From NCBI GenBank assembly GCA_951813535.1, contig OX638345.1, positions 1,439,029 through 1,503,028 on the forward strand: DNA of 64,000 bases. The letters run 5' to 3'. Each line of letters opens with the position of its first letter. Within the stretch, counting starts at the first letter, position 1. A program made the position numbers and the translations under genes. This document shows, piece by piece, positions 1 to 64,000 of this stretch. The notes below the pieces were generated by a model. It had not been told where the DNA came from and did not search any database. It saw nothing but the letters and a program-made list of their open reading frames with translations. Source of the DNA: an uncultured Dehalococcoidia bacterium (GTDB taxonomy: Bacteria; Chloroflexota; Dehalococcoidia; Lucifugimonadales; UBA3495).

Positions 1-155
1 AGCCGAGCCTGGCGGCCGGTGTCAGTCGGATCGGCAATGCGCGGCGGCGGCATTTGCCGGGGGAAGCGCATCCCAACGCGCGTGGTAAACGGTAAAGCCA
101 TTTGGTGGCCAGATCGCCTCCTGAAAACTGCTCCTCCTGGAAACCGCTGCGGGTA
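1..155. other. No recognisable gene at window start
   Basis: The first 155 bases precede the rRNA promoter. One forward frame is open from the window edge to a stop near base 156, but its translation is arginine- and glycine-rich and shows no recognisable motif. It could be the tail of a gene that starts outside the window, or non-coding. I cannot support a call. Confidence 0.3.
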
Positions 156-184
156 TTGACAATATCCTTGAAAGCGGCTAAAGT
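156..184 (+). promoter_or_regulatory. Sigma-70-type promoter of the 16S rRNA gene
   Basis: A perfect -35 hexamer TTGACA (156-161) is followed, after a 17-base spacer, by TAAAGT (179-184). The element lies about 85 bases upstream of the mature 16S start, the expected place for an rRNA promoter. No other well-spaced pair was seen in the leader. Confidence 0.6.
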
Positions 185-255
185 TGCCGAACTCACTGGT
201 CGTCGAGGCCACAAGCCACCGCCGGTGAAGGCTCCTTAACAGCTGAATAGTGGAA

Positions 256-1797
<1,542 letters not shown>

Positions 1798-2011
1798 TCG
1801 GGGAACGCCTCACCAGGCGCGAACCGGCCTACTCCCAGGTCAATCAGCGGATGTTCCTGTCACTCGGGTCTTCAGGTCGAGTCTTTGAGACTCCCATTCC
1901 CAGAGAGCAGGTTCCCTGAGAAAATCCGTTGAACCGGCAAACTTGCCGGACAAAATCGCAAACTTCTTACTTCCTTTCACTAATCAGCCGCTAACGAGCG
2001 TCGAACGTATT

Positions 2012-2041
2012 CGGGCCTTTGTTTAAAGGCCCGTTTCGCTT
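2012..2041 (+). terminator. Intrinsic terminator of the 16S transcription unit
   Basis: A 9-bp perfect stem (CGGGCCTTT 2012-2020 with AAAGGCCCG 2025-2033) has a 4-base loop and is followed by a T-rich tail. It ends 13 bases before the thiL start codon. It therefore closes the rRNA unit before any 23S gene, and thiL must be transcribed from a start at or after the hairpin, or by read-through. Confidence 0.75.
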
Positions 2042-2054
2042 GTATGTTGACACC

Positions 2055-3068
2055 ATGCGCATCTCCGACTTGGGTGAATTCGGCCTCGTCGAATTGGTGC
2101 AGGATTGGACGAGGCAGTCAATCCGCGCTTCAGAACCCGACCCCTCAGCCGTGTACCGGACCGTCGTCGACAATGGCGATGACGGCGCGGCCGTAACCTT
2201 TGTACGGGCTGGGGTCACGGAGTTGTACACAACGGATACCATGGTGGACGGCGTACATTTCACGTCCGAGACCACCCCGTGGCGCGACCTGGGTTGGAAA
2301 GCTATCGCCTCAAACGTGAGCGACGTGGCAGCTATGGGCGGGACGGCGGCCCTCGCGTTGATCACCCTGGGACTGCCCGCCGATACCCGGGTTGATGATG
2401 TCAAAGAACTGTACGCCGGGATGACCGAGATTTGCTGCGAGTTCGGAGCCCGGGTCATCGGCGGGGACATGGTGAGGTCGCCCGTGGGTTTCGTTACCGT
2501 GGCCCTGACGGGTATCGCCACCGGTAAGCCGATGGTGCGAACGACGGCCAGGCCGGGCCATCTGGTGGGGCTCACCGGGTCCGTAGGCGGGTCGGCCGGT
2601 GGACTGCGGGCGATGCTTGAAAAGGAAGCGGTATCCGGGTCGGCGGCAGACCAGCTCGTCATGACCCATCGCCGCCCGCGCCCGCACGTACCGGAAGGAC
2701 AGATCCTCGTTGCAAACGGGATAGATTCGGCCATGGATGTCAGCGACGGGTTGGCGGACGATTTGGCAAAGTTGTGCTCCGCCAGCGGCGTGGCGGCCAA
2801 TATTTGGGCCGAAAAGGTGCCCGCGCACCCGGCGCTGCAGGCCGTGTTCCCCAATGACTGGCTTGACCTCGCTCTGTACGGCGGGGAGGATTATGTCCTG
2901 CTGTTCACTGCGCAACCAGAGGTAATGAGCGCTGTGATGGGTCTATTGCCCGACGGCGCCGCGGTCATCGGAGAGATAACGGACGGAACACCCGGCACGG
3001 TCACGGTATTGGAACCCGATGGTACCACCCGTCTCAGGGCCGGCGCAGGCTGGGACCATTTCGGCTGA
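2055..3068 (+). CDS. thiL: Thiamine-monophosphate kinase ThiL
   Basis: ThiL phosphorylates thiamine monophosphate to the cofactor thiamine diphosphate with ATP, the last step of the pathway, in the cytoplasm. The 337-residue product has the family hallmarks: an acidic GDDGAAV motif near residue 46, VDGVHF, a GGDMV segment, MDVSDGLADDL and GGEDYVLLF. These are PurM/ThiL-fold ATP and magnesium sites. I chose ATG 2055 because the reading begins MRISDLGEFGLVE, the usual ThiL N-terminus. An ATG-free extension to 2019 would run through the terminator hairpin. No Shine-Dalgarno is evident and the start is only 13 bases past the terminator, so a leaderless mRNA is possible. It is followed by tsaE-tsaB-ndk. 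Confidence 0.93.
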   Translation: MRISDLGEFGLVELVQDWTRQSIRASEPDPSAVYRTVVDNGDDGAAVTFVRAGVTELYTTDTMVDGVHFTSETTPWRDLGWKAIASNVSDVAAMGGTAALALITLGLPADTRVDDVKELYAGMTEICCEFGARVIGGDMVRSPVGFVTVALTGIATGKPMVRTTARPGHLVGLTGSVGGSAGGLRAMLEKEAVSGSAADQLVMTHRRPRPHVPEGQILVANGIDSAMDVSDGLADDLAKLCSASGVAANIWAEKVPAHPALQAVFPNDWLDLALYGGEDYVLLFTAQPEVMSAVMGLLPDGAAVIGEITDGTPGTVTVLEPDGTTRLRAGAGWDHFG

Positions 3069-3108
3069 TCCTGGCCGGCAGACGCAGCGTGGGGCCGAAC
3101 ATCAGGTC

Positions 3109-3660
3109 ATGGGGATGAGCATCACAATCCATACCGACACTGCCGAGGAGACCCGCGAGGTCGGGCAAATCATCGGGCGGGTGGCCGCCGCCGGCGACAT
3201 TTACCTCCTGACCGGCCCACTGGGCGCCGGCAAGACTTGCCTCACCCAGGGCATAGCAAGGGGGCTGGAGGCGCCCGGTTACGCTCGCAGCCCCACCTTC
3301 GTTCTCGTGACCCGATACCAGGGTCGCCTGACCATCCATCACGCGGACCTGTACCGGATCGGCCACCCTGCGGAGGCATGGGATCTGGGCCTGGAGGACA
3401 TCATCGCGGCTGGGGAAGACGTGCTGATCGTCGAGTGGGCCGACCGGGCCGCTGAGATTTTCCCGGACGACGCGTTGTGGGTTCATCTGGACTACGCGGC
3501 TGACGGGGACCCGGCGGCATGCGAGGTGATCCCGGATTCCGATGGCTCAATTCCGTCGCGGCATCGGATCACCATCGGCGATGCTCCAGAGCGATACGGG
3601 CGCTTGCTGGAACGGCTAAAGCGTCGTTCCCTTTCGGATGCCTTGGATGGGGTGTCCTGA
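3109..3660 (+). CDS. tsaE: tRNA threonylcarbamoyladenosine synthesis ATPase TsaE
   Basis: TsaE is the small ATPase that supports the TsaB-TsaD complex transferring threonylcarbamoyl to A37 of ANN-decoding tRNAs. The 183-residue protein shows a Walker A loop (GPLGAGKT, residues 36-43), a switch region (SPTFVLVTRY) with HADLYR, and VEWADRA near residue 110, all typical of the family. Start options are ATG 3109 and ATG 3115 (MSITIHTD); the frame is open back to 3019, but that part overlaps thiL and looks non-coding. The C-terminus is slightly longer than usual. The stop overlaps the start of tsaB (ATGA), so the two are translationally coupled and functionally linked. Confidence 0.93.
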   Translation: MGMSITIHTDTAEETREVGQIIGRVAAAGDIYLLTGPLGAGKTCLTQGIARGLEAPGYARSPTFVLVTRYQGRLTIHHADLYRIGHPAEAWDLGLEDIIAAGEDVLIVEWADRAAEIFPDDALWVHLDYAADGDPAACEVIPDSDGSIPSRHRITIGDAPERYGRLLERLKRRSLSDALDGVS

Positions 3661-4391
3661 TGCTTTTATCCATCGACACTTCTTCGCGTTACGGCGGAGT
3701 TGCACTCGCGGACAGCGGTGGAGCGGTGGCAGAGGCCCGAACATGGCGGTCCACGGCTAACCACACCGCACAACTGATGCCGGCGGTAACCGAGTTATTG
3801 CGGGCGCGCGGTATCCGGGCTGCGGACCTGACTGCGGTAGCCGTCGCGCTGGGTCCGGGGCCATTCAGCGCTCTGCGCGTGGGCGTCAGCGCCGCCAAGG
3901 GACTGGCTATTGCCGGCGGGTTTCCGATATTTGGCGTGGACACGTTGCTGTTGGAGGCGTGGCGGTACCTGTACCCGACGATGCAAGAGAACCGTCGCGA
4001 AGCAAGGGTCCCGGTATCCTGGTTGGATGCCGGGCGAAACGAGGTTGCGGCCGGAATTTTCGGAACCGACGGCGAACGATTGGGAGAAGACCGGGTCGCG
4101 TCGCCGGCGGAATTGCTGCAACAGGACGCCGGGGACCCGTGGTTGGCCGTCTATTGTGGCGAGGCGGCGTGGATGCGTCGGGAAGAAATCGCCGTTCAGG
4201 CGGGTGGCGTCGTCATGCCATGGACGCCGGCCGACCGGCTCTGGGCGTTGTCCGAAATGGCCGCCAAGCGCTTGAGCGAGTGCGAATCCGACGATCTGAG
4301 TACTCTGCAGCCGTACTACCTGCGAATGCCCACTATCGGGGCGCCGCGCCGGCGGGACCTGGTCCGCCAGGGCCGGCCGTCCTCATCTTAG
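3660..4391 (+). CDS. tsaB: tRNA threonylcarbamoyladenosine synthesis protein TsaB
   Basis: TsaB is the ASKHA-fold partner of TsaD in t6A37 formation. The 243-residue product starts MLLSIDTSSRYGGVAL, the phosphate-1-like motif of this fold, and carries GPGPFSALRVGVSAAKGLA near residues 65-83, the most conserved TsaB block. The start ATG overlaps the tsaE TGA. The reading frame is open further upstream, but only inside tsaE. TsaD is not in this window and must be encoded elsewhere. A TrmO/TsaA-like gene, whose family can methylate t6A, lies at 52974. Confidence 0.93.
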   Translation: MLLSIDTSSRYGGVALADSGGAVAEARTWRSTANHTAQLMPAVTELLRARGIRAADLTAVAVALGPGPFSALRVGVSAAKGLAIAGGFPIFGVDTLLLEAWRYLYPTMQENRREARVPVSWLDAGRNEVAAGIFGTDGERLGEDRVASPAELLQQDAGDPWLAVYCGEAAWMRREEIAVQAGGVVMPWTPADRLWALSEMAAKRLSECESDDLSTLQPYYLRMPTIGAPRRRDLVRQGRPSSS

Positions 4392-4435
4392 CGTGGCCAT
4401 CACAAACTCATTAGTCACAAGGAGCAAGCAAACCA

Positions 4436-4888
4436 ATGGAACGGACTTTCGTTGCCATCAAACCCGACGGCATCCAGCGCGGCCTCGTCGGCGAGGTGAT
4501 CTCACGGTTGGAACGTCGGGGCCTGAAGCTGGTGGCCATCCGCCTGATGATCGTAGACGAGGATTTGGCCAAGCGGCACTACGCGGAGCACGTCGAGCGG
4601 CCCTTCTTCCCGTCGCTGGTGGATTTCATTACTTCGGGACCCATCGTTGCCATGATCTGGGAATCGGACAACGCGGTGGCGCTGGCCCGGCAGACCATCG
4701 GCTCCACCAACCCGGCGGAGGCAACTCCGGGCACGATACGGGCGGACCTGGGCATCGACACCGGACGGAACATCGTTCACGGATCCGACAGCCCGGTGTC
4801 GGCGGAACGGGAGATCGGCCTGTTCTTCGAACCGGACCACGCGCTGGAATACTCGCGCAGCACCGACCCCTGGCTTAGAGAATCCTGA
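4436..4888 (+). CDS. ndk: Nucleoside diphosphate kinase
   Basis: Ndk moves the gamma-phosphate between nucleoside triphosphates and diphosphates through a phospho-histidine. The 150-residue protein starts [12 protein letters not shown] and carries the active-site motif NIVHGSDS with His115, and ends with the EIGLFF segment near residue 130. Length is normal for the family. An AAGGAG box lies about 10 bases upstream of ATG 4436. It follows tsaB by 44 bases on the same strand, and its last 14 bases overlap the end of convergent rsfS. Confidence 0.96.
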
Positions 4889-5240
4889 CCACCTGGGGAG
4901 CGCGGCTCCAGAGCCGTTCCAGCCCGAAGAACCGACGCTCTTCCGGGCCGAAAATGTGGATTACCACGTCGGCAAAATCGAGGAGAACCCAGCCCGACGC
5001 GGGGGTACCCTCACGATGGTGTCGTGGGACGCCGGCGTCCTTCATGGCCTCGGACAGATCTTCTTCGAGAGCTTCTATCTGACGCACGGAATCGGCGGTC
5101 ATCACGACAAAGTAATCGGCGAAGACCGTCAACTCTCGAAGGTCCAGCATGACGATGTCGGAGGCCAGTTTGTCGGCGGCCACGTCGACAGCTAGTCGCG
5201 CGACGTCAGTGGGTGTCAAAGTATCGGTGGTACTGGTCAT
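4875..5240 (-). CDS. rsfS: Ribosome silencing factor RsfS
   Basis: RsfS (Iojap/YbeB family) binds ribosomal protein uL14 and blocks 30S-50S joining under starvation. The 121-residue product contains the family block [14 protein letters not shown], an acidic helix with ALEEDL, the segment [14 protein letters not shown] and the terminal VVIHIF...[10 protein letters not shown] took ATG 5240 ([12 protein letters not shown]); the open frame reaches 5342 but the added residues look non-coding and no match is expected there. It is convergent with ndk, overlapping it by 14 bases, and divergent from gltB. Confidence 0.92.
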
Positions 5241-5325
5241 TGTATGGTCGCCACTGGTTAGTTTCGGCAGTCGTGAGCAGCCCTTGCGGGCAGGTATCGG
5301 GAGTATAGGCCGGCGATGGTTTGCC

Positions 5326-5353
5326 TTGCAATCCCCGCCCATTGTGATATATT
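5326..5353 (+). promoter_or_regulatory. Promoter of gltBD, extended -10 type
   Basis: TTGCAA (5326-5331), a 16-base spacer and TATATT (5348-5353), with TG one base before the -10 (5345-5346), make a strong extended -10 promoter. Transcription would begin near 5360, giving a leader of about 104 bases before gltB. Confidence 0.6.
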
Positions 5354-5368
5354 ACACAAACCCATTTT

Positions 5369-5434
5369 GCCAGCGGCGAGAAAGTCCATGAGCCCCAAGT
5401 TGGGAGTGGTTCTCGGCATAGCTGGCGGCTTTTT
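5369..5434 (+). promoter_or_regulatory. Terminator-like hairpin in the gltB leader (candidate attenuator)
   Basis: Three nested pairings are visible: GCCAGC (5369-5374) with GCTGGC (5421-5426), CGAGAA (5377-5382) with TTCTCG (5410-5415), and CCCA with TGGG at the tip near 5394-5404. The stem is followed at once by a T tract (5430-5434) and a second T run, so it looks like an intrinsic terminator lying between the promoter and the gltB start. A short frame starting at ATG 5388 crosses it and could be a leader peptide. The function is inference. Confidence 0.4.
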
Positions 5435-5463
5435 CATTTTCCCAGCGACCGCAGGATGCAGCC

Positions 5464-10003
<4,540 letters not shown>

Positions 10004-10011
<8 letters not shown>

Positions 10012-11455
10012 AGTCACCGGATTTGTCGAATTCGGCAGGACCCCGCCGGAGCGACGTCTCCCTTCCGTAAGGATCGGTGATTATCGCGAGTACTACCACC
10101 GCTGGTCTGACCAACAGGCGACCGAGCAGGGTGGCCGGTGCATGGACTGCGCGGTACCGTTCTGCCACATGGGGTGCCCCCTGGGGAACGTGATACCGGA
10201 TTTCAACCACCAGGTGTACCTCGGAAATTGGGAACGGGCGCTGGAAGTGCTACTCAGCACCAACAACTTCCCTGAGTTTACGGGCCGAATCTGCCCGGCG
10301 CCGTGCGAAGCGTCCTGTGTGCTCAGCATCAACGCTGATCCCGTCACCATCGAGTACATCGAGAAAGAGATCAGCGACCGGGGATATGAGCAGGGCTGGA
10401 TCAAAGCGGTGGCACCCGAGACGCGAACGGGCAAAGCCGTGGCGGTGGTGGGGAGTGGACCCTCCGGACTGGCCGCTGCCCAGCAATTGAATCGGGCCGG
10501 GCATACGGTCACGGTCTTGGAACGGGCCGACTACATCGGTGGCCTGCTGATGCTGGGCATCCCGGACTTCAAGCTGGAAAAGTCGGTTGTTCAGAGACGG
10601 GTCGAGCTGATGGAAACGGAGGGGATCGAGTTCCGCACCGGCGTCAATGTCGGAGTGAATTACCCGGCCGACCGGTTGCTGCAAGAATTTGACGCAGTGT
10701 GCCTGACCGGCGGTTCCACTCAAGCCCGGGACCTTGACGTTCCTGGGCGTGAGTTGGATGGCGTTCATTTCGCCATGGAATACCTGCCACAGCAGAACCG
10801 CGTGCTGGCCGGAGAAACCATCGACGGTCAAATCACCGCCGAGGGCAAGAGGGTCATCATTTTGGGAGGAGGCGACACCGGCGCAGACTGCCTGGGCACC
10901 GCTCACCGCCAGGGAGCAGAGATCGTCCACCAGTTTGAGCTGCTCCCCGAGCCTCCTGAGAACCGCCCTGACGACAACCCGTGGCCGCTTTGGCCGATGA
11001 TCCTGCGCACCTCAGGCGCCCACGAAGAAGGTGGCGTCCGGGATTACAACATCCTCACCAAGTCCCTTTCGGGCGTGAACGGCCAGGTCAGCCAGTTGCA
11101 CGCCGTCCGCGTGGACTGGACGCGGGGTGAAAACGGCCGCTTCCAGATGGCGGAAGTACCGGGCAGCGACTTCAGCGTGGACGCGGATCTGGTGCTGCTG
11201 GCGATGGGTTTCCTTCATCCGGAACACGGCGGGATGCTGGACCAACTTGGGGTTGATTTGGACGGCAGAGGCAACGTCAAGGTCGATGGCAACAAGATGA
11301 CCTCGGTCCCGGGCATATTCGCCGGCGGCGACATGGTACGTGGCCAGTCGTTGGTCGTATGGGCGATCGCTGAGGGACGGGACGTAGCGCGCGGCGTGGA
11401 TCAGTACCTGTCTTCGGGAACTACTCACCTGCCCCGGTCCGCTGCCGTGGAATAG
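10004..11455 (+). CDS. gltD: Glutamate synthase small subunit GltD
   Basis: GltD is the FAD- and 4Fe-4S-containing subunit that passes electrons from NAD(P)H to GltB. The 483-residue protein has N-terminal iron-sulfur cysteines (CMDCAVPFCHMGCPLGN near residues 46-62, then CPAPCEASC), an FAD dinucleotide fold (VVGSGPSGLAAA), GGLLMLGIPDFKL, and a second dinucleotide fold for the nicotinamide cofactor (ILGGGDTGADC). It ends with GIFAGGDMVRGQSLVVWAIAEGR. The ATG lies inside the end of gltB. A hairpin follows 30 bases after the stop. Confidence 0.96.
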
Positions 11456-11486
11456 GAACCGGTGCCACGACCAACCGAGATGCGTT

Positions 11487-11509
11487 AGGGCGGGTTCAAA
11501 ACCCGCCCT
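11487..11509. terminator. GC-rich hairpin between convergent gltD and the PaREP1-like gene
   Basis: A perfect 10-bp stem, AGGGCGGGTT (11487-11496) and AACCCGCCCT (11500-11509), has a 3-base loop. It sits between two convergent genes, as a bidirectional terminator would, though only weak T tracts follow. The hairpin at 17776 has a similar core, so it may also be a dispersed extragenic repeat. Confidence 0.5.
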
Positions 11510-11515
11510 CATGTT

Positions 11516-11873
11516 TCATTGCCCGATCAACTCCAGTACCCGACGAACGAATCGGTGGACATAAGGGCGGTCGACTTCGATTTCGTAGTCCTCCATTTCG
11601 TCGTGGAAGAAGTTCTTGTGGAACTTCTCCGCCGTTGTGAACCCTCCGATCAACAATGGGTCGTCGTACTCTTCGGTGAGCCTTTGACTGGCGTTTTTCA
11701 TATCCCGGTGGGTGCGGTACTTCCAGCCGCGGTGAACTGAGATAGCGGTCAGCGCTTCGTTGGCTGCCCCGTATAGCCTCTCCGACGCCTGCTGCCGCTC
11801 CCCCGGCCTCAAACTCCCGGTCGGAGTCGGCCAGAAACTTGCGGGCGCACTCGGCGTGTTCCTGTTCCGTCAC
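11516..11873 (-). pseudogene. PaREP1/HEPN-like protein, frameshifted
   Basis: The 98-residue frame from 11812 down to 11516 starts inside a domain. The missing N-terminus is in the next frame, beginning at GTG 11873 (reads VTEQEHAECARKFLADSD) and running into the second frame at a run of five C on the plus strand (11800-11804). Removing one base joins them as ...EFEAG-ERQQASERLYGAAN..., which aligns along its length with the intact protein at 24064 (ERGDRLQATEKVWGALA). The shared features are a helical N-half, an RGW motif, an HR pair and FFHDEM near the C-terminus, matching the PaREP1 family, a HEPN-like helical fold. It follows pyk by 21 bases on the same strand. Either the gene is broken or slippery, or the assembly has a homopolymer error. 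Confidence 0.65.
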
Positions 11874-11893
11874 GCCAACGGATCCTGCGTGCG

Positions 11894-13348
11894 TTAGACC
11901 GCGTCCGGCGCGGCGGAGGCGACGGCGTTGCGACCGATGTGGTCCAGGTATTCCTGGATGTTGAGCACCTGGATCGTGTTGGTGGTGCCGGTGACGCCGG
12001 TCATGAAGCCGTGTACCAGGGTGACCACGTCCCGCTCCGAAACCATTCCCGTGGCCATCGCCGCGTCGACCAGCATGGTGACCAACTTGGCCACGTCCCG
12101 CTCGGCCGGTATGACGCCCTTGGGATTGAGGCCCCAGGCCATGCACACGCGGCGCTGTACGGCCAGGTCATGGGAGAAAACGATGATGTCATTCTCGGGC
12201 CGGAAGCGCGACATCTCGTAGGCGGCCCGCCCGGTGCTCGTAATCACGATCGGTTTGGCATTGAGCGACTTGGCCAACTGGGTGGCCCCCCACGTGACGG
12301 ACTGGGTCTGGTCGCGTTGCGGGAACTCGGAGTAGTAGTGGTACATCTTTTCGGCCTGGACGATAGCGGCGTCGGCAATGCGCACCGCCTCCACCGGGTA
12401 CGCGCCGACCGCGATCTCGTCGGACAGCAGGATGGAATCGCAACCATCGAGCACGGCATTGGCGATATCGGACACTTCCGCACGCGTAGGTGTGGGCGAG
12501 TTGACCATCGACCGCAGCATTTGAGTCGCGACCGAGGAGATGCGTCCAGCGCGGTTTGCTCGGGTCACCATGTCCTTCTGGATGACGGGAACTTCCTCCA
12601 TGGGCATCTCGACGCCGAGATCGCCGCGGGCGACCATGATGCCATCGACCTCGTTGAGGATCTCGTCCAGGTTGGCGATGCACTCGCGTCGTTCAAGTTT
12701 GGCCATTACCGGCGCGCGGCTACCGAGTTGGTTGAGATAGGCTCGAGCGTAGCGGACATCCTCGCCGGTACGCACGAAAGAAAGGGCGACCCAGTCCACA
12801 TCCTGCTCCACGCCGAACTGCAGGGCGACCTTGTCGCTTTCCGTGATTACGGGCATGTCGATGGGCACGTCGGGGAGGTTGACCCCCTTGTACGACGAGA
12901 GGTTGCCCCCGTTGCGGACGTGCGTTTTGACTTCGAGGTCCGGGGTAACTTCCAGGACTTCCAGGCACACCGTCCCGTCGGAGATATAAACCAGGTTGCC
13001 GGGACGCATGCTGCGCAGGATGTCCGGTTCGGGAAAAGGTAGAAGGTAAGGAGAGACGGAGGTTGGTTCGTTGATGATGGAAACTGCATCACCAAAATTC
13101 AGTTGCGCCGCCTCCTCCATGTTCCCCAGGCGGAACTTGTTGCCGCCCAGGTCCTGGAGGACGGCCACGGGGCGGTTGTGTCTTTCGGAGGCCGCTCGTA
13201 CATTGGCGATGACTTCGGCGTGTTCTTCCAGCGTGCCGTGGGAGAAGTTGAGGCGGGCGACGTCCATGCCGGCGCTCACGAGGCGGTCCAAGGTTTCTGG
13301 GGAGCGGGATGCTGGGCCTATGGTGGCGATAATCTTGGTCTTGCGCAT
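11894..13348 (-). CDS. pyk: Pyruvate kinase-family protein with an altered active-site motif
   Basis: The 484-residue protein follows the pyruvate kinase plan: N-terminal RKTKIIATIGPAS, ARLNFSHG, a catalytic barrel with the Lys217/Glu219 segment (MAKLER), VARGDLGVE with Asp243, ATQMLRSM, PTRAEVSDIANAVLDG and a C-terminal allosteric-type domain. Two motifs deviate. The usual SGETA carrying the catalytic threonine reads SDEIA (309-313), so the threonine is isoleucine, and the GPKIR segment reads GNKFR (69-73). It may be a divergent pyruvate kinase with changed kinetics or a paralogue with another role. Start ATG 13348 has AGAGGT a few bases upstream; ATG 13375 is possible but less well placed. 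Confidence 0.85.
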   Translation of the reverse strand: MRKTKIIATIGPASRSPETLDRLVSAGMDVARLNFSHGTLEEHAEVIANVRAASERHNRPVAVLQDLGGNKFRLGNMEEAAQLNFGDAVSIINEPTSVSPYLLPFPEPDILRSMRPGNLVYISDGTVCLEVLEVTPDLEVKTHVRNGGNLSSYKGVNLPDVPIDMPVITESDKVALQFGVEQDVDWVALSFVRTGEDVRYARAYLNQLGSRAPVMAKLERRECIANLDEILNEVDGIMVARGDLGVEMPMEEVPVIQKDMVTRANRAGRISSVATQMLRSMVNSPTPTRAEVSDIANAVLDGCDSILLSDEIAVGAYPVEAVRIADAAIVQAEKMYHYYSEFPQRDQTQSVTWGATQLAKSLNAKPIVITSTGRAAYEMSRFRPENDIIVFSHDLAVQRRVCMAWGLNPKGVIPAERDVAKLVTMLVDAAMATGMVSERDVVTLVHGFMTGVTGTTNTIQVLNIQEYLDHIGRNAVASAAPDAV

Positions 13349-13571
13349 AACGTCTACCTCTGCTGCATGGTCCACTTTCTTTGGCCCATTATAACCCGGC
13401 GCCGGAACAGGTCGTCATATTGATACCCGCAGCGGTAGCGACGCTTTTTCGCAGTCCGTCGAAGCGGATGGCCGAGCGCGTTCTTGGCGAGCAAGATCGG
13501 CCGTGCCTGGCGCCCGGCACGAACGCCGGGCTCAAATCCGGCGCGAGGCCACGGACGCATGCTGAAAACAA

Positions 13572-13598
13572 CAAGGGCGACCCATCGGGCCGCCCCTG
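13572..13598 (-). terminator. Intrinsic terminator of the LLM-oxidoreductase unit
   Basis: On the minus strand a stem of the type GGGCGgCCC / GGtCGCCC with a 4-base GATG loop (about 13574-13597) is followed by TTGTTGTTTTC. It lies 30 bases beyond the stop of the LLM-class gene, in its direction. Confidence 0.6.
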
Positions 13599-13627
13599 CA
13601 CGATTGGCTATTGCGGGAAACGCCGGA

Positions 13628-14794
13628 TCAACTGCGCTGGCGGGTTTCCTCGTAGGCCTGGGTGGCCCGGTCGAGGCCGGCGCGGCGGTTGACCTGCAGG
13701 GTTTCCCTGAGGTCTGACGCCCACTGCTGGGAGGTCTGGATACCGGACAGGCTGCCCTGGAATTGAGGCATCACGTAACGCGCCAAGAGCTCGTACGAGC
13801 GATGGAGCTTGTCGCGGGGAGCCCAATCCTCTACCCGTACCAGGAGACCGCCGAAGCCGCCGGACATTTCCTGCAACTCGTTGATGCGCTGGATGCAATC
13901 GTCCGGGGTGCCGACGATCCACTGCTTGTTATCGGTCATGAAATCAACGATCTGATCGCGCGGAACGTCGGGAACTTCATGACCCAGGGTATTCCCGAAG
14001 TACTCGGTCACGACGCGGGCGGAACCCTCGCGGATGTCCTCCTGGGCCTGCTTCTTGGAATCGGCAAGGTGGACCCCGACTGACAGGCGCCATTCCTCGC
14101 GTTTTACGGTCTGGCCGTGTTCGGCTGCGGTTTCTTCGGCAATGGCCCACTGGTCTTTCAGGCTGGTGGACCGCACCATGTCACGGGGCACGCTGAGGGA
14201 GATGACGCCGGCGCCGTGCTTGCCCGCCGTGGTAACTCCGGCCGGCGACTGGACAGAGGCGACGACTAGGGGGAAGGGCTGCTGATAGGGACGCAACTGC
14301 AGATGCGCGTCGTGCAACTCGAACCAGTCGCTCTCGTAGGTGTAGGGCTCGTCGCTGTCCATCAGGCGTTTGATGACCCCCAGGGACTCGTCCATCATCT
14401 CGCGTTGTCGGGCCGGGTCGATGCCGAACATGTAGGCGTCAGAAGCGAGGGCGCCGGGTCCAACCCCCAGCATCACGCGCCCGCGAGTGAGGTGATCCAG
14501 GAGTACCATGCGGTTGGCAACCATGTAGGGATGATGGTAGGGGAGGCTGACGACGCCCGTACCGAGTCGGAGGTTGCGGGTCCGTTCGGCGGCGGTCGCC
14601 ATGAACACTTCCGGCGAGGCGATGGTCTCCCAGCCGGCGCTGTGGTGCTCGCCGATCCAGGCCTCGTCGTAACCTAGGTGATCCAACCACTGGAGGAGTT
14701 CGAGGTCGCGCTCCAGGGCCAGCGTAGGGTTCTCGCCGACCCGGTGGAACGGTGCCATAAAAACGCCAAATTTCATGCGGGCCGGAGCGTTCAT
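13628..14794 (-). CDS. LLM-class flavin-dependent oxidoreductase (luciferase-like monooxygenase)
   Basis: A 388-residue member of the bacterial luciferase-like TIM-barrel family, which uses reduced FMN or F420 to oxidise small organic molecules. Visible marks are FGVFMAPFH at the N-terminus, WIGEHHSAGWE near residue 45, LRLGTGVVSLPYHHPYMVANR near 75-95 and GRVMLGVGPGAL. The substrate cannot be read from sequence. The gene lies 86 bases downstream of a DUF4286 protein on the same strand, so the pair may form one unit. Start ATG 14794 (MNAPARMKFG) or ATG 14776 (MKFGVFMAP) are both possible. Confidence 0.88.
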   Translation of the reverse strand: MNAPARMKFGVFMAPFHRVGENPTLALERDLELLQWLDHLGYDEAWIGEHHSAGWETIASPEVFMATAAERTRNLRLGTGVVSLPYHHPYMVANRMVLLDHLTRGRVMLGVGPGALASDAYMFGIDPARQREMMDESLGVIKRLMDSDEPYTYESDWFELHDAHLQLRPYQQPFPLVVASVQSPAGVTTAGKHGAGVISLSVPRDMVRSTSLKDQWAIAEETAAEHGQTVKREEWRLSVGVHLADSKKQAQEDIREGSARVVTEYFGNTLGHEVPDVPRDQIVDFMTDNKQWIVGTPDDCIQRINELQEMSGGFGGLLVRVEDWAPRDKLHRSYELLARYVMPQFQGSLSGIQTSQQWASDLRETLQVNRRAGLDRATQAYEETRQRS

Positions 14795-14880
14795 CTATTG
14801 CCTCCTCAACTGGCTGTGGGCGAAATCAAGGTCCGTGGATGCGCCATTCTAACACGCGCGATTGTACGGTCGTGAGGCGG

Positions 14881-15555
14881 CTAGAAAGCGCGGGGCGGCT
14901 GGACCCGGCGGTACACTCCAGGCGATCCGGCGGCGTGGCCGTAGGTTCCGCCGATGTATTCGTGCATGGTGTCCTGGCGGCGCTGGTTCTCCCACGCCAG
15001 GGATTCCGGCACCTTTTCGTGCTCGAACTCGTACATCGTCAGGTACTTGGGGCCGCCTTCCACCGTGTGATAGCGGCGAACGTGGAGACAGCCGGGAATC
15101 TGCAGGTTGGCCGGAGTGCGGACATTGTCGTAGTACTCGTTGTACTTGGCCTCGATGTCAGGGGGCACGTCCATCCGACCGATCTGCAAAGCGGGGGCCA
15201 TGCCTCTCCCGAGGGTGTGTGGATCGCTTTCCTCGGGATATATCTGGGTGCAGACGTTCCGCACGGTGCCGCGACCAACGACGTTCGGCGACATGCGCCT
15301 GGTCCACTCCGTCGGATTCCGGCTCATGCGCAGGTACTCGTCAGTTTGGAGGGCGTCGACGGACTCCAACTCGTAGACGGCCAGGTAACGCGGGCCGCCT
15401 TTCAGCGCTTCGTACCGGGCGGCGTCCAGAAACCCGGGAGCGCTGAGGCGTTCCGGCACGTGCTCCTGGTTGTACCAGGCGTTAAATTCCGCGTCATTCT
15501 CGATGTCGACGTCGGTGAAAACAATCAACAGGGCGGTACCCTTTTTCTTGGCCAT
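14881..15555 (-). CDS. DUF4286-family protein, two dimeric alpha-beta barrel units
   Basis: The 224-residue protein contains two related halves. Each carries a similar cluster: WYNQEHVPERLSAPGFLDAARY then GGPRYLAVYELES in the first, and YYDNVRTPANLQIPGCLHVRRY then GGPKYLTMYEFEH in the second. This is an internally duplicated EthD/ABM-type ferredoxin-like fold, as in the DUF4286 family. Such folds act as small monooxygenases, isomerases or ligand binders; the actual role is unknown. AGAGGTG lies just upstream of ATG 15555. It is upstream of the LLM-class oxidoreductase, hinting at a shared oxidative pathway. Confidence 0.75.
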   Translation of the reverse strand: MAKKKGTALLIVFTDVDIENDAEFNAWYNQEHVPERLSAPGFLDAARYEALKGGPRYLAVYELESVDALQTDEYLRMSRNPTEWTRRMSPNVVGRGTVRNVCTQIYPEESDPHTLGRGMAPALQIGRMDVPPDIEAKYNEYYDNVRTPANLQIPGCLHVRRYHTVEGGPKYLTMYEFEHEKVPESLAWENQRRQDTMHEYIGGTYGHAAGSPGVYRRVQPPRAF

Positions 15556-15703
15556 AATGCACCTCTCTTTCGCCGCGCATTAAACCACAATCGGCGGTGT
15601 TGCACGTCTACGCACGGCGGTGCGTTGGGTGGCGATGGTCCGTTGGCGGTGTCGCCACGGTTCGCTCTTTCGGGTCTGATCGGTTCGCCGCAAAGGGAGT
15701 CGG

Positions 15704-15732
15704 TTGCCGCTTGCTGTCGTTTGAATTACGAT
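15704..15732 (+). promoter_or_regulatory. Candidate promoter for the epimerase gene
   Basis: TTGCCG (15704-15709) and TACGAT (15727-15732) are separated by exactly 17 bases and end 21 bases before ATG 15754. The hexamers match consensus at four to five positions each. Confidence 0.4.
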
Positions 15733-15753
15733 AGACGATGATTCGCGATCAGC

Positions 15754-16803
15754 ATGATCGATAGCAATGGACGTAACGAGTTGACTGCACGGACCAAAGT
15801 GCTAGTGACCGGTGGGGCTGGATTCATCGGCTCGCATCTGGTCGACGGGCTGCTGGACAACGGATATGACGTGGCGGTGGTGGACAACCTCAGCAGTGGC
15901 CAGTTGCGCAATCTGAATCACCAGGCGACTTTTCATCACGCGGAGTTGAACGACGTCCGGCTGACTCAGATTATCCAGAGAGAAAGACCGGAGATCGTAT
16001 TTCACCTGGCGGCACAGAGCAGCGTGCGCCAATCGGCGATTGATCCCGTTGCCGACGCTGACTCCAACGTGATGGGTACAATCCGGTTGATTGCCGCCGC
16101 CGCGGCGGAAGGCGTGGAGAAGTTCATCTTTTCATCCACGGGGGGCGCGATCTACGGTGACCCGGAAAGGATCCCCTGCGATGAAGATACCCCGGTGAAC
16201 CCGCTCACCCCGTATGCCCTGTCCAAATACGTCGGCGAGCAGTACCTGGAACTGTTCAACGAAACCTACGGGTTGGATTACACGATCCTCCGATATGCCA
16301 ACGTCTATGGACCCGGACAAAACCCTGATGGAGAGGCCGGAGTCATCGCGATCTTCGCCGGGATGATGCTTGGCGAGCGCCGGCCTCAGATCTATGGCGA
16401 CGGTCTCCAGCAACGCGATTTCGTGTACGTTTCGGACGTGGTCCGGGCCAACCTGGCGGCCATCGACAGGGGCCACGGGCGCACCTACAACATCGGTACC
16501 GGTCAGCAGGTGAGCATTGGTCAGATCTACGAAATGCTCCAGGAAATCACAGGATTTGACCAGGAGCCCGACTATCGGCCCAGACGTACCGGAGAGGTAC
16601 GCAACATTGCCCTGGACTCGACACGCGCGGACAAGGAGCTGAAATGGACGCCGGAGGTGTCGTTGGAGGAAGGTCTGCGGAGTTCGGTAGAATACGTCCG
16701 CAATTCGTTCTCACAACGTACCAATCGTGTGGGCGCCACGGCGGACCGCAGACGCCACCACTCCAATCCGGCGCAGGCGGTGGCCGACGGATCCAACAGA
16801 TAA
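15754..16803 (+). CDS. NAD-dependent sugar-nucleotide epimerase/dehydratase (GalE-like)
   Basis: A 349-residue extended short-chain dehydrogenase. It has the Rossmann motif VTGGAGFIGSHL near residue 18, HLAAQSSVR, the active-site serine region FSSTGGAIYG and the catalytic YALSK. RYANVYGPGQNP and a late NIGTG follow, as in UDP-glucose 4-epimerases and UDP-glucuronate epimerases. It probably supplies a sugar nucleotide for surface glycans; the exact sugar is unknown. The last 30 residues are basic and look like a non-conserved tail. It is followed 16 bases later by trxB with a strong ribosome site. Confidence 0.88.
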   Translation: MIDSNGRNELTARTKVLVTGGAGFIGSHLVDGLLDNGYDVAVVDNLSSGQLRNLNHQATFHHAELNDVRLTQIIQRERPEIVFHLAAQSSVRQSAIDPVADADSNVMGTIRLIAAAAAEGVEKFIFSSTGGAIYGDPERIPCDEDTPVNPLTPYALSKYVGEQYLELFNETYGLDYTILRYANVYGPGQNPDGEAGVIAIFAGMMLGERRPQIYGDGLQQRDFVYVSDVVRANLAAIDRGHGRTYNIGTGQQVSIGQIYEMLQEITGFDQEPDYRPRRTGEVRNIALDSTRADKELKWTPEVSLEEGLRSSVEYVRNSFSQRTNRVGATADRRRHHSNPAQAVADGSNR

Positions 16804-16819
16804 AGGAGGAATCCACCAG

Positions 16820-17740
16820 ATGTCCAACGACTACGACGTTGTGATCCTTGGCGCTGGCGCCGCGGGTATGTCGGCGGGGCTATACTCGACTCGCGCGATG
16901 CTCAGCACGCTGATGATCGAAAGCATCGGCCCGGGCGGGCAACTGCTGATCACCGACGAGATCGAGAACTACCCTGGGTTCCGGGAGGGCGTGAAGGGTC
17001 AGGCGCTGGCTGATGAGATGTACAACCAGGCCGAGCGCTTCGGGGCCAAGATGGAGTTTGCCGAGATCGAGGGCGTGGAAAATCTGTACGATGATCGGAA
17101 GTTGATCCGCACTTCCGAGGGTGATTTCACGGCGAGGGCCCTGATCATCGCGACCGGGGGTTCCCATAACAAGCTGGGCGTACCCGGGGAGGACGAGTTC
17201 GGCGGACGCGGAGTCTCGTACTGCGCGGTTTGCGACGGGAACTTCTTTCGAGGGCAGGATGTGGTGGTTGTCGGCGGTGGCGACTCCGCAATGGACGAGA
17301 GCTTCTACCTCACCGGGATCTGCAACTCGGTTACCATCATCCACCGCCGGGATGAGCTTCGCGCCACCAAGGTGCTGCAGGACCGCGCTTTTTCCAATCC
17401 GAAATACAAATGGCTGTGGAGCCATGTCGTCGAGGAGTTCGTCGGGAACGACGTGTTGGAAGCGGCCCGGGTCAAAAACCTGAAGACGGACGAGGTGTAC
17501 GACTATCCCACCGCCGCCGCCTTCGTCTACGTCGGCTTTCACCCCAACACGGAGGCTTTCCAAGACCAACTGGATATGGATGAACTGGGCCATATCCACG
17601 GTGATCTCCACATGAGGACCAACATCCCGAAGGTCTACGTGTGCGGCGACGCGCGGGCGGAATCGACGAGGCAACTCGGAGCCGCCGTGGGCGATGGGAT
17701 CACGGCTGCGCTGGCCGCTTTCCACGACCTGTCGTCGTAA
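16820..17740 (+). CDS. trxB: Thioredoxin reductase
   Basis: TrxB passes electrons from NADPH through FAD and a disulfide to thioredoxin. The 306-residue product has an FAD fold (ILGAGAAGMSAGLY, residues 9-22), the redox pair CAVC (135-138), the NADPH fold VVVGGGDSAMDE and the closing FAD segment VYVCGDAR. Start ATG 16820 is chosen because AAGGAGGA lies 9 bases before it and the product begins MSNDYDVVILG. The frame is open back to 16727, but that part overlaps the epimerase. Confidence 0.95.
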   Translation: MSNDYDVVILGAGAAGMSAGLYSTRAMLSTLMIESIGPGGQLLITDEIENYPGFREGVKGQALADEMYNQAERFGAKMEFAEIEGVENLYDDRKLIRTSEGDFTARALIIATGGSHNKLGVPGEDEFGGRGVSYCAVCDGNFFRGQDVVVVGGGDSAMDESFYLTGICNSVTIIHRRDELRATKVLQDRAFSNPKYKWLWSHVVEEFVGNDVLEAARVKNLKTDEVYDYPTAAAFVYVGFHPNTEAFQDQLDMDELGHIHGDLHMRTNIPKVYVCGDARAESTRQLGAAVGDGITAALAAFHDLSS

Positions 17741-17775
17741 ATAGTCGGCGGAACCGGCAGCGGACGGAAATTGCA

Positions 17776-17798
17776 GGCGCGGGTTGCAGACCCGCCCC
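17776..17798. terminator. GC-rich hairpin between convergent trxB and TSUP genes
   Basis: GCGGGT (17779-17784) pairs with ACCCGC (17790-17795) around a 5-base loop, flanked by further G/C complementarity, and lies between two convergent stops. T tracts are poor. Its core resembles the hairpin at 11487, so it may be one copy of a small extragenic repeat. Confidence 0.4.
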
Positions 17799-18541
17799 TA
17801 AATCAAACGCGCCATTTCCCGTATCAGCAACGACGTGCTTCCGCCAATGATGACGAAGAGCACGGCGTAGCGGAAGATGCTCAGGCTCATGCGGCGAGCC
17901 AGCCACCCGCCGAGCAATGAGCCGATCACGACCACCGGGACGCCGACCGCCATTTCATACTCCACATCCTGGGGAATCAACCCAACCAGGTAGTACAGGA
18001 CCAACCCCAGCACTCCGGCCAGCAGGAAATACACCGCCAGGGTCGCACGCATGGTCTCTCGCGTCCAATCCTGCTCGATGGCGTAGATGGCTGCGACCGG
18101 GCCGCCGATGCTCAGCGTCGTGGTCAACAGCGTGGTCGTAAAACCGAAACCGATGGCGCCCCACCGGGTGCGTGCGGCGGTCAAACGAACGTTGAACAGG
18201 GTGAGCAGGGCGATCACCAGGATCAGGCTCACGATGGATAGCCGCAGAGCGGTGGGCGCGGCGACGCTGAGCAACAGCACCCCTATGGGTACCGGCGGCA
18301 GGCCGGCGACGATGAACAGCCAGGACTGCCGCCAGCGAAACGCCCGCCAGGTCTGGAACAGTATCAAAACCGTTGCGACCACGATCATCGCGTTGGACAG
18401 CACCACCACCTGCCGCGGAGCCAGTATGAGCAGCAGGATGGGGGCCATGGCCAGAGCCATTCCGAAACCGACGGCGCTGAACACAAACGATCCCAACAGC
18501 AGCGCCGCCAGGATGACGATGAGCTCCCAACCGAAGAGCAT
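17798..18541 (-). CDS. TSUP-family permease (TauE/SafE-like)
   Basis: The 247-residue protein is almost wholly hydrophobic, with seven to eight predicted membrane segments and the family's duplicated pattern (FVFSAVGFGMALAMAPILLL near the start and GFGFTTTLLTTTLSIGGP in the second half). TSUP proteins export or import sulfur-containing anions such as sulfite or sulfoacetate; the substrate here is unknown. I took ATG 18541, which overlaps the stop of the upstream gene (ATGA). The open frame reaches 18739 but that part lies antisense-style within the neighbour and is not hydrophobic. The overlap suggests translational coupling with the AcoX-like gene. Confidence 0.85.
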   Translation of the reverse strand: MLFGWELIVILAALLLGSFVFSAVGFGMALAMAPILLLILAPRQVVVLSNAMIVVATVLILFQTWRAFRWRQSWLFIVAGLPPVPIGVLLLSVAAPTALRLSIVSLILVIALLTLFNVRLTAARTRWGAIGFGFTTTLLTTTLSIGGPVAAIYAIEQDWTRETMRATLAVYFLLAGVLGLVLYYLVGLIPQDVEYEMAVGVPVVVIGSLLGGWLARRMSLSIFRYAVLFVIIGGSTSLLIREMARLI

Positions 18542-19548
18542 CAGGACAGGTTGAACAGTCCGAGTTGGGCGGCGCGGCGCAGGGTGCGCTGGACCAGCAC
18601 GACGGGCGGCCCGTTTCGGGCGAGCACAATCTCCACCGAATCGTCGGGCGTCAGCGTCAACGAGCGCTCTCCATCCAGTGCGACGGTGCAATAACGGGAT
18701 TCCAACGCCACGGGGATGCCCTCGTGGAGCAATTCCCACGAGGCGATCGACGCTGGCTCCACGATGCCCGGCGCCACCGGGGCAATGACGGTGTCGGACG
18801 GCGGGTAGTCAGCCTCCGCTCCGCCCCGTGAAAGCACATAGTGCAGGCCCCCGACGTCGGCGATGGACAGCGGATGAAGGCGTCCGCCCACCGACGACAA
18901 TCCGATGCCGCTGGGTTCGGCGCGAGTGAGGAACACCTCATGCACGGTGTCCAGGTCCCAGATCGCGCGGGTTGCGACGTAGCGCTCACGGGAAATGGCA
19001 ACGTCGACGAGCGCTAGGTCGCGGAACTCGCCGTTGACGTGAATTTGCAGCGTCTTGCTGATCACCGACGTGTCGGCGGGTTGTATGCGGCCAGAGGCAA
19101 CCAGCCCCGCGGCGATGCCGGCCAGGGTACCCTCCACCATGACCGGGAATATGTTGTTGGTTCCGGTGGAGATGGCCACCAACGGAATCTGGTTGGTCCC
19201 GACGGCTACGGCGCGGTTGGTGCCATCGCCGCCGAGCGTGATCAGGCAGCCCACACCCATTTCGGCCATCATGGCAGCGGCTCGGGTGGTGTCTCCCTCC
19301 GTGTACAGGGGAGACATGGGAAGCATTTCCATTGGAAGGGAGATGCTGGAGTCGTCCGCGGCGCGGCGGCACAGGTTGCCGCTGTCGGGCATGGCGACCA
19401 CGCGGGTAACGTCGGTGGACTGCAGGCCGATGAGCGCGCGTCGGACGGTGTTTACCTTTTCCCAATCGGGCACCACGCGGCCCTGGGCCACCAGGCGGCG
19501 GATGTCCTTGCTGGCGGCGGGATTGGCGATGATTCCGACGGTGGTCAT
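18541..19548 (-). CDS. AcoX-like / ATP-NAD kinase-fold protein
   Basis: A 335-residue protein starting MTTVGIIANPAAS. It has GGDGTNR (106-112) and STGTNN (127-132), the two signatures of the NAD kinase and diacylglycerol kinase fold, and a C-terminal beta-rich part. It best resembles the AcoX family found with acetoin or related catabolic genes, whose substrate is poorly defined. It is not a normal NAD kinase: the N-terminal 80 residues differ. I chose ATG 19548; the frame is open to 20070 but the added part runs through the intergenic region. It is coupled to the TSUP permease downstream. Confidence 0.78.
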   Translation of the reverse strand: MTTVGIIANPAASKDIRRLVAQGRVVPDWEKVNTVRRALIGLQSTDVTRVVAMPDSGNLCRRAADDSSISLPMEMLPMSPLYTEGDTTRAAAMMAEMGVGCLITLGGDGTNRAVAVGTNQIPLVAISTGTNNIFPVMVEGTLAGIAAGLVASGRIQPADTSVISKTLQIHVNGEFRDLALVDVAISRERYVATRAIWDLDTVHEVFLTRAEPSGIGLSSVGGRLHPLSIADVGGLHYVLSRGGAEADYPPSDTVIAPVAPGIVEPASIASWELLHEGIPVALESRYCTVALDGERSLTLTPDDSVEIVLARNGPPVVLVQRTLRRAAQLGLFNLS

Positions 19549-19848
19549 GTTGGCGCAAGGTGCGGTTCGAGTCTTGGTTCCTTGACGACGGCCCACTATA
19601 CACCATGGGTGCGCGGGACCCGACGGTCCGCCGTTAGCCGTTAGTCGGATCAGGCACGGCCGGTCGGAGTGCATTGTCAGAGTGATACAATCCTGGGAAC
19701 TGACAACGGCTGCACCAACGCGACGTTCGAACCGATCAATGGTCGCGCTTGGTGGCGGGACGGCACCCCAACGGGAGCGCGATTGTCCCGCACGCAAAGG
19801 GCCTGAAATCCCAATCAATCGCAGCAGGAACTCGAGCAGGAGAGCGTT
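19549..19848. other. Divergent intergenic region with an extended -10 promoter for the amidase
   Basis: This 300-base gap holds no coding sequence that I can support. An extended -10 element, TG-A-TACAAT (19683-19691), points toward the amidase and would start transcription near 19698. The matching -35 is poor. On the other strand TATAGT near 19603 could serve the AcoX-like gene. Confidence 0.4.
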
Positions 19849-21267
19849 ATGGATTCTGAAATGGCTTTCACTCCCGCCACAGAAGTACGGCGCATGATCG
19901 CCGCGAAAGAGATCTCTTCCGTCGAGCTCACCGAGTATTTTTTCCAGCGCATCGAAGAATTGAACCCGCTCCTGAGCGCCTATTTGACGGTGTGCCCCGG
20001 GCAGGCTTTGGCGGACGCCAGGGCCGCGGATGAGGCGGTGCAAAGAGGGGACGACCTCGGCCCGCTGCATGGCGTTCCGATTTCGGTGAAAGACCTGGAA
20101 CTGACGAAAGGGGTTCGGACTACCATGGGGTCGGCGGTCTTTCGGGACCGGGTGCCGGAGATCGACTCGATCGTGGTGGAACGGGTCAAGGCTGCGGGCG
20201 GGATCATACTGGGCAAGACCAATACGCCGGAATTCGGCCAGTCGGGCACCACCGAGAACCTGGTGAGCGAGCCTTGCCGCAATCCCTGGAACACTGACTA
20301 CACTCCCGGAGGCAGCAGCGGCGGAGCCGCGGCTGCGCTGATAGCGGGTTTGTGCACCCTGGCCACCGGCAGCGATGGGGGCGGCAGCGTACGCATACCG
20401 TCAAGCTTCAGCGGGGTTACCGGGATCAAGCCGTCGCACGGGAGAGTGCCCCGATACGGCGGTTACGGCGGGCCGGCTGTCAACCACTTTTCGCAAAGCG
20501 GCCCCATGGCCCGGACGGTTCGTGATACCGCGATGTTATTGCAGGTGCTCGCGGGACCGGACTCCCGGGACCCCAACACGATGACCGACACGCCTCCGGA
20601 TTACACGGCGGCGCTGGAAGGCGGGGTCGAGGGTTGGCGCGTGGCGTGGAGCGACGATTTGGGTTACGCCGCGGTGGACCCGGAGGTGGTTCAAATCACC
20701 CGCGGCGCCGCGCAGGTTTTCCAGGAGTTGGGGGCCATCGTTGAGGAAGCGGCGCCGGAAATTGAGGGAGACCCGTTCCCAGCGTTTTCCACGGTGTTCG
20801 GGACCGCGTCATATACATCCTACGCTCACCTGTACCCGGAACGCCGGGATGAGTTGACCCATTACGTGCAGAACACGTTTGACGGCGCGTCGCAACATAC
20901 CGCCGCTGACCTGTCGCGAGCCCTGGCGTACGTTGATCGCCACAAGCGTCGGTTTGCGGATTTCTTCAACACCTACGACCTGCTGCTCACGCCGGCGATG
21001 GCGGTGACGGCTTTCCCCATCGGCCAGCATCCGACAAGCATCGGCGGGCGATCCGTGGAGCCGTGGTGGGGCTACTTGCCATTCACGTTCCCGATCAACA
21101 TGAGCGGGCAGACCGCCTCCAGCGTGCCGTGCGGGTTCTCGGCGGCGGGCTTGCCCGTGGGGCTCCACATCGTGGGGCCGACGGGAGGCGAGGGACGCGT
21201 ACTCCGCGCGATGGCCGCCTTCGAAGAGGCGCGGCCCTGGGCGCAGCACCGGCCGGCGGTTAGCTGA
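19849..21267 (+). CDS. Amidase (amidase signature family)
   Basis: A 472-residue amidase-signature enzyme that hydrolyses a carboxylic amide. The catalytic Lys81 (GVPISVKD), Ser156 (GGSSGG) and nucleophile Ser180 (GSDGGGSVRIP) are all present, so it should be active. It lacks context for GatA: no gatB or gatC is near and the C-terminal part differs, with NMSGQTASSVPCGFSAAGLPVGL as in general amidases. GGAG lies about seven bases before ATG 19849; ATG 19861 (MAFTPATEV) is an alternative. The substrate is unknown. Confidence 0.88.
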   Translation: MDSEMAFTPATEVRRMIAAKEISSVELTEYFFQRIEELNPLLSAYLTVCPGQALADARAADEAVQRGDDLGPLHGVPISVKDLELTKGVRTTMGSAVFRDRVPEIDSIVVERVKAAGGIILGKTNTPEFGQSGTTENLVSEPCRNPWNTDYTPGGSSGGAAAALIAGLCTLATGSDGGGSVRIPSSFSGVTGIKPSHGRVPRYGGYGGPAVNHFSQSGPMARTVRDTAMLLQVLAGPDSRDPNTMTDTPPDYTAALEGGVEGWRVAWSDDLGYAAVDPEVVQITRGAAQVFQELGAIVEEAAPEIEGDPFPAFSTVFGTASYTSYAHLYPERRDELTHYVQNTFDGASQHTAADLSRALAYVDRHKRRFADFFNTYDLLLTPAMAVTAFPIGQHPTSIGGRSVEPWWGYLPFTFPINMSGQTASSVPCGFSAAGLPVGLHIVGPTGGEGRVLRAMAAFEEARPWAQHRPAVS

Positions 21268-21405
21268 CGGGCGATCCACCGTTGTCCGGGTCGACTGGCG
21301 CCGCAACGCGATAACTGCCGCTCGATCCCAATTAATGACGGTCCTGCCGACATGCGGCCGGGCGGCTTACCAATCTGACCGTTGCCGGTAAGCGTAGACG
21401 GGTTC

Positions 21406-24039
21406 ATGGTTTCCAGTGCACTGAAGCTGACGCGGGCGCGCGAAACCGTGCTGCAACTCCGGACCCGCTTGCCCGTGGTTCGGTTTGGCGCCGTCGAGTG
21501 CGCTTTTCTGCTCGTCGCTCTCGTGGCGGCCGCAATGCGGCTGTGGGAGTTGGACGGGCGGACGATGCATTACGACGAGGCCATCCACCTGCACTTCTCC
21601 TGGAAGTTGGCGCGGGGGATCGAATATGCGCATTCGCCGTGGATGCACGGGCCGTTCCAGATCGAGCTGGTGGCGGTCGTGCTCAAGTACCTTGGGGACA
21701 CGGATTTCCTCGCGCGTCTGCCCTACGCGCTGTTCGGGGTAACGCTGACCGTTTTGCCGTATTTCATGCGGCGCTTGATCGGCGACACAGGGGCGGTATG
21801 CGCGGCGGTGATCCTGGCCTTTTCGCCATCCCTGCTTTACTTCAGCCGGTTCGGGCGCAATGACATCCTGATGGCGGTCTGGGCGGTGCTGCTGCTGATC
21901 ATGCTCTGGCAGTATGGCATCAACAACCGCAAACGCTACCTGTTTGGAGCGGCGGTCGTCACCGCGCTGATGCTGGCGACCAAAGAGACGGCGTACTTCG
22001 TCATTCTGTTCATGGGACTGGCGGCGATGGCGTTGGGTTGGCAGGAGATTTGGGGGTTCGTCAAGACACGGCGCGGACTGGCGGGCATGAGTGGCTCGGC
22101 GGGATTTTTCATCCTGCTGGCAACGTTGACGCTGCCGCAGGCGGGTGCGCTGATAGCTCTGGCGCAGTCGCCGTTCGGGTTGACGATCGCATCACGTGAT
22201 ACCGGATCAACCGGCGACACCGGCGCTCCGGTATGGGAGGCGCCATTCGTCGCGCTGCCGGTGTGGGCGGCGCCCGTCTGGCTGCACATTGTGGCCGCGG
22301 CCGCGCTGGTCAGCCTTGGATTGGCCCTGGCAATATGGTTGTGGCGCATCAGGGGACTGATTAACCTCATTTCGGTTGCGGTGGCGGTATTGGCGGCTGT
22401 TGCCGCAGTTGCTGTGGTGCTTGTCGGGCCTTTCCACAACCTCTTCGACGTGTGGCCGGCAGAGAGCGGCGGTGCAGCCGGGTCATTGGTGGACTGCGGC
22501 GCCGGCGCAGTCATATTGCTTTTGGGTGTTGCCGTTTTGAGGCTGAACCTGGCGTCCGAAATTGGATGGCGCGGCGTCATGCTGCTGTTGGGGCCAGCCG
22601 TCCTGCTGACGTGGGCCTGGCTGATGTTCCTGTGGGGCGGAGCCGAGTTCATCACCCAACTGCTCCCTTCGGCAGTGCCCACAGAAGATCTGGCGGCGGG
22701 ACGTATCGCGGTGAACTACCTGGTTCCGGTGCTGGCGCTTTTGATTTTGCTGGTCGCGGGGGGCACGGTCGGGATCGCCTGGGGCGGAGGGCTCTGGCTC
22801 GGGTGCGCCCTGGTCTTCTACGCGATATGGACGCTGCTCTACACCACCATGTTCACCAACTGGCCCGGGGTTTTTACCGGGTCGTGGCAGAGCCTGGGCT
22901 ACTGGCTGATGCAACAGGACGTCGCTCGCGGCAACCAGCCGTGGTACTACTACTTGGTCGGGTTGAGCGTGTACGAGCTGGTGGCGCTGGTGTTCGGCGT
23001 CGTCGGCGTGGTCTGGCTGATACGGCGCCGGGCCACCTACGGCGGCATGGGCGTCGTGCTGGCGGCGTGGGTAATCGCGACGTTGGCGTTGTACACCATC
23101 GCGGCGGAGAAGATGCCGTGGCTTTTGGTCAACATAACCGTGCCGTTAGCTTTGGTAGCCGGGACGTTCCTTGGTCACGTGACGGATGGGATCAATTGGG
23201 GGGCACTGACACGCCGGGCCACGGCGACGTTGATCCTCGCACCGATCTGGTTAGCGCTGGCGATATGGATCGCCTGGCTTGCAGCCCGGGGAGAGACGGG
23301 TAGTCTGACCGTATGGCTGGCGGTTTTGATCCTGCTGCCGATGGCTGGCGGGATGGCATATTTGATCCGTGGCCACCCTCAAGCCGGGAGAGCGGTGGTG
23401 TTGGGCATAGCGGGATTGCTCCTGCTTTTCGGGGCCGCCGGAGCCTGGAGGGCGGCGTACACCTACGACGATTCCAGCCTTGAGATACTGGCCTACGCAC
23501 AGGGCTCCGCTGACCTGGAGCGGACCTACGCACAGTTGCAAGATACCGCTTTGGGAGCAAGCGCGGGCGACGCGACGGTCAAGGTCGACTACGACATGTG
23601 GTACCCCTTCCAGTGGTACGTGCGACACGAGACGGAAGAGGGCAGCTTGCGGTTCGACCGTTTCTGCGACGTCACCGATGGCGGAGACGAAGATGATGAT
23701 GGAGACGACGGGAAGAAAGACTGCCGCGCGGTAGGCGAGGACGGTGGTCCTCAAATCTACCTGGCCGAGCACGGCCACGCCGTAGAGGAAGAGGATGCGC
23801 CGGGCTATCGGAAAGAAGGGCCCATGAAAAACCTGCTATGGTATCCTGAAACTTACCGCCGCCCGGGTGAAGCCCGTACCAACACTGGATTGTGGAAACA
23901 ACTGGAAGCGGACGCGGCTTTCTTCCGGAACGCGGCCGCCAACCCCGATAAACTTCGAGAAGCGCTGGAATACATCGTTGCGCGTCGCCAGCAAAGTGAC
24001 TGGTATTCCGCGAGCTATTACCAATACGCGAGGGAATAG
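21406..24039 (+). CDS. Agl23-like multi-spanning membrane protein (TIGR03663-type)
   Basis: An 877-residue protein with more than ten membrane helices. Its first 350 residues match the GT-C glycosyltransferase plan: the loop motif MHYDEAIHLHFSWKLARG with adjacent acidic residues after helix 1, and GRNDILMAVW. The whole length and layout recall TIGR03663, named for archaeal Agl23, tied to lipid-linked sugar transfer or flipping. A hydrophilic C-terminal 200 residues, with an acidic stretch (DGGDEDDDGDDG), lies outside the membrane core. ATG 21406 (MVSSALK) is preferred to a TTG at 21382. It heads a run of same-strand genes including a flippase-like protein and an FAD enzyme. Confidence 0.75.
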   Translation: MVSSALKLTRARETVLQLRTRLPVVRFGAVECAFLLVALVAAAMRLWELDGRTMHYDEAIHLHFSWKLARGIEYAHSPWMHGPFQIELVAVVLKYLGDTDFLARLPYALFGVTLTVLPYFMRRLIGDTGAVCAAVILAFSPSLLYFSRFGRNDILMAVWAVLLLIMLWQYGINNRKRYLFGAAVVTALMLATKETAYFVILFMGLAAMALGWQEIWGFVKTRRGLAGMSGSAGFFILLATLTLPQAGALIALAQSPFGLTIASRDTGSTGDTGAPVWEAPFVALPVWAAPVWLHIVAAAALVSLGLALAIWLWRIRGLINLISVAVAVLAAVAAVAVVLVGPFHNLFDVWPAESGGAAGSLVDCGAGAVILLLGVAVLRLNLASEIGWRGVMLLLGPAVLLTWAWLMFLWGGAEFITQLLPSAVPTEDLAAGRIAVNYLVPVLALLILLVAGGTVGIAWGGGLWLGCALVFYAIWTLLYTTMFTNWPGVFTGSWQSLGYWLMQQDVARGNQPWYYYLVGLSVYELVALVFGVVGVVWLIRRRATYGGMGVVLAAWVIATLALYTIAAEKMPWLLVNITVPLALVAGTFLGHVTDGINWGALTRRATATLILAPIWLALAIWIAWLAARGETGSLTVWLAVLILLPMAGGMAYLIRGHPQAGRAVVLGIAGLLLLFGAAGAWRAAYTYDDSSLEILAYAQGSADLERTYAQLQDTALGASAGDATVKVDYDMWYPFQWYVRHETEEGSLRFDRFCDVTDGGDEDDDGDDGKKDCRAVGEDGGPQIYLAEHGHAVEEEDAPGYRKEGPMKNLLWYPETYRRPGEARTNTGLWKQLEADAAFFRNAAANPDKLREALEYIVARRQQSDWYSASYYQYARE

Positions 24040-24063
24040 GTCCCAGATGACAGAGGCAGACGA

Positions 24064-24573
24064 ATGACCACGACGCCAGCCTTGCCAGAGCCGGGATCAG
24101 CTACGGTCGAAGATCGTGTGCAAATCAGCAGGCGATTGATGGAGCAGGCTCGCGATGAGCTTGAGCGCGGTGACCGTCTCCAGGCCACGGAAAAGGTCTG
24201 GGGCGCACTGGCACAGATGCTCAAGGCCCACGGGCAGCAGCGCGGTTGGCTGAACCTGGGGAGCCATCGGACCGTAGGCCATATTGCCAGGCAGCTGCAC
24301 CTCGAATACGACGACATCGATGTAGCAAGTGCGTACGTCGCGGCTGACAACGGCCATCGGAATTTCTACGACAACGAGATGAGCCCCCCGGAGATTGCAG
24401 ACATCATAACGGTGGTCGCAACCGTGCTGCCGAAGTTGGGAAGCGCTTTAAGTGAACCCCCGCGGTCTTATACCATTCGCGACGGCGACCTTTGGCGGGT
24501 GAGAACGCTCACCGGGAAGCAGGACCTCCAGGTTGGCGACACCTCGCCAACGGGCTTCTCAAACACGCACTAG
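24064..24573 (+). CDS. PaREP1-family, HEPN-like helical protein
   Basis: A 169-residue protein whose first 135 residues resemble the PaREP1 family: ARDELERGDRLQATEKVWGA, QQRGW, SHRTV, then GHRNFYDNEM. The fold should be a HEPN-type helical bundle, which in other families binds RNA or nucleotides; the strict RX4-6H motif is not clear here. The tail after residue 135 is not recognised. The broken gene at 11516 is its paralogue. It starts 24 bases after the Agl23-like gene and precedes the flippase-like gene, so it is probably co-transcribed with them. Confidence 0.65.
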   Translation: MTTTPALPEPGSATVEDRVQISRRLMEQARDELERGDRLQATEKVWGALAQMLKAHGQQRGWLNLGSHRTVGHIARQLHLEYDDIDVASAYVAADNGHRNFYDNEMSPPEIADIITVVATVLPKLGSALSEPPRSYTIRDGDLWRVRTLTGKQDLQVGDTSPTGFSNTH

Positions 24574-24584
24574 CGTCCTCTGCA

Positions 24585-25706
24585 GTGGGATATTTTTTCG
24601 GCAATTGGCGGTTCTGGGCTGGCGTGCTGGTCAGCGTGGTCGCGCTGGGTCTGCTGGTGCTGCTGGTGGACCGCAGAGAGTTGGCCCACGCGCTGCTGAG
24701 CGCGAACTACTGGTACCTGGGGCCGGCGATCGTGCTGTACTTCATCGGTCAGTGGTTCCGGGCGCTACGCTGGCAATACCTGCTGGCGCCGGTGTCCCGC
24801 ATATCGGCCCGACGGCTGTATCCGGTGATCATCATCGGGTACATGGCGAACAACGTGCTGCCGGCTCGCTTGGGCGAGTTGGTGCGCGCGGTCTACCTGT
24901 CGCAGCGGGAGGAAGAGGTGAGCGTGCCGGCGTCGATAGCGACGCTCAGCGTCGAAAGGCTGTACGACGGATTGACCCTGCTGGCCATGGGCGCGGTGGC
25001 GGCCCCGATCCTGCTGGCTGCAGGTCTATTCAGCGAGGCGAGTCTGGCTTACCAGTCGACGGCCGTCATCCTGATGGTGGGGGTCATAGGCAGCTTCGTG
25101 GTGGCCCTGTTGGCGCTGACGGCTTTGGCGACCAGCAGGCGCGCGGTGGACTGGTTGATCGCGTTGACGGTGATCCTGCCGGCGAGGTTCCGTTCGACGG
25201 CAGTGGATGTGATACACGGTTTCGTAGAAGGCTTGGCGACGCTCAATTCGCCTCGAAAGCACGCCGTCCTGTTCGTTGGTTCACTCCCGGTGTGGCTCGC
25301 CGAGGCCGGGGTCTACCTGATAGTTGCGTACTCGTTCAATCTGAATGCCTGGTTCGACTCATTCTGGCTGCTGGCGGCGGCGATACTGCTGGTCACCGTG
25401 ACTTCCAACTTGATCACCGCAATTCCGGCGTCCATCGGGGGAATCGGGCCGTTCGAGGTTGTGGCGCAACAAACGCTGGTTGCGTTGGGCATTGGTGCGG
25501 CGGCGGCGGCGGCCTACACGGTGGCGGTGCATCTCGTCGCGCTGTGGTTGCCGGTTAACATTGCTGGCGTTTTGCTGCTGCTCTGGCACAACCTCTCGCT
25601 GCGCCGGTTGACCGCATTGCCGGAGTCTGAGGCCGAGCGAATATCTGACGACGGCTCGCCGCCGGTGGCCGGACAGCCTCGAGCCGGTACGGCGCAGGAC
25701 GATTAG
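24585..25706 (+). CDS. UPF0104 / lysylphosphatidylglycerol synthase-type flippase-like membrane protein
   Basis: About 373 residues with eight or so membrane helices. It contains the family marks WFRALRWQYLL, GYMANNVLPARLGELVRA with the conserved acidic and basic pair, and SVERLYDGLTLL. A late ITAIPASIGGIGPFEV motif is also typical. Such proteins are proposed to move lipid-linked intermediates across the membrane. The start is uncertain: GTG 24585 lies just after the upstream stop and places the first helix about ten residues in; a TTG at 24492 would overlap the neighbour. It stops three bases before the FAD oxidoreductase. Confidence 0.8.
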   Translation: MGYFFGNWRFWAGVLVSVVALGLLVLLVDRRELAHALLSANYWYLGPAIVLYFIGQWFRALRWQYLLAPVSRISARRLYPVIIIGYMANNVLPARLGELVRAVYLSQREEEVSVPASIATLSVERLYDGLTLLAMGAVAAPILLAAGLFSEASLAYQSTAVILMVGVIGSFVVALLALTALATSRRAVDWLIALTVILPARFRSTAVDVIHGFVEGLATLNSPRKHAVLFVGSLPVWLAEAGVYLIVAYSFNLNAWFDSFWLLAAAILLVTVTSNLITAIPASIGGIGPFEVVAQQTLVALGIGAAAAAAYTVAVHLVALWLPVNIAGVLLLLWHNLSLRRLTALPESEAERISDDGSPPVAGQPRAGTAQDD

Positions 25707-25709
25707 GAC

Positions 25710-27032
25710 ATGAGGGTGGGTATCATCGGCGGCGGTGCGGCCGGCCTGGCGGCGGCCTTGGAACTGACGTCCAGAGGCCACTTTGCGGAGGTGTTTGAAG
25801 CGGCGCCTTTCCTGGGAGGGCAAGCGTCAACCTTCGAGGTCGGAGGTGGACAACTGGAACGCGGATACCACCACCTGTTCGTCAGCGACACGGACATGGT
25901 GGACCTGATCAACGAGTTGGGCCTGGGAGATTCCTTGCAATGGCTGGAGTCGAAAGTGGGCCTGTTCCATGGCGGTCGTATATGGGATTTCGCTACGCCG
26001 ATGGATTTGCTCAAATTCTCGCCGTTGCCCTTTACCCAGCGCATCAGGTTGGGGCTCTGGACTTTCCTGCTGCAAAAAACACAGGATTGGCGAAAGTTCG
26101 AGGGGATCACGGCGGCGGAATGGACGCGCGACCACATGGGGGAAGACGCATACCGGGTCATCTGGGAGCCGATGCTGCGTGGCAAGTTCGGCGACTACTA
26201 CGACCAGGTGAGCATGACCTGGCTGTGGGGGAAGATCTATCTGCGCGTGGCCTCCCGGAAACGCATGCAGAAAGAACGGCTGGGCTATCCGATGTGCAGC
26301 TTCGGGCGGGTGTTCGACGCCTGTGGCGAACGGATCGAGGAGCAGGGAGGCCGGGTGCATATTGGCGCGGCGGTCAAACGGCTCAACGTGGTGGCTGACA
26401 GAGCACAGGGTTTCGTCGCCTCGGTAGATGGAGAGTCCGAAAGGGACCACGAGTACGACGCGGTCATCGCGACGACGCCTTCGTACATATTCACGCGGCT
26501 CGCCCCTGACTTGCCGGATGATTACAGATCGGTGCTGGAGTCAGCGAGGTATCTGTCCGCCGTGCTGGTAATTCTGGTGCTGGACCGACCGCTGACCTCC
26601 AAGTATTGGCTCAACGTGGCGGACCGTTCGTTGCCCTTTGTTGGCGTAATCGAGCACACCAACATGATCGACCGCGACCTGTACGGCGGCAATCACATCG
26701 TGTACCTGACCAACTACCCGGACCGCAACAGCGAGCTATATCGCAAAGAGCCCGAAGAGTTGTTGGAGGAGTACGTTCCGCATCTCCGAAAGCTCAACCC
26801 GGACTTTTCGCGAGACTGGATACTGGGTTACCACCATCATCGGGTGGACGGCGCGCAGCCAATCAACGGAGTGCACTACAGCGAGCGGAACATCCCCGAC
26901 CACCGGACGCCGATCGGGTCGCTGTACCTGGCGAACACGACGCAGATCTATCCCGAAGACCGAGGGACGAATTACTCGGTGCGCATGGGCCGGCGAGTGG
27001 CACGGATGGTGCTCGACGACGGAGGCCCCTGA
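25710..27032 (+). CDS. FAD-dependent oxidoreductase (amine oxidase/desaturase-like)
   Basis: A 440-residue flavoprotein. It opens with a dinucleotide-binding fold, MRVGIIGGGAAGLAAALEL, then E-AAPFLGGQASTF, as in protoporphyrinogen oxidase, phytoene desaturase and related proteins. It ends with SLYLANTTQIYPEDRGTNYSVRMGRRVA, the FAD-closing segment. A related subgroup sits in surface-sugar clusters in other bacteria. Its placement directly after a flippase-like gene (4-base gap) suggests a step in lipid or glycan modification rather than heme or carotenoid synthesis, but that is inference. Confidence 0.8.
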   Translation: MRVGIIGGGAAGLAAALELTSRGHFAEVFEAAPFLGGQASTFEVGGGQLERGYHHLFVSDTDMVDLINELGLGDSLQWLESKVGLFHGGRIWDFATPMDLLKFSPLPFTQRIRLGLWTFLLQKTQDWRKFEGITAAEWTRDHMGEDAYRVIWEPMLRGKFGDYYDQVSMTWLWGKIYLRVASRKRMQKERLGYPMCSFGRVFDACGERIEEQGGRVHIGAAVKRLNVVADRAQGFVASVDGESERDHEYDAVIATTPSYIFTRLAPDLPDDYRSVLESARYLSAVLVILVLDRPLTSKYWLNVADRSLPFVGVIEHTNMIDRDLYGGNHIVYLTNYPDRNSELYRKEPEELLEEYVPHLRKLNPDFSRDWILGYHHHRVDGAQPINGVHYSERNIPDHRTPIGSLYLANTTQIYPEDRGTNYSVRMGRRVARMVLDDGGP

Positions 27033-27050
27033 ATGAGTGGATCGATGCCG

Positions 27051-27081
27051 ACATCATTTCAGGCATCACATGATGTAAAAT
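27051..27081 (+). promoter_or_regulatory. Candidate vapBC operator and -10 element
   Basis: ACATCAT (27051-27057) and ATGATGT (27070-27076) form an inverted repeat with a 12-base spacer, and TAAAAT (27076-27081) abuts the right arm as a -10 element. This lies 35 bases before vapB, where the VapB/VapC complex would bind to repress its own operon. The -35 is weak. Confidence 0.45.
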
Positions 27082-27115
27082 AAGATGTGCAAAGCGCAGC
27101 TGGCCGAAGGTTGAT

Positions 27116-27313
27116 ATGAGAACCACCATCAACATAGACGAGGAATTGCTGGCAAAAGCTCGGGAACTGACGGGCATAGCTGGCAGAACTGACCTGGTGC
27201 GCGAAGGGTTGCGTTCCCTGATTGAGCGGGAGAGTGCCCGGAGGTTGGCCAAGTTGGGGGGGAGTCAACCCCACCTGGAGGAAATCCCTCGCCGCAGGAG
27301 TGAGCCGGCATGA
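27116..27313 (+). CDS. vapB: VapB-type antitoxin
   Basis: A 65-residue protein that begins MRTTINIDEELLAKARELTG, the ribbon-helix-helix start typical of VapB antitoxins, followed by a basic, flexible tail that would wrap the toxin. The stop overlaps the toxin start by four bases (ATGA), so the pair is coupled, with antitoxin first. The A/T-rich flanks contrast with the surrounding GC-rich genes, in keeping with acquisition by transfer. Confidence 0.85.
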   Translation: MRTTINIDEELLAKARELTGIAGRTDLVREGLRSLIERESARRLAKLGGSQPHLEEIPRRRSEPA

Positions 27314-27681
27314 CGCTGGTCGATACGTCAGTTTGGATCAACCACCTGCGTGCCAACGACCCCGCTCTTGCGAAGCTGTTGGAAGATAACCAGGTCGTGA
27401 TGCATCCGATGGTCATCGGTGAGTTAGCTTGTGGGAATCTGCGCGACCGGGAACGCGTACTGGATCTGCTCAAGGAGTTGCCGCAGATACCTGTGTCGGA
27501 CGACGGCGAAGTGCTATTTCTGATCGAACGGCACCGTCTGATGGGGCGGGGAATCGGATACATTGACGCGCACCTGCTTGCTGCGGCGTCGCTGGCTGAC
27601 GCGGTCACGTTGTGGACCGAAGACCGCCGGCTGCATGGCGCGGCCGCTGCACTGGGTCTGGCATACCAATCGCCGGTTTAG
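27310..27681 (+). CDS. vapC: VapC-type PIN-domain toxin ribonuclease
   Basis: A 123-residue PIN-domain protein. The four acidic active-site residues are in place: Asp5 (LVDTSVWI), Glu39 (IGELACG), Asp87 (GYIDAHLLA) and Asp105 (LWTEDRRL). VapC toxins cleave tRNA or rRNA when freed from VapB. The protein has normal length and no visible lesion, so the module looks active. Confidence 0.9.
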   Translation: MTLVDTSVWINHLRANDPALAKLLEDNQVVMHPMVIGELACGNLRDRERVLDLLKELPQIPVSDDGEVLFLIERHRLMGRGIGYIDAHLLAAASLADAVTLWTEDRRLHGAAAALGLAYQSPV

Positions 27682-27754
27682 CTATGCGGTAACGTTGGCA
27701 GAAACACATGGAAACGCGCAGACCTTTCCGCATGCAATTTAGTTCTATTTTTAG

Positions 27755-27760
27755 TATAAT
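27755..27760 (+). promoter_or_regulatory. -10 element upstream of the GATase-like/gyrA unit
   Basis: A perfect TATAAT in an A/T-rich stretch lies 45 bases before the TTG start of the glutamine-amidotransferase-like gene. No good -35 is present at 16-18 bases upstream. It is the best promoter candidate for the downstream gyrA operon. Confidence 0.45.
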
Positions 27761-27804
27761 GTTCAAAGATAATTCGGCGCGAATATGCGATCAGGCCATA
27801 TACA

Positions 27805-28446
27805 TTGCCCATCATCGTCGTACTGGCCGACGACCGCAACGGCCATAACCCAAACCCATCAATCAGAGCGATCGAAGAGGCCGGTGGCAGCGTCCGCGTA
27901 GCCGTGCCGGCGATGCCGGAGACCGAGGCATTGCAAAGAGCCGGCGGTTTGCTGTTGCCGGACTGTCATCGAGGAGATGACGGCAATCTGCTCGAGGCGG
28001 CGCTGGGGGCCGACATGCCCGTGCTGGCCACAGGTGGCGGGATGCACGCGCTGAACCGGCACTTCGGCGGCGAGGACCCTCAGCCGGTGATGGCTCATTT
28101 TCCTGAGGACGGAGCGGAACCGCTGCGGCATCAGATCTACCTGTCGCCCGGTTCCAAGGTAGCCGCGATCATCGGTAGCGCCGGCATGTTCCGAGTGAAC
28201 AGCCGGCACCGCGAGGGCATTCGGGAGCCGCAGCGTGCGGAGCGCCTGATGACCATCGCGTATCAACTGGACGACGGCGTTATAGAAGGCCTGGAAAGCA
28301 AGGAACACAGCTGGGTGATTGGCGTGCAGTTTCAGCCGGAACACGGCGAAGAAGTGCCCGCGAGTTTCAACAACCTGTTCCTCGGGTTGGTGGAGCGCGC
28401 CCAGGACTTCATTCAGAATCACGACAGTAGGAGAACTTCACGATGA
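27805..28446 (+). CDS. Catalytically degenerate class I glutamine-amidotransferase-like protein (peptidase C26 type)
   Basis: A 213-residue protein aligning with PuuD-type gamma-glutamyl-GABA hydrolases: [18 protein letters not shown] matches the nucleophile-elbow region, then [30 protein letters not shown] and [10 protein letters not shown]. Two key residues are lost: the nucleophile cysteine is Gly77, and the catalytic histidine of the WHPE motif is glutamine (FQPE). It therefore should not hydrolyse glutamyl bonds and may act as a binding or regulatory protein. The start is TTG 27805; no ATG is available. The stop overlaps the gyrA start (ATGA). Confidence 0.8.
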
Positions 28447-31175
28447 CTACGGCGCCCCCACAGCAGCCCGGCGGAGAATTCACGCTGCGACCCATCGAGG
28501 ACGAGATGCGTGAGTCGTATCTCTCCTACGCCATGTCGGTTATCGTGGCGCGCGCGCTGCCGGACGTGCGGGACGGGTTGAAACCGGTGCAGCGCCGGAT
28601 TCTTTACGCCATGCACGATATGGGAATCCGCCCCGGCAGCCAGTACCGCAAGAGCGCGCGCATCGTCGGCGAGGTCCTGGGAAAGTTCCACCCGCACGGC
28701 GACGGCTCCGTGTACGACGCGCTGGTGCGCATGGCCCAGTTGTTCTCCATGCGTGCGACGTTGATCGACGGACAGGGCAACTTCGGCAGCATCGACGGCG
28801 ACCCGCCGGCGGCCATGCGTTACACCGAGGCCAGGCTCGCGGCCATCGCCGACGAAATGCTGGCGGACATCGACCAGCAGACCGTGGATTACTCCGACAA
28901 CTTCGACGATTCCCTCAAGGAGCCGCAGGTACTGCCGGCGCGGATGCCCAACCTGCTGGTCAATGGATCGTCCGGGATCGCCGTGGGCATGGCGACAAAC
29001 ATGCCTCCGCACAACCTGGGCGAGATCTGCGACGCCATCAACTACGTCATCGACCATCCGACGTGCAACGTGGACCAGCTGATGGAGATCGTCCCCGCGC
29101 CGGACTTCCCCACTGCCGGCAGGATTCGCGGCGTCTCCGGCGTGCGCGATATGTACGCCACCGGACGCGGTCGCGTGGTCATGGAGGCGGTGACCGAGAT
29201 TGAGGACATGCCGGGCCGCAATTCCAACCGGCAGCGGATCATCATCAGCGAGTTGCCCTACCAGGTGAACAAGGCGACGCTGGTGGAAAAGATTGCCAAC
29301 CTGGTCCGCGACAAGACGCTGGTGGGGATCACCGAGATCCGCGATGAGTCGGACCGCCGGGGCATTCGGGTGGTGATCGAACTGGCGCGCAGCGCGCAGC
29401 CCACCGTGATTCTGAACAACCTGTACAAGCGAACGGCGCTGCGATCGTCCTTCAACGCCATCATGCTGGCCCTGGTGGACGGGCAGCCGCAGGAACTGCC
29501 CCTCAAGGACCTGATCAACCATTTCGTCACCCACCGTGAAGAAGTCATCCGGCGGCGGACCGAGTACCAGCTGGGGCGGGCCCGGGACCGGGCGCACATC
29601 GTAGAGGGCCTGCTCAAGGCCCTGGACGCCATCGACGCGATCATCGAGACCATCCGCAACAGCCAGGACGTGGAAACCGCGCGCAACAACCTGGTTCAGC
29701 AATTCGACCTGTCGGAGATCCAGGCGCAGGCCATTCTCGACATGCAGTTGCGCCGGCTGGCGGCCCTGGAGCGGCAGCGGTTGGACGAGGAATACAACGA
29801 TCTGCTGGCGACCATTTCCCGGTTGGAGGACCTGCTGCAGAACCCTCAGAAGATACGCGCGGAGATCAAGCGCGAGACCCGCGAGGTCAAGCGAAAGCAC
29901 GCCGACCCACGCCGCACGGTGATAATTCCCGAGGAACTGCAGGAGCAGTCCATCGAACAGTTCATCGTGCAGGAAGATGTGGTCGTCACGCTGAGCCAGC
30001 GCGGGTACATCAAACGCGTGCCCATCGGCACCTACCGCAACCAGCGGCGGGGCGGCAAAGGGGTGCGCGGCGCGAATAACCGGGATGACGACGCGATAAT
30101 GCAGATCGCGGTGGTGAATACTCACGAGCAGTTGCTGTTTTTCACCAACAAGGGGCGAGTGTACCCCCTGAGCGTCTACGAGACGCCGAACGATTCCGGT
30201 CGAACCGCCCGGGGAACCCTGCTGGTGAACCTGATTCCCCTGCAGCCGGGCGAGCACGTACAGACCATGCTGCCGGCCAGCCGCGATGAATACAATCGGC
30301 TGTACGTCTTCGCCACCCGCAACGGTCGGGTGAACGCGCTGCGGCCGGGCCAGTTGCAGAACCTGAGGAAGTCTGGCCTCATCGCAATGAAGGTGCTGGA
30401 CGGCGACGAGTTGGTTGCAGTGCGCCCGGCGCAGAGCGACGCATCGGTCGTTATGGTCACCGAGCAGGGGCAGGCGCTGCTGTGCCCGGTCACCAGCATC
30501 CCCGAGCGGAACCGAAACGCCACCGGCGTGATCGGCGTGAAGTTCAAGGACGAATTCGGCGGCAAGGACAAGGTCGTGGCCCTGGATGTGGTCAACGACC
30601 CCGAGGACGAATACCTGCTGGTGGTCAGCGAAAAGGGTTACGGCAAGGCAACTCCTTTGTGTAACAGCAAGGGCGACGCCGTGTATCGCGAAACCAATCG
30701 CGGCGGCATGGGCGTCAAAACCTTTGCCGTGGACCAGAGCGACAAGCCCACTGGCCCGGTGGTGGACGCCAAGATTGTGACCTCCGCGGAAATGAACGAC
30801 GAGGAAGGGCACGAGGTGTTCATCATCTCGGCCCGTGGCCAGGTGGTCCGTATCGATCTCGCAGAGATCAAGGTGGTCAACACTCGCCAGACCAAGGGCG
30901 TCATCATCTGGCGCGAGCGCGGCGGCGACGACAGCGTCGTATCCATCTACTGCTTCCGGGCCACTGACTACAGTCAGGACGACCCGGCGCTGCAGGATGG
31001 CGCGGCCAATACGGTTCTTGAACAAGCCGAAGAGGTTGCGGCTCACGCCGACAGCCAATACGAGGACGCAGACGCTGAAGATGAGGATGTTGTCGAGGAT
31101 GCGCCGGATGACGACATCGACGAAGATGACGATGATCCGGACACTCACGTGAACGGCCAGGCTCCGCTGTTGTAA
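28443..31175 (+). CDS. gyrA: DNA gyrase subunit A
   Basis: GyrA cuts and rejoins the DNA gate during negative supercoiling. The 910-residue protein has the N-terminal breakage-reunion domain with catalytic Tyr127 ([10 protein letters not shown]), and a C-terminal wrapping domain with the GyrA box QRRGGKG, which marks gyrase rather than ParC. At the quinolone-pocket position equal to E. coli Ser83 there is Gly88 ([10 protein letters not shown]), with the next acidic residue Asp92 kept. The C-terminus ends in a strongly acidic tail of about 35 residues. The start overlaps the degenerate amidotransferase gene by four bases. Confidence 0.96.
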
Positions 31176-31187
31176 GGAACTGCTGCA

Positions 31188-31877
31188 ATGCAACTGGTTA
31201 TGGTTCATGGCTCCGGCCAGAACGAACTGACCTACCACTACCAGACCGCGCGGTTCGACAACGCGGACGCCGTCAACCTGCCCGGCCACCCGGACGGGGA
31301 ACCCAGAGACAGCATCGGCGGGTACGTGGACTGGCTGCGGGATTACGCACACGGGAAGGGGTATCCGCCCTTCGTCCTGTTCGGGCACTCCATGGGCGGC
31401 GCCATCGCCCTGGACTACGCGCTGCGGTTCCCCGAGGATCTGGCTGGCTTGGTCCTGATCGGAACCGGCGCGCGGCTGCGCGTGCACCCCGACTACCTCA
31501 ACCGCTGTTTGTACGATGCCCAATGGCGCGCCGAGGCGCCGGCGTACTATGAGGCCATCAACCAGGATCTGGCGCCACAACTGGCTTCCCGCGCGTTGCA
31601 GTCCGGCCCGATGGTCGAGCACAACGATCTGGCGGCGTGCGACCGGTTCGACGTGATGGAGCGCGTCAAGGAGATCGGATTGCCGTCCCTGGTTATCGTG
31701 GGTGCCGATGACATAATGACCCCGGTGCGTTACGCGGAATACCTGGGTCGGGAGCTGCGGGACGCCGAAGTGGTGGTGGTTCCCAACTCTGGGCACTTTG
31801 TCACGCTGGAACAGCCGGAAGCCGTCAACGAAGCCGTCGCACGTTTCCTGATCCGGTTGGGTGACACCAGCGGATAA
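31188..31877 (+). CDS. Alpha/beta hydrolase
   Basis: A 229-residue alpha/beta-hydrolase with a full triad: nucleophile Ser68 in GHSMGG, an acid in VGADDIMTP and His in NSGHFVTLEQPE. The N-terminus starts directly at the first strand (MQLVMVHGSGQ) with the oxyanion HG motif, so it is a minimal-core esterase or lipase-like enzyme. The substrate is unknown. It begins 12 bases after gyrA and is followed by a terminator, so it is the last gene of that unit. Confidence 0.85.
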   Translation: MQLVMVHGSGQNELTYHYQTARFDNADAVNLPGHPDGEPRDSIGGYVDWLRDYAHGKGYPPFVLFGHSMGGAIALDYALRFPEDLAGLVLIGTGARLRVHPDYLNRCLYDAQWRAEAPAYYEAINQDLAPQLASRALQSGPMVEHNDLAACDRFDVMERVKEIGLPSLVIVGADDIMTPVRYAEYLGRELRDAEVVVVPNSGHFVTLEQPEAVNEAVARFLIRLGDTSG

Positions 31878-31905
31878 CTACAGGTATCAAACCAGGTACG
31901 CAACG

Positions 31906-31928
31906 GCCCGGCCACGCGTCGGGCTTTT
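31906..31928 (+). terminator. Intrinsic terminator after the gyrA-hydrolase unit
   Basis: GCCCGGC (31906-31912) pairs with GTCGGGC (31918-31924) including one G-T pair, with a 5-base loop, followed by TTTT. It lies 28 bases after the hydrolase stop. Confidence 0.7.
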
Positions 31929-32003
31929 GCATGCCCGGGGACTTGGCCCACCGGCATTGCTGGTATCATGGGGCCAACCACACCCGGAACCCGTACACGA
32001 ACC

Positions 32004-34226
32004 ATGACAATGGCGCATGCGTATATCCCCGACGGGCATCGACTGGGCGCGTCCCTAGCGGGCATGTATGCTGGGCATCCCGACGCCCAGGGATTGCCCG
32101 TGGCTCGGCGCGTGGCGGTGACAGTCGCGGGACTGGTCGAGTCCGGTAACTTGGATGTCGACGCGACGGTGGTCAATACTGCGGCGCTGTTGCACCTGGC
32201 CGGCCGGCCGGATGATCCGGACCGACCTGAGGTTTCCGTCGCCTTGGCCGGCGCATGGTTGCGGGGGGCGGGAGCGCCCGAGTCGTACGTGACGGCGGTG
32301 GCTGTCGCCATTCTGGGCGCTTGGGGCGCGGCGAACGGCGACGCAAGCGGGGTCATTCTGCGGGACGCGGCGCTGCTGGACCTGGTTAGTATCGAAAGGC
32401 ACGCCGACTACCTGCGAGACGCGCCGCCTCCGGGTCGCCTCCGGGAGCCTTACCTGGCCAGCTATCGCCGCGAATGCCTCACGCCGGCGTTGCGCCTCCG
32501 CGACGGCCTGATGCTCCCGGCGGCGGTGGAGTTGTACGACCAGCGCATGCCCGAATTGTCGGCGTGGCTGGATGAACAGCCGGCCAATCTGGTTCCATCG
32601 GATTGGCGACGCCTGGTGGAAGTAGCGGAGATCGAGAGCGGGGTGCGCAGGTTGCTGGATGGCGAAGATCCGGCGGCGGTTCGCGCCGAAATGCCCACCG
32701 GGGGACTGCCCTACGCGGAGTACCGGGGACGGCAACGCGCCGTGATCTCAGGAAGCCACGACCGGATCCTGGAACTGACCCATGCTCGCATCGAGGCGTC
32801 GCGCAACGTGGCCGCCGAAAAGTACCTGGAGAGCGATACGATCCATAAGCCGGCCGTGGAGGAAAACCTGTTCGTCGGCGCGCGGCGTCGGGCGCGGCAG
32901 TTGGGCCTGTCCGCGGAGACTGCGGAAGACATCGCCAGGTTGCTCCTTTCCAACGCCCGTGAGGTGCAGGAGCGGACCCTGAACGACATCGCCCAGCGTC
33001 TCAGCCGGCTGCACGGCCAGATCCTGGACGCGGATTCACCGGAAACTCGCACCGACGAGGCCGATATCGCGATCCCATCCCTGGTGGTGCGCACCGGCGA
33101 CCAGCCATTGGCCCGCGAGAACGAACTGATCAAAGAGTTGCGCGTCACCGGGCTGAACGAGGCTTACCCGGAACAGCGCCGGCGCTTCATGGAATGGTTC
33201 GAGACCCCGCACCCTTACATGGAAACCGGGATGACCGTGGGTAGCCGCGACGCAGACATCTTCATGCAGGCGCTGACCGATGGCCAACGGAGCAAGGTTT
33301 TGATGACGGTTGCCATAGATGGGCCGGCACACCTGGGCCACGGAACCGTCGCCAGCGTCCTGGCGCACTTCCAGGCCATGGGCGCCAAGGTGACGATAGG
33401 TTTTCGCGATGAACTCGGTGACTTGGACAAAGCGCGACAGGTGATGCGCGAACACCTGTTGTCGATGGCGGCCAGCGGCCTGGATCTGGAGCGCGCCGAC
33501 GCCTACCTTCAGCAGGATAGCCCCTCAATAGTCCGGACCGCGTTTGAACTCGGGGAAGCGATCCCGCTGAGCGTGCTCAACTCGGCATTGGGGCTGCGTC
33601 TGCGAAACAGCGCGACCGACACCTTCCGGCCCCTGCTGCGCTTGGCCGACATCCTGCACGTCCAGCAGCCGGAGGCCGGCGGACCTTGCCGGACGCTGGT
33701 GGTAGACGGCATCGGCGGTGACGTGTACGTGCGTATGGCCCGCAACGTGGCCGAACGGTTCAGGTTCCTGAAGCCGTCGGCGCTGTATCTGCGCCCGCTG
33801 CGGAACCTGACCACCTACGAAGACCCCCGGACCGGTGGCGCGGTCGAGGTGATGACCAACCGGGTCCCGCCCGGCCGCATCACCTATGAGGACGATCCGG
33901 CCGATATCCGGCGGCGCGTCAACCGGGCTTACACCGGCGGCCGTGGCACGCTGCAAGAGCAGCGGGAAAAGGGCGGCAACCCCGACCCGAGGGTCTGCTC
34001 GGTGTCCAGTCTGCACGCCTTTTTTGCCACACCCGACCCGCAGGCGTACGCGGAGTTGCAAAGGAGTTGTCGGGCAGGTGAGTTGTTGTGTGGGGAATGC
34101 AAGAAGTCAGCGTCGGACGGCCTGCTAGAATATCTCAAGGGACATCGCAAACACCGAGATGGACAGAGCGACAGGGTACATGCGCGCATTGCAACCTTGT
34201 CCAAGGCGATGGTTAGCGAGGACTGA
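32004..34226 (+). CDS. Three-domain fusion: degenerate HD domain, chorismate-mutase-like domain, archaeal-type TrpRS-like domain
   Basis: A 740-residue protein with no standard name. Residues about 9-140 resemble an HD phosphohydrolase, but the HD pair reads HL (64-65) while a later RDAALLD is kept. Residues about 247-329 resemble AroQ chorismate mutase: by hand alignment Arg262, Lys273 and Glu286 match E. coli Arg28, Lys39 and Glu52, while the Asp48 and Arg51 sites are changed. Residues about 379-725 follow archaeal/eukaryotic tryptophanyl-tRNA synthetase: VGSRDADIFMQAL, HLGH (443-446), GDVYVRMARNVAERF and AYTGGRGTLQEQREKGGNP. CRAGELLCGECKK also matches. The KMSKS site reads VMTNR (616-620). 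It probably does not charge tRNA, but may bind tryptophan or make an adenylate. ATG 31968 and ATG 32010 are other starts. A normal trpS lies 0.4 kb downstream. Confidence 0.75.
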   Translation: MTMAHAYIPDGHRLGASLAGMYAGHPDAQGLPVARRVAVTVAGLVESGNLDVDATVVNTAALLHLAGRPDDPDRPEVSVALAGAWLRGAGAPESYVTAVAVAILGAWGAANGDASGVILRDAALLDLVSIERHADYLRDAPPPGRLREPYLASYRRECLTPALRLRDGLMLPAAVELYDQRMPELSAWLDEQPANLVPSDWRRLVEVAEIESGVRRLLDGEDPAAVRAEMPTGGLPYAEYRGRQRAVISGSHDRILELTHARIEASRNVAAEKYLESDTIHKPAVEENLFVGARRRARQLGLSAETAEDIARLLLSNAREVQERTLNDIAQRLSRLHGQILDADSPETRTDEADIAIPSLVVRTGDQPLARENELIKELRVTGLNEAYPEQRRRFMEWFETPHPYMETGMTVGSRDADIFMQALTDGQRSKVLMTVAIDGPAHLGHGTVASVLAHFQAMGAKVTIGFRDELGDLDKARQVMREHLLSMAASGLDLERADAYLQQDSPSIVRTAFELGEAIPLSVLNSALGLRLRNSATDTFRPLLRLADILHVQQPEAGGPCRTLVVDGIGGDVYVRMARNVAERFRFLKPSALYLRPLRNLTTYEDPRTGGAVEVMTNRVPPGRITYEDDPADIRRRVNRAYTGGRGTLQEQREKGGNPDPRVCSVSSLHAFFATPDPQAYAELQRSCRAGELLCGECKKSASDGLLEYLKGHRKHRDGQSDRVHARIATLSKAMVSED

Positions 34227-34228
34227 CT

Positions 34229-34390
34229 ATGAAGGAATTTTTCCTCGATCACATTTGCACCACGCCCCCGTACACGGTCGCCTCCTGCGAATATCAATAC
34301 CTGGTATTTGCAACCATCGGCGCGACTATACTGGTTGGTGGGCTGGTGATGGCAGGCATCGCCGTCGTTCGACGCCAGAACCTGCATTAG
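34229..34390 (+). CDS. Small single-pass membrane protein (53 residues)
   Basis: An open frame of 53 codons starts at ATG 34229, three bases after the TrpRS-like fusion, with GAGG about eight bases upstream. The product has a hydrophilic N-half with two cysteines (Cys11 and Cys20) and one clear membrane helix (LVFATIGATILVGGLVMAGI), ending in VVRRQNLH. The ribosome site, the spacing and the amphipathic layout favour a real gene, probably co-translated with the fusion gene. The function is unknown. Confidence 0.5.
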   Translation: MKEFFLDHICTTPPYTVASCEYQYLVFATIGATILVGGLVMAGIAVVRRQNLH

Positions 34391-34391
34391 G

Positions 34392-34478
34392 ATGGCATCG
34401 CTCGCTGTGTTCGTCTCGTTCATATTGGTGATCGGTTTTTTCGGATCCGTTTGCTACGAGTGGGACCGAACGCATTGA
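34392..34478 (+). CDS. Possible 28-residue membrane peptide
   Basis: ATG 34392, one base after the previous stop, opens a 28-codon frame: a hydrophobic stretch (LAVFVSFILVIGFFGSVC) followed by YEWDRTH. It could be translated by coupling with the preceding small gene, or be chance. A further hydrophobic frame without an ATG runs to about 34579. The rest of this gap before trpS holds nothing else that I recognise. Confidence 0.25.
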   Translation: MASLAVFVSFILVIGFFGSVCYEWDRTH

Positions 34479-34618
34479 GGGATTTTGGCCGAAGGCGCTG
34501 TTGAGGACATTGTCCTGGTTTTGGATCGGGGTAGCGGGATTGTTGCTTTCCCTTCTGATCAAGGTAGTCTCTGTGCAATAGCGATAGGCTACCGATTTTA
34601 TTGGAGAGAGTATCGAGC

Positions 34619-35635
<1,017 letters not shown>

Positions 35636-35681
35636 CCGAACGACCCGGGTTTCACGGGCGCCAACCGCCTACCTATCGAAA

Positions 35682-35714
35682 ACGGGGCAACCACAGGGTT
35701 GCCCCGTGTTTTGT
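35682..35714 (+). terminator. Intrinsic terminator of trpS
   Basis: An 11-bp perfect stem, ACGGGGCAACC (35682-35692) with GGTTGCCCCGT (35697-35707), has a 4-base loop and is followed by GTTTTGTC. It is 46 bases past the trpS stop. Confidence 0.85.
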
Positions 35715-35788
35715 CAGCGTGTTAGCGTAACGGGGCCGCGCCGGTTACTCTGCGTGGTTTCTGATTCGTTGCCAACCGGAGGGACGAT

Positions 35789-37018
35789 ATGGCAGGCAAT
35801 CCTAGAGACAAATATTGCATCGTAGGGGTGGGCGAAACCGAATACAGCCGGGCCTCTGGCCGCACCACGCGGGCCCTGGGCGCCGAGGCGATCCGCAACG
35901 CCATGAACGACGCCGGCCTGACGCCCGATCAGGTGGACGGCATGCTCAGCTACCACGGCGGAGATTCCACGCCGTCCACATCGATTCAATACGACCTGGG
36001 CATCCGGCCGAACTTCTACATGGACTGCTCGGGTGGGGGTTCTTCCACCGAAGCGCTTGTCGGGTTGGCCATTGGGGCCATCGAGGCCGGCATGTGCGAC
36101 GTGGTGGCCATTTTCCGCTCCATGAACGGCTACTCCAACGTGCGCATCGGTGGCACCGGAGCGCGGGCGTCGGCTCCCATCGGCGGGCTCGACCTGATGA
36201 AGCGACCCTACGGGTTGATCAGCGCGGTGCAGCAGTTTGCCTACACCTTCACCCGCCACATGGCCGAGTATGGAGTGAAGAGCGAGGATTTGGCGGCCAT
36301 CAAGGCGGCCCACTCCAACCACGCCTCCAACAACCCCAAGGCGCTGATGAAGCACCGCGTCACCGTGGACGATGTGATGAACTCGCGCTGGATCATCCGG
36401 CCGGTGGCCCACCTGCTGGACTGCTGCCTCGAAACGGACAACGCCACCTGCGTTATCGTCACGTCCGCCGAGCGGGCCCGGGACCTCAAGCACAAGCCCA
36501 TCTACATCAAGGGAGTGCAGGGTCGAGGCACCAAGCCGGGCGGCGACTTCCACTACCAGCACGGGCCGATTTCCCGAGTGGCCGGCCACTACATCGCCCC
36601 GCGCATTTTCGACTTGGCCGGCGTCAAGCACGAGGATGTCGACCTGACCGGCTGCTACGACGCGTTCACCTACACGGTGCTGCTGCAGTTCGAGGACTAC
36701 GGTTGGTGCGAGAAGGGCGAGGGCAAGGACTACGTTACCAGCGGCGCCATCAACCTGGGCGGCCGGCGACCCAACAACGTCAGCGGCGGGCACCTGTGCG
36801 AGGGTTACACCCACGGGATGAACATGGTCATCGAAAACGTGCGCCAACTGCGCGGCACCGTGGACGACTACTGTCCCGGCGCTACCGAGGGTGACCACAC
36901 CTTCGATTACAGCGAGGGCGGCTGCCGCCAGGTGCCGGACGCCAAGATCAGCATGAACATGGGTTGGGGCACGCCGGCGGTCGGCAGTTCCCTCATCATG
37001 GGCAACGTGCTCAGCTAG
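35789..37018 (+). CDS. Thiolase-family protein (SCP-x / lipid-transfer type)
   Basis: A 409-residue thiolase-fold protein. The nucleophile region is MDCSGGGSS with Cys80; the later catalytic blocks are altered (CYDAFTYTVLLQFED in place of NEAF, GGHLCEGYTHG in place of GGHP-GATG), as in the SCP-x/lipid-transfer group that works with DUF35 partners in side-chain retro-aldol cleavage. It probably acts on a CoA-bound intermediate in breakdown of a complex substrate. The DUF35 partner gene follows 22 bases later with its own ribosome site. Confidence 0.85.
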   Translation: MAGNPRDKYCIVGVGETEYSRASGRTTRALGAEAIRNAMNDAGLTPDQVDGMLSYHGGDSTPSTSIQYDLGIRPNFYMDCSGGGSSTEALVGLAIGAIEAGMCDVVAIFRSMNGYSNVRIGGTGARASAPIGGLDLMKRPYGLISAVQQFAYTFTRHMAEYGVKSEDLAAIKAAHSNHASNNPKALMKHRVTVDDVMNSRWIIRPVAHLLDCCLETDNATCVIVTSAERARDLKHKPIYIKGVQGRGTKPGGDFHYQHGPISRVAGHYIAPRIFDLAGVKHEDVDLTGCYDAFTYTVLLQFEDYGWCEKGEGKDYVTSGAINLGGRRPNNVSGGHLCEGYTHGMNMVIENVRQLRGTVDDYCPGATEGDHTFDYSEGGCRQVPDAKISMNMGWGTPAVGSSLIMGNVLS

Positions 37019-37040
37019 ACGCCGAACAGGGAGAAGGACA

Positions 37041-37553
37041 ATGCCTAACTACACCTACCGGGGCATCACGCTGAGCATCCCCGAGAATGACTCTGAATAC
37101 AAGGGTTACTTTGAAGCGGCTGCGGAAGGTCGCCTGGTCGTCAAGAAGTGTTCTGATTGCGGGTTGCTGCGCGGCGAGCCGGGGCCGGGATGTCCCTGGT
37201 GCACGTCTCTGAACTGGGAGTGGCAGCAGGTATCCGGCAAGGGCACCATCTACTCGTACCAGGTGGTGGCCCACACGGTGATCCCCGCTTTTCGCGACTC
37301 AACGCCCTTTGCCATCGTGCTGGTAGAACTTGACGAGCAACGCGGACAGCCGACCGAGTTCGACGGGCTCCGTATCACCGGCAACCTGGTGGATACCGAC
37401 TTCAACATGGAGAAAGAGGCGAACGTCGGCATCGGCAAGCGGGTGGAGGTCGCATTCCAGCCGGTGGAAGACGGGTTCATGTTACCTCAGTGGCGTCTCA
37501 TCGACGAGCCGGACCAGGGTTTCACGTGGTCGCATGAGGTGCCCGAAGGCTGA
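37041..37553 (+). CDS. DUF35 OB-fold protein with zinc ribbon
   Basis: A 170-residue protein with an N-terminal zinc ribbon (Cys37, Cys40, Cys51, Cys54) followed by an OB fold (GKGTIYSYQVVAH, PFAIVLVELDE). DUF35 proteins pair with thiolase-fold proteins as aldolases or acyl-CoA-binding subunits, and the preceding gene is just such a thiolase. GGGAGAAGG precedes the ATG. The two should be read as one enzyme. Confidence 0.88.
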   Translation: MPNYTYRGITLSIPENDSEYKGYFEAAAEGRLVVKKCSDCGLLRGEPGPGCPWCTSLNWEWQQVSGKGTIYSYQVVAHTVIPAFRDSTPFAIVLVELDEQRGQPTEFDGLRITGNLVDTDFNMEKEANVGIGKRVEVAFQPVEDGFMLPQWRLIDEPDQGFTWSHEVPEG

Positions 37554-37580
37554 TCAGAAAACCACATCCTCAAGGACGCT

Positions 37581-37612
37581 GGGGCGGCGCATGCGTCGCC
37601 CCGCTTTGGTTT
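37581..37612 (+). terminator. Intrinsic terminator after thiolase-DUF35
   Basis: GGGGCGGCG (37581-37589) pairs with CGTCGCCCC (37594-37602), with one G-T pair and a 4-base CATG loop, followed by GCTTTGGTTT. It lies between the DUF35 stop and the convergent metallohydrolase. Confidence 0.65.
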
Positions 37613-37627
37613 GCTCTGCAACCGGAA

Positions 37628-38326
37628 TCACGGTCCAACTTCAGGCGCGTTCAGCGATGCGCTGGCCGGCTGAAGCAACCATACCTCCGTTTGAGTGGAA
37701 AGTTTCCCAGTGCTGAATTCGATCCGGTCGGTTTCGAGGCGGCGTACGGTGGTCTGGCGGGCGAGCCAACCATCCGGGGGCAGGAGTTCGCACTCGGAAG
37801 CGGTCAGGCCGGGTATCGCATAATGCATCGGGATAACGACCCGAGGCTGCAACCGCTGGACCAGGGCGTCCACCTGTTGGTAGCTGAGCAGGTGGTTCGA
37901 GTCGTCCACGGTCACCAACAGAACGTCGACGCCGCCAACGGCCGATGCGACTTCGGGAGGCCATTCGACACGGTTGTCGCCGATGTGCAGGAAGCTGACG
38001 CCGCCCGCGTCCAGACGGAACATCACGTTGGGGAAGTCGCGCAGCCGGGCGGATCCCGAGTGGAAATCGCCGACGCCGTGAACGTTCAGATCGCCAGTGA
38101 CAAACTCACCGGGCATCCGCAGGATTGACGCCGCCTCCGGCAGACGTTCCACGGCGTCGTGGTCGAAGTGGGCGTGGGTGATGAGGCCCAGGTCGCAGCG
38201 CACTTCGGGAAACAGCCGGGTGAACCAGTAGCGGTCGGCTTGGTTGCGGTAAGGATCGGCGACAGCAGTGATTCCGCCTGCCGTTTCCCAGCGAAAGGCG
38301 CAGTGCCCGAAATACGTCAGTCGCAC
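37628..38326 (-). CDS. Metallo-beta-lactamase-fold hydrolase (UlaG-like)
   Basis: A 232-residue metallo-beta-lactamase-fold protein. THAHFDHD gives His51, His53, Asp55 and His56; further metal ligands are likely in GDFHSG, HIGDN and the late PMHYAIPG. The start MRLTYFGHCAFRW is typical of the UlaG-like branch. These are often broad hydrolases of esters or lactones. It is on the strand opposite to thiolase-DUF35, followed by a SnoaL-like gene in the same orientation upstream. Confidence 0.85.
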   Translation of the reverse strand: MRLTYFGHCAFRWETAGGITAVADPYRNQADRYWFTRLFPEVRCDLGLITHAHFDHDAVERLPEAASILRMPGEFVTGDLNVHGVGDFHSGSARLRDFPNVMFRLDAGGVSFLHIGDNRVEWPPEVASAVGGVDVLLVTVDDSNHLLSYQQVDALVQRLQPRVVIPMHYAIPGLTASECELLPPDGWLARQTTVRRLETDRIEFSTGKLSTQTEVWLLQPASASLNAPEVGP

Positions 38327-38388
38327 TCCTGTCCTCGCCCTGCTCTGGAAATGGCGGCTTCGGCGGCCTTGGGACCGGCTGGCTACGA

Positions 38389-38805
38389 CTATTCAGCCTT
38401 CCGCCACATCTCGTAACCGATTTCCTTGCTGATCAGGCCGTCGCGCATCTCGAAGATATGCACCAAGCGCATCTCCACCGGCGTGCCCGGAGACAGAGGC
38501 AAATAGCCTTCGCCGGTGAGACGGAAGCGAACCACGCTGTCGTCAACCACCCGGTCCTCGGTGGCGAAGCGCTGCAGGTTCTCAAACTCGACGTCCTCCA
38601 TCTTGGCGAACATCTGGGTGTAGTTGTCTGCCACGGCGCGCTTGCCCTCGAATCGCAAGCCGCGGGCCGGCGCTTCCCACACCACGTCATCGGTGTAAAG
38701 GTCCAGGGCGGCCTCGACTTCGTTGGTGGCCTCGGAGTGGAAATGTGCCTCGACGGCGGCCAGGTTGGCGGCGATGAGGTCGGGGTTCTCGTTGGACGAG
38801 GACAT
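38389..38805 (-). CDS. SnoaL-like / nuclear transport factor 2-fold protein
   Basis: A 138-residue protein with the NTF2/SnoaL layout: an N-terminal helix pair (LIAANLAAVEAHFHSEATNE), LYTDDVVWEAPARGLRFEGK, a beta-sheet core and MRLVHIFEMRDGLISKE. Such proteins bind or isomerise small hydrophobic molecules. ATG 38805 is chosen because AGGAGGAG lies just before it; the longer open frame to 39186 overlaps the divergent amidase gene and is non-coding. It is divergent from the acetamidase/formamidase gene. Confidence 0.82.
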   Translation of the reverse strand: MSSSNENPDLIAANLAAVEAHFHSEATNEVEAALDLYTDDVVWEAPARGLRFEGKRAVADNYTQMFAKMEDVEFENLQRFATEDRVVDDSVVRFRLTGEGYLPLSPGTPVEMRLVHIFEMRDGLISKEIGYEMWRKAE

Positions 38806-38908
38806 GGCGGCTCCTCCTCTCGTTGGTTTCTTGACACCCTCGGGGCCTGCCGATAGCATCCCGGCAGGCGGCCACGGGCATAGCGCGCGGCCAGGGAGGG
38901 ACGGTTCC

Positions 38909-40018
38909 ATGCAGAGCATTACGATCGATCGCAGCAAACCCCTGCGCGAGGAGTCTAACACGGGCCACAACCGCTGGCATCCGGACATCTCGGCCGTCGT
39001 CGAGGTGGACGAGGGCGAGGAGGTGGTTCTGGAGACCCGGGATGCCTTTGACGGACAGATGCGGCCCGGCGTCACCGAGGCGGACTTTGCCGGCATGGAC
39101 GCCGGGGTCATCCATCCGCTCACGGGTCCGGTGGCGGTGAAAGACGCGGAGCCCGGCGACCTGCTGGAAGTGGAGTTTGTGGACATCCAGCCTCAGCCCT
39201 ACGCGTTCAGCGTGATCTTCCCCGGCTTCGGGTTCCTGCGCGACGTGTTCACCGACCCGTTCATGGTGCACTGGAACATCGCCGACGGGTTTGCGACGTC
39301 GGACCAGATACCGGGTGTACGGGTGCCCGGCGCGTCGTTCATGGGCGTGTCCGGAGTTGCGCCATCCCATGCGCAACTCGATGCATGGACACAACGGGAG
39401 GCCGAGCTGGCGTCACGCGGTGGAGTTGCGCTGCCGCCGGACGTGGGAGGGGCGGTTCCGATCAGCGGCGCGGGGGCCACACACGGGATCCGCACGCTGC
39501 CGCCCCGCGAAAATGGGGGCAACTTCGACGTGAAACAGCTTTCCACCGGATCGAAACTCCTGCTGCCGGTGGCTGTCGATGGCGCGCTGTTCTCAACCGG
39601 GGATGGTCACTTCGCCCAGGGCGACGGCGAGGTATGCGTCACCGCCGTGGAGATGGGCGCGACCTGCACGGTTCGGTTCCGGGTGCTGAAGGGCGAGGCG
39701 GAACGGCAGAACATCCGCTGGCCTCGGTTCAGTCGGGAGGACTACTACATCGCACCCGAATGGGCCGCGCCGCGCCGGTTCATCGCCACCATGGGCATGC
39801 CGGTGCGCGACGATGGCGTCAACGAGGGCGAGAACCTGACCCTGGCGTGTCGCAACGCCATCCTGAACATGATCGACCTGCTGCAGGAACGAGGGTTCTC
39901 ACGCGATCAGGCCTATGTGATCTGCAGCGTGGGGGTGGACCTCAAGGTGAGCAACGTGGTGGACGTGCCCAACTTCGTAGTGTCGGCATTTTTGCCGGAG
40001 GACCTGTTTGTGGGTTAG
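38909..40018 (+). CDS. Acetamidase/formamidase family protein
   Basis: A 369-residue FmdA/AmdA-type enzyme that hydrolyses short amides to acid and ammonia. Evidence includes the N-terminal HNRWHPDI, VHPLTGPVAVKDAEPGDLLEVE-like sequence (here IHPLTGPVAVKDAEPGD), GFGFLRD and ALFSTGDGHFAQGDGEVCVTA with metal-ligand His and Asp residues, and a C-terminal YVICSVGVDLKVSNVVD. AGGGAGGG precedes ATG 38909; the open frame upstream is non-coding. Ammonia released could feed glutamate synthesis, but no direct link is seen. Confidence 0.88.
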   Translation: MQSITIDRSKPLREESNTGHNRWHPDISAVVEVDEGEEVVLETRDAFDGQMRPGVTEADFAGMDAGVIHPLTGPVAVKDAEPGDLLEVEFVDIQPQPYAFSVIFPGFGFLRDVFTDPFMVHWNIADGFATSDQIPGVRVPGASFMGVSGVAPSHAQLDAWTQREAELASRGGVALPPDVGGAVPISGAGATHGIRTLPPRENGGNFDVKQLSTGSKLLLPVAVDGALFSTGDGHFAQGDGEVCVTAVEMGATCTVRFRVLKGEAERQNIRWPRFSREDYYIAPEWAAPRRFIATMGMPVRDDGVNEGENLTLACRNAILNMIDLLQERGFSRDQAYVICSVGVDLKVSNVVDVPNFVVSAFLPEDLFVG

Positions 40019-40047
40019 GCGTGGGAACACAGGACTGGCGAATCGGT

Positions 40048-40072
40048 GGGCGAGCGACACGGTCGCTCGCCC
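40048..40072. terminator. Strong hairpin between convergent amidase and CoA transferase
   Basis: An 11-bp perfect stem, GGGCGAGCGAC (40048-40058) and GTCGCTCGCCC (40062-40072), has a 3-base loop between two convergent stops. T tracts are absent on both sides, so it may act with Rho or as an mRNA 3'-end stabiliser. Confidence 0.5.
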
Positions 40073-40082
40073 AAACTAGCGC

Positions 40083-41414
40083 TTAAATTATCCCGCCTTC
40101 CGCCAGCAGCAGCATCTTCGAGTTGGTTAGGCCCAGTTCGCCCTGGAGGATTTCCGAGTTGTGTTCGCCGATGAGCGGCGCGCGGCGGCTGATACGCCAT
40201 GGGGAGCCGTTGTACAGCATGGCCGGCCCCGGGTAGGTGAAGGTGCGGCCCAGTTCCGGATGCTCCACTTCCTTGAAGAACTCGCGGTCCGTGAGGTGGT
40301 CGTCACCGACCAATTCGTCCATGCTGCGGATGGCGCCCCAGGGGAAGTCCCGCTGCTGCCCGCCGTGGAAGGCATCCATCAGCGTGGAGTTCATGAAGAA
40401 GTTCTTCATCACGGACACGATGTGGTCGTTTTCGGACGCGATTACCTCGGGGTCCTGGTAGCGCTCGTCGGTGAGGTCTTCAGCCATACCCGACTGGTCG
40501 AACCAATCGGCCAGCAGCTTCAGCCGTTGCGGCGTCAGGTTGGTGCCAGAGCGGGTGGTGTTGAGCCAACCGCCGTCGCCGGTGGGGAACTGGATGGCGG
40601 GGGACATGTCCGGTGCGGCGTGACGGCCGGTATGGCGCTGTACCACATCGCCGGTGGACAGGTAGATCGCTATCGCCCCCTCGGTAGTCAACGCGCAGGC
40701 CTCATGGATGGAGGCGTCGATGTATTGCCCCTCGCCGGTGAGGAAACGGTAGTACAGGGCGGCCATGAGTCCGATGTAGGCATAGTGCGCGCCGATGTGC
40801 CAGGCGTTGCCGCCGCCCGGTGCGATGGGCGGCGCGTTGGGCACGTCGATTTCGTCGTAGCCTGACGAAGCCATCTGCCCGCCGCCGGCCATCTGGGTGA
40901 TGTCGCTGCTGACGTAGTCCCGCCAGGGGCCGGTCTGTCCGTAGGGCGTCAGCGAGCACATGATCAGCCCGGGATTATCTGCGGACAAGACGTCGTAGCC
41001 CAGTCCCAGCGATTCCAGGTATCCGGGCTTGCGGCTTTCCAAAACGATGTCGGCATTCGATGCCAACTGCTTCAGGATGTCCTGCCCCTGCTTCGTCTCC
41101 AGGTTCAGCGTGATGCCCCGCTTGGACGTGTTGTAGTGCCAGAATGACAGGCTGCGCTCCCGGTGGGGGATATCATCGAGAAAAGGTCCGAAGCTGCGGC
41201 AGGATTCGCCGCCGGGGGGCTCGATCTTGATGAGATCGGCGCCGTTGTCGGCCATCAGCTTGCCGCAGAACTGGCCTTTTTCGTCGCAGATCTCGAGGAC
41301 CCGAAGGCCGTCCAGGGCTCCGGGCAGACTGAGATCGGCGGAACGGGCCCCACCGATATCGACCCCGTCTTGCCCGGAACTCCCGTTAGATTGGTTGCCG
41401 TTGGCGGAAGTCAT
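40083..41414 (-). CDS. CaiB/BaiF (family III) CoA transferase
   Basis: A 443-residue family III CoA transferase, which moves CoA between carboxylic acids through an aspartyl-thioester. The catalytic Asp is in GQYIDASIHEA. Other marks are GADLIKIEPPGG, FWHYNTSKRGITLNLE and SLTPYGQTGPW. An N-terminal 30 residues rich in Gly, Ser and Asn are low-complexity. The start overlaps the end of the upstream paralogue by four bases (ATGA), so the two are coupled and may form a heteromer. Confidence 0.9.
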   Translation of the reverse strand: MTSANGNQSNGSSGQDGVDIGGARSADLSLPGALDGLRVLEICDEKGQFCGKLMADNGADLIKIEPPGGESCRSFGPFLDDIPHRERSLSFWHYNTSKRGITLNLETKQGQDILKQLASNADIVLESRKPGYLESLGLGYDVLSADNPGLIMCSLTPYGQTGPWRDYVSSDITQMAGGGQMASSGYDEIDVPNAPPIAPGGGNAWHIGAHYAYIGLMAALYYRFLTGEGQYIDASIHEACALTTEGAIAIYLSTGDVVQRHTGRHAAPDMSPAIQFPTGDGGWLNTTRSGTNLTPQRLKLLADWFDQSGMAEDLTDERYQDPEVIASENDHIVSVMKNFFMNSTLMDAFHGGQQRDFPWGAIRSMDELVGDDHLTDREFFKEVEHPELGRTFTYPGPAMLYNGSPWRISRRAPLIGEHNSEILQGELGLTNSKMLLLAEGGII

Positions 41415-42736
41415 CGCAGGGCCTCCTCAATGTAGGGGTAGCGGTCCATGGTGCTTGGCCAGAAGACGCCGTTTTCGTACCCGTCCAGCAAATCCTCGTG
41501 GCTCACGCCGAGCAGATCTTCGAGCACATCGCGGTTATGCTGCCCGATCATCGGCGGCGGGCTGGACATGCGGGCCGGCGATTTCGACATCTTGAAGGGG
41601 GCGTTCTGGAACTTCCAGGGGCCGAGCATGGGGTGGTCCATGGGAACGTACATATCCCGGTGCCTGAGCTGAGGATCATTATCGACCCGGTCCTGGCTGC
41701 TCTGCACTGCCATGGCGCGGATGCCGGCGGACTGGCACTTCTCGGTGAGTTCGTACTTGCCCATCGTTTTGGTCCACGCTTCGATTTGCTCGTCCATCTC
41801 TTCCTGATGGTCGAGCCGGCCGTCGATGGTGTCGAAACGGTCGTCCGCCCATCCGGGACTGCCCATCAGCTTGACCAGCCCGTGCCATTCGTCATCGGTC
41901 AGGCAGGCGATGGTCGCCCAGTCGTTGTAACCGCCGGGCGCGGTGCGATAGGCGTTGTGCGGCGCGGCGATTGGGCCACGGTAATTGTTGACCACCTCGG
42001 CGCCGGGCCAAACCGTGCGGTTGCCGGGCGGGAATCCTTCACGCCGGCCCTTGCGCCCGTTGATGGTCTTGTCCAGGAGGGCTGGGCCGGTCAGCGTGAT
42101 ACCGGTGATCATTTGGGAGAGGTCGACGTGCTGCCCCTTGCCCGTGGCGGAGCGGTGTCGCAGAGCGGTCAGCGCGCTGATCGCTCCGTACATCCCGCCG
42201 GTGTCGTCGAGGTAGGACCAGCCCCATCCGGCGGGTGGTTCCCCGGGCAGGCCGGAAAGGTGGGTGAGACCGCTCAACGCCTGGGCCGCCGGACCCATGG
42301 TGCCGTACCAGTGGTAGCGGCCGGTGTGCCCGAAGCCGGCCATGGACACATAGATGATGTCGGGCCGGATCTTCTTGAGTTGCTCGTAACCCAGGCCCCA
42401 GCGCTGCATGATGCGGCTGCTGAAGTTCTCGATGACGACGTCCGAGACCGATATGAGACGCTTGACCAGTTCCAGTCCCTCTTCCGTCCGGGTGTTGACG
42501 CTGATGCCGCGCTTGTTGGCGTTGGTGTCAGCGAATTGCCCGGTGGAGTTGGGCCCGGGCTCGACGCCTGGCGGGACCGTGAACCGGTTCTGGCGCAAAG
42601 TGTCCAGGTTGAGGGGCCATTCCACCTTGATGACCTCGGCTCCGAGGGTGCCCATCCAGCGGGCTGCCCAAGGACCGGCGCGTACCCAGGTGAAATCGAC
42701 CACGCGTATTCCTTGCAAAGGAGTCGGCAGGGGCAT
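41411..42736 (-). CDS. CaiB/BaiF (family III) CoA transferase, second copy
   Basis: A 441-residue paralogue of the next gene. It begins MPLPTPLQGIRVVDFTWVRAGPWAARWMGTLGAEVIKVEW, has NANKRGISVNTRTEEG and SMAGFGHTGRYHWYGT, and the catalytic Asp is in GQHVDLSQMITG. AGGAGG lies nine bases before ATG 42736. Paired family III genes often activate a substrate for beta-oxidation-like breakdown; the thiolase and DUF35 genes nearby fit that. Confidence 0.9.
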   Translation of the reverse strand: MPLPTPLQGIRVVDFTWVRAGPWAARWMGTLGAEVIKVEWPLNLDTLRQNRFTVPPGVEPGPNSTGQFADTNANKRGISVNTRTEEGLELVKRLISVSDVVIENFSSRIMQRWGLGYEQLKKIRPDIIYVSMAGFGHTGRYHWYGTMGPAAQALSGLTHLSGLPGEPPAGWGWSYLDDTGGMYGAISALTALRHRSATGKGQHVDLSQMITGITLTGPALLDKTINGRKGRREGFPPGNRTVWPGAEVVNNYRGPIAAPHNAYRTAPGGYNDWATIACLTDDEWHGLVKLMGSPGWADDRFDTIDGRLDHQEEMDEQIEAWTKTMGKYELTEKCQSAGIRAMAVQSSQDRVDNDPQLRHRDMYVPMDHPMLGPWKFQNAPFKMSKSPARMSSPPPMIGQHNRDVLEDLLGVSHEDLLDGYENGVFWPSTMDRYPYIEEALR

Positions 42737-43039
42737 ATTTGAGCCTCCTGTGTTGAGGGTGGATGTGGAGAGCCTTGAATTGTGCGCAAGTTTAGGGCAA
42801 CACGGGGCAAGCGGGCAACCTTGGTGCGTTCTCGTTCAGCGCTGCGCTGGCGCGTTGACGCCCCGAAACCCCACGCCTATGATGCTGGAACCCGCGCCGC
42901 CGTGGCTGCCGGGCGTACGGCGAAGGGTATAGGAACATGGTCAGCGCCCACTCTCGATGACCCCACAGGTGAACGCCGCCATCCTGCACGTGCAGTTTCG
43001 TAGCCATGCTGACCCCGCCGGCCCTCGGTGCGCACGTTG
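42737..43039. other. Divergent intergenic region, no gene seen
   Basis: About 300 bases separate the CoA transferase pair from the MFS gene. It must hold promoters for both directions, but no well-spaced hexamer pair was found. No RNA gene or small coding sequence can be supported. Confidence 0.3.
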
Positions 43040-44290
43040 ATGCGCGGCGTGATTTCGGCGCTTCGCGGCCGGTATCGCAACATCGCCATTCTGAGCATTT
43101 GCGGGGCATTGAACAGCTTCGGCATGGGGACCATCGGTCCGGTGCTTCCGCTGTTCACTCAGCAGGAATATCACGTCAACGCGACCCAGGTTGGCATCGC
43201 CATCGGCCTGTTCGGGGCGGGGAGACTATTCACGGGCGTCCCCGCGGGGTATCTCGCCCAGCGATACGGTCGGAAGCCGATACTGGCCCTGGGGGCTGCC
43301 GTGAACCTGTTCGGTGCGGCCATGGTGTCCATGTCCTTCCATTTCTGGTGGCTCACCGGGTGGCGGTTTGTCTCCGGCTTGGGGTCGAACGCCTTCTCCA
43401 CCGTGATAACCGTGTACCTGCGCGACGAGTCGGATCCCGCGACCCGAGGACGGATTCTCAGCACGCAGGAATTGAGCATCCTGTCCGGCCAGATATTGGG
43501 CCCTTTGGTGGGCGGTTACCTGGGGTCGGTTTTTGGGCTTCGCATCCCGCTGTTTGCCCAGGTTGTGTTGATGGCGCTGTCCCTGGTGCTGATACTGTTC
43601 GCGCTCCCGGAGTCGCGCTGGCGGGAGACCCAGGCTCAGCAACCCGCGCCGCGTGAATCCCGGACCCAGGCTGCGCCATCTCAGACCGCCCGTCGCGGCT
43701 CCTTCTTGCGCTTGATGCTCAGCCCGGCGTTCATATTCGTCGGCTTGTTCGCCATCATGATCGTCGCCAACCGGCAGGGAGCCCGATTCAGCGTGATGCC
43801 GCTGTTCGGCAGGCTCAAGGGGTTCGGGCCGGAGCACTTGGGGTTGTGGTTCAGCGTGACCCACTTTCCTCAATTCTTCACGACGATTACATCAGGTTAC
43901 CTCTCTGATCGCTTCGGACGCAAATCGCCCATCATCCCTTCGGTGATCCTGATGTGCGCCGGGATCGCGGCCTTCATTTGGGCGGATGGCCTGTGGCAGC
44001 TATTGCTGTCTGGCGTATTGATGGGAATGGGCGAAGGACTCGGCAGCCCGGCGGGAACGGTTTTCTACGCGGATATAGCTCCGCCGGGAATGGAGGGAGT
44101 TACGCTGGGCCTCTTCCGCAGTCTCGCCGGGATCGGCACCGTTGCCGGCGCCATGGCGTTCGGGGCCATCGCCGACCTTTGGGGCTTCCCCTGGGCGCTC
44201 TGGGTCGACGCCATATTGTTCGCGGCGGCGGGAATCGGAGTTATGCTGTTCGTGCGCGAGACGCACCGCCGTCGTGGAGCCGCGGCCTAA
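43040..44290 (+). CDS. MFS transporter
   Basis: A 416-residue major facilitator with about twelve helices and a central loop rich in Gln and Pro (near residues 195-215). The N-half holds GRLFTGVPAGYLAQRYGRKPIL, the MFS signature between helices 2 and 3, and a second copy is GYLSDRFGRKSPII in the C-half. It is probably a carrier for a drug or an organic substrate of the catabolic block. ATG 43040 is chosen over GTG 43028; neither has a clear ribosome site. Confidence 0.85.
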   Translation: MRGVISALRGRYRNIAILSICGALNSFGMGTIGPVLPLFTQQEYHVNATQVGIAIGLFGAGRLFTGVPAGYLAQRYGRKPILALGAAVNLFGAAMVSMSFHFWWLTGWRFVSGLGSNAFSTVITVYLRDESDPATRGRILSTQELSILSGQILGPLVGGYLGSVFGLRIPLFAQVVLMALSLVLILFALPESRWRETQAQQPAPRESRTQAAPSQTARRGSFLRLMLSPAFIFVGLFAIMIVANRQGARFSVMPLFGRLKGFGPEHLGLWFSVTHFPQFFTTITSGYLSDRFGRKSPIIPSVILMCAGIAAFIWADGLWQLLLSGVLMGMGEGLGSPAGTVFYADIAPPGMEGVTLGLFRSLAGIGTVAGAMAFGAIADLWGFPWALWVDAILFAAAGIGVMLFVRETHRRRGAAA

Positions 44291-44299
44291 CCCGGCGAT

Positions 44300-44716
44300 T
44301 CAGTCGCCCACGAACCGCGCCAGCTGGGTGTTGCCCTGCTGTCTCTCGTACCACACGGTGACCGTGGTTCCCTGGATCTGGTGGTCCTTCAGATGCCCAA
44401 CGGATACACCCACCCAGCCCTCAGAACCGAACCGCCATTTGCGCCCTTCGGCGTCGGTGAGTTCGAGGGCCAGGAAATGCCGAGGGTTGCCGGGGTCAGC
44501 TTCCACGCGGTCGATGTGACCGGAGACCTTGGGCAGCCTGGGAAACAGGGAATCGCCATCCCCGTGGCCGCTGCCGCCCAGCGGCGCGTCGCCTCCGCAC
44601 GCGAGGATGCCTGCCAGCAGAGCAGCGAGCGCTACGGACGCGACGAACCGAGCCACGGCGTTGTTGGATATGCTCAGGAAATCGCCTCGATGTGAGTCTC
44701 GATGCGGCCCGCCCAT
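44300..44716 (-). CDS. Small secreted lipoprotein, function unknown
   Basis: Up to 138 residues. A hydrophobic segment, ASVALAALLAGILACGG, ends in a lipobox-like cysteine, so the mature protein would be lipid-anchored. The mature part (about 95 residues) is polar, with LPKVSGHIDRVEADP and LELTDAEG, and looks like a small beta-rich domain. A GTG at 44656 would give a more usual short signal peptide than ATG 44716. It is convergent with the MFS gene (9-base gap) and divergent from ctaA. Confidence 0.6.
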   Translation of the reverse strand: MGGPHRDSHRGDFLSISNNAVARFVASVALAALLAGILACGGDAPLGGSGHGDGDSLFPRLPKVSGHIDRVEADPGNPRHFLALELTDAEGRKWRFGSEGWVGVSVGHLKDHQIQGTTVTVWYERQQGNTQLARFVGD

Positions 44717-44840
44717 TCAACCGAGGCGCGCACACTGGCCACGGCGATTGTAGCAAATCTATGGGTGGTGCTTTATCATTAATGTTGCGGTCGAACGGTG
44801 GGCAGGTCGTGCCGTGCTCTGGTGTTCGTCGCGCGTTCCA

Positions 44841-45833
44841 ATGGCATCCATCAGCATCAGCACACCATCGGACGCCGAACGTCGGCGCGGACCAACCTGG
44901 TTACAGGGATTGGCCACGGCTACGGTGATCTGGGTATTTGTGTTGGTGATTATTGGCGGGGTGGTGCGAGTTACGGAATCCGGCCTCGGCTGCCCTGACT
45001 GGCCTTTGTGCTACGGCAAGTTGCTGCCGCCGCTTGAGTTCACGGCGATCATCGAATACACCCACCGTTTCGTGGCGTCGGTCATCGTCGGACCGCTGGT
45101 GCTGGTCACTGCGGTGGTCGGCATCGCCCGCTACCGGACCGACCGGTGGGTGTGGATCCCGGCTGCCGTGTCGGTGCCGCTGTTGGTCGTACAGGGTCTT
45201 CTGGGCGGGGTCACCGTGCTGACCCATTTGCCGGGCGGTATCGTCGCGCTGCACCTGGCCACTGCGGAAGCGTTGTTGGCGACGTGCGTGCTCATAATGG
45301 TGGCGTCCTACCGCACGCCGATCTATCCGACCGCTGCGCGGTCCTCCAGCGATAGCTACCACCGCTGGGCAATCGTTGGCGCGTCGAGCGTATACGCGGT
45401 GATCGTGAGCGGCGCGCTGGTGACGGCCATGGGTGCCACCGTGGCTTGCGTCTCGTGGCCTCTTTGCCACCAGGGACAGGCTTTTCCGATTAGCCACCTG
45501 TCGGCGGTTCACATGTTCCACCGCTACGTGGTGCTGGTCCTGGGATTGCTGCTGCTCTACGCGGCCTGGCGCTGCTGGAACGGCCCGGCAGAGCGAGGGG
45601 CGACCCTGAAGTGGCTGGCCGTGCTGACCGTGGCAACGTTCATCCTGCAGGTCGTGGTCGGGGCGGCAACCATTTGGCTGGACTTCCAGGCCCATTGGCG
45701 GGCTTTGCACCTGGCGGCGGCAACGGCGGTGTGGACGGCGGCGGCGGGCATGGCCATCGTTGCCTATCTTGATGTGCGTACAACCAATTCCGGACCGGAG
45801 TTGAACCGGCAAGCGGTGCAGGATGGCCAGTAG
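44841..45833 (+). CDS. ctaA: Heme A synthase CtaA
   Basis: CtaA oxidises the C8 methyl of heme O to give heme A for the cytochrome oxidase. The 330-residue protein has eight helices in two related halves. The first holds VVRVTESGLGCPDWPLCYGK with the conserved cysteine pair and then IEYTHRFVAS; the second holds GATVACVSWPLCHQG and HMFHRYVV. The histidines of both halves are heme ligands. ATG 44841 (MASISIST) is chosen; upstream codons overlap no ribosome site. It overlaps ctaB by 11 bases. Confidence 0.92.
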   Translation: MASISISTPSDAERRRGPTWLQGLATATVIWVFVLVIIGGVVRVTESGLGCPDWPLCYGKLLPPLEFTAIIEYTHRFVASVIVGPLVLVTAVVGIARYRTDRWVWIPAAVSVPLLVVQGLLGGVTVLTHLPGGIVALHLATAEALLATCVLIMVASYRTPIYPTAARSSSDSYHRWAIVGASSVYAVIVSGALVTAMGATVACVSWPLCHQGQAFPISHLSAVHMFHRYVVLVLGLLLLYAAWRCWNGPAERGATLKWLAVLTVATFILQVVVGAATIWLDFQAHWRALHLAAATAVWTAAAGMAIVAYLDVRTTNSGPELNRQAVQDGQ

Positions 45834-46785
45834 CGCGCCCGGGTTCCGGCCTGAGGGCGAGGCGACCGAACCAGAAGCTTCAGCGTTGGATGCGGCTACC
45901 TCCAGAAATGCGTCGGTAGTAGCCATAGCGCGCGACTTCCTGGCGCTGACCAAGCCCAAGATCATCTCGCTGCTGCTGGTGACCGCGGCCGGCGGGATGT
46001 TCCTGGCGGAGCAGGGAGTGCCTTCCCTGGCGCTGTTGGGCCTGGTCTGGGCGGGCGGCGCCCTGGCCTCCGGTGGGGCCAACGCGGTCAACCATTTCCT
46101 GGACCGGGACATCGACCGGGATATGCGGCGGACGCAGGGGCGGCCGGTGGCGGGTTTGCGAGTCGCGCCCCGTTACGCGCTGGCGTTTGGCGTGGCCCTC
46201 AATATTGCGGCGTTTGCGCTGCTGGCCACGCAGGTCAACCTGCTGGCGGCCGTCCTGACCCTGTGCGCCAGCCTGTTCTACGTGTTCATCTACACGCTGT
46301 GGTTGAAACGAACCACGCCCAACAACATCGTCATTGGCGGAGCCGCCGGCGCCATCCCGCCGATGGTGGGCTGGGCTGCGGTTACCGGAGGTTTGGACCT
46401 GCCGGCGGTTTACCTGTTCGCCATCGTCTTCTTCTGGACGCCTCCCCATTTCTGGGCTCTGTCCCTCCTGATCCAAACCGACTACGAGAGGGCGGGCGTG
46501 CCCATGCTGCCGGTGGTGTCGTCGCGCCAGCAAACGGCGTTGCATATCTTCCTTTATTCCATCGCGCTGACCGGTCTGACTCTCATGTTCGGCCTGCTGC
46601 CGCAGGTGGGGCTGATCTACGTGGCATCGGCGGCCGCTCTGGGAGCGCCCTTTATCTGGCTGGCCTGCAGGCTTTGGCGCCGCGACAACCGGGGCCGAGC
46701 AAAGGCGACCTACCTGTATTCGTTGGCCTACCTTGCCCTGCTCTTCGTGGCCGTTATGGTAGATAGCGCGGTAGGGTTCGCCTAG
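45823..46785 (+). CDS. ctaB: Protoheme IX farnesyltransferase CtaB
   Basis: CtaB adds a farnesyl group to heme B, forming heme O. The 320-residue UbiA-fold membrane protein has the two polyprenyl-diphosphate-binding blocks: NAVNHFLDRDIDRDMRRTQGRP (asp-rich) and a second at QTDYERAGVPMLPVV. LTKPKIISLLLVTA precedes helix 1. It overlaps ctaA by 11 bases and is followed by the structural oxidase genes, so heme and apoprotein supply are linked. Confidence 0.94.
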   Translation: MASSAPGFRPEGEATEPEASALDAATSRNASVVAIARDFLALTKPKIISLLLVTAAGGMFLAEQGVPSLALLGLVWAGGALASGGANAVNHFLDRDIDRDMRRTQGRPVAGLRVAPRYALAFGVALNIAAFALLATQVNLLAAVLTLCASLFYVFIYTLWLKRTTPNNIVIGGAAGAIPPMVGWAAVTGGLDLPAVYLFAIVFFWTPPHFWALSLLIQTDYERAGVPMLPVVSSRQQTALHIFLYSIALTGLTLMFGLLPQVGLIYVASAAALGAPFIWLACRLWRRDNRGRAKATYLYSLAYLALLFVAVMVDSAVGFA

Positions 46786-46826
46786 CGGTTTACCGTTGGC
46801 GCTGCGCCCGGGGCGGGTGGGTCAAA

Positions 46827-46855
46827 TTGACAGCCATAATCGCGTATGCTATGGT
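46827..46855 (+). promoter_or_regulatory. Promoter of the ctaC-D-E-F operon
   Basis: A perfect TTGACA (46827-46832), a 17-base spacer and TATGGT (46850-46855) with TG at the extended -10 position (46847-46848). It lies 42 bases after ctaB and predicts transcription from about 46863, so the structural genes have their own promoter. Confidence 0.6.
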
Positions 46856-46921
46856 TACCGCCGCTAGTGAAATTTTGCACATACTGTGGCTGGCCGCTGC
46901 CGCAGTATCCGGGGGTTCACG

Positions 46922-48295
46922 ATGGGGCAGTTGCCCTTTGCAGAGGAAGATTCACCCAACGAGCGCCGCGCCGCATCCGCGCCCCGAGCAGTAAGTGATA
47001 TTCCAGTGAACCCCGCCTCCGACACTTCTCCCCGCCGTTTGGGACGGCGTTCTCTTGTAACGCTGGCCCTGCTGGGCGGTGTCCTGTTCCTGGCGGCCCT
47101 GGGCTGTGACGCCGAAGCCCACCAGTCCATTCTGAGTTCCACCCCGTGGACTCTGGACGGCGTCGGCGGCCCTGTGGCGCGCGAGCAGTTGCTGTTGTTC
47201 AACGTGCTGCTGTGGACCATGGTGGTCGTGTTCGTCCTGGTCGAGGGAGCGCTGCTCTACGCGGCGATCCGCTTCCGCCGGAAGCCGGGTGATCCCCTTC
47301 CGCCGCAGACCCACGGGCATACCCCGCTGGAAATCGCCTGGACCATCGTACCGACCATCCTCATCCTGGGATTGGGTGTATGGTCGGTGATCGTGCTGTT
47401 CAAGCTCGAACCGGGTGAGGCGATCGCGCTGGCCCAGGCCGAAGGCAAAGAGCCGGTGCGCGTGGAAGCGGTGGGGCACCAGTGGTGGTGGGAGTTCCGC
47501 TACGAGGACCCTCTCCCCGGCGATGAAGCCACCAAGCTCGTTACCACAGCCAACGAGATGCGCGTGCCGGTGAACACCCCCATTATCATGGATCTCAAGA
47601 GCGACGACGTGATCCACAGTTTCTGGATCCCCAAACTCGCCGGCAAGCAGGACGTGGTTCCGACCAAGACCAACTCGATGTGGTTCCTGGCTGAAGAAAC
47701 CGGGATGTACTATGGCCAGTGCGCCGAATTCTGCGGTACCGCCCATGCGCAGATGAAATTCCGCGTCCACGTCATGGAGCATGCGGAGTACAAGGCTTGG
47801 GTTGAGAGCTTTGCCGAACCGGCGCAACTATCCGCCGATGCTGCCAGGGGCCAGTTGGTCTTCCTGGGGGACGGCCAGTGCGTGACCTGCCACACCGTCG
47901 GCGCATCCGACGTGGTGGATCCGGCAACCGGCGAGGGCGTGCAGCACGCCCGGATGCAAACGTTTGTCGAGTACACCAAGTGGCTGGCCAAGCGCGCCGA
48001 CGAGCGTCTCGAAGATGTCCGCACCGGCAACGAGCCTCCGACGGCATTTGCCGCGCCGAACCTTACCGACCTGAGCTGCCGTGTCACGCTGGGAGCCGGT
48101 ATCGTTGACCGCAACCGTGAGACCCTTCGGCAGTGGGTCCGTGATCCCGACAGTATCAAGCCCGGCAACCGCATGTCCGAACTCGCAGCCATTTACCAGA
48201 CCCGCCTGGACCATCGGGCGGATCTCACTGAGGCGCAACTGGGCGACCTGGTGGAATACCTGTCCGCACAGGGGCCCGATATCTGCCTTCAGTAG
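46922..48295 (+). CDS. ctaC: Cytochrome c oxidase subunit II with fused cytochrome c domain
   Basis: A 457-residue caa3-type subunit II. After an N-terminal signal/anchor (about residues 45-61) and two helices, the binuclear copper A site is complete: His232, Cys267, Glu269, Cys271, His275 and Met278, with the aromatic patch QWWWEF at 188-192. A C-terminal cytochrome c domain has the heme motif CVTCH (320-324). The insertion VDPATGEGVQHARMQTF after it is longer than usual. The domain takes electrons from a quinol-oxidising complex. ATG 46922 is chosen over an upstream in-frame codon. Confidence 0.94.
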   Translation: MGQLPFAEEDSPNERRAASAPRAVSDIPVNPASDTSPRRLGRRSLVTLALLGGVLFLAALGCDAEAHQSILSSTPWTLDGVGGPVAREQLLLFNVLLWTMVVVFVLVEGALLYAAIRFRRKPGDPLPPQTHGHTPLEIAWTIVPTILILGLGVWSVIVLFKLEPGEAIALAQAEGKEPVRVEAVGHQWWWEFRYEDPLPGDEATKLVTTANEMRVPVNTPIIMDLKSDDVIHSFWIPKLAGKQDVVPTKTNSMWFLAEETGMYYGQCAEFCGTAHAQMKFRVHVMEHAEYKAWVESFAEPAQLSADAARGQLVFLGDGQCVTCHTVGASDVVDPATGEGVQHARMQTFVEYTKWLAKRADERLEDVRTGNEPPTAFAAPNLTDLSCRVTLGAGIVDRNRETLRQWVRDPDSIKPGNRMSELAAIYQTRLDHRADLTEAQLGDLVEYLSAQGPDICLQ

Positions 48296-48397
48296 GCAGT
48301 TGAATCCGCGATATCATATATCCGTAGACGGTAAATCATCACCGCTAGCGCATCGACGATTCGGATACTGGCCGAGCCGCTGCGGAGGACCTGAACC

Positions 48398-50269
48398 ATG
48401 GTAACCATAACCGGCGTCATACCCCGCCCCAGCACCTACACCGGGCTTTGGAGTTGGCTGACTACCGTCGACCACAAGCGCATCGGGGCGCTGTACGGCT
48501 TTTCCGCTTTCTTCTTCTTCATTATTGGCGGTATTGAAGCCGGGATCATGCGCATGCAGTTGGTCACTTCCGACAACTCGATGGTGTCGGCGGACTGGTT
48601 CAACGCCATGTTCACCATGCACGGCACCACCATGATTTTCATGGTGATCATGCCGTTCGGAGCCACCTTCTTCAACTTCCTGGTTCCGCTGATGATCGGC
48701 GCCCGGGACGTGGCCTTCCCACGCCTTAACGCCTTCTCGTACTGGACCTTCCTCTTTGGCGCGTTGCTGATGCATGCCGGCTTCCTGATCGGGCAAGTCC
48801 CCGACGCCGGCTGGTTCTCCTACGCCAACCTGACCGCCGCGCCGTTCAGCGAAGGCAAGGGCCTGGACTTCTGGGCGTTGAGCCTCCAGGTGCTGGGCGT
48901 CGCGTCACTGGCCGCAGGTTTCAACTTCGTGGTGACCATTATCAACATGCGGGCGCCGGGAATGTCGCTGATGCGGATGCCCGTGTTCATTTGGATGACG
49001 CTCGTGACCAGCATCCTCCTGGTGCTGGCTTTCCCGATCATCACGGTAGCATTGATTGAACTGACTGCGGATCGGCAGTTTGGCGCGAACTTCTTCAACA
49101 CCGCCGCGGGCGGCGACCCCATCCTTTGGCAGCACCTGTTCTGGCTGTTCGGTCATCCGGAGGTCTATATCCTCATTCTGCCGGCCATGGGCGTCGTTTC
49201 CGAGATCATCCCCACCTACAGCCGCAAACCTTTGTTTGGCTACCCTGTGGTCGTCTTCTCCGGCATCGTCATCGCCATCATGAGCTGGGCGGTCTGGAGC
49301 CACCACATGTTCACAGTGGGGCTGGGCCCCATTGCCAACTCGGTGTTCACCATAACCACCATGCTGATTGCCGTTCCCACCGGCGTGAAAATCTTCAACT
49401 GGGTCGGCACCATGTGGAACGGTTCCATCGACCTGAAGACGCCGATGCTCATGGCCATCGGGTTCGTGGCGTTGTTCATCGTGGGCGGACTTTCGGGCGT
49501 GTCGCATGCTGTGTCTCCGTCAGACTTCCAGCAGCAGGACACCTACTACATCGTCGCTCACATCCATTATGTGCTGTTTGGCGGCGCCATCTTCGGCATC
49601 TTCGCCGGCATCTACTACTGGTATCCGAAGATCACCGGCAAGATGTACAACGAGTTGCTGGGCAAAATTCACTTCTGGCTGATGTTCGTGGGCATGAACC
49701 TGACGTTCTTCCCCATGCACTACGCCGGGCTGAACGGAATGCCGCGCCGCATCTACACCTACGCCGAAGGGTTTGGCTGGGAAGGGATGAACCTGCTGGC
49801 GACCATCGGCTACTTCGTCATTGTGATTTCGCTGCTGATTTTCATCCACAACTTCTTCCGCAGCATCAAGAAGGGCGAAGAAGCCGGCCATGACCCGTGG
49901 GACGCTCCCACCCTGGAGTGGAGCATCTCGTCGCCGCCTCCGGTGTACAACTTCGCCGAGGTTCCCGTGGTACGCGGCCAGGACGCCTACTGGATCACCA
50001 AGCGTGAGGCCGCCGCACGCGGCGAGACCGTTCCGGCCGAGCCGCACGTCGATCCCAGCACCATCCACCTGCCCAGCCCTTCCTACTGGCCGCTGATCAC
50101 GTCGTTCGGCGTGGTGTGGATCGCGGGAGGACTGTTGATAGACGTGGGTTGGGATTACATCCGGTTCCCCATCAGTTTCGTTGGCGGCATCATCACCATC
50201 CTCGGTGTCATCGGCTGGTCCCTGGAGCCCCCAGCGGAAGAACACCACGAAGCGGCCGACCACCACTAA
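48398..50269 (+). CDS. ctaD: Cytochrome c oxidase subunit I
   Basis: The catalytic subunit of a heme-copper oxidase, 623 residues, twelve helices plus a C-terminal tail. Ligands and active-site marks include an early MHGTTMIF (heme a His), WLFGHPEVYILILP (copper B His with the cross-linked Tyr), WAVWSHHMFTVG (two copper B His) and HIHYVLFGG (heme a3 and heme a His). The HPEVY tyrosine makes it an A-type oxidase. The tail after residue 500 (SSPPPVYNF) adds two helices. It follows ctaC by 102 bases. Confidence 0.96.
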   Translation: MVTITGVIPRPSTYTGLWSWLTTVDHKRIGALYGFSAFFFFIIGGIEAGIMRMQLVTSDNSMVSADWFNAMFTMHGTTMIFMVIMPFGATFFNFLVPLMIGARDVAFPRLNAFSYWTFLFGALLMHAGFLIGQVPDAGWFSYANLTAAPFSEGKGLDFWALSLQVLGVASLAAGFNFVVTIINMRAPGMSLMRMPVFIWMTLVTSILLVLAFPIITVALIELTADRQFGANFFNTAAGGDPILWQHLFWLFGHPEVYILILPAMGVVSEIIPTYSRKPLFGYPVVVFSGIVIAIMSWAVWSHHMFTVGLGPIANSVFTITTMLIAVPTGVKIFNWVGTMWNGSIDLKTPMLMAIGFVALFIVGGLSGVSHAVSPSDFQQQDTYYIVAHIHYVLFGGAIFGIFAGIYYWYPKITGKMYNELLGKIHFWLMFVGMNLTFFPMHYAGLNGMPRRIYTYAEGFGWEGMNLLATIGYFVIVISLLIFIHNFFRSIKKGEEAGHDPWDAPTLEWSISSPPPVYNFAEVPVVRGQDAYWITKREAAARGETVPAEPHVDPSTIHLPSPSYWPLITSFGVVWIAGGLLIDVGWDYIRFPISFVGGIITILGVIGWSLEPPAEEHHEAADHH

Positions 50270-50323
50270 GCGTCTCTGCACGAACCCGGCTTACCCAGAT
50301 CAGTATCAGGCAGGAGGAGCGCG

Positions 50324-51013
50324 TTGGCTCACGCAGATACCACCCACGCCCCGCCGGCGCATCCGCCGGCACACGAGGAAGAGACCACCACCGGGATAAA
50401 TCACCGGAAACTCCTCATGTGGGTGTTTCTCGGTTCAGACTGTCTCTTCTTCGGCTCGCTGATCGCCACCTATATGGTGTACCGGGGCCAGAGCATCGTC
50501 GGTCCCTATCCCAGGGACATCATCGACGTTCCCATAACCACCGTCAGCACCTTCGTGCTCCTGATGAGTTCGTTCGCCATGGTGATGGGGGTTGCAGCCG
50601 CCCGCAACGGAAACCAAAAGCGCCTGATCCAGTGGCTGGTGCTGACGATCATATTGGGCGGCACATTTATCGGGTTCCAGGTTTATGAATTCAACCTGTT
50701 CCGCGTCGAAGGACTGCGCTACGAGACCAACCTTTTCAGCAGCACATTCTTCACGCTGACCGGTTTCCACGGCGCCCACGTTACCCTGGGTCTCGTCTGG
50801 CTCATTGCCCTGGCTATCATGGCGGCGCGCAACCCGGCCGGTCGGCCCTCGGACCTGGACGTGGACATCGCCGGACTGTACTGGCACTTCGTCGACATCG
50901 TCTGGATCGTGATTTTCACTCTGCTCTACCTTATCGGCGGATTTGACGGGCCTCCGGAAGCAGGCCACGCCGCGGTCCAGGGATGGAACTGGGTCACCGG
51001 TCTGATCAGCTAG
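50324..51013 (+). CDS. ctaE: Cytochrome c oxidase subunit III
   Basis: A 229-residue subunit III. After a His- and Pro-rich N-terminus there are about five helices with LLMWVFLGSDCLFFGSLIATYMVYRG, TGFHGAHVTLGLVW and GLYWHFVDIVWIVIFTLLYL, the family's hallmark end. The start is TTG 50324 with a strong AGGAGG at 50312-50317; no ATG fits. It stabilises subunit I and proton delivery. Confidence 0.93.
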   Translation: MAHADTTHAPPAHPPAHEEETTTGINHRKLLMWVFLGSDCLFFGSLIATYMVYRGQSIVGPYPRDIIDVPITTVSTFVLLMSSFAMVMGVAAARNGNQKRLIQWLVLTIILGGTFIGFQVYEFNLFRVEGLRYETNLFSSTFFTLTGFHGAHVTLGLVWLIALAIMAARNPAGRPSDLDVDIAGLYWHFVDIVWIVIFTLLYLIGGFDGPPEAGHAAVQGWNWVTGLIS

Positions 51014-51035
51014 GTTTCGAGGAGGCAACCACCAG

Positions 51036-51911
51036 ATGAGCACCAACCCCGGTCAGGAGGCTGTCTTGGCCCAGCAGGAGCACGCGGCCCACGAGGAACA
51101 CGCGGCTCACGAAGACGCGGGAATATCGCGGTTCTTCTTCGGCCACGTGCCGGAGGGCGTGCACGGCGGCATGAAGCAGTATGGCCTGCTGGCTATCTTC
51201 CTCGGCGTTATCACGCTGGTGGAATTCTTGATCATTGTCCCTGAGGGACTCCAGGGCAGCGGCGTCGTGATTGCTCCTCTGGTAATCCTGTCGGTCATCA
51301 AGTTCTTCTGCGTGGTCGCGTTCTTCATGCACCTGAAGTTCGAAAACCAGTTGCTGTGGCAAATTTTCGTAGCTGGCCTCGCCCTGGGTTTGGTGGTCGC
51401 GCTGTCCCTGGTGTTGCTGTTCGGCGTATTTCGACCGACCCCACGGGCGTTCTCCGAACCGCGGGTAGAACCCTTCGTGCATCACGCGCCTGCGGAGCAC
51501 GAGCCGGTGGCCCGGATGCTGCCCGAAGAGCTGCCCCCGCCGGCGGACCCCGCCGACCTGGCGCCACCCGCACCGGCCGGCGGAGCCGTGGCGGGCGCAT
51601 CTCCCGGCCAGACGCTTTTCATCGGCACCGCAGCTTGCGCGTCGTGCCATGCCATCCAGGGAGTTGCCCAGGGCGTGCTGGGGCCGCCCCTCGACGGGAT
51701 AGCGTCGGCCGCGGGCAATCGGATTTCGGGCTATTCGGCGGAAGACTACATCCGGGAATCGATAGTCGAGCCAGACGCGTACACAGCAGGAACTGCCGAT
51801 GGGCTTTCCCAGGACTACCAACAGGGGTTGATGAGCGCCACGATGGCCGGCATCCAGTTGACCGACGAAGATGTGGACGCACTGGTCGAGTACCTGTTGC
51901 AGTTGAGGTAG
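51036..51911 (+). CDS. Cytochrome c oxidase subunit IV fused to a C-terminal cytochrome c domain
   Basis: A 291-residue hybrid. Residues 1-35 are His/Ala/Glu-rich (two HAAHE repeats). Residues 45-131 are three helices of the caa3 subunit IV family, with MHLKFENQLLW. A Pro- and Ala-rich linker (about 150-190) leads to a class I cytochrome c domain with the heme motif CASCH (201-205), GPPLDGIA, and Met266 or Met270 as the likely axial ligand. Ordinary subunit IV is about 100-110 residues and carries no heme. The oxidase would then have two tethered cytochromes c, one here and one on subunit II. GGAGG precedes the ATG. Confidence 0.9.
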   Translation: MSTNPGQEAVLAQQEHAAHEEHAAHEDAGISRFFFGHVPEGVHGGMKQYGLLAIFLGVITLVEFLIIVPEGLQGSGVVIAPLVILSVIKFFCVVAFFMHLKFENQLLWQIFVAGLALGLVVALSLVLLFGVFRPTPRAFSEPRVEPFVHHAPAEHEPVARMLPEELPPPADPADLAPPAPAGGAVAGASPGQTLFIGTAACASCHAIQGVAQGVLGPPLDGIASAAGNRISGYSAEDYIRESIVEPDAYTAGTADGLSQDYQQGLMSATMAGIQLTDEDVDALVEYLLQLR

Positions 51912-51933
51912 GGTGACTGGGCAAATGACTATG

Positions 51934-51970
51934 CTTGGGGCAGCCGCGACGGCTGCCCCAAGTTTTTGTC
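51934..51970 (+). terminator. Intrinsic terminator of the cytochrome oxidase operon
   Basis: A 13-bp perfect stem, CTTGGGGCAGCCG (51934-51946) with CGGCTGCCCCAAG (51950-51962), has a 3-base loop and is followed by TTTTTGTC. It lies 22 bases after the subunit IV-cytochrome c stop. Confidence 0.9.
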
Positions 51971-52069
51971 CGCCAGCGCCAGGGATGAACCCTGCCCCGT
52001 TTGCGTGTAAACTGTGCCTACAATTGCAGGCCGTTCCGCGCTGGGCGGCACAACCAGGAGGGAGTAGCA

Positions 52070-52954
52070 ATGCTGGTTGACCTGATTCGGATCACTGCCG
52101 CTGATGGCATGGAACTGGACGGAGCGTTTTTTGCTCCGGATGCGGACGTGGCTCCGGTCGGGCCCATCGACGCCGCCATGGTCATTCACGGATCCGGACG
52201 CAATTTCTACACGCCGGCGACGGCCAACATGGCCAACGACTTGAGGCGCGCGGGGTATGCCACGCTGACTCTGAACACCCGTGGTCACGACACTGTCTGG
52301 GTGGACCGGCAGACCGGAGTGGCTGAGGGGAACGCCTACGAGATCCTGGACAACGGCCGTCAAGACCTCCGGGCAGGTATCGATTACCTCGAGGCCCGGG
52401 GATACCAACGGATCGCCATCCTGGGCCAGAGCATGGGCGCCGTGAAGGTCGCCTACTATGGAGCCGTGGAAAACGACCCCCGGGTGGCGGCGGTGGTGCC
52501 CATATCGCCCGTTCGGCTGTCCTGTTCCTACTACCTGGAGTCCCCGGACGCTGAAGAGTTCCGCGCCAACCTGGAAACCGCGGACCGCATGGAGGCGGAA
52601 GACCGGGCTTTGGACCTGTTCTACGTGGATTTCCCGATAAAGGAAATGTTCTCGGCCATGGCCTACATCGACAAGCACGGCCCGGCGGAGCGGTACAATA
52701 TCGTCATGCACGCCCCGAAGATCACGGCGCCTCTTTTCGTGCTGTCCGGATCGCTGGAAACACACACCCGGCTGCTGAACGTCCCTCAGGACATGATTGC
52801 TGCGGCGGTCAACAGCCCGCGGGCGGAGTACCTGGTGCTGGAAGGCGGAAACCATTCCCTGACCAACATGATGCCGGCGGCCGGCGAGGCGGTGGTCGGC
52901 TGGCTGGCGTCGCTGCCCGCAGTGGCCGGCGCGACGGCTGCCGCGGCCAACTGA
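52070..52954 (+). CDS. Alpha/beta hydrolase
   Basis: A 294-residue alpha/beta hydrolase. The nucleophile Ser121 is in LGQSMGAVK, the oxyanion loop is IHGSGRN, the acid is likely in SGSLETH and the His in EGGNHSLTNM. A lid-like insertion (residues 145-195) is acidic. ATG 52070 has GGAGGGAG upstream. The substrate is unknown; it resembles the dienelactone hydrolase or esterase group. Confidence 0.85.
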   Translation: MLVDLIRITAADGMELDGAFFAPDADVAPVGPIDAAMVIHGSGRNFYTPATANMANDLRRAGYATLTLNTRGHDTVWVDRQTGVAEGNAYEILDNGRQDLRAGIDYLEARGYQRIAILGQSMGAVKVAYYGAVENDPRVAAVVPISPVRLSCSYYLESPDAEEFRANLETADRMEAEDRALDLFYVDFPIKEMFSAMAYIDKHGPAERYNIVMHAPKITAPLFVLSGSLETHTRLLNVPQDMIAAAVNSPRAEYLVLEGGNHSLTNMMPAAGEAVVGWLASLPAVAGATAAAAN

Positions 52955-52973
52955 CGCACCTCCGCAGCTTTCC

Positions 52974-53417
52974 ATGGGATTCGAAGGCGGCGTCTTTGAG
53001 CTCACGCCGATCGGGTACGTGCGTAGCCGGTTCACCGGGTACGCGCCTTCCAGCGAGATGCGGGAGCATCCATCCGAAATCGTGGTGCTACCGGAATTCG
53101 CTGATGGCCTGATGGGCCTCGAGACGGGTGACCAGATCCTGACGTTGTTCGTGCTGCATCGGGCGCGAGCCAACGGCTACGAGATGCGCTTGCATCCGGG
53201 GCACAACCCGGCCAACCCGGTCCGGGGCGTGTTCGCCACTCGCAGCCAGTACCGGCCCAACTTCATCGCCGCGACGGTGGCGCACATCCGAGAGATTCGC
53301 GACGACGAGCGCACGGGCGAGGCGATTATCACCGTGACCGAACTCGATGCCCAGGACGGCTCACCCGTTATCGATATCAAGCGCCACAGTGCCGGGTTTG
53401 ACGGGACTGTCCCGTAA
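52974..53417 (+). CDS. TrmO/TsaA-like beta-barrel methyltransferase family protein
   Basis: A 147-residue protein with the TsaA/TrmO fold: TPIGYVRSRF at the start, GDQILTLFVLHRA, and GVFATRSQYRPNFI in place of the family's GVFATRSPxRPNPI. It ends SPVIDIKRHS. TrmO proteins N6-methylate t6A37 of tRNA-Thr using SAM. Two changes in the RSP-RPNP motif (P to Q and P to F) leave substrate use uncertain. The t6A genes tsaB and tsaE are also in this window. It begins 20 bases after the hydrolase. Confidence 0.72.
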   Translation: MGFEGGVFELTPIGYVRSRFTGYAPSSEMREHPSEIVVLPEFADGLMGLETGDQILTLFVLHRARANGYEMRLHPGHNPANPVRGVFATRSQYRPNFIAATVAHIREIRDDERTGEAIITVTELDAQDGSPVIDIKRHSAGFDGTVP

Positions 53418-53538
53418 TTCCTCCGTTTTGACACCGCCGGACCGTTCCTATACCATCGCCCGCAGGGTCCTGGGCGGGCTCAAATTCATGCCCGAATTGC
53501 GCCGATAAGGTACCCGCGAGCCGTGAGGTGGTCCACAT

Positions 53539-53847
53539 ATGCCCATTTACGAGTATCGTTGCCAGTCCTGCGCTCGGGTGAGCAGTTACTTTTTCAAAGT
53601 GGCCTCTGCGGCGACCAATGTCAACTGCGAACACTGCGGCGATTATGGGATGGAACGCATCATGTCTTCCTTCTCTCGGGGCAGAACTGAAGCCGATACC
53701 TACCGGGACCTTGACCCCCGCTACTACAAGATGGTTGATGACGCGCTGGGCAAAGCGCCGTCAACCACCGAACCCGATCACTATCTGCGCAAAATGGCCC
53801 CCTTTTCGTCTGCCGAAAAGTCGGGAGATCCTTACTTCCACGAATAG
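53539..53847 (+). CDS. FmdB-family zinc-ribbon protein
   Basis: A 102-residue protein starting MPIYEYRCQSCARVS, with a second CEHC at about 36-39: the zinc ribbon of the FmdB regulatory family. The C-terminal 55 residues are polar. The family's role is poorly known; formamidase regulation was suggested historically. The acetamidase/formamidase gene is 13.5 kb away, so no link can be claimed. Confidence 0.8.
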   Translation: MPIYEYRCQSCARVSSYFFKVASAATNVNCEHCGDYGMERIMSSFSRGRTEADTYRDLDPRYYKMVDDALGKAPSTTEPDHYLRKMAPFSSAEKSGDPYFHE

Positions 53848-53908
53848 CCGTATCGCCGGTCGCGCATCGCATCTACCGGTGTTTCCGGAGCTCGGAGGCA
53901 ACCCCTGA

Positions 53909-54346
53909 ATGACTGCTGAACCAATAGTGTTCCCGTCGGTCGCCTGGTTCGAAGAATTGCGTCGTCTGGTCAACGATGACCCTGCCTACCGGCAGATCGG
54001 CACGGTCGATGCGTCCATGGGCGTCAAGGTAGGCGACGAAGTGTTCGTGGTTGCCTTCGAGGCATTCGAATGCAGCTCGGTCCGGTCCGGGAACGAGTAC
54101 GACCTCATCAACGTCGACTTCTTCATCGAGATGGAGTCCGACGCCTGGAAGGCCATGCTGGAGGATATCAAAGCCAACGGCGGTGCGGGATCCGGCCAGA
54201 CGCTGGTCAGCCTCGACATGCTGAATGAGATATCCACCAACGCCACCGGAGACCAGCTTCGGGCGGACATGTTCTTCCGCTACAACCAGAGCCTCCAGCA
54301 CTTTTTCGACCTGTCAGCGAACCTGAACACCGTGTTCGCTGACTGA
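53909..54346 (+). CDS. SCP2-like small protein
   Basis: A 145-residue protein with FPSVAWFEELRRLVNDDPAYR at the start, alternating strands (GVKVGDEVFVVAFEAFEC) and ADMFFRYNQSLQHFFDLSANL at the end, a pattern like sterol-carrier-protein-2 or SnoaL-type lipid binders. I do not recognise it firmly. It lies between the FmdB-like and serine hydrolase genes, all same-strand with gaps of about 60 bases. Confidence 0.5.
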   Translation: MTAEPIVFPSVAWFEELRRLVNDDPAYRQIGTVDASMGVKVGDEVFVVAFEAFECSSVRSGNEYDLINVDFFIEMESDAWKAMLEDIKANGGAGSGQTLVSLDMLNEISTNATGDQLRADMFFRYNQSLQHFFDLSANLNTVFAD

Positions 54347-54402
54347 TTCGGCGGTTCGATTCCAGATCACCTGGCACCACTCGCGACCACAGAGGACTAT
54401 CG

Positions 54403-55515
54403 ATGACCACCACCACAGTTTTGGAAGAAGTAGGAATGGACCCGGCGGCGGTGCAGGAGTTGGAAAACCTGTTCCGCCATCAAATTGACCGCGGACTGCA
54501 CCCGGGAGCCGGCCTGGCCGTCTACCGGCACGGGCGCCTGGCCGTCGACCTGTGGGGCGGATTGGCCGACGACGCCGGCGGTACCCCGGTCGCCGCCGAC
54601 ACGATGTTCATCCTCTACTCTTCCACCAAGCCCCTGGCCGCAGCTTGTCTGCACGTTCTTTGGGAGCGAGGTCAGCTGGGCTGGGACGACCCGGTGGTGC
54701 AGTACTGGCCGGAGTTCGCCAAGCACGGCAAGGACTCGGTCACGGTCCGTCACGTCCTGACCCACCGGGGAGGGTTCCCGGAGACGCCCCCGGAATTGTC
54801 CTGGGACCGTTGGCAGGACTGGGAATACGTGGTTGAGTGCATGGAGGACATCATCCCCGATTATCCCGCCGGGCAGATCATGGCGTATCACCCGCGCAAC
54901 TTTGGCTGGGTGATCGGCGAGTTGGTGCGCCGGATCGACGGACGACACATCGGCGTGTTTCTTCGGGACGAGATCCTGGATCCGCTCGGTTTGCAAGACG
55001 GGTACGTGGGACTGCCCCCGGAGCTCGAGCACCGAGTCTCCCGGATACATGCCATGGAAGATTGCGACCGGCCGGGAATGATACGGCCATACAACCGACC
55101 GGAGGTTCACCAGGCAGTGCATCCCGCCGGCGGCGGCATTTTCACCGCCCGCGACCTGGCCCGCTTCTACGCCATGATGTGCAACGGCGGGGAGTTGGAC
55201 GGTGTCCGCATTCTCAAGCCGGAGACGGTGGCCGAGGTCACGCGCCTCGATTCCGAAGCCAACGACTTTTCCCTGGGCATGCGCATGCGTCGCTCGTTGG
55301 GCCTGGTGCTGGACGACAGCCGCATGGGAGCCACCACCAACGCTGGCGATGGCTTGGGCACCTTTGGACACGGCGGCGCCGGCACCTCGGTGGGCTGGGC
55401 CGATCCCAGCATGGGCCTTGCGGTGGCCTACATTACCAACGGGTTCCGCTCCAGCGCGACCAACAACCCCCGCCTGTCGGCCATTTCGCGGGCGGTGAGG
55501 GCGGCTTGCCACTGA
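54403..55515 (+). CDS. Serine hydrolase of the beta-lactamase class C / penicillin-binding family
   Basis: A 370-residue enzyme without a signal peptide. The SxxK motif is SSTK (Ser73-Lys76), the second motif is the variant YHPRNFGW in place of YxN, and the third is GHGGAGTSVGW (KTG counterpart). Members act as esterases, peptidases or lactamases on small substrates. It ends at a TGA directly followed by the ATG of the HtrA-like gene, suggesting coupling. Confidence 0.85.
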   Translation: MTTTTVLEEVGMDPAAVQELENLFRHQIDRGLHPGAGLAVYRHGRLAVDLWGGLADDAGGTPVAADTMFILYSSTKPLAAACLHVLWERGQLGWDDPVVQYWPEFAKHGKDSVTVRHVLTHRGGFPETPPELSWDRWQDWEYVVECMEDIIPDYPAGQIMAYHPRNFGWVIGELVRRIDGRHIGVFLRDEILDPLGLQDGYVGLPPELEHRVSRIHAMEDCDRPGMIRPYNRPEVHQAVHPAGGGIFTARDLARFYAMMCNGGELDGVRILKPETVAEVTRLDSEANDFSLGMRMRRSLGLVLDDSRMGATTNAGDGLGTFGHGGAGTSVGWADPSMGLAVAYITNGFRSSATNNPRLSAISRAVRAACH

Positions 55516-56940
55516 ATGCAGAGAACCTGTTATCTGAAACTGGGGTTGGCGCTGTTTTTGGCGATAACGGCACTGGCGTGCGGTTCACGCGAGGTACGGA
55601 TAGTCGAAGTGACTGCTACTCCCGCGTCCACCCCGATCGTGGTGGTGGCTACGCCGACGCCGGATCTTAACGCCACGGTTGCCGCGATGGTCGCCGCAAG
55701 TTTGCCTGGGCCTACCAGCACGGTTGCGCCGACTGATACGCCGGTGCCTACGGATACGCCGAGGCCGACCTATACCCCACGGCCCACGGCGACGCCCGAA
55801 CCGACCAAAACACCTGATATTCCGGCCACGGTATCCGCGCGACTAACGCGTGTCGCTCCTGCGCCGACGCTAAGTCCGGGTTCGGGTTCGCACGCGAGTG
55901 GCATATCGGACATGGTGCAACGCATTGAGGGCGGGTTGGTGCAACTGGTCACCCCGACCGGCAGCGGGTCTGGATTTGTTGTATCTGAGGACGGGCTTAT
56001 CGTCACCAACGCCCATGTGGTGGGACGGGAAGACAGGGTGCAGGTCAGATTTGTGAACGGGCGGTCGTACACTGGGGAAGTGCTCGGGCGGAATGAGCTC
56101 CTGGACTTAGCTGTGGTCCAAGTGCATTCGCGATTGCCATTCGAGGTGATGACGCTAGGTGACGCGGGCAGCATTCGGCCCGGAGATGAGGTGGTGGCAT
56201 TGGGGTTTCCGTTGGGCGACGAATTGGGCCGGGATTACACCGTTACAACCGGTGTTGTTTCTTCTCGCCGGACCTACGGGTCCGTTGAACGAATCCAGAC
56301 GGATGCCGCGATTAACCCCGGAAACAGCGGCGGACCGTTGGTCAATAGCGAAGGACGGGTCATCGGCGTGAACACCGAAACCTATGCCAAGTACGAAGGC
56401 ATCTCATTCGCCATTTCGGTATCCGAAGTCAGAAAGAACCTCGATTCTCTTGTCGAGGGTGGTGAAATCCTTGCCGAAGCACGGGGACAGTGGTGGACCT
56501 ACGAAAATGACGATTGCCAATACAGTTTGTTGGTGCATCCTAGCTGGGTACTGACCGAGGAAAGCGACAGGTGCTACGCCTACTTCGAGAGGCATGATGG
56601 ACCTGACTTGGTGGGCACCATCAATATTTGGACGTATGAGTCGGAAGCTGGCGAATCGTTGCGTGAGTTCGCCGAATGGTGGCGTGACGAATTGGTTGAA
56701 CAAAGCAAGGATTGGGAAACTTTCGACTTGGTGTCCTTCGGCAGAAGCGAAGATGACCATAATGGTTACGTGGTCAGGTACCTGTGGCGCGACACCGACG
56801 AATACTGCATTTCCAGCGACTCGGATCTGATTGTTGAATCGAGCATTCATTACAATACGTTGGTTTTGAACGCCGGCATGTGTTCATTCATGCCACAATC
56901 GGCGTTTGATGAAATTGGGTCAATGGAGTTCGGTTACTGA
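55516..56940 (+). CDS. HtrA/DegP-type trypsin-like serine protease, lipoprotein with Thr-Pro-rich stalk
   Basis: A 474-residue surface protease. A signal peptide ends at a lipobox-like LACGS with Cys22. Residues about 34-120 are a Thr/Pro repeat stalk (TDTPVPTDTPRPTYTPRPTA), common in Chloroflexota. The trypsin fold has His167 (TNAHVV), Asp197 (LDLAVV) and Ser271 (GNSGGP), so it should be active. In place of the PDZ domain there is a C-terminal region of about 155 residues with four Cys (Cys336-like pairs near the start and end), of PsbP/unknown type. The 3' half is visibly less GC-rich than its neighbours. Confidence 0.88.
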   Translation: MQRTCYLKLGLALFLAITALACGSREVRIVEVTATPASTPIVVVATPTPDLNATVAAMVAASLPGPTSTVAPTDTPVPTDTPRPTYTPRPTATPEPTKTPDIPATVSARLTRVAPAPTLSPGSGSHASGISDMVQRIEGGLVQLVTPTGSGSGFVVSEDGLIVTNAHVVGREDRVQVRFVNGRSYTGEVLGRNELLDLAVVQVHSRLPFEVMTLGDAGSIRPGDEVVALGFPLGDELGRDYTVTTGVVSSRRTYGSVERIQTDAAINPGNSGGPLVNSEGRVIGVNTETYAKYEGISFAISVSEVRKNLDSLVEGGEILAEARGQWWTYENDDCQYSLLVHPSWVLTEESDRCYAYFERHDGPDLVGTINIWTYESEAGESLREFAEWWRDELVEQSKDWETFDLVSFGRSEDDHNGYVVRYLWRDTDEYCISSDSDLIVESSIHYNTLVLNAGMCSFMPQSAFDEIGSMEFGY

Positions 56941-57296
56941 TGGCGTCCATCATCTACCACCTGGCGTTCCGGTCCGATTGGGAGGCTGGCGTCGCCGCCG
57001 GCGAATACCGGGCGCCCTCGTTGGCGGAAGAGGGCTTCAACCATGCCAGCGGCGACGAGGCGCAGATGCTTCGGGTTGCGTCGCGGCTTTTCGCCGGCAG
57101 GAGCGATCTGCTGGCCCTGGACGTGGACACGGAGCGTCTGCTTGAAGGATCGCCGGTGGTGCGAGAACCGTCCCGATCAGGAGAGATCTACCCGCACGTC
57201 TACGGCCCCATCAACCTCGACGCCGTGGTGCGTATCCGTTCGCTGTCCCCGGATGCGGGCGACGGGAGCAGGTTTGTGCTGACACCGGAAGGGTGA
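56940..57296 (+). CDS. DUF952-family protein
   Basis: A 118-residue protein of DUF952: ASIIYHLAFRSDWEAGVAAGEYRAPSLAEEGFNHAS at the N-terminus, LALDVDTERL and YPHVYGPINLDAVV, the family's motifs. This group is related in fold to glutathione-S-transferase-like or ADP-ribosyl-type small domains; the function is unknown. The ATG overlaps the stop of the protease by one base. A kinase-like gene follows. Confidence 0.85.
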   Translation: MASIIYHLAFRSDWEAGVAAGEYRAPSLAEEGFNHASGDEAQMLRVASRLFAGRSDLLALDVDTERLLEGSPVVREPSRSGEIYPHVYGPINLDAVVRIRSLSPDAGDGSRFVLTPEG

Positions 57297-57308
57297 TCGG
57301 AGCCCGCC

Positions 57309-58274
57309 ATTCAGTACTCTAAAGAGCAGCTTTCGTCGATCCGAGGGGTGATCGCCGGACTAGTCCGGATGACGGATGACGAGATTGGGGAAAGGGACGC
57401 TGCGGTCCGAGACGGCCGCTGCCCCGAACGGCTATGGCCACTGTGGCCCCTGGCTAATAGAGGCGATGATCTGTGGGGACTGCTCATTGAGGACGAGCGC
57501 ATTGACCGGTTTTCCGTGTACGGGCTGTTTCCGGCGTCGTACGACCTGGTGTACGGCGACGAGGCGGTGGATGTCTCCATTCAGTACGACGGCCGCACAC
57601 GAGGTCGCGTTGCGATAATCGGCGGTAGTCTTCGGGGGGATGCCACCGGCATAGTCGTCAAGCCGTGCCAAAGCCCCGGCGAGGCGGACATCGCTCAAAT
57701 TGCCGGCGATCTCCAATTGGGCCCTAGTCAGTTCCTGAGCATCGAAGGATTCCTGACCGAGGAATTCGTGCGCGGCCCATTCCTGACGGACCTGAGCGCG
57801 GAAGATGCTTCGCCCGAGCGGATGCGCAATATCGGGCACGCACTGGGGACAGCCCTGTCGCGGCTGCACGCCGCCGGAATTTGCTACAACGATGCCACGG
57901 TTGCCGACCCGGACGGACGATCGCATACCATTCTGCTGCCTGACGGCGGCATCCGCATCATAGACTTCGGCGTGGCGTTGCTGCTGCGGGACCACCCCGC
58001 GAATCTGACGTTCCACGACGCCTACAACGCGGCGCGCACCGACCCAATGTTCCGCCTGTTCCGGCAAATGACGTCGGATGCGGATTCAGACGCTCTGGGC
58101 AGGTTTGTCAGTGACTATGGCAGACGCCTGATCCGTCAATCCGTGGAAGAGATCCAGTCGCGGGACTGGCGGATAGCTGAAGAAGGCGCCTCCATCATCG
58201 CCGCTATGTATGGACCGTTGGCGGCGGACGCTTTGCGGGCGGGCATTTTGGCCGGCAAGTCGGAGAACCCTTGA
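57309..58274 (+). CDS. Atypical protein-kinase-like (RIO/Bud32-like) protein
   Basis: About 308-321 residues. The C-half has a kinase-like core: ALSRLHAAGICYNDATVADPDG, IRIIDFGVALLL (metal-binding DFG) and a helical tail. The first half includes IIGGSLRGDATGIVVKPC with a possible ATP lysine. The usual HGD-N catalytic loop reads YND without the following Asn. The first clear start is GTG 57348, but codons from ATT 57309 (reads as Met/Ile-QYSKEQLSSIRG) look coding and have GGAG six bases upstream. A rare ATT start is therefore possible, and I place the feature start there. Confidence 0.6.
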   Translation: MQYSKEQLSSIRGVIAGLVRMTDDEIGERDAAVRDGRCPERLWPLWPLANRGDDLWGLLIEDERIDRFSVYGLFPASYDLVYGDEAVDVSIQYDGRTRGRVAIIGGSLRGDATGIVVKPCQSPGEADIAQIAGDLQLGPSQFLSIEGFLTEEFVRGPFLTDLSAEDASPERMRNIGHALGTALSRLHAAGICYNDATVADPDGRSHTILLPDGGIRIIDFGVALLLRDHPANLTFHDAYNAARTDPMFRLFRQMTSDADSDALGRFVSDYGRRLIRQSVEEIQSRDWRIAEEGASIIAAMYGPLAADALRAGILAGKSENP

Positions 58275-58621
58275 AACCGGCCCAGGACAATTTATCGTGC
58301 CGACAGAATTGCCGCTATGCAGCTTGGTGCGGGGTGGGCCAGGGCAGGGCTAACCACAAGAACGCAGCAAGGCGGTCTTGGAACATCGCTACAGGTCTTG
58401 GATTGAATGCGGACATCATGGGTAGCTGTCCAGAACGCCGCTAAAGTTGGAAAATCATAAAATTTGACAAAATCTGGTACTCTAGATGCGTGTGTTTTGT
58501 TGACGTAACGTAGTTAAATTGGTCACGGTCGGCAGCGAGGCGCGGGCGGAGTTGGTGTGAGGAAGGGAAACGCGCTTCGCGGTCGGCTTTTTGCGTGTCC
58601 ATCGCCGGGAGGAATGCCGAT
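58275..58621. other. Intergenic region upstream of comEA, no gene seen
   Basis: About 340 bases without a supported gene. A perfect TTGACA is at 58464-58469 but no -10 hexamer lies at the correct spacing; TACTCT with an upstream TG (58475-58483) is only eight bases away. An AT-rich patch around 58440-58510 stands out. A stretch near 58340-58390 has a distant look of SRP RNA but does not hold up. Confidence 0.3.
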
Positions 58622-59314
58622 TTGGGGCCGTCAGGAACGAAGAGGCTGATCGCGGTTGGGATATCCCTGGCGGTTGCCGTTTCGCTATTGTTGCTGGCGG
58701 CCTGGATGATCTTGGGCGGCGGTGCTGATACATCCGAGCCAGACGGTATCAAGATAATTGCACCGGCAGATAGCTCCGACTCCAGCACCATCGGATCTCC
58801 AGCGAGCACGGCCACGACGTTGGCGCCGCCCGAGCCGACTACGCCAGCGCAGATTGCTGTTTACATCACCGGTGAGGTGGTCAACCCGGGTGTGTACACC
58901 GTCGCGGATGGTGAGCGGTTGGACGCGGTGTTGCAACTCGCCGGCGGTCCCACCGAGAACGCGGATCTGAGCCGGATCAACCTGGCGGCTTACGTTGCCG
59001 ACGCTGTCCATTACGACATTCCCGAGGCTGGCGGGCCGGTCGGACTTGCGGAGTCCTCAGGCGATGCATCGAATCCTGGCGTCGCCGAAACCGACCCGAC
59101 TGGCGGTTGCCAGACACCGCTGGATATCAATACGGCGACTGCCGAGTGCCTTGAGACGCTCCCTGGCATCGGCAGCGTGCGAGCGGGGTCCATCGTCGCC
59201 CACCGCGAGGAGGAGGGACCTTTCACCAGCCCCGAGGCGATTACCGACGTGTCGGGTATCGGCGGTGGCATCTACCAGCGCATCGCTGAAATGATCACGG
59301 TTGACCCGCGCTGA
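58622..59314 (+). CDS. comEA: Competence protein ComEA (SLBB plus helix-hairpin-helix)
   Basis: ComEA binds incoming DNA at the membrane during uptake. The product (230 residues from TTG 58622) has an N-terminal membrane anchor (LIAVGISLAVAVSLLLLAAWMI), a Thr/Pro/Ser-rich linker, a SLBB domain (VYITGEVVNPGVYTVADGERL) and a C-terminal helix-hairpin-helix pair (PLDINTATAECLETLPGIGSVRA). TTG 58622 is preferred because GGGAGGA lies eight bases upstream; a GTG at 58595 would add nine residues. comEC follows 90 bases later. Confidence 0.88.
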   Translation: MGPSGTKRLIAVGISLAVAVSLLLLAAWMILGGGADTSEPDGIKIIAPADSSDSSTIGSPASTATTLAPPEPTTPAQIAVYITGEVVNPGVYTVADGERLDAVLQLAGGPTENADLSRINLAAYVADAVHYDIPEAGGPVGLAESSGDASNPGVAETDPTGGCQTPLDINTATAECLETLPGIGSVRAGSIVAHREEEGPFTSPEAITDVSGIGGGIYQRIAEMITVDPR

Positions 59315-59403
59315 ATCCGGTTGCAAGGCGGTGAACCGGCTGCACAGCGGTCCCGTCGGGTTTGACGGCAACGGCCGTGAGCAGATGAGAAACTTGGCCC
59401 GCG

Positions 59404-61869
59404 ATGCGCTTGTTCCCTGAGCTTGCCGTTGTAGCCGCGATCACGGGCGCCGGTCTCGCGCTCTGGTTCGGCGTGCCCCTGGACTCGCCGCGGCCGCTGT
59501 TGATGATGGGACTGGCTGCTGTGGCTTTGGCGGTCGGGCTGAGAGTGATAGGACTACCGGCGGCGCCGATGGTGTTGGGCGCCGCTCTGCTATTGGGAGC
59601 GTGGCGCGGTGAATTGGTCGCCGATGCGACGGTGCCCATAGTGCCTGCGGGCCCAACTGAGGTCACGGTGACGGTTGCCGACGCCCCGGCTGTTTCGGGG
59701 AGCCGAGCGCGCTTTCGCGGTGAGGTGGTGGTCAACGAAGCCGGGGAATCCGGCAGCGTTCCAACCGGCGCCAACCTGCTGGTGTACGCGTTGCCTCCGC
59801 CGGATTTGGCGGCGAGGCGCGGCCCGCCCCATTTGCGCTACGGCGACACTCTCCGTCTTTCCGGCAATCTCGAGCGGCCAGCGCCCATCGGCGATTTCGA
59901 TTACGCGGCATGGCTGGAATCCCAGGGGATTGCCGGCGTGATGTGGGCACGGGACGCCGAAACGGTTGCCACGGGCGGCGGCCATTGGGCAGCAGCGATG
60001 CTGCACCGGTTTCGAGGGAGCCTGGCGTCAGCTCTGCAACGCGCCATTCAGGCTCCGGAATCTGGATTGGCGCAGGCGCTGCTTCTGGGGATCCGGTCGG
60101 AGCTTCCGTCCCCGGTGAAGGATTCGTTTCGTGCGGCTGGCATGTCCCACCTGCTGGCCATATCTGGTTTGCACGTTGGGATTGTGCTGGCGTTGGCATT
60201 GGGGGTTGGCACCGCCGCGCTGGGCAGTGGAAACCCGCTGGTCATCCTGTGCGCCATGGCGACGGTATGGGCTTACGCGGTCGTATCCGGCCTGGATCCG
60301 CCGGTGGTACGCGCGGCGATCATGGGCAGCCTGGCCCTGGCGCAGGGACTCACCGGTCGCGGGATGCGCGGGTTGACCGCGTTGCTGCTGGCGGCCGGCG
60401 TGATGGTGTGCGCGGACCCTGCGCTGCTGGGAAGTCTTTCGTTTCAGCTCAGTTTCACCGCGATGGCCGGGGTGATCGTCGGTTTGCCTTTGATTGCGCT
60501 GGTCACTGGCGCTGTGGCGGCGATTTCAGGCGGATCGAACGCCTGGGCCAATCGATGGGCACAATACCTCCTGACGTTGTTGGTCGCCTCCGTGGTCATA
60601 TCCACGACCACCACCCTGGCAACGGTTCCGCTGATAGCGATGCATTTTGGCGAGATACCGCTGATGAGTGTCCCAGCGACGATTTTGGCCATGCCGGCGA
60701 TGCCCTTCGCCTTGGTGGGCGCCGCGGCAACCGCTGCAGCAGGAGTTGTATCCCCATGGTTGGCGGAGGCGTTGGGCGTATTGGCCTGGGTTCCCGTGAC
60801 TTGGATCATTCGGGTGGCGGAGGCGATGCCACCGGTGATGGCACCGGCCAGTTGGCTGACGCCGATGGTCGCAGGGGCGTGGTACGCGGGCCTGGCCCTA
60901 TTGGTAGCGCTGATGTCGTCGCGGCGGGCGCGCCGGATCGCCTCTGGATGGAGACGTGGACCAAGGTGGCGTCCCAGCGGAGTAGCGGGCGTCCTGGCCG
61001 GCGTCGCGCCGGTGGTCGTGTTTGGCGCCATCCTGCTGTTCGGCCAGCAGTCGGCGGCGCGGGCCGACGGCCTGCTCCATGTGCACGTGCTGGATGTCGG
61101 GCAGGGTGACGCCATCCTGGTGGTGACGCCGGAGGGTAGGCAAGTTTTGGTCGACGGCGGACCCGATCCGCGGACCACATTGGTCGCTTTGGGTCAGCGC
61201 CTGCCCGCCGGCGATCGTAACCTGGACGCGGTGGTGGTTACCCATCTGGACAGTGACCACGCCGGCGGGTTGATCGGAGTTCTGGATCGCTACGACACTG
61301 AAATAGTGATGCAGGGCCCGGCGTCCCCCGGATCCGCGTTGTTCCACCAGTGGCAATCGGTTCTCGATCAGCGGGAACACCCGACGGTCCAGATCCTAGC
61401 CGGACATCACATCGAGCTGGACTCCGGTGTCGTGTTGGAAGTCCTGAACCCGCCGGTGGGAATACTGCCGTCGCGCATCGATCGCAGCGCCAACAACCTG
61501 AGCGTTGTGATGCGCATGACCTATGGCGAGGTTTCATTTCTGCTGACCGGCGATGTCGAGCAGGATGTCGAGAGACACCTGGTTGAGACCCGGGGTGAAG
61601 CCTTGCGGTCCGATGTGCTCAAAGTGGCTCATCATGGCAGCCGCTCGTCCACCTCGGCGTCGTTCCTGCAGGCGGTGGATCCGGAATCCGCCGTGATTTC
61701 CGCCGGAAGCGAGAACCGTTACGGACACCCGCACGCAGATGTCATAGCACGTCTCGCGAAAATGATCGGCAACGATAGCGTGTTCATCACATCTCGCGAC
61801 GGCACGGTTGAATATATCACCGACGGCGGCGGGTTGTGGGTCAACACACACTCCGAGGCCGCACCATGA
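59404..61869 (+). CDS. comEC: DNA internalization protein ComEC
   Basis: ComEC forms the inner-membrane DNA channel. The 821-residue protein has an N-terminal helical pair, an OB-like domain (residues about 85-180), the competence domain with eight or so helices beginning GLAQALLLGIRSELP and HLLAISGLHVGIVLA, and a C-terminal metallo-beta-lactamase-fold domain. That domain contains VLDVGQGDAIL, THLDSDHAGG and DVLKVAHHGS, likely a nuclease. The length is normal for the family. The stop overlaps an ATG of the cmk frame (ATGA at 61866). Confidence 0.95.
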   Translation: MRLFPELAVVAAITGAGLALWFGVPLDSPRPLLMMGLAAVALAVGLRVIGLPAAPMVLGAALLLGAWRGELVADATVPIVPAGPTEVTVTVADAPAVSGSRARFRGEVVVNEAGESGSVPTGANLLVYALPPPDLAARRGPPHLRYGDTLRLSGNLERPAPIGDFDYAAWLESQGIAGVMWARDAETVATGGGHWAAAMLHRFRGSLASALQRAIQAPESGLAQALLLGIRSELPSPVKDSFRAAGMSHLLAISGLHVGIVLALALGVGTAALGSGNPLVILCAMATVWAYAVVSGLDPPVVRAAIMGSLALAQGLTGRGMRGLTALLLAAGVMVCADPALLGSLSFQLSFTAMAGVIVGLPLIALVTGAVAAISGGSNAWANRWAQYLLTLLVASVVISTTTTLATVPLIAMHFGEIPLMSVPATILAMPAMPFALVGAAATAAAGVVSPWLAEALGVLAWVPVTWIIRVAEAMPPVMAPASWLTPMVAGAWYAGLALLVALMSSRRARRIASGWRRGPRWRPSGVAGVLAGVAPVVVFGAILLFGQQSAARADGLLHVHVLDVGQGDAILVVTPEGRQVLVDGGPDPRTTLVALGQRLPAGDRNLDAVVVTHLDSDHAGGLIGVLDRYDTEIVMQGPASPGSALFHQWQSVLDQREHPTVQILAGHHIELDSGVVLEVLNPPVGILPSRIDRSANNLSVVMRMTYGEVSFLLTGDVEQDVERHLVETRGEALRSDVLKVAHHGSRSSTSASFLQAVDPESAVISAGSENRYGHPHADVIARLAKMIGNDSVFITSRDGTVEYITDGGGLWVNTHSEAAP

Positions 61870-61909
61870 CAACTCCCCGCCCGTTGCTGTTATCTCGATT
61901 GCGACACGA

Positions 61910-61918
61910 TGCTATAAT
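61910..61918 (+). promoter_or_regulatory. Extended -10 promoter immediately before cmk
   Basis: TGCTATAAT (61910-61918) is a perfect extended -10 element (TGnTATAAT). ATG 61926 begins eight bases after it, about where transcription would start, so cmk may be read from a leaderless mRNA. No -35 of note is present, as is common for extended -10 promoters. Confidence 0.5.
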
Positions 61919-61925
61919 TTGGCCC

Positions 61926-62654
61926 ATGGAGCCCCTTGGTGTGTCATCCCCATGCGCCGCCCCGGTCGTGGCTATTGATGGGCCGGTCGCTTCGGGAAAA
62001 AGCTCGGTCGGCAAAGCCGCAGCGCGAATTATGGGATTGCGATTTCTCGACACCGGGATAATGTATCGCGCTGTAACGTGGTTGGCCCTGCGCCGGGGCA
62101 TCGCCGCTACCGATGCCAGCAGGGTCTCTGAATTGGCTGCGAGTTGCCGAATGGCACTGGCGCAGGATGACAACAACGATGCGGTCATCACGGTTGATGG
62201 TCAGCCACTGGGGATCGAATTGACGGCGGCAGACGTGGACAGGAACGTGTCGGCAGTCTCTGCGGTGCCCGCTGTTCGGGTCGAGTTGGTCAGGCAGCAA
62301 AGAGACATCGCGAGTTCTGGCGGCATGGTCATGGCCGGTCGGGATATCGGGTCAGTAGTATTGCCCAATGCTGACGTCAAGCTCTACATCGATGCCGCGC
62401 CGGAAGAGCGGGCTCGACGACGGCATGCGCAAATCCTCGTGGCGGATCCTGGTGTTCAATACGATCGAGTATTGGCCGATACGTTGCGGCGGGATCACAT
62501 GGATATGGGACGCGCCGACTCGCCTCTGGTGGCCGCCGCCGATGCAGTGATAATCCGGACCGACGACATGGACTTTGAACAAACGGTGTCAGCTGTGGTT
62601 TCGGCCATCCGGTCCGTCGTCTGCAACAACCGCCACGCTGGACAACACGGATAG
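61926..62654 (+). CDS. cmk: Cytidylate kinase
   Basis: Cmk phosphorylates CMP and dCMP. The 242-residue protein has the P-loop IDGPVASGKSSVGKA (residues 18-32), FLDTGIMYRAVTWLAL, the insert domain, and GRDIGSVVLPNADVK, RRHAQ and RRDHMDMGRADSPL, all of the family. ATG 61926 lies just behind an extended -10 element, arguing for this start; ATG 61866, coupled to comEC, would add 20 residues of unusual sequence. The first 12 residues before the P-loop strand are longer than usual but plausible. Confidence 0.93.
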   Translation: MEPLGVSSPCAAPVVAIDGPVASGKSSVGKAAARIMGLRFLDTGIMYRAVTWLALRRGIAATDASRVSELAASCRMALAQDDNNDAVITVDGQPLGIELTAADVDRNVSAVSAVPAVRVELVRQQRDIASSGGMVMAGRDIGSVVLPNADVKLYIDAAPEERARRRHAQILVADPGVQYDRVLADTLRRDHMDMGRADSPLVAAADAVIIRTDDMDFEQTVSAVVSAIRSVVCNNRHAGQHG

Positions 62655-62659
62655 TCGCC

Positions 62660-63352
62660 ATGGCCTGGCTTTATCAACCGAGCAAGCGCTTCGGGAAAAT
62701 CATGTGGGGGCTCACGGGCCGGCTGACCGTCACCGGCCAGGAAGCCATGCCTCCCTACGGCCCGCTATTGGTCGCCAGCAACCACCTTTCGCTGAACGAC
62801 GCGGGCACGTTGGTGGTGGCGATGCCGCGTCAGATCATTTTCCTCGCCAAGAAGGAACTCTGGGAAAAACCCATCGGCCGGTTTTACTGCAATGCCGTGG
62901 GTGCGGTGCCGTTGGACCGACAGCGTGGCGGCGGCGGAGCCCTGCGCTATGCGTTGGGCGCGCTGCAGGAGGACAAGGCGATCCTCATGTTTCCCGAGGG
63001 AGGCATCAGCCCCACGGGTCAATTGCAACGGGCAAAGACTGGGCTGGCGTGGTTGGCGCTGAAGACCCAAGCTCCGATTCTGCCGGTCGGTATCGCCGGC
63101 AGCGAAAAATTTTCGTCCTGGCATATGCCGGTGCCGCTGGCCACTTGGCAGGTCAATATCGGGACTCCGTTCACGCCGCCTCAAATCGAAGGCCCGATTA
63201 CCGACGCGCTGCTGACCTCGGTTACCGATATGGTAATGGAGCGGATAGCCGCCCTCTTGCCGGAATCGTATCGCGGCGTTTACGCAGACCGGCTTCGGCC
63301 TCGCGTGGGCGAGCTTGCACGTGACCGGCAGAGAACGGGCTGTGACGTATAA
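62660..63352 (+). CDS. 1-acyl-sn-glycerol-3-phosphate acyltransferase (PlsC-like)
   Basis: A 230-residue lysophosphatidic acid acyltransferase-family protein, making phosphatidic acid or a related lipid at the membrane. The catalytic NHxxxxD is NHLSLND (His42, Asp47) and FPEGG (111-115) marks the glycerol-phosphate site. It has no clear membrane helix apart from an N-terminal amphipathic segment. It begins five bases after cmk; cmk-plsC is a common bacterial order. It is convergent with the NYN gene, with no gap. Confidence 0.92.
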   Translation: MAWLYQPSKRFGKIMWGLTGRLTVTGQEAMPPYGPLLVASNHLSLNDAGTLVVAMPRQIIFLAKKELWEKPIGRFYCNAVGAVPLDRQRGGGGALRYALGALQEDKAILMFPEGGISPTGQLQRAKTGLAWLALKTQAPILPVGIAGSEKFSSWHMPVPLATWQVNIGTPFTPPQIEGPITDALLTSVTDMVMERIAALLPESYRGVYADRLRPRVGELARDRQRTGCDV

Positions 63353-64000
63353 CTAGCGGCGCGGTAATACTGCTGCGTCACGCTCCGGCGGGTGGTCGTA
63401 GTCCATCGACTCGTCGTCGAGGATTCGTTCCAATTCCGCGGCGCGCATATTGATGGTATCCATGATCGCGGGCGGGATACCGGCGTGCTCGTTGACGTAA
63501 TTGGTCAGGAGCTCCAACTCGTCAAACCCCTGGAAACAGTCGACTACGCCACGCAATGAAGACGAGAAATACTGTGTGTCGTGGCCCACGCCGCGACCCA
63601 CGGAGAAGTGGTACACGTACTTCAGGTTGTCTTTCAGAAACTTCACCACCGGGAAGAAATCGCTGTCGCCGGAAACCAGAATAGCCGCGTCAAAACTGTC
63701 CATCTTCGAGATCATGTCCACCGCGATGCCGATGTCTACCCCTTTTTCACCTACCTGGGTGCCCTGGAAATTTATGTTGCCGTCGTAATCGTACTCCAGC
63801 CGATACGGCCGAAACGGCTGCACAACATATTGGCCGACATACCTGAATTCCAGGAAGTTGGTGTTTTGCTGGATCTCTTCAAACACCGACTTGCGCAGTT
63901 GGTGAAACCGTCGGAATTCGTGCTCGTACCAATCCTGCGCTTTTTGGATAACCAGGTCGGTGGTGAGTTCCGGTATGCGCATGCCGTAGTCGTCGACAAT
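63353..64000 (-). CDS. NYN-domain protein (LabA/DUF88 type), 5' end outside the window
   Basis: At least 216 residues, running off the right edge: codons upstream of Met 63982 (IVDDYG) stay open and coding-like, so the start is not here. It contains the NYN/PIN-like core: VGEKGVDIGIAVDMI with metal-binding Asp residues, AAILVSGDSDFFPVVKFL and FSVGRGVGHDT. Such proteins are putative ribonucleases related to LabA. The last 60 residues are a helical tail. It is convergent with the plsC-like gene. Confidence 0.85.
   Translation of the reverse strand: MVDDYGMRIPELTTDLVIQKAQDWYEHEFRRFHQLRKSVFEEIQQNTNFLEFRYVGQYVVQPFRPYRLEYDYDGNINFQGTQVGEKGVDIGIAVDMISKMDSFDAAILVSGDSDFFPVVKFLKDNLKYVYHFSVGRGVGHDTQYFSSSLRGVVDCFQGFDELELLTNYVNEHAGIPPAIMDTINMRAAELERILDDESMDYDHPPERDAAVLPRR

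Follow-up and report, generated by a model that had tools for sequence, protein, structure and literature searches.

Chorismate mutases are a textbook case of enzyme regulation, and in their known bacterial fusions they are joined to neighbouring enzymes of the shikimate pathway. The plastidial mutases are activated by tryptophan (PMC6318282). In M. tuberculosis, the AroQ-delta mutase (MtCM) is activated by a partner, DAHP synthase, which binds it non-covalently (PMC7762937). HisZ is a paralogue of the class II synthetase HisRS that lacks synthetase chemistry and is tied to an amino-acid biosynthetic enzyme, the ATP phosphoribosyltransferase HisG, which opens histidine synthesis: as a separate subunit HisZ activates HisGS, and it carries a histidine pocket (PMC9734150). 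In the eukaryotic Gcn2, whose output is a kinase, a degenerate HisRS-like domain that binds uncharged tRNA is a precedent for a synthetase turned sensor (PMC4335047). In the DNA analysed here, a stretch of 64,000 nucleotides from an uncultured Dehalococcoidia bacterium (hereafter the window), one gene joins a degenerate HD-like part, an AroQ-type chorismate mutase (CM) domain and a part derived from an archaeal-type tryptophanyl-tRNA synthetase (TrpRS). We consider it reasonably probable that this fusion is the chorismate mutase of its lineage, with the TrpRS-derived part as its regulator.

The fusion gene is located at 32004..34226 on the forward strand, within a frame of 752 open codons (31968-34226, +), and would encode a protein of 740 aa from 32004 or 752 aa from 31968. 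The initial annotation had used the earlier start. In the alignment of 15 homologues, homology begins only at 'MT..HxYxPDxHRL' and nothing upstream of it is shared, so that 32004 is probably the correct start. Residue numbers given below follow the 740-aa form, and adding 12 converts them to the 752-aa numbering. The annotated order of an HD-like, an AroQ-like and an archaeal-type TrpRS-like part in one uninterrupted frame was borne out. Two Pfam families support the CM and TrpRS assignments, CM_2 (residues 260-335; 27.4 bits against a cut-off of 27) and tRNA-synt_1b (residues 452-721; 24.8 bits against 21.1), and both were matched by all 15 aligned homologues.

A search of genome contigs yielded 13 further full-length orthologues (67-84% identity over their best segments) in independent assemblies labelled SAR202, Dehalococcoidia or Chloroflexota/Chloroflexi, two of which are titled chromosomes. 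These 13 other intact copies rule out an assembly error that joined separate genes. Among the 118 genomes sampled from the order, the fusion is confined to the genus of the window, where it is found in G000 and in G601 (the genome carrying locus L039). A 549-aa form composed of the CM and TrpRS parts without HD, about 51% identical, is present in G252 and G294, which belong to another Chloroflexota class. No relatives of the fusion were found in the viral contigs searched, the plasmid search gave matches only to the TrpRS part, in haloarchaea, and PADLOC gave no match. The HD-CM-TrpRS combination was not found in the literature searched, which covered few subscription journals, and we know of no report of it. 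Each of the principles involved has precedents; the combination itself appears to be new within the literature searched.

The CM domain (residues ~235-333; 32706..33002, +) has the three-helix AroQ pattern of the E. coli CM-prephenate dehydratase type (CM_2). A profile HMM derived from twelve AroQ domains, all from the bacterial class of the window genome, aligned to it without a gap, and so did hhalign (probability 96.7, E 3.4e-10, 81 columns). The E. coli mutase (EcCM) residues R11, R28, K39, E52 and Q88 correspond, with exact spacing, to R245, R262, K273, E286 and Q322, which are invariant in 15/15 homologues from two classes. The secondary active-site residues D48, R51 and S84 are not kept and are replaced by K282, V285 and A318, also in 15/15, which distinguishes the fusion from the E. 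coli type. Known AroQ enzymes differ from one another at these sites, the yeast enzyme having other residues there as well, so that the changes lower the case for AroQ membership but do not exclude it. The EcCM numbering was taken from general knowledge and from PMC7762937 and PMC12329711. What separates the mutases from isochorismate pyruvate lyase is Glu52, which is in contact with the 4-hydroxyl group of chorismate and is replaced by Val in PchB (PMC12329711). A candidate alignment with a four-residue gap, which put Leu and Phe at the R51 and E52 positions and would have implied a catalytically dead domain, was rejected, since the ungapped HMM and hhalign alignments place Val and Glu there. 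The initial annotation was right to call this region AroQ-like; it underrated the domain, in which the full catalytic set is kept in 15/15 copies and which is apparently the only mutase.

The loop between helices H1 and H2 of the CM domain lacks the Pro and Asp that are linked to efficient unaided catalysis (PMC7762937), as does that of M. tuberculosis AroQ-delta. Because of this loop and of the changes at the D48, R51 and S84 positions, the unaided mutase activity could be low. By analogy with the M. tuberculosis enzyme, the loop would fit, rather than show, a mutase that is held low until it is activated; the proposed partner here would be a covalently attached pseudo-TrpRS instead of a non-covalent DAHP synthase. 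A TrpRS-like domain also sets the fusion apart from known AroQ proteins, whose fusion partners are prephenate dehydratase (PDT), PDH or DAHP synthase.

Among the full-length copies, the CM domain and the linker that follows it evolve several-fold more slowly than the HD part and the TrpRS core. For CM, dN/dS was 0.015-0.05, compared with 0.19-0.37 in the HD part and 0.11-0.20 in the TrpRS core, and mean column identity was 96-97% for CM and linker versus 72-82% for HD, the TrpRS core and the anticodon domain (TAB). In the AlphaFold model, helices 237-276, 279-300 and 304-341 fit AroQ with low confidence (pLDDT about 50-70). A phmmer search of the PDB with the CM domain alone returned chance matches only, and no AroQ entry was among the matches listed in the structure searches. 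The missing structure match does not count against the assignment, because the CM domain is poorly modelled without its dimer partner.

The distribution of mutases among related genomes points in the same direction as the catalytic residues. All 16 fusion genomes tested encode PDT, and in all 16 the CM_2 match of the fusion exceeds the Pfam cut-off; AroH was found in 0/16 and a second AroQ was likewise absent from each of them. By contrast, 110 of the 118 genomes sampled from the order carry AroH, among them members of three further genera in the family of the window genome. This amounts to 110/116 fusion-free genomes, while both sampled fusion genomes lack AroH. The chance that both would fall among the eight AroH-free genomes is 28/6903 (about 0.004), although the two belong to one genus and the contrast therefore represents one evolutionary event. 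The second class, to which G252 belongs, offers no such contrast, since AroH occurs in 0/41 genomes there. In sister genera without the fusion, aroH is flanked by trpA and a DAHP synthase gene, an order conserved in L107 (9026-11473; G578) and L108 (G616). Given 16/16 fusion genomes without AroH or another AroQ and 110/116 fusion-free genomes with AroH, it is very probable that the fusion took over from AroH as the mutase of the cell. Judging from these gene inventories, it is probably the only chorismate mutase of the cell among the known AroQ and AroH types, and we think it highly likely that it acts as one. The full AroQ residue set and the apparent status of sole mutase further suggest that the fusion acts on the flux itself and not only in signalling.

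Two other readings of the AroQ domain were considered. It might have no catalytic role and instead sense chorismate or prephenate so as to regulate trpS or translation, prephenate being made by an unrecognised enzyme. The altered D48, R51 and S84 equivalents would agree with such a sensor, as would CM_2 scores of 27-40 bits, which barely exceed the Pfam cut-off; nevertheless, all five catalytic residues are kept without exception in both classes, the domain is the only AroQ or AroH protein in 16 genomes with PDT, and AroH is absent from the fusion genus while present in its sister genera, which makes the sensor improbable. It is exceedingly unlikely that the domain serves a secondary pathway by acting on another substrate, for example isochorismate. 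The AroQ fold does include the isochorismate pyruvate lyase PchB, and the R51 equivalent is Val, but E52, which is Val in PchB (PMC12329711), is kept, no salicylate or siderophore genes were found among the neighbours tested, and the genomes would be left with no mutase at all.

The linker between the CM domain and the TrpRS core (33003..33158, +) comprises about 52 residues and, with a mean column identity of 97% in full-length copies, is as conserved as the CM domain. It is followed by an archaeal-type TrpRS Rossmann core (33159..33893, +) and by a TrpRS anticodon-binding region (33894..34148, +). The archaeal-type identity claimed in the initial annotation was confirmed by NCBIfam, in which archaeal-type TrpRS models scored up to 171.5 bits versus 92.8 for bacterial trpS, and by superposition on the Aeropyrum pernix TrpRS 3a04, which was the best solved relative in phmmer (4e-32) and gave Z 27.2 in VIA (329 aligned, 3.6 A).

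The catalytic motifs of this synthetase part are eroded. KMSKS, already reported missing from the window copy, is absent from 15/15 copies, being VMTN in 13 and VMHG in two. The DQ pair that comes after the active-site strand, required like KMSKS for amino-acid activation, has become GG in the home lineage, and the other class has EH or ER there. The HIGH region, HLGH in the window, is largely kept, with H-x-G-H in 11/15 copies and Y, N or Q in place of the final His in 4/15. In the tryptophan pocket, the Q147 equivalent is lost and the equivalent of B. stearothermophilus M129 is Arg in the home lineage and Tyr in the other class; 13/15 copies keep the Asp that holds the indole nitrogen in bacterial TrpRS. 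Residues were mapped from general knowledge and PMC2954223. Because KMSKS and DQ are lost, the pocket is changed and the HIGH His is missing from 4/15 copies, amino-acid activation is unlikely, and the earlier suggestion that the protein probably does not charge tRNA appears to hold. The altered pocket (Q147 and M129 equivalents) also implies that the ligand may not be tryptophan.

The anticodon-binding region carries the cysteines C665-x23-C689-x6-C696-x2-C699, and the motif C-x23-C-x6-C-x2-C is invariant in 15/15 copies. It corresponds to C-x(21-24)-C-x6-C-x2-C, the [4Fe-4S] motif known from T. maritima TrpRS, whose site lies, in a model, within reach of anticodon base 34 (PMC2954223), and a [4Fe-4S] site is therefore predicted in the fusion. 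The fusion has the TrpRS fold and the cysteine motif in common with the Fe-S TrpRS enzymes (T. maritima TM0492, A. pernix 3a04), whereas KMSKS and DQ are lost, the pocket is altered and synthetase activity is not expected. Identity to A. pernix TrpRS was 41% in the TAB domain versus 27% in the core. In a control with a working pair, the A. pernix and P. horikoshii TrpRS, the values were 44% and 30%. A special retention of the tRNA-binding part is therefore not supported, and the higher conservation of TAB speaks neither for nor against tRNA binding.

Second, divergent TrpRS genes occur in bacteria. A second TrpRS, for instance an inhibitor-tolerant one, that still activates or charges tryptophan with a mutase attached would have such genes as bacterial precedent and would agree with the fold and the largely kept HxGH. 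It is, nonetheless, very unlikely for a protein in which KMSKS is absent from 15/15 copies, DQ is lost and the second His of HIGH is replaced in 4/15, and which adjoins a complete trpS in every locus examined. Because the Fe-S anticodon domain is conserved, tRNA-Trp has to be taken seriously as another candidate ligand. The mutase would be the same, but the TrpRS-like module would read charged versus uncharged tRNA-Trp via its Fe-S domain instead of free tryptophan. An intact cysteine motif in 15/15 copies, placed near anticodon base 34 in the TmTrpRS model (PMC2954223), would suit this role, as would the loss of the activation residues, the altered pocket and the constant company of trpS. Against it, the TAB and core identities (41%/27%) do not differ from those of the working synthetase pair (44%/30%), and we regard it as possible, if on the unlikely side. 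Less probable again is the fuller proposal that this one enzyme sets the chorismate branch flux by sensing tRNA-Trp charging, and perhaps iron or redox state, through its retired Fe-S TrpRS, and that the regulated mutase spreads between bacterial classes as a cassette with its own trpS.

The N-terminal part is a degenerate HD-fold domain (residues ~6-205 of 740; 32019..32618, +). No Pfam HD model matched it. When the N-terminal half was modelled separately with AlphaFold2, residues 31-200 reached a pLDDT of about 85-93, and the top Foldseek rows were HD hydrolases (3djb/YpgQ, probability 1.00, E 3e-3). VIA gave Z 16.0 against 2pq7 (163 aligned, 3.5 A), a value that is good but not overwhelming, as helical proteins reach about Z 13 by common arrangement. 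An HD-domain profile matched only 2pq7 and 3dto, weakly (E 0.02-0.07), and in the weak alignment to 2pq7 (E 0.019) LLHD faces LFHL. The helical region had been described as HD-type with its HD pair changed to HL; the fold searches and the weak 2pq7 match agree with the first point, and the metal-binding pair is indeed HL in 12/13 aligned copies and LL in the remaining one. The fold is that of YpgQ-type HD hydrolases (VIA Z 13-16), but the motif is degenerate and a catalytic metal site is not expected. On the basis of the model and the motif columns, this part was read as a degenerate, non-catalytic HD domain. Since the other class lacks it, we take it as an accessory regulatory or assembly domain. 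A 455-aa frame on a contig of G291 (C18:244931-245332), another genome of the class, matches query residues 80-213 in the HD region (E 4e-4), and may represent a possible origin of this part.

According to the favoured reading, a mutase regulated by its TrpRS-derived part, the AroQ domain would convert chorismate to prephenate, and the TrpRS-derived part would bind tryptophan, a related metabolite or tRNA-Trp. The binding signal would pass via the highly conserved linker and turn the mutase up or down. The initial annotation had already proposed that the protein senses tryptophan and couples it to aromatic-amino-acid flux, which may hold as part of this reading. Ample tryptophan could then direct more flow to phenylalanine and tyrosine, as in the tryptophan-activated plant mutases. 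These features suggest that an enzyme once used in translation has taken control of the branch to tryptophan or to phenylalanine/tyrosine. The principle is the same as in HisZ, and the parallel is a functional analogy only: HisZ is a class II, separate subunit in histidine synthesis, whereas the fusion carries a class I TrpRS domain, covalently attached, at the aromatic branch. The proposed role likewise resembles that of the HisRS-like domain of Gcn2, a degenerate synthetase serving as sensor. If this regulation is real, the decision between tryptophan and phenylalanine/tyrosine would be tied directly to the tryptophan-charging machinery, and histidine synthesis with HisZ would have a class I, covalent counterpart in the aromatic branch. 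The fusion makes it testable how dead synthetases turn into metabolic sensors. It also offers a natural experiment, with non-orthologous replacement of AroH, slow evolution of mutase and linker and apparent co-movement with trpS.

A bacterial trpS with KMSKS (34601..35635, +; start at 34601, TTG, or 34619, ATG) begins 375-392 bases downstream of the fusion, in agreement with the distance of about 0.4 kb first reported. In every locus examined, trpS is directly downstream of the fusion. The two genes are 2-23 bp apart in four genomes, 55 bp in one and about 390 bp in the window group. The order gyrA, hydrolase, fusion, trpS and thiolase is common to the window and 11/13 orthologous loci. With L040, L041 and G252 the window neighbourhood has no more than the fusion-trpS pair in common, and the flanking genes tested there are unrelated to those of the window and to each other. 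No tryptophan-related neighbours were found among ten tested in L040, L041 and L105.

The trpS genes of the fusion genomes form one clade (100/99) in a tree without trpS of the nearest aroH-bearing genera. The trpS of the window shares 72% identity with its counterpart in the other class versus 42% with that of a fusion-free genome of the same order, which suggests that trpS itself was transferred horizontally. The simplest reading of these sequence relationships suggests joint horizontal transfer of the fusion and trpS. In L014 (G276), L017 (G208) and L113 (G003), trpS is nearest to the fusion-linked clade (50-52% identity) and there is no close copy of the fusion; these neighbourhoods might reflect a possible ancestral state.

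Directly after trpS, a terminator-like stem of 11 pairs, 8 of them G-C (35682..35707, +), marks a possible end of a fusion-trpS unit; it is suggestive only, as three such sites were seen versus 2.8 expected in shuffles. Rfam detected neither a T-box nor any other known RNA element in 27000-37500. Two small ORFs conserved in several relatives lie between the fusion and trpS. The ORF at 34229-34390 encodes about 50 aa (MKEFFL..CTTPPYTVASCEYQY..), likely with a membrane helix. The ORF at 34392-34478 is a 61-aa membrane-like frame in L043 and is shorter in the window, apparently via a one-base difference. Moreover, an open frame of 1125 codons (28419-31796, -) lies on the strand opposite gyrA and the hydrolase gene; it probably reflects coding bias and not a true gene.

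Follow-up and report, generated by a model that had tools for sequence, protein, structure and literature searches.

A cytochrome oxidase of the caa3 type, as known from Rhodothermus marinus and Thermus thermophilus, carries its only known tethered cytochrome on subunit II. In the 64,000-nucleotide stretch of DNA from an uncultured Dehalococcoidia bacterium that we analysed (the window), the subunit IV gene of such an oxidase departs from the small, cofactor-free norm and encodes a protein of 291 residues with a c-type heme site. What does an oxidase do with a second tethered cytochrome? An earlier sequence-only reading of this locus had proposed either a second point of electron entry or a relay. 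We favour the relay, in the form of a shuttle, while the second entry remains as its rival.

The fused gene in its operon

The cox operon is complete and of caa3 type, with the gene order ctaA-ctaB-coxB-coxA-coxC-coxD, in which the COX4_pro gene stands behind that for subunit III and the fused gene is last (Table 1). Subunit II matches TIGR02866 (198.9 bits, cut-off 147.7) and PF00034 (22.3 bits, cut-off 21.3); its CuA motif, CAEFCGTAHAQM, lies at 47720-47755, with CVTCH behind it at 47879-47893. Judged by subunits I and II, the oxidase is a caa3-type (A-family) enzyme, for which heme a and oxygen reduction are predicted. It shares with the R. marinus and T. thermophilus enzymes subunits I and III and a subunit II bearing both CuA and a cytochrome c, and differs from them in that subunit IV carries a further cytochrome. 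The genes ctaA and ctaB are separate and overlapping in the window; in several Chloroflexota families CtaA-CtaB reads as one fused ORF of 612-762 amino acids (L118 11182-13038, L124 1205-3067, L125 349-2220, L133 124-2412, L135 719-2557, L143 8063-9985).

The host genome is a single contig of 4.38 Mb in which the fused gene is single-copy. In a named collection its near relatives are MAGs labelled SAR202 cluster, Dehalococcoidia or Chloroflexi, the nearest by subunit I being 'SAR202 cluster bacterium bin87' (97% identical). The host belongs to the SAR202 group, a lineage widespread in the ocean.

Table 1. Features of the cox operon and of its fused subunit IV gene (window positions)
Feature	Position	Strand	Basis
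ctaA, COX15/CtaA heme A synthase family	44814..45833	+	Pfam
ctaB, heme O synthase	45823..46785	+	profile matches
coxB, subunit II with CuA and its own cytochrome c	46886..48295	+	profile matches, motifs
coxA, subunit I	48398..50269	+	TIGR02891, 714.5 bits (cut-off 670.75)
coxC, subunit III	50324..51013	+	Pfam
AGGAGG ribosome-binding site, ten bases from the ATG	51020..51025	+	sequence
coxD-cytc, subunit IV fused to cytochrome c, 291 aa	51036..51911	+	ORF list, Pfam, relatives
Subunit IV three-helix part, residues 43-134	51162..51437	+	COX4_pro, alignments, hydropathy
Pro-rich linker, residues 135-187, fastest-evolving part	51438..51596	+	dN/dS, composition
Class I cytochrome c domain, residues 188-291	51597..51908	+	Pfam, dN/dS, PDB matches
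Heme c attachment site CASCH, C201-H205	51636..51650	+	sequence, alignments
M266, probable axial Met ligand	51831..51833	+	conservation
Terminator-like hairpin and T run, operon end	51933..51967	+	1 found against 0.2 expected

The fusion that the sequence-only reading had described, with its helices, Pro-rich linker, CASCH site, Met and ribosome site, is confirmed by the sequence, by Pfam and by conservation. One unbroken frame runs from an ATG start through both domains: COX4_pro (PF03626) covers residues 54-121 (32.4 bits, cut-off 28.9) and Cytochrom_C (PF00034) residues 189-290 (43.9 bits, cut-off 21.3). Hydropathy gives three hydrophobic helices, and the alignments conserve H43, E63, K89 and MHLKF in the subunit IV part. 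An AlphaFold model made from the 14-row alignment has a mean pLDDT of 50, and DSSP on this low-confidence model places the helices at 45-67, 76-99 and 105-131. Three helices, combined with a predicted N-in orientation, would put the C-terminus on the periplasmic side. The oxidase thus has two c-type sites on tethered domains, CVTCH on subunit II and CASCH on subunit IV, as had been proposed. The candidate Met ligand is conserved: M266 is the same in all 14 rows of the genus alignment, where the other Met, M270, varies.

Fourteen prolines fall within residues 132-187. Within the genus, dN/dS is 0.03-0.12 for the helices (finite in 13 of 13 relatives), 0.10-0.48 for the linker (10 of 13) and 0.03-0.20 for the cytochrome domain (11 of 13). 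Purifying selection acts on the cytochrome domain, and the pattern as a whole is what one would expect of a globular domain kept conserved at the end of a loose arm. The cytochrome domain of the R. marinus caa3 oxidase (1w2l) matches the profile of the fused proteins (E 1.4e-11). The domain resembles several monoheme families, so the donor cannot be named from the sequence.

Cytochrome and blue-copper domains on one subunit

The fusion recurs across the order of Chloroflexota to which the host belongs. Sequence search and fetched loci together place it in at least 39 of 250 genomes, comprising at least 31 of the 50 in the host's family and at least eight from families f12, f4 and f24 (in one genome, G035, it became visible when the locus was fetched). 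It persists in the same frame down to 36-40% identity, and 39 of the 40 loci classed as cytochrome-bearing have CxxCH as well as a ligand-loop Met, the 40th having ambiguous letters. Three further single-contig genomes (G192, G193 and G224) contain it. Outside the order, one clear fused locus was fetched, L131 of genome G262; G711 of the class sample has a match over 4-221 with one stop inside, and G768 has one over 14-154 in a frame of 259 amino acids. A scan of one contig collection found fusions solely in Chloroflexota-titled records (13 of 28 loci, L031-L043), together with 10 Bacteroidia loci in which subunit IV and a cytochrome-bearing subunit II are separate neighbours. Most other sampled families of the order have a plain subunit IV and no extra carrier as its neighbour; since so many relatives in the order have an unfused subunit IV, the arm is not required for this type of enzyme.

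The combination of subunit IV with a cytochrome is already in the literature as one table row: Table A3 of PMC8756737 (2022) lists a Chloroflexi 'C1' cytochrome in ORFs with COX IV under two accessions, which, going by the table's description, have the same pair of domains as the fused gene. That paper concerns nitrite reductase, and its available text gives the fusion this one row, with no function, operon, distribution or copper version.

Some relatives have a different domain in the same place. Seven subunit IV loci of sister genera and one of family f36 (L106) have a long C-terminus that lacks CxxCH. We considered a degenerate cytochrome here and rejected it, as reading of the sequence and Pfam gave a cupredoxin: all five such proteins scanned match Copper-bind (PF00127, the plastocyanin/azurin family) with 35-104 bits (cut-off 21.2). 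The copper ligands H186, C249, H254 and M258 are invariant in seven aligned rows, and ligands are found in all 12 copper-type loci (eight by a four-ligand pattern, four by eye for Cys, His and Met). The cupredoxin domain presumably binds copper, as the cytochrome domain presumably binds heme. The nearest solved structure is auracyanin A (2aan, E 2.2e-35), a blue-copper protein of Chloroflexus. Auracyanin is a separate protein; the copper domain of the sister genera is part of an oxidase subunit. The subunit IV of one genome, G221 (L093 6977-8188), has two cupredoxin domains in tandem according to Pfam.

A profile search found full-length copper fusions in 15 of the 250 genomes of the order, 14 of them in the host's family (genera g9, g12, g13 and g16) and one in f36. 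The 50 genomes of the family thus divide into at least 31 with a cytochrome, 14 with a cupredoxin and five (G195, G200, G205, G207 and G212) with no subunit IV among the matches listed; among these matches, every subunit IV detected in the family bears a carrier. The host's own genome gave no match to Copper-bind. Across 400 genomes of the phylum no copper fusion was found outside the order at E 1e-35, and 12 of the 400 match the cupredoxin side only. Since sister genera have blue copper in the same slot, the cytochrome of this subunit IV represents one form of a more general tethering of carriers. The appended domain is, as far as sequence can tell, interchangeable, either a cytochrome c or a blue-copper domain at the same C-terminus. 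A literature search largely without subscription papers and bioRxiv preprints turned up neither the copper version nor carrier swapping.

The distribution of the two carriers does not follow the oxidase. A quick tree of subunit I from the 91 loci with a subunit IV state and at least 480 residues of subunit I (L139, L044, L144 and L123 have long branches) requires four changes of the copper label, four being forced by starred branches, and seven of the cytochrome label, at least four being forced. In a more careful tree of the family (36 rows, eight near-copies left out), starred branches force at least three changes for either label. The copper rows formed one clade in none of 200 bootstrap trees, and constraining them to do so was rejected (AU p = 0.001). 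Genus g17 (L089, L098) has a cytochrome carrier, yet its oxidase is placed among those of the copper type. On a tree of cytochrome domains, the g17 domain stands apart from the other subunit IV cytochromes and groups with the second subunit II domains of family f27 and with subunit II domains of Bacteroidota (starred, 97 and 99). This grouping is the sole support for a separate origin that we take from that tree, which has 123 columns, 120 rows, SH-aLRT values only and many open forks, and which retains three of the Bacteroidota loci and leaves out nine loci that are near-copies or ambiguous. Weak forks place the domain of G262 among those of subunit II. The subunit I tree by itself would be compatible with gain or loss; the simplest reading is that g17 acquired its own cytochrome, and at least one subunit IV cytochrome looks independently acquired. 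A tree of cupredoxin domains, built without free cupredoxins, gave no resolved branching, and we claim no origin from it.

Proposed route of electrons and competing readings

The host genome has an operon for alternative complex III (ACIII), with ActA (five CxxCH) and ActE (L203), about 1 Mb from the cox operon, and cytochrome c maturation genes lie behind it (names of ACIII subunits and maturation genes were assigned by eye). This operon also has two ActD-like ORFs in tandem (L203 9365-10454), and a small further cytochrome c lies behind ActE. The bc1-type cytochrome b family gave no match in the host genome. ActB occurs in 48 of the family's 50 genomes, and every one of the 14 copper-type genomes has it; cytochrome b is absent from 48 of the 50. 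Matches to cytochrome b (PF00033) occur in G186 (C18:618-1184) and G218 (C26:11089-11634); these genomes have recorded contamination of 7% and 5%, so the matches may lie on foreign contigs. Subunit II keeps its CxxCH in every locus for which it was fetched, 34 of the cytochrome type and 12 of the copper type, and the strict CuA-plus-CxxCH pattern is found in 32 and 12 of these, respectively. ACIII, its ActE or ActA, and the subunit II cytochrome would fit as partners of the subunit IV carrier.

We suggest that subunit IV probably tethers a mobile carrier between ACIII and the subunit II/CuA side of the oxidase. Its periplasmic C-terminus would bear a flexible arm ending in the cytochrome c, and the oxidase would in this way bring its own mobile electron carrier. 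The carrier would most likely take electrons from ACIII (ActE or ActA) and deliver them to subunit II's cytochrome c, from which they would pass to CuA and the oxygen-reducing site. Electrons would thus run from quinol through ACIII and the subunit IV carrier to subunit II, and no soluble carrier would be involved. What the sequences show is the genes, their ligands, their conservation and the swaps; the side of the membrane, the cofactor loading, the direction of flow and the partners are our inference. A wider proposal, to which we lean with somewhat less assurance, is that subunit IV acts as an evolutionary socket, into which cytochromes c of at least two lineages and, separately, a blue-copper protein have been inserted and then exchanged several times; electrons would thus pass from ACIII to oxygen with no freely diffusing carrier. 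The arrangement suggests that the oxidase keeps its electron supplier on a leash.

Elements of this route are known elsewhere. In the available text of the sources, ActE donates to the caa3 oxidase in Rhodothermus (PMC5928083, PMC8552683), and in Roseiflexus auracyanin receives electrons from ActE (PMC8552683). For the ACIII-aa3 supercomplex of Flavobacterium johnsoniae, a mobile, membrane-anchored heme domain of ActA has been proposed as the shuttle from ACIII to the oxidase (PMC8552683); the mobile domain there belongs to the donor complex, whereas here a comparable domain belongs to the oxidase. The same source describes electron passage from ACIII to oxidase as still under study (PMC8552683).

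The domain could instead be an entry point, parallel to subunit II, for electrons from another donor such as a periplasmic dehydrogenase; an oxidase with a tethered carrier on each of the two subunits would permit this. We regard this as unlikely. PF00034 has just four matches in the whole host genome: the fused gene, two cytochromes that lie within the ACIII operon or behind it, and a free cytochrome c (G000:C1:715879). The free one, a point against the tethered shuttle, could also serve as the carrier. Copper or heme fills the same slot within genomes that share ACIII, and the path from subunit IV to CuA would still run through or past subunit II. The presence of ACIII, the absence of cytochrome b and the scarcity of other class I cytochromes c favour a relay or shuttle, as does the swap between unrelated folds, which fits a mobile donor.

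That swap also bears on a static role, in which the domain would be a fixed bridge or clamp of an ACIII-oxidase supercomplex and its heme a link in a stationary wire. Such supercomplexes have been reported in Rhodothermus and Flavobacterium (available text of PMC5928083 and PMC8552683), and a host with ACIII and no detected cytochrome b would suit one. However, an all-helical cytochrome and a beta-barrel cupredoxin that replace each other can hardly share fixed contacts, and the linker is long and fast-evolving. We therefore hold a fixed bridge to be distinctly improbable and prefer the mobile donor.

The relatives amount to a natural domain-swap experiment, with a heme or a copper protein at the same site of the same oxidase. 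For this reason the idea of a shuttle can be put to a direct test that needs two small domains and a single subunit. It also follows that a usually accessory subunit can carry a redox centre. The membrane-tethered cytochrome cy and CcoP-cytochrome cy (6xkw, 6xkx) are likewise cytochrome c donors held at the membrane, and in 6xkx the cytochrome is covalently joined to an oxidase subunit, albeit a different subunit of a cbb3 oxidase. The CcoP-cytochrome cy fusion in 6xkx is engineered; the fusion described here, unlike that construct, is natural and conserved.

Other placements of an extra carrier

The chance that the fusion is an artefact of assembly or annotation, two neighbouring genes read as one, is negligible: separate adjacent genes do occur at L129 and L130, in two genomes from a different family, but the host genome is a single contig, at least 39 of 250 genomes have the same fusion, the single-contig G192, G193 and G224 among them, and selection on the cytochrome domain is purifying. 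The sequence-only reading had named such separate genes in relatives as a sign of an assembly join; they were found in distant relatives only, G557 and G370 of family f47 in the same class. There the gene for a lipoprotein-like cytochrome c follows a normal, unfused subunit IV gene at distances of 10 and 1 bp, and looks like the unfused counterpart of the fusion, not like a sign of mis-assembly in the host genome.

Further arrangements place an extra carrier near the oxidase, which thus recurs by different routes. No free cytochrome c gene stands behind the fused gene of the window; four congeners have a lipoprotein-like one 2-30 bp behind theirs (L036 6861-7355, L037 6873-7400, L039 6864-7337, L040 6863-7408). 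In f71 (L133-L135) a gene of this lipoprotein-like kind lies 1.0-1.7 kb behind an unfused subunit IV gene. In f27 it is subunit II that has two CxxCH, in four fetched loci (L109 10147-11619, L110 2613-4088, L111 7023-8474, L140 10742-12232), and Pfam finds two cytochrome c domains in the one f27 protein scanned, that of L109.
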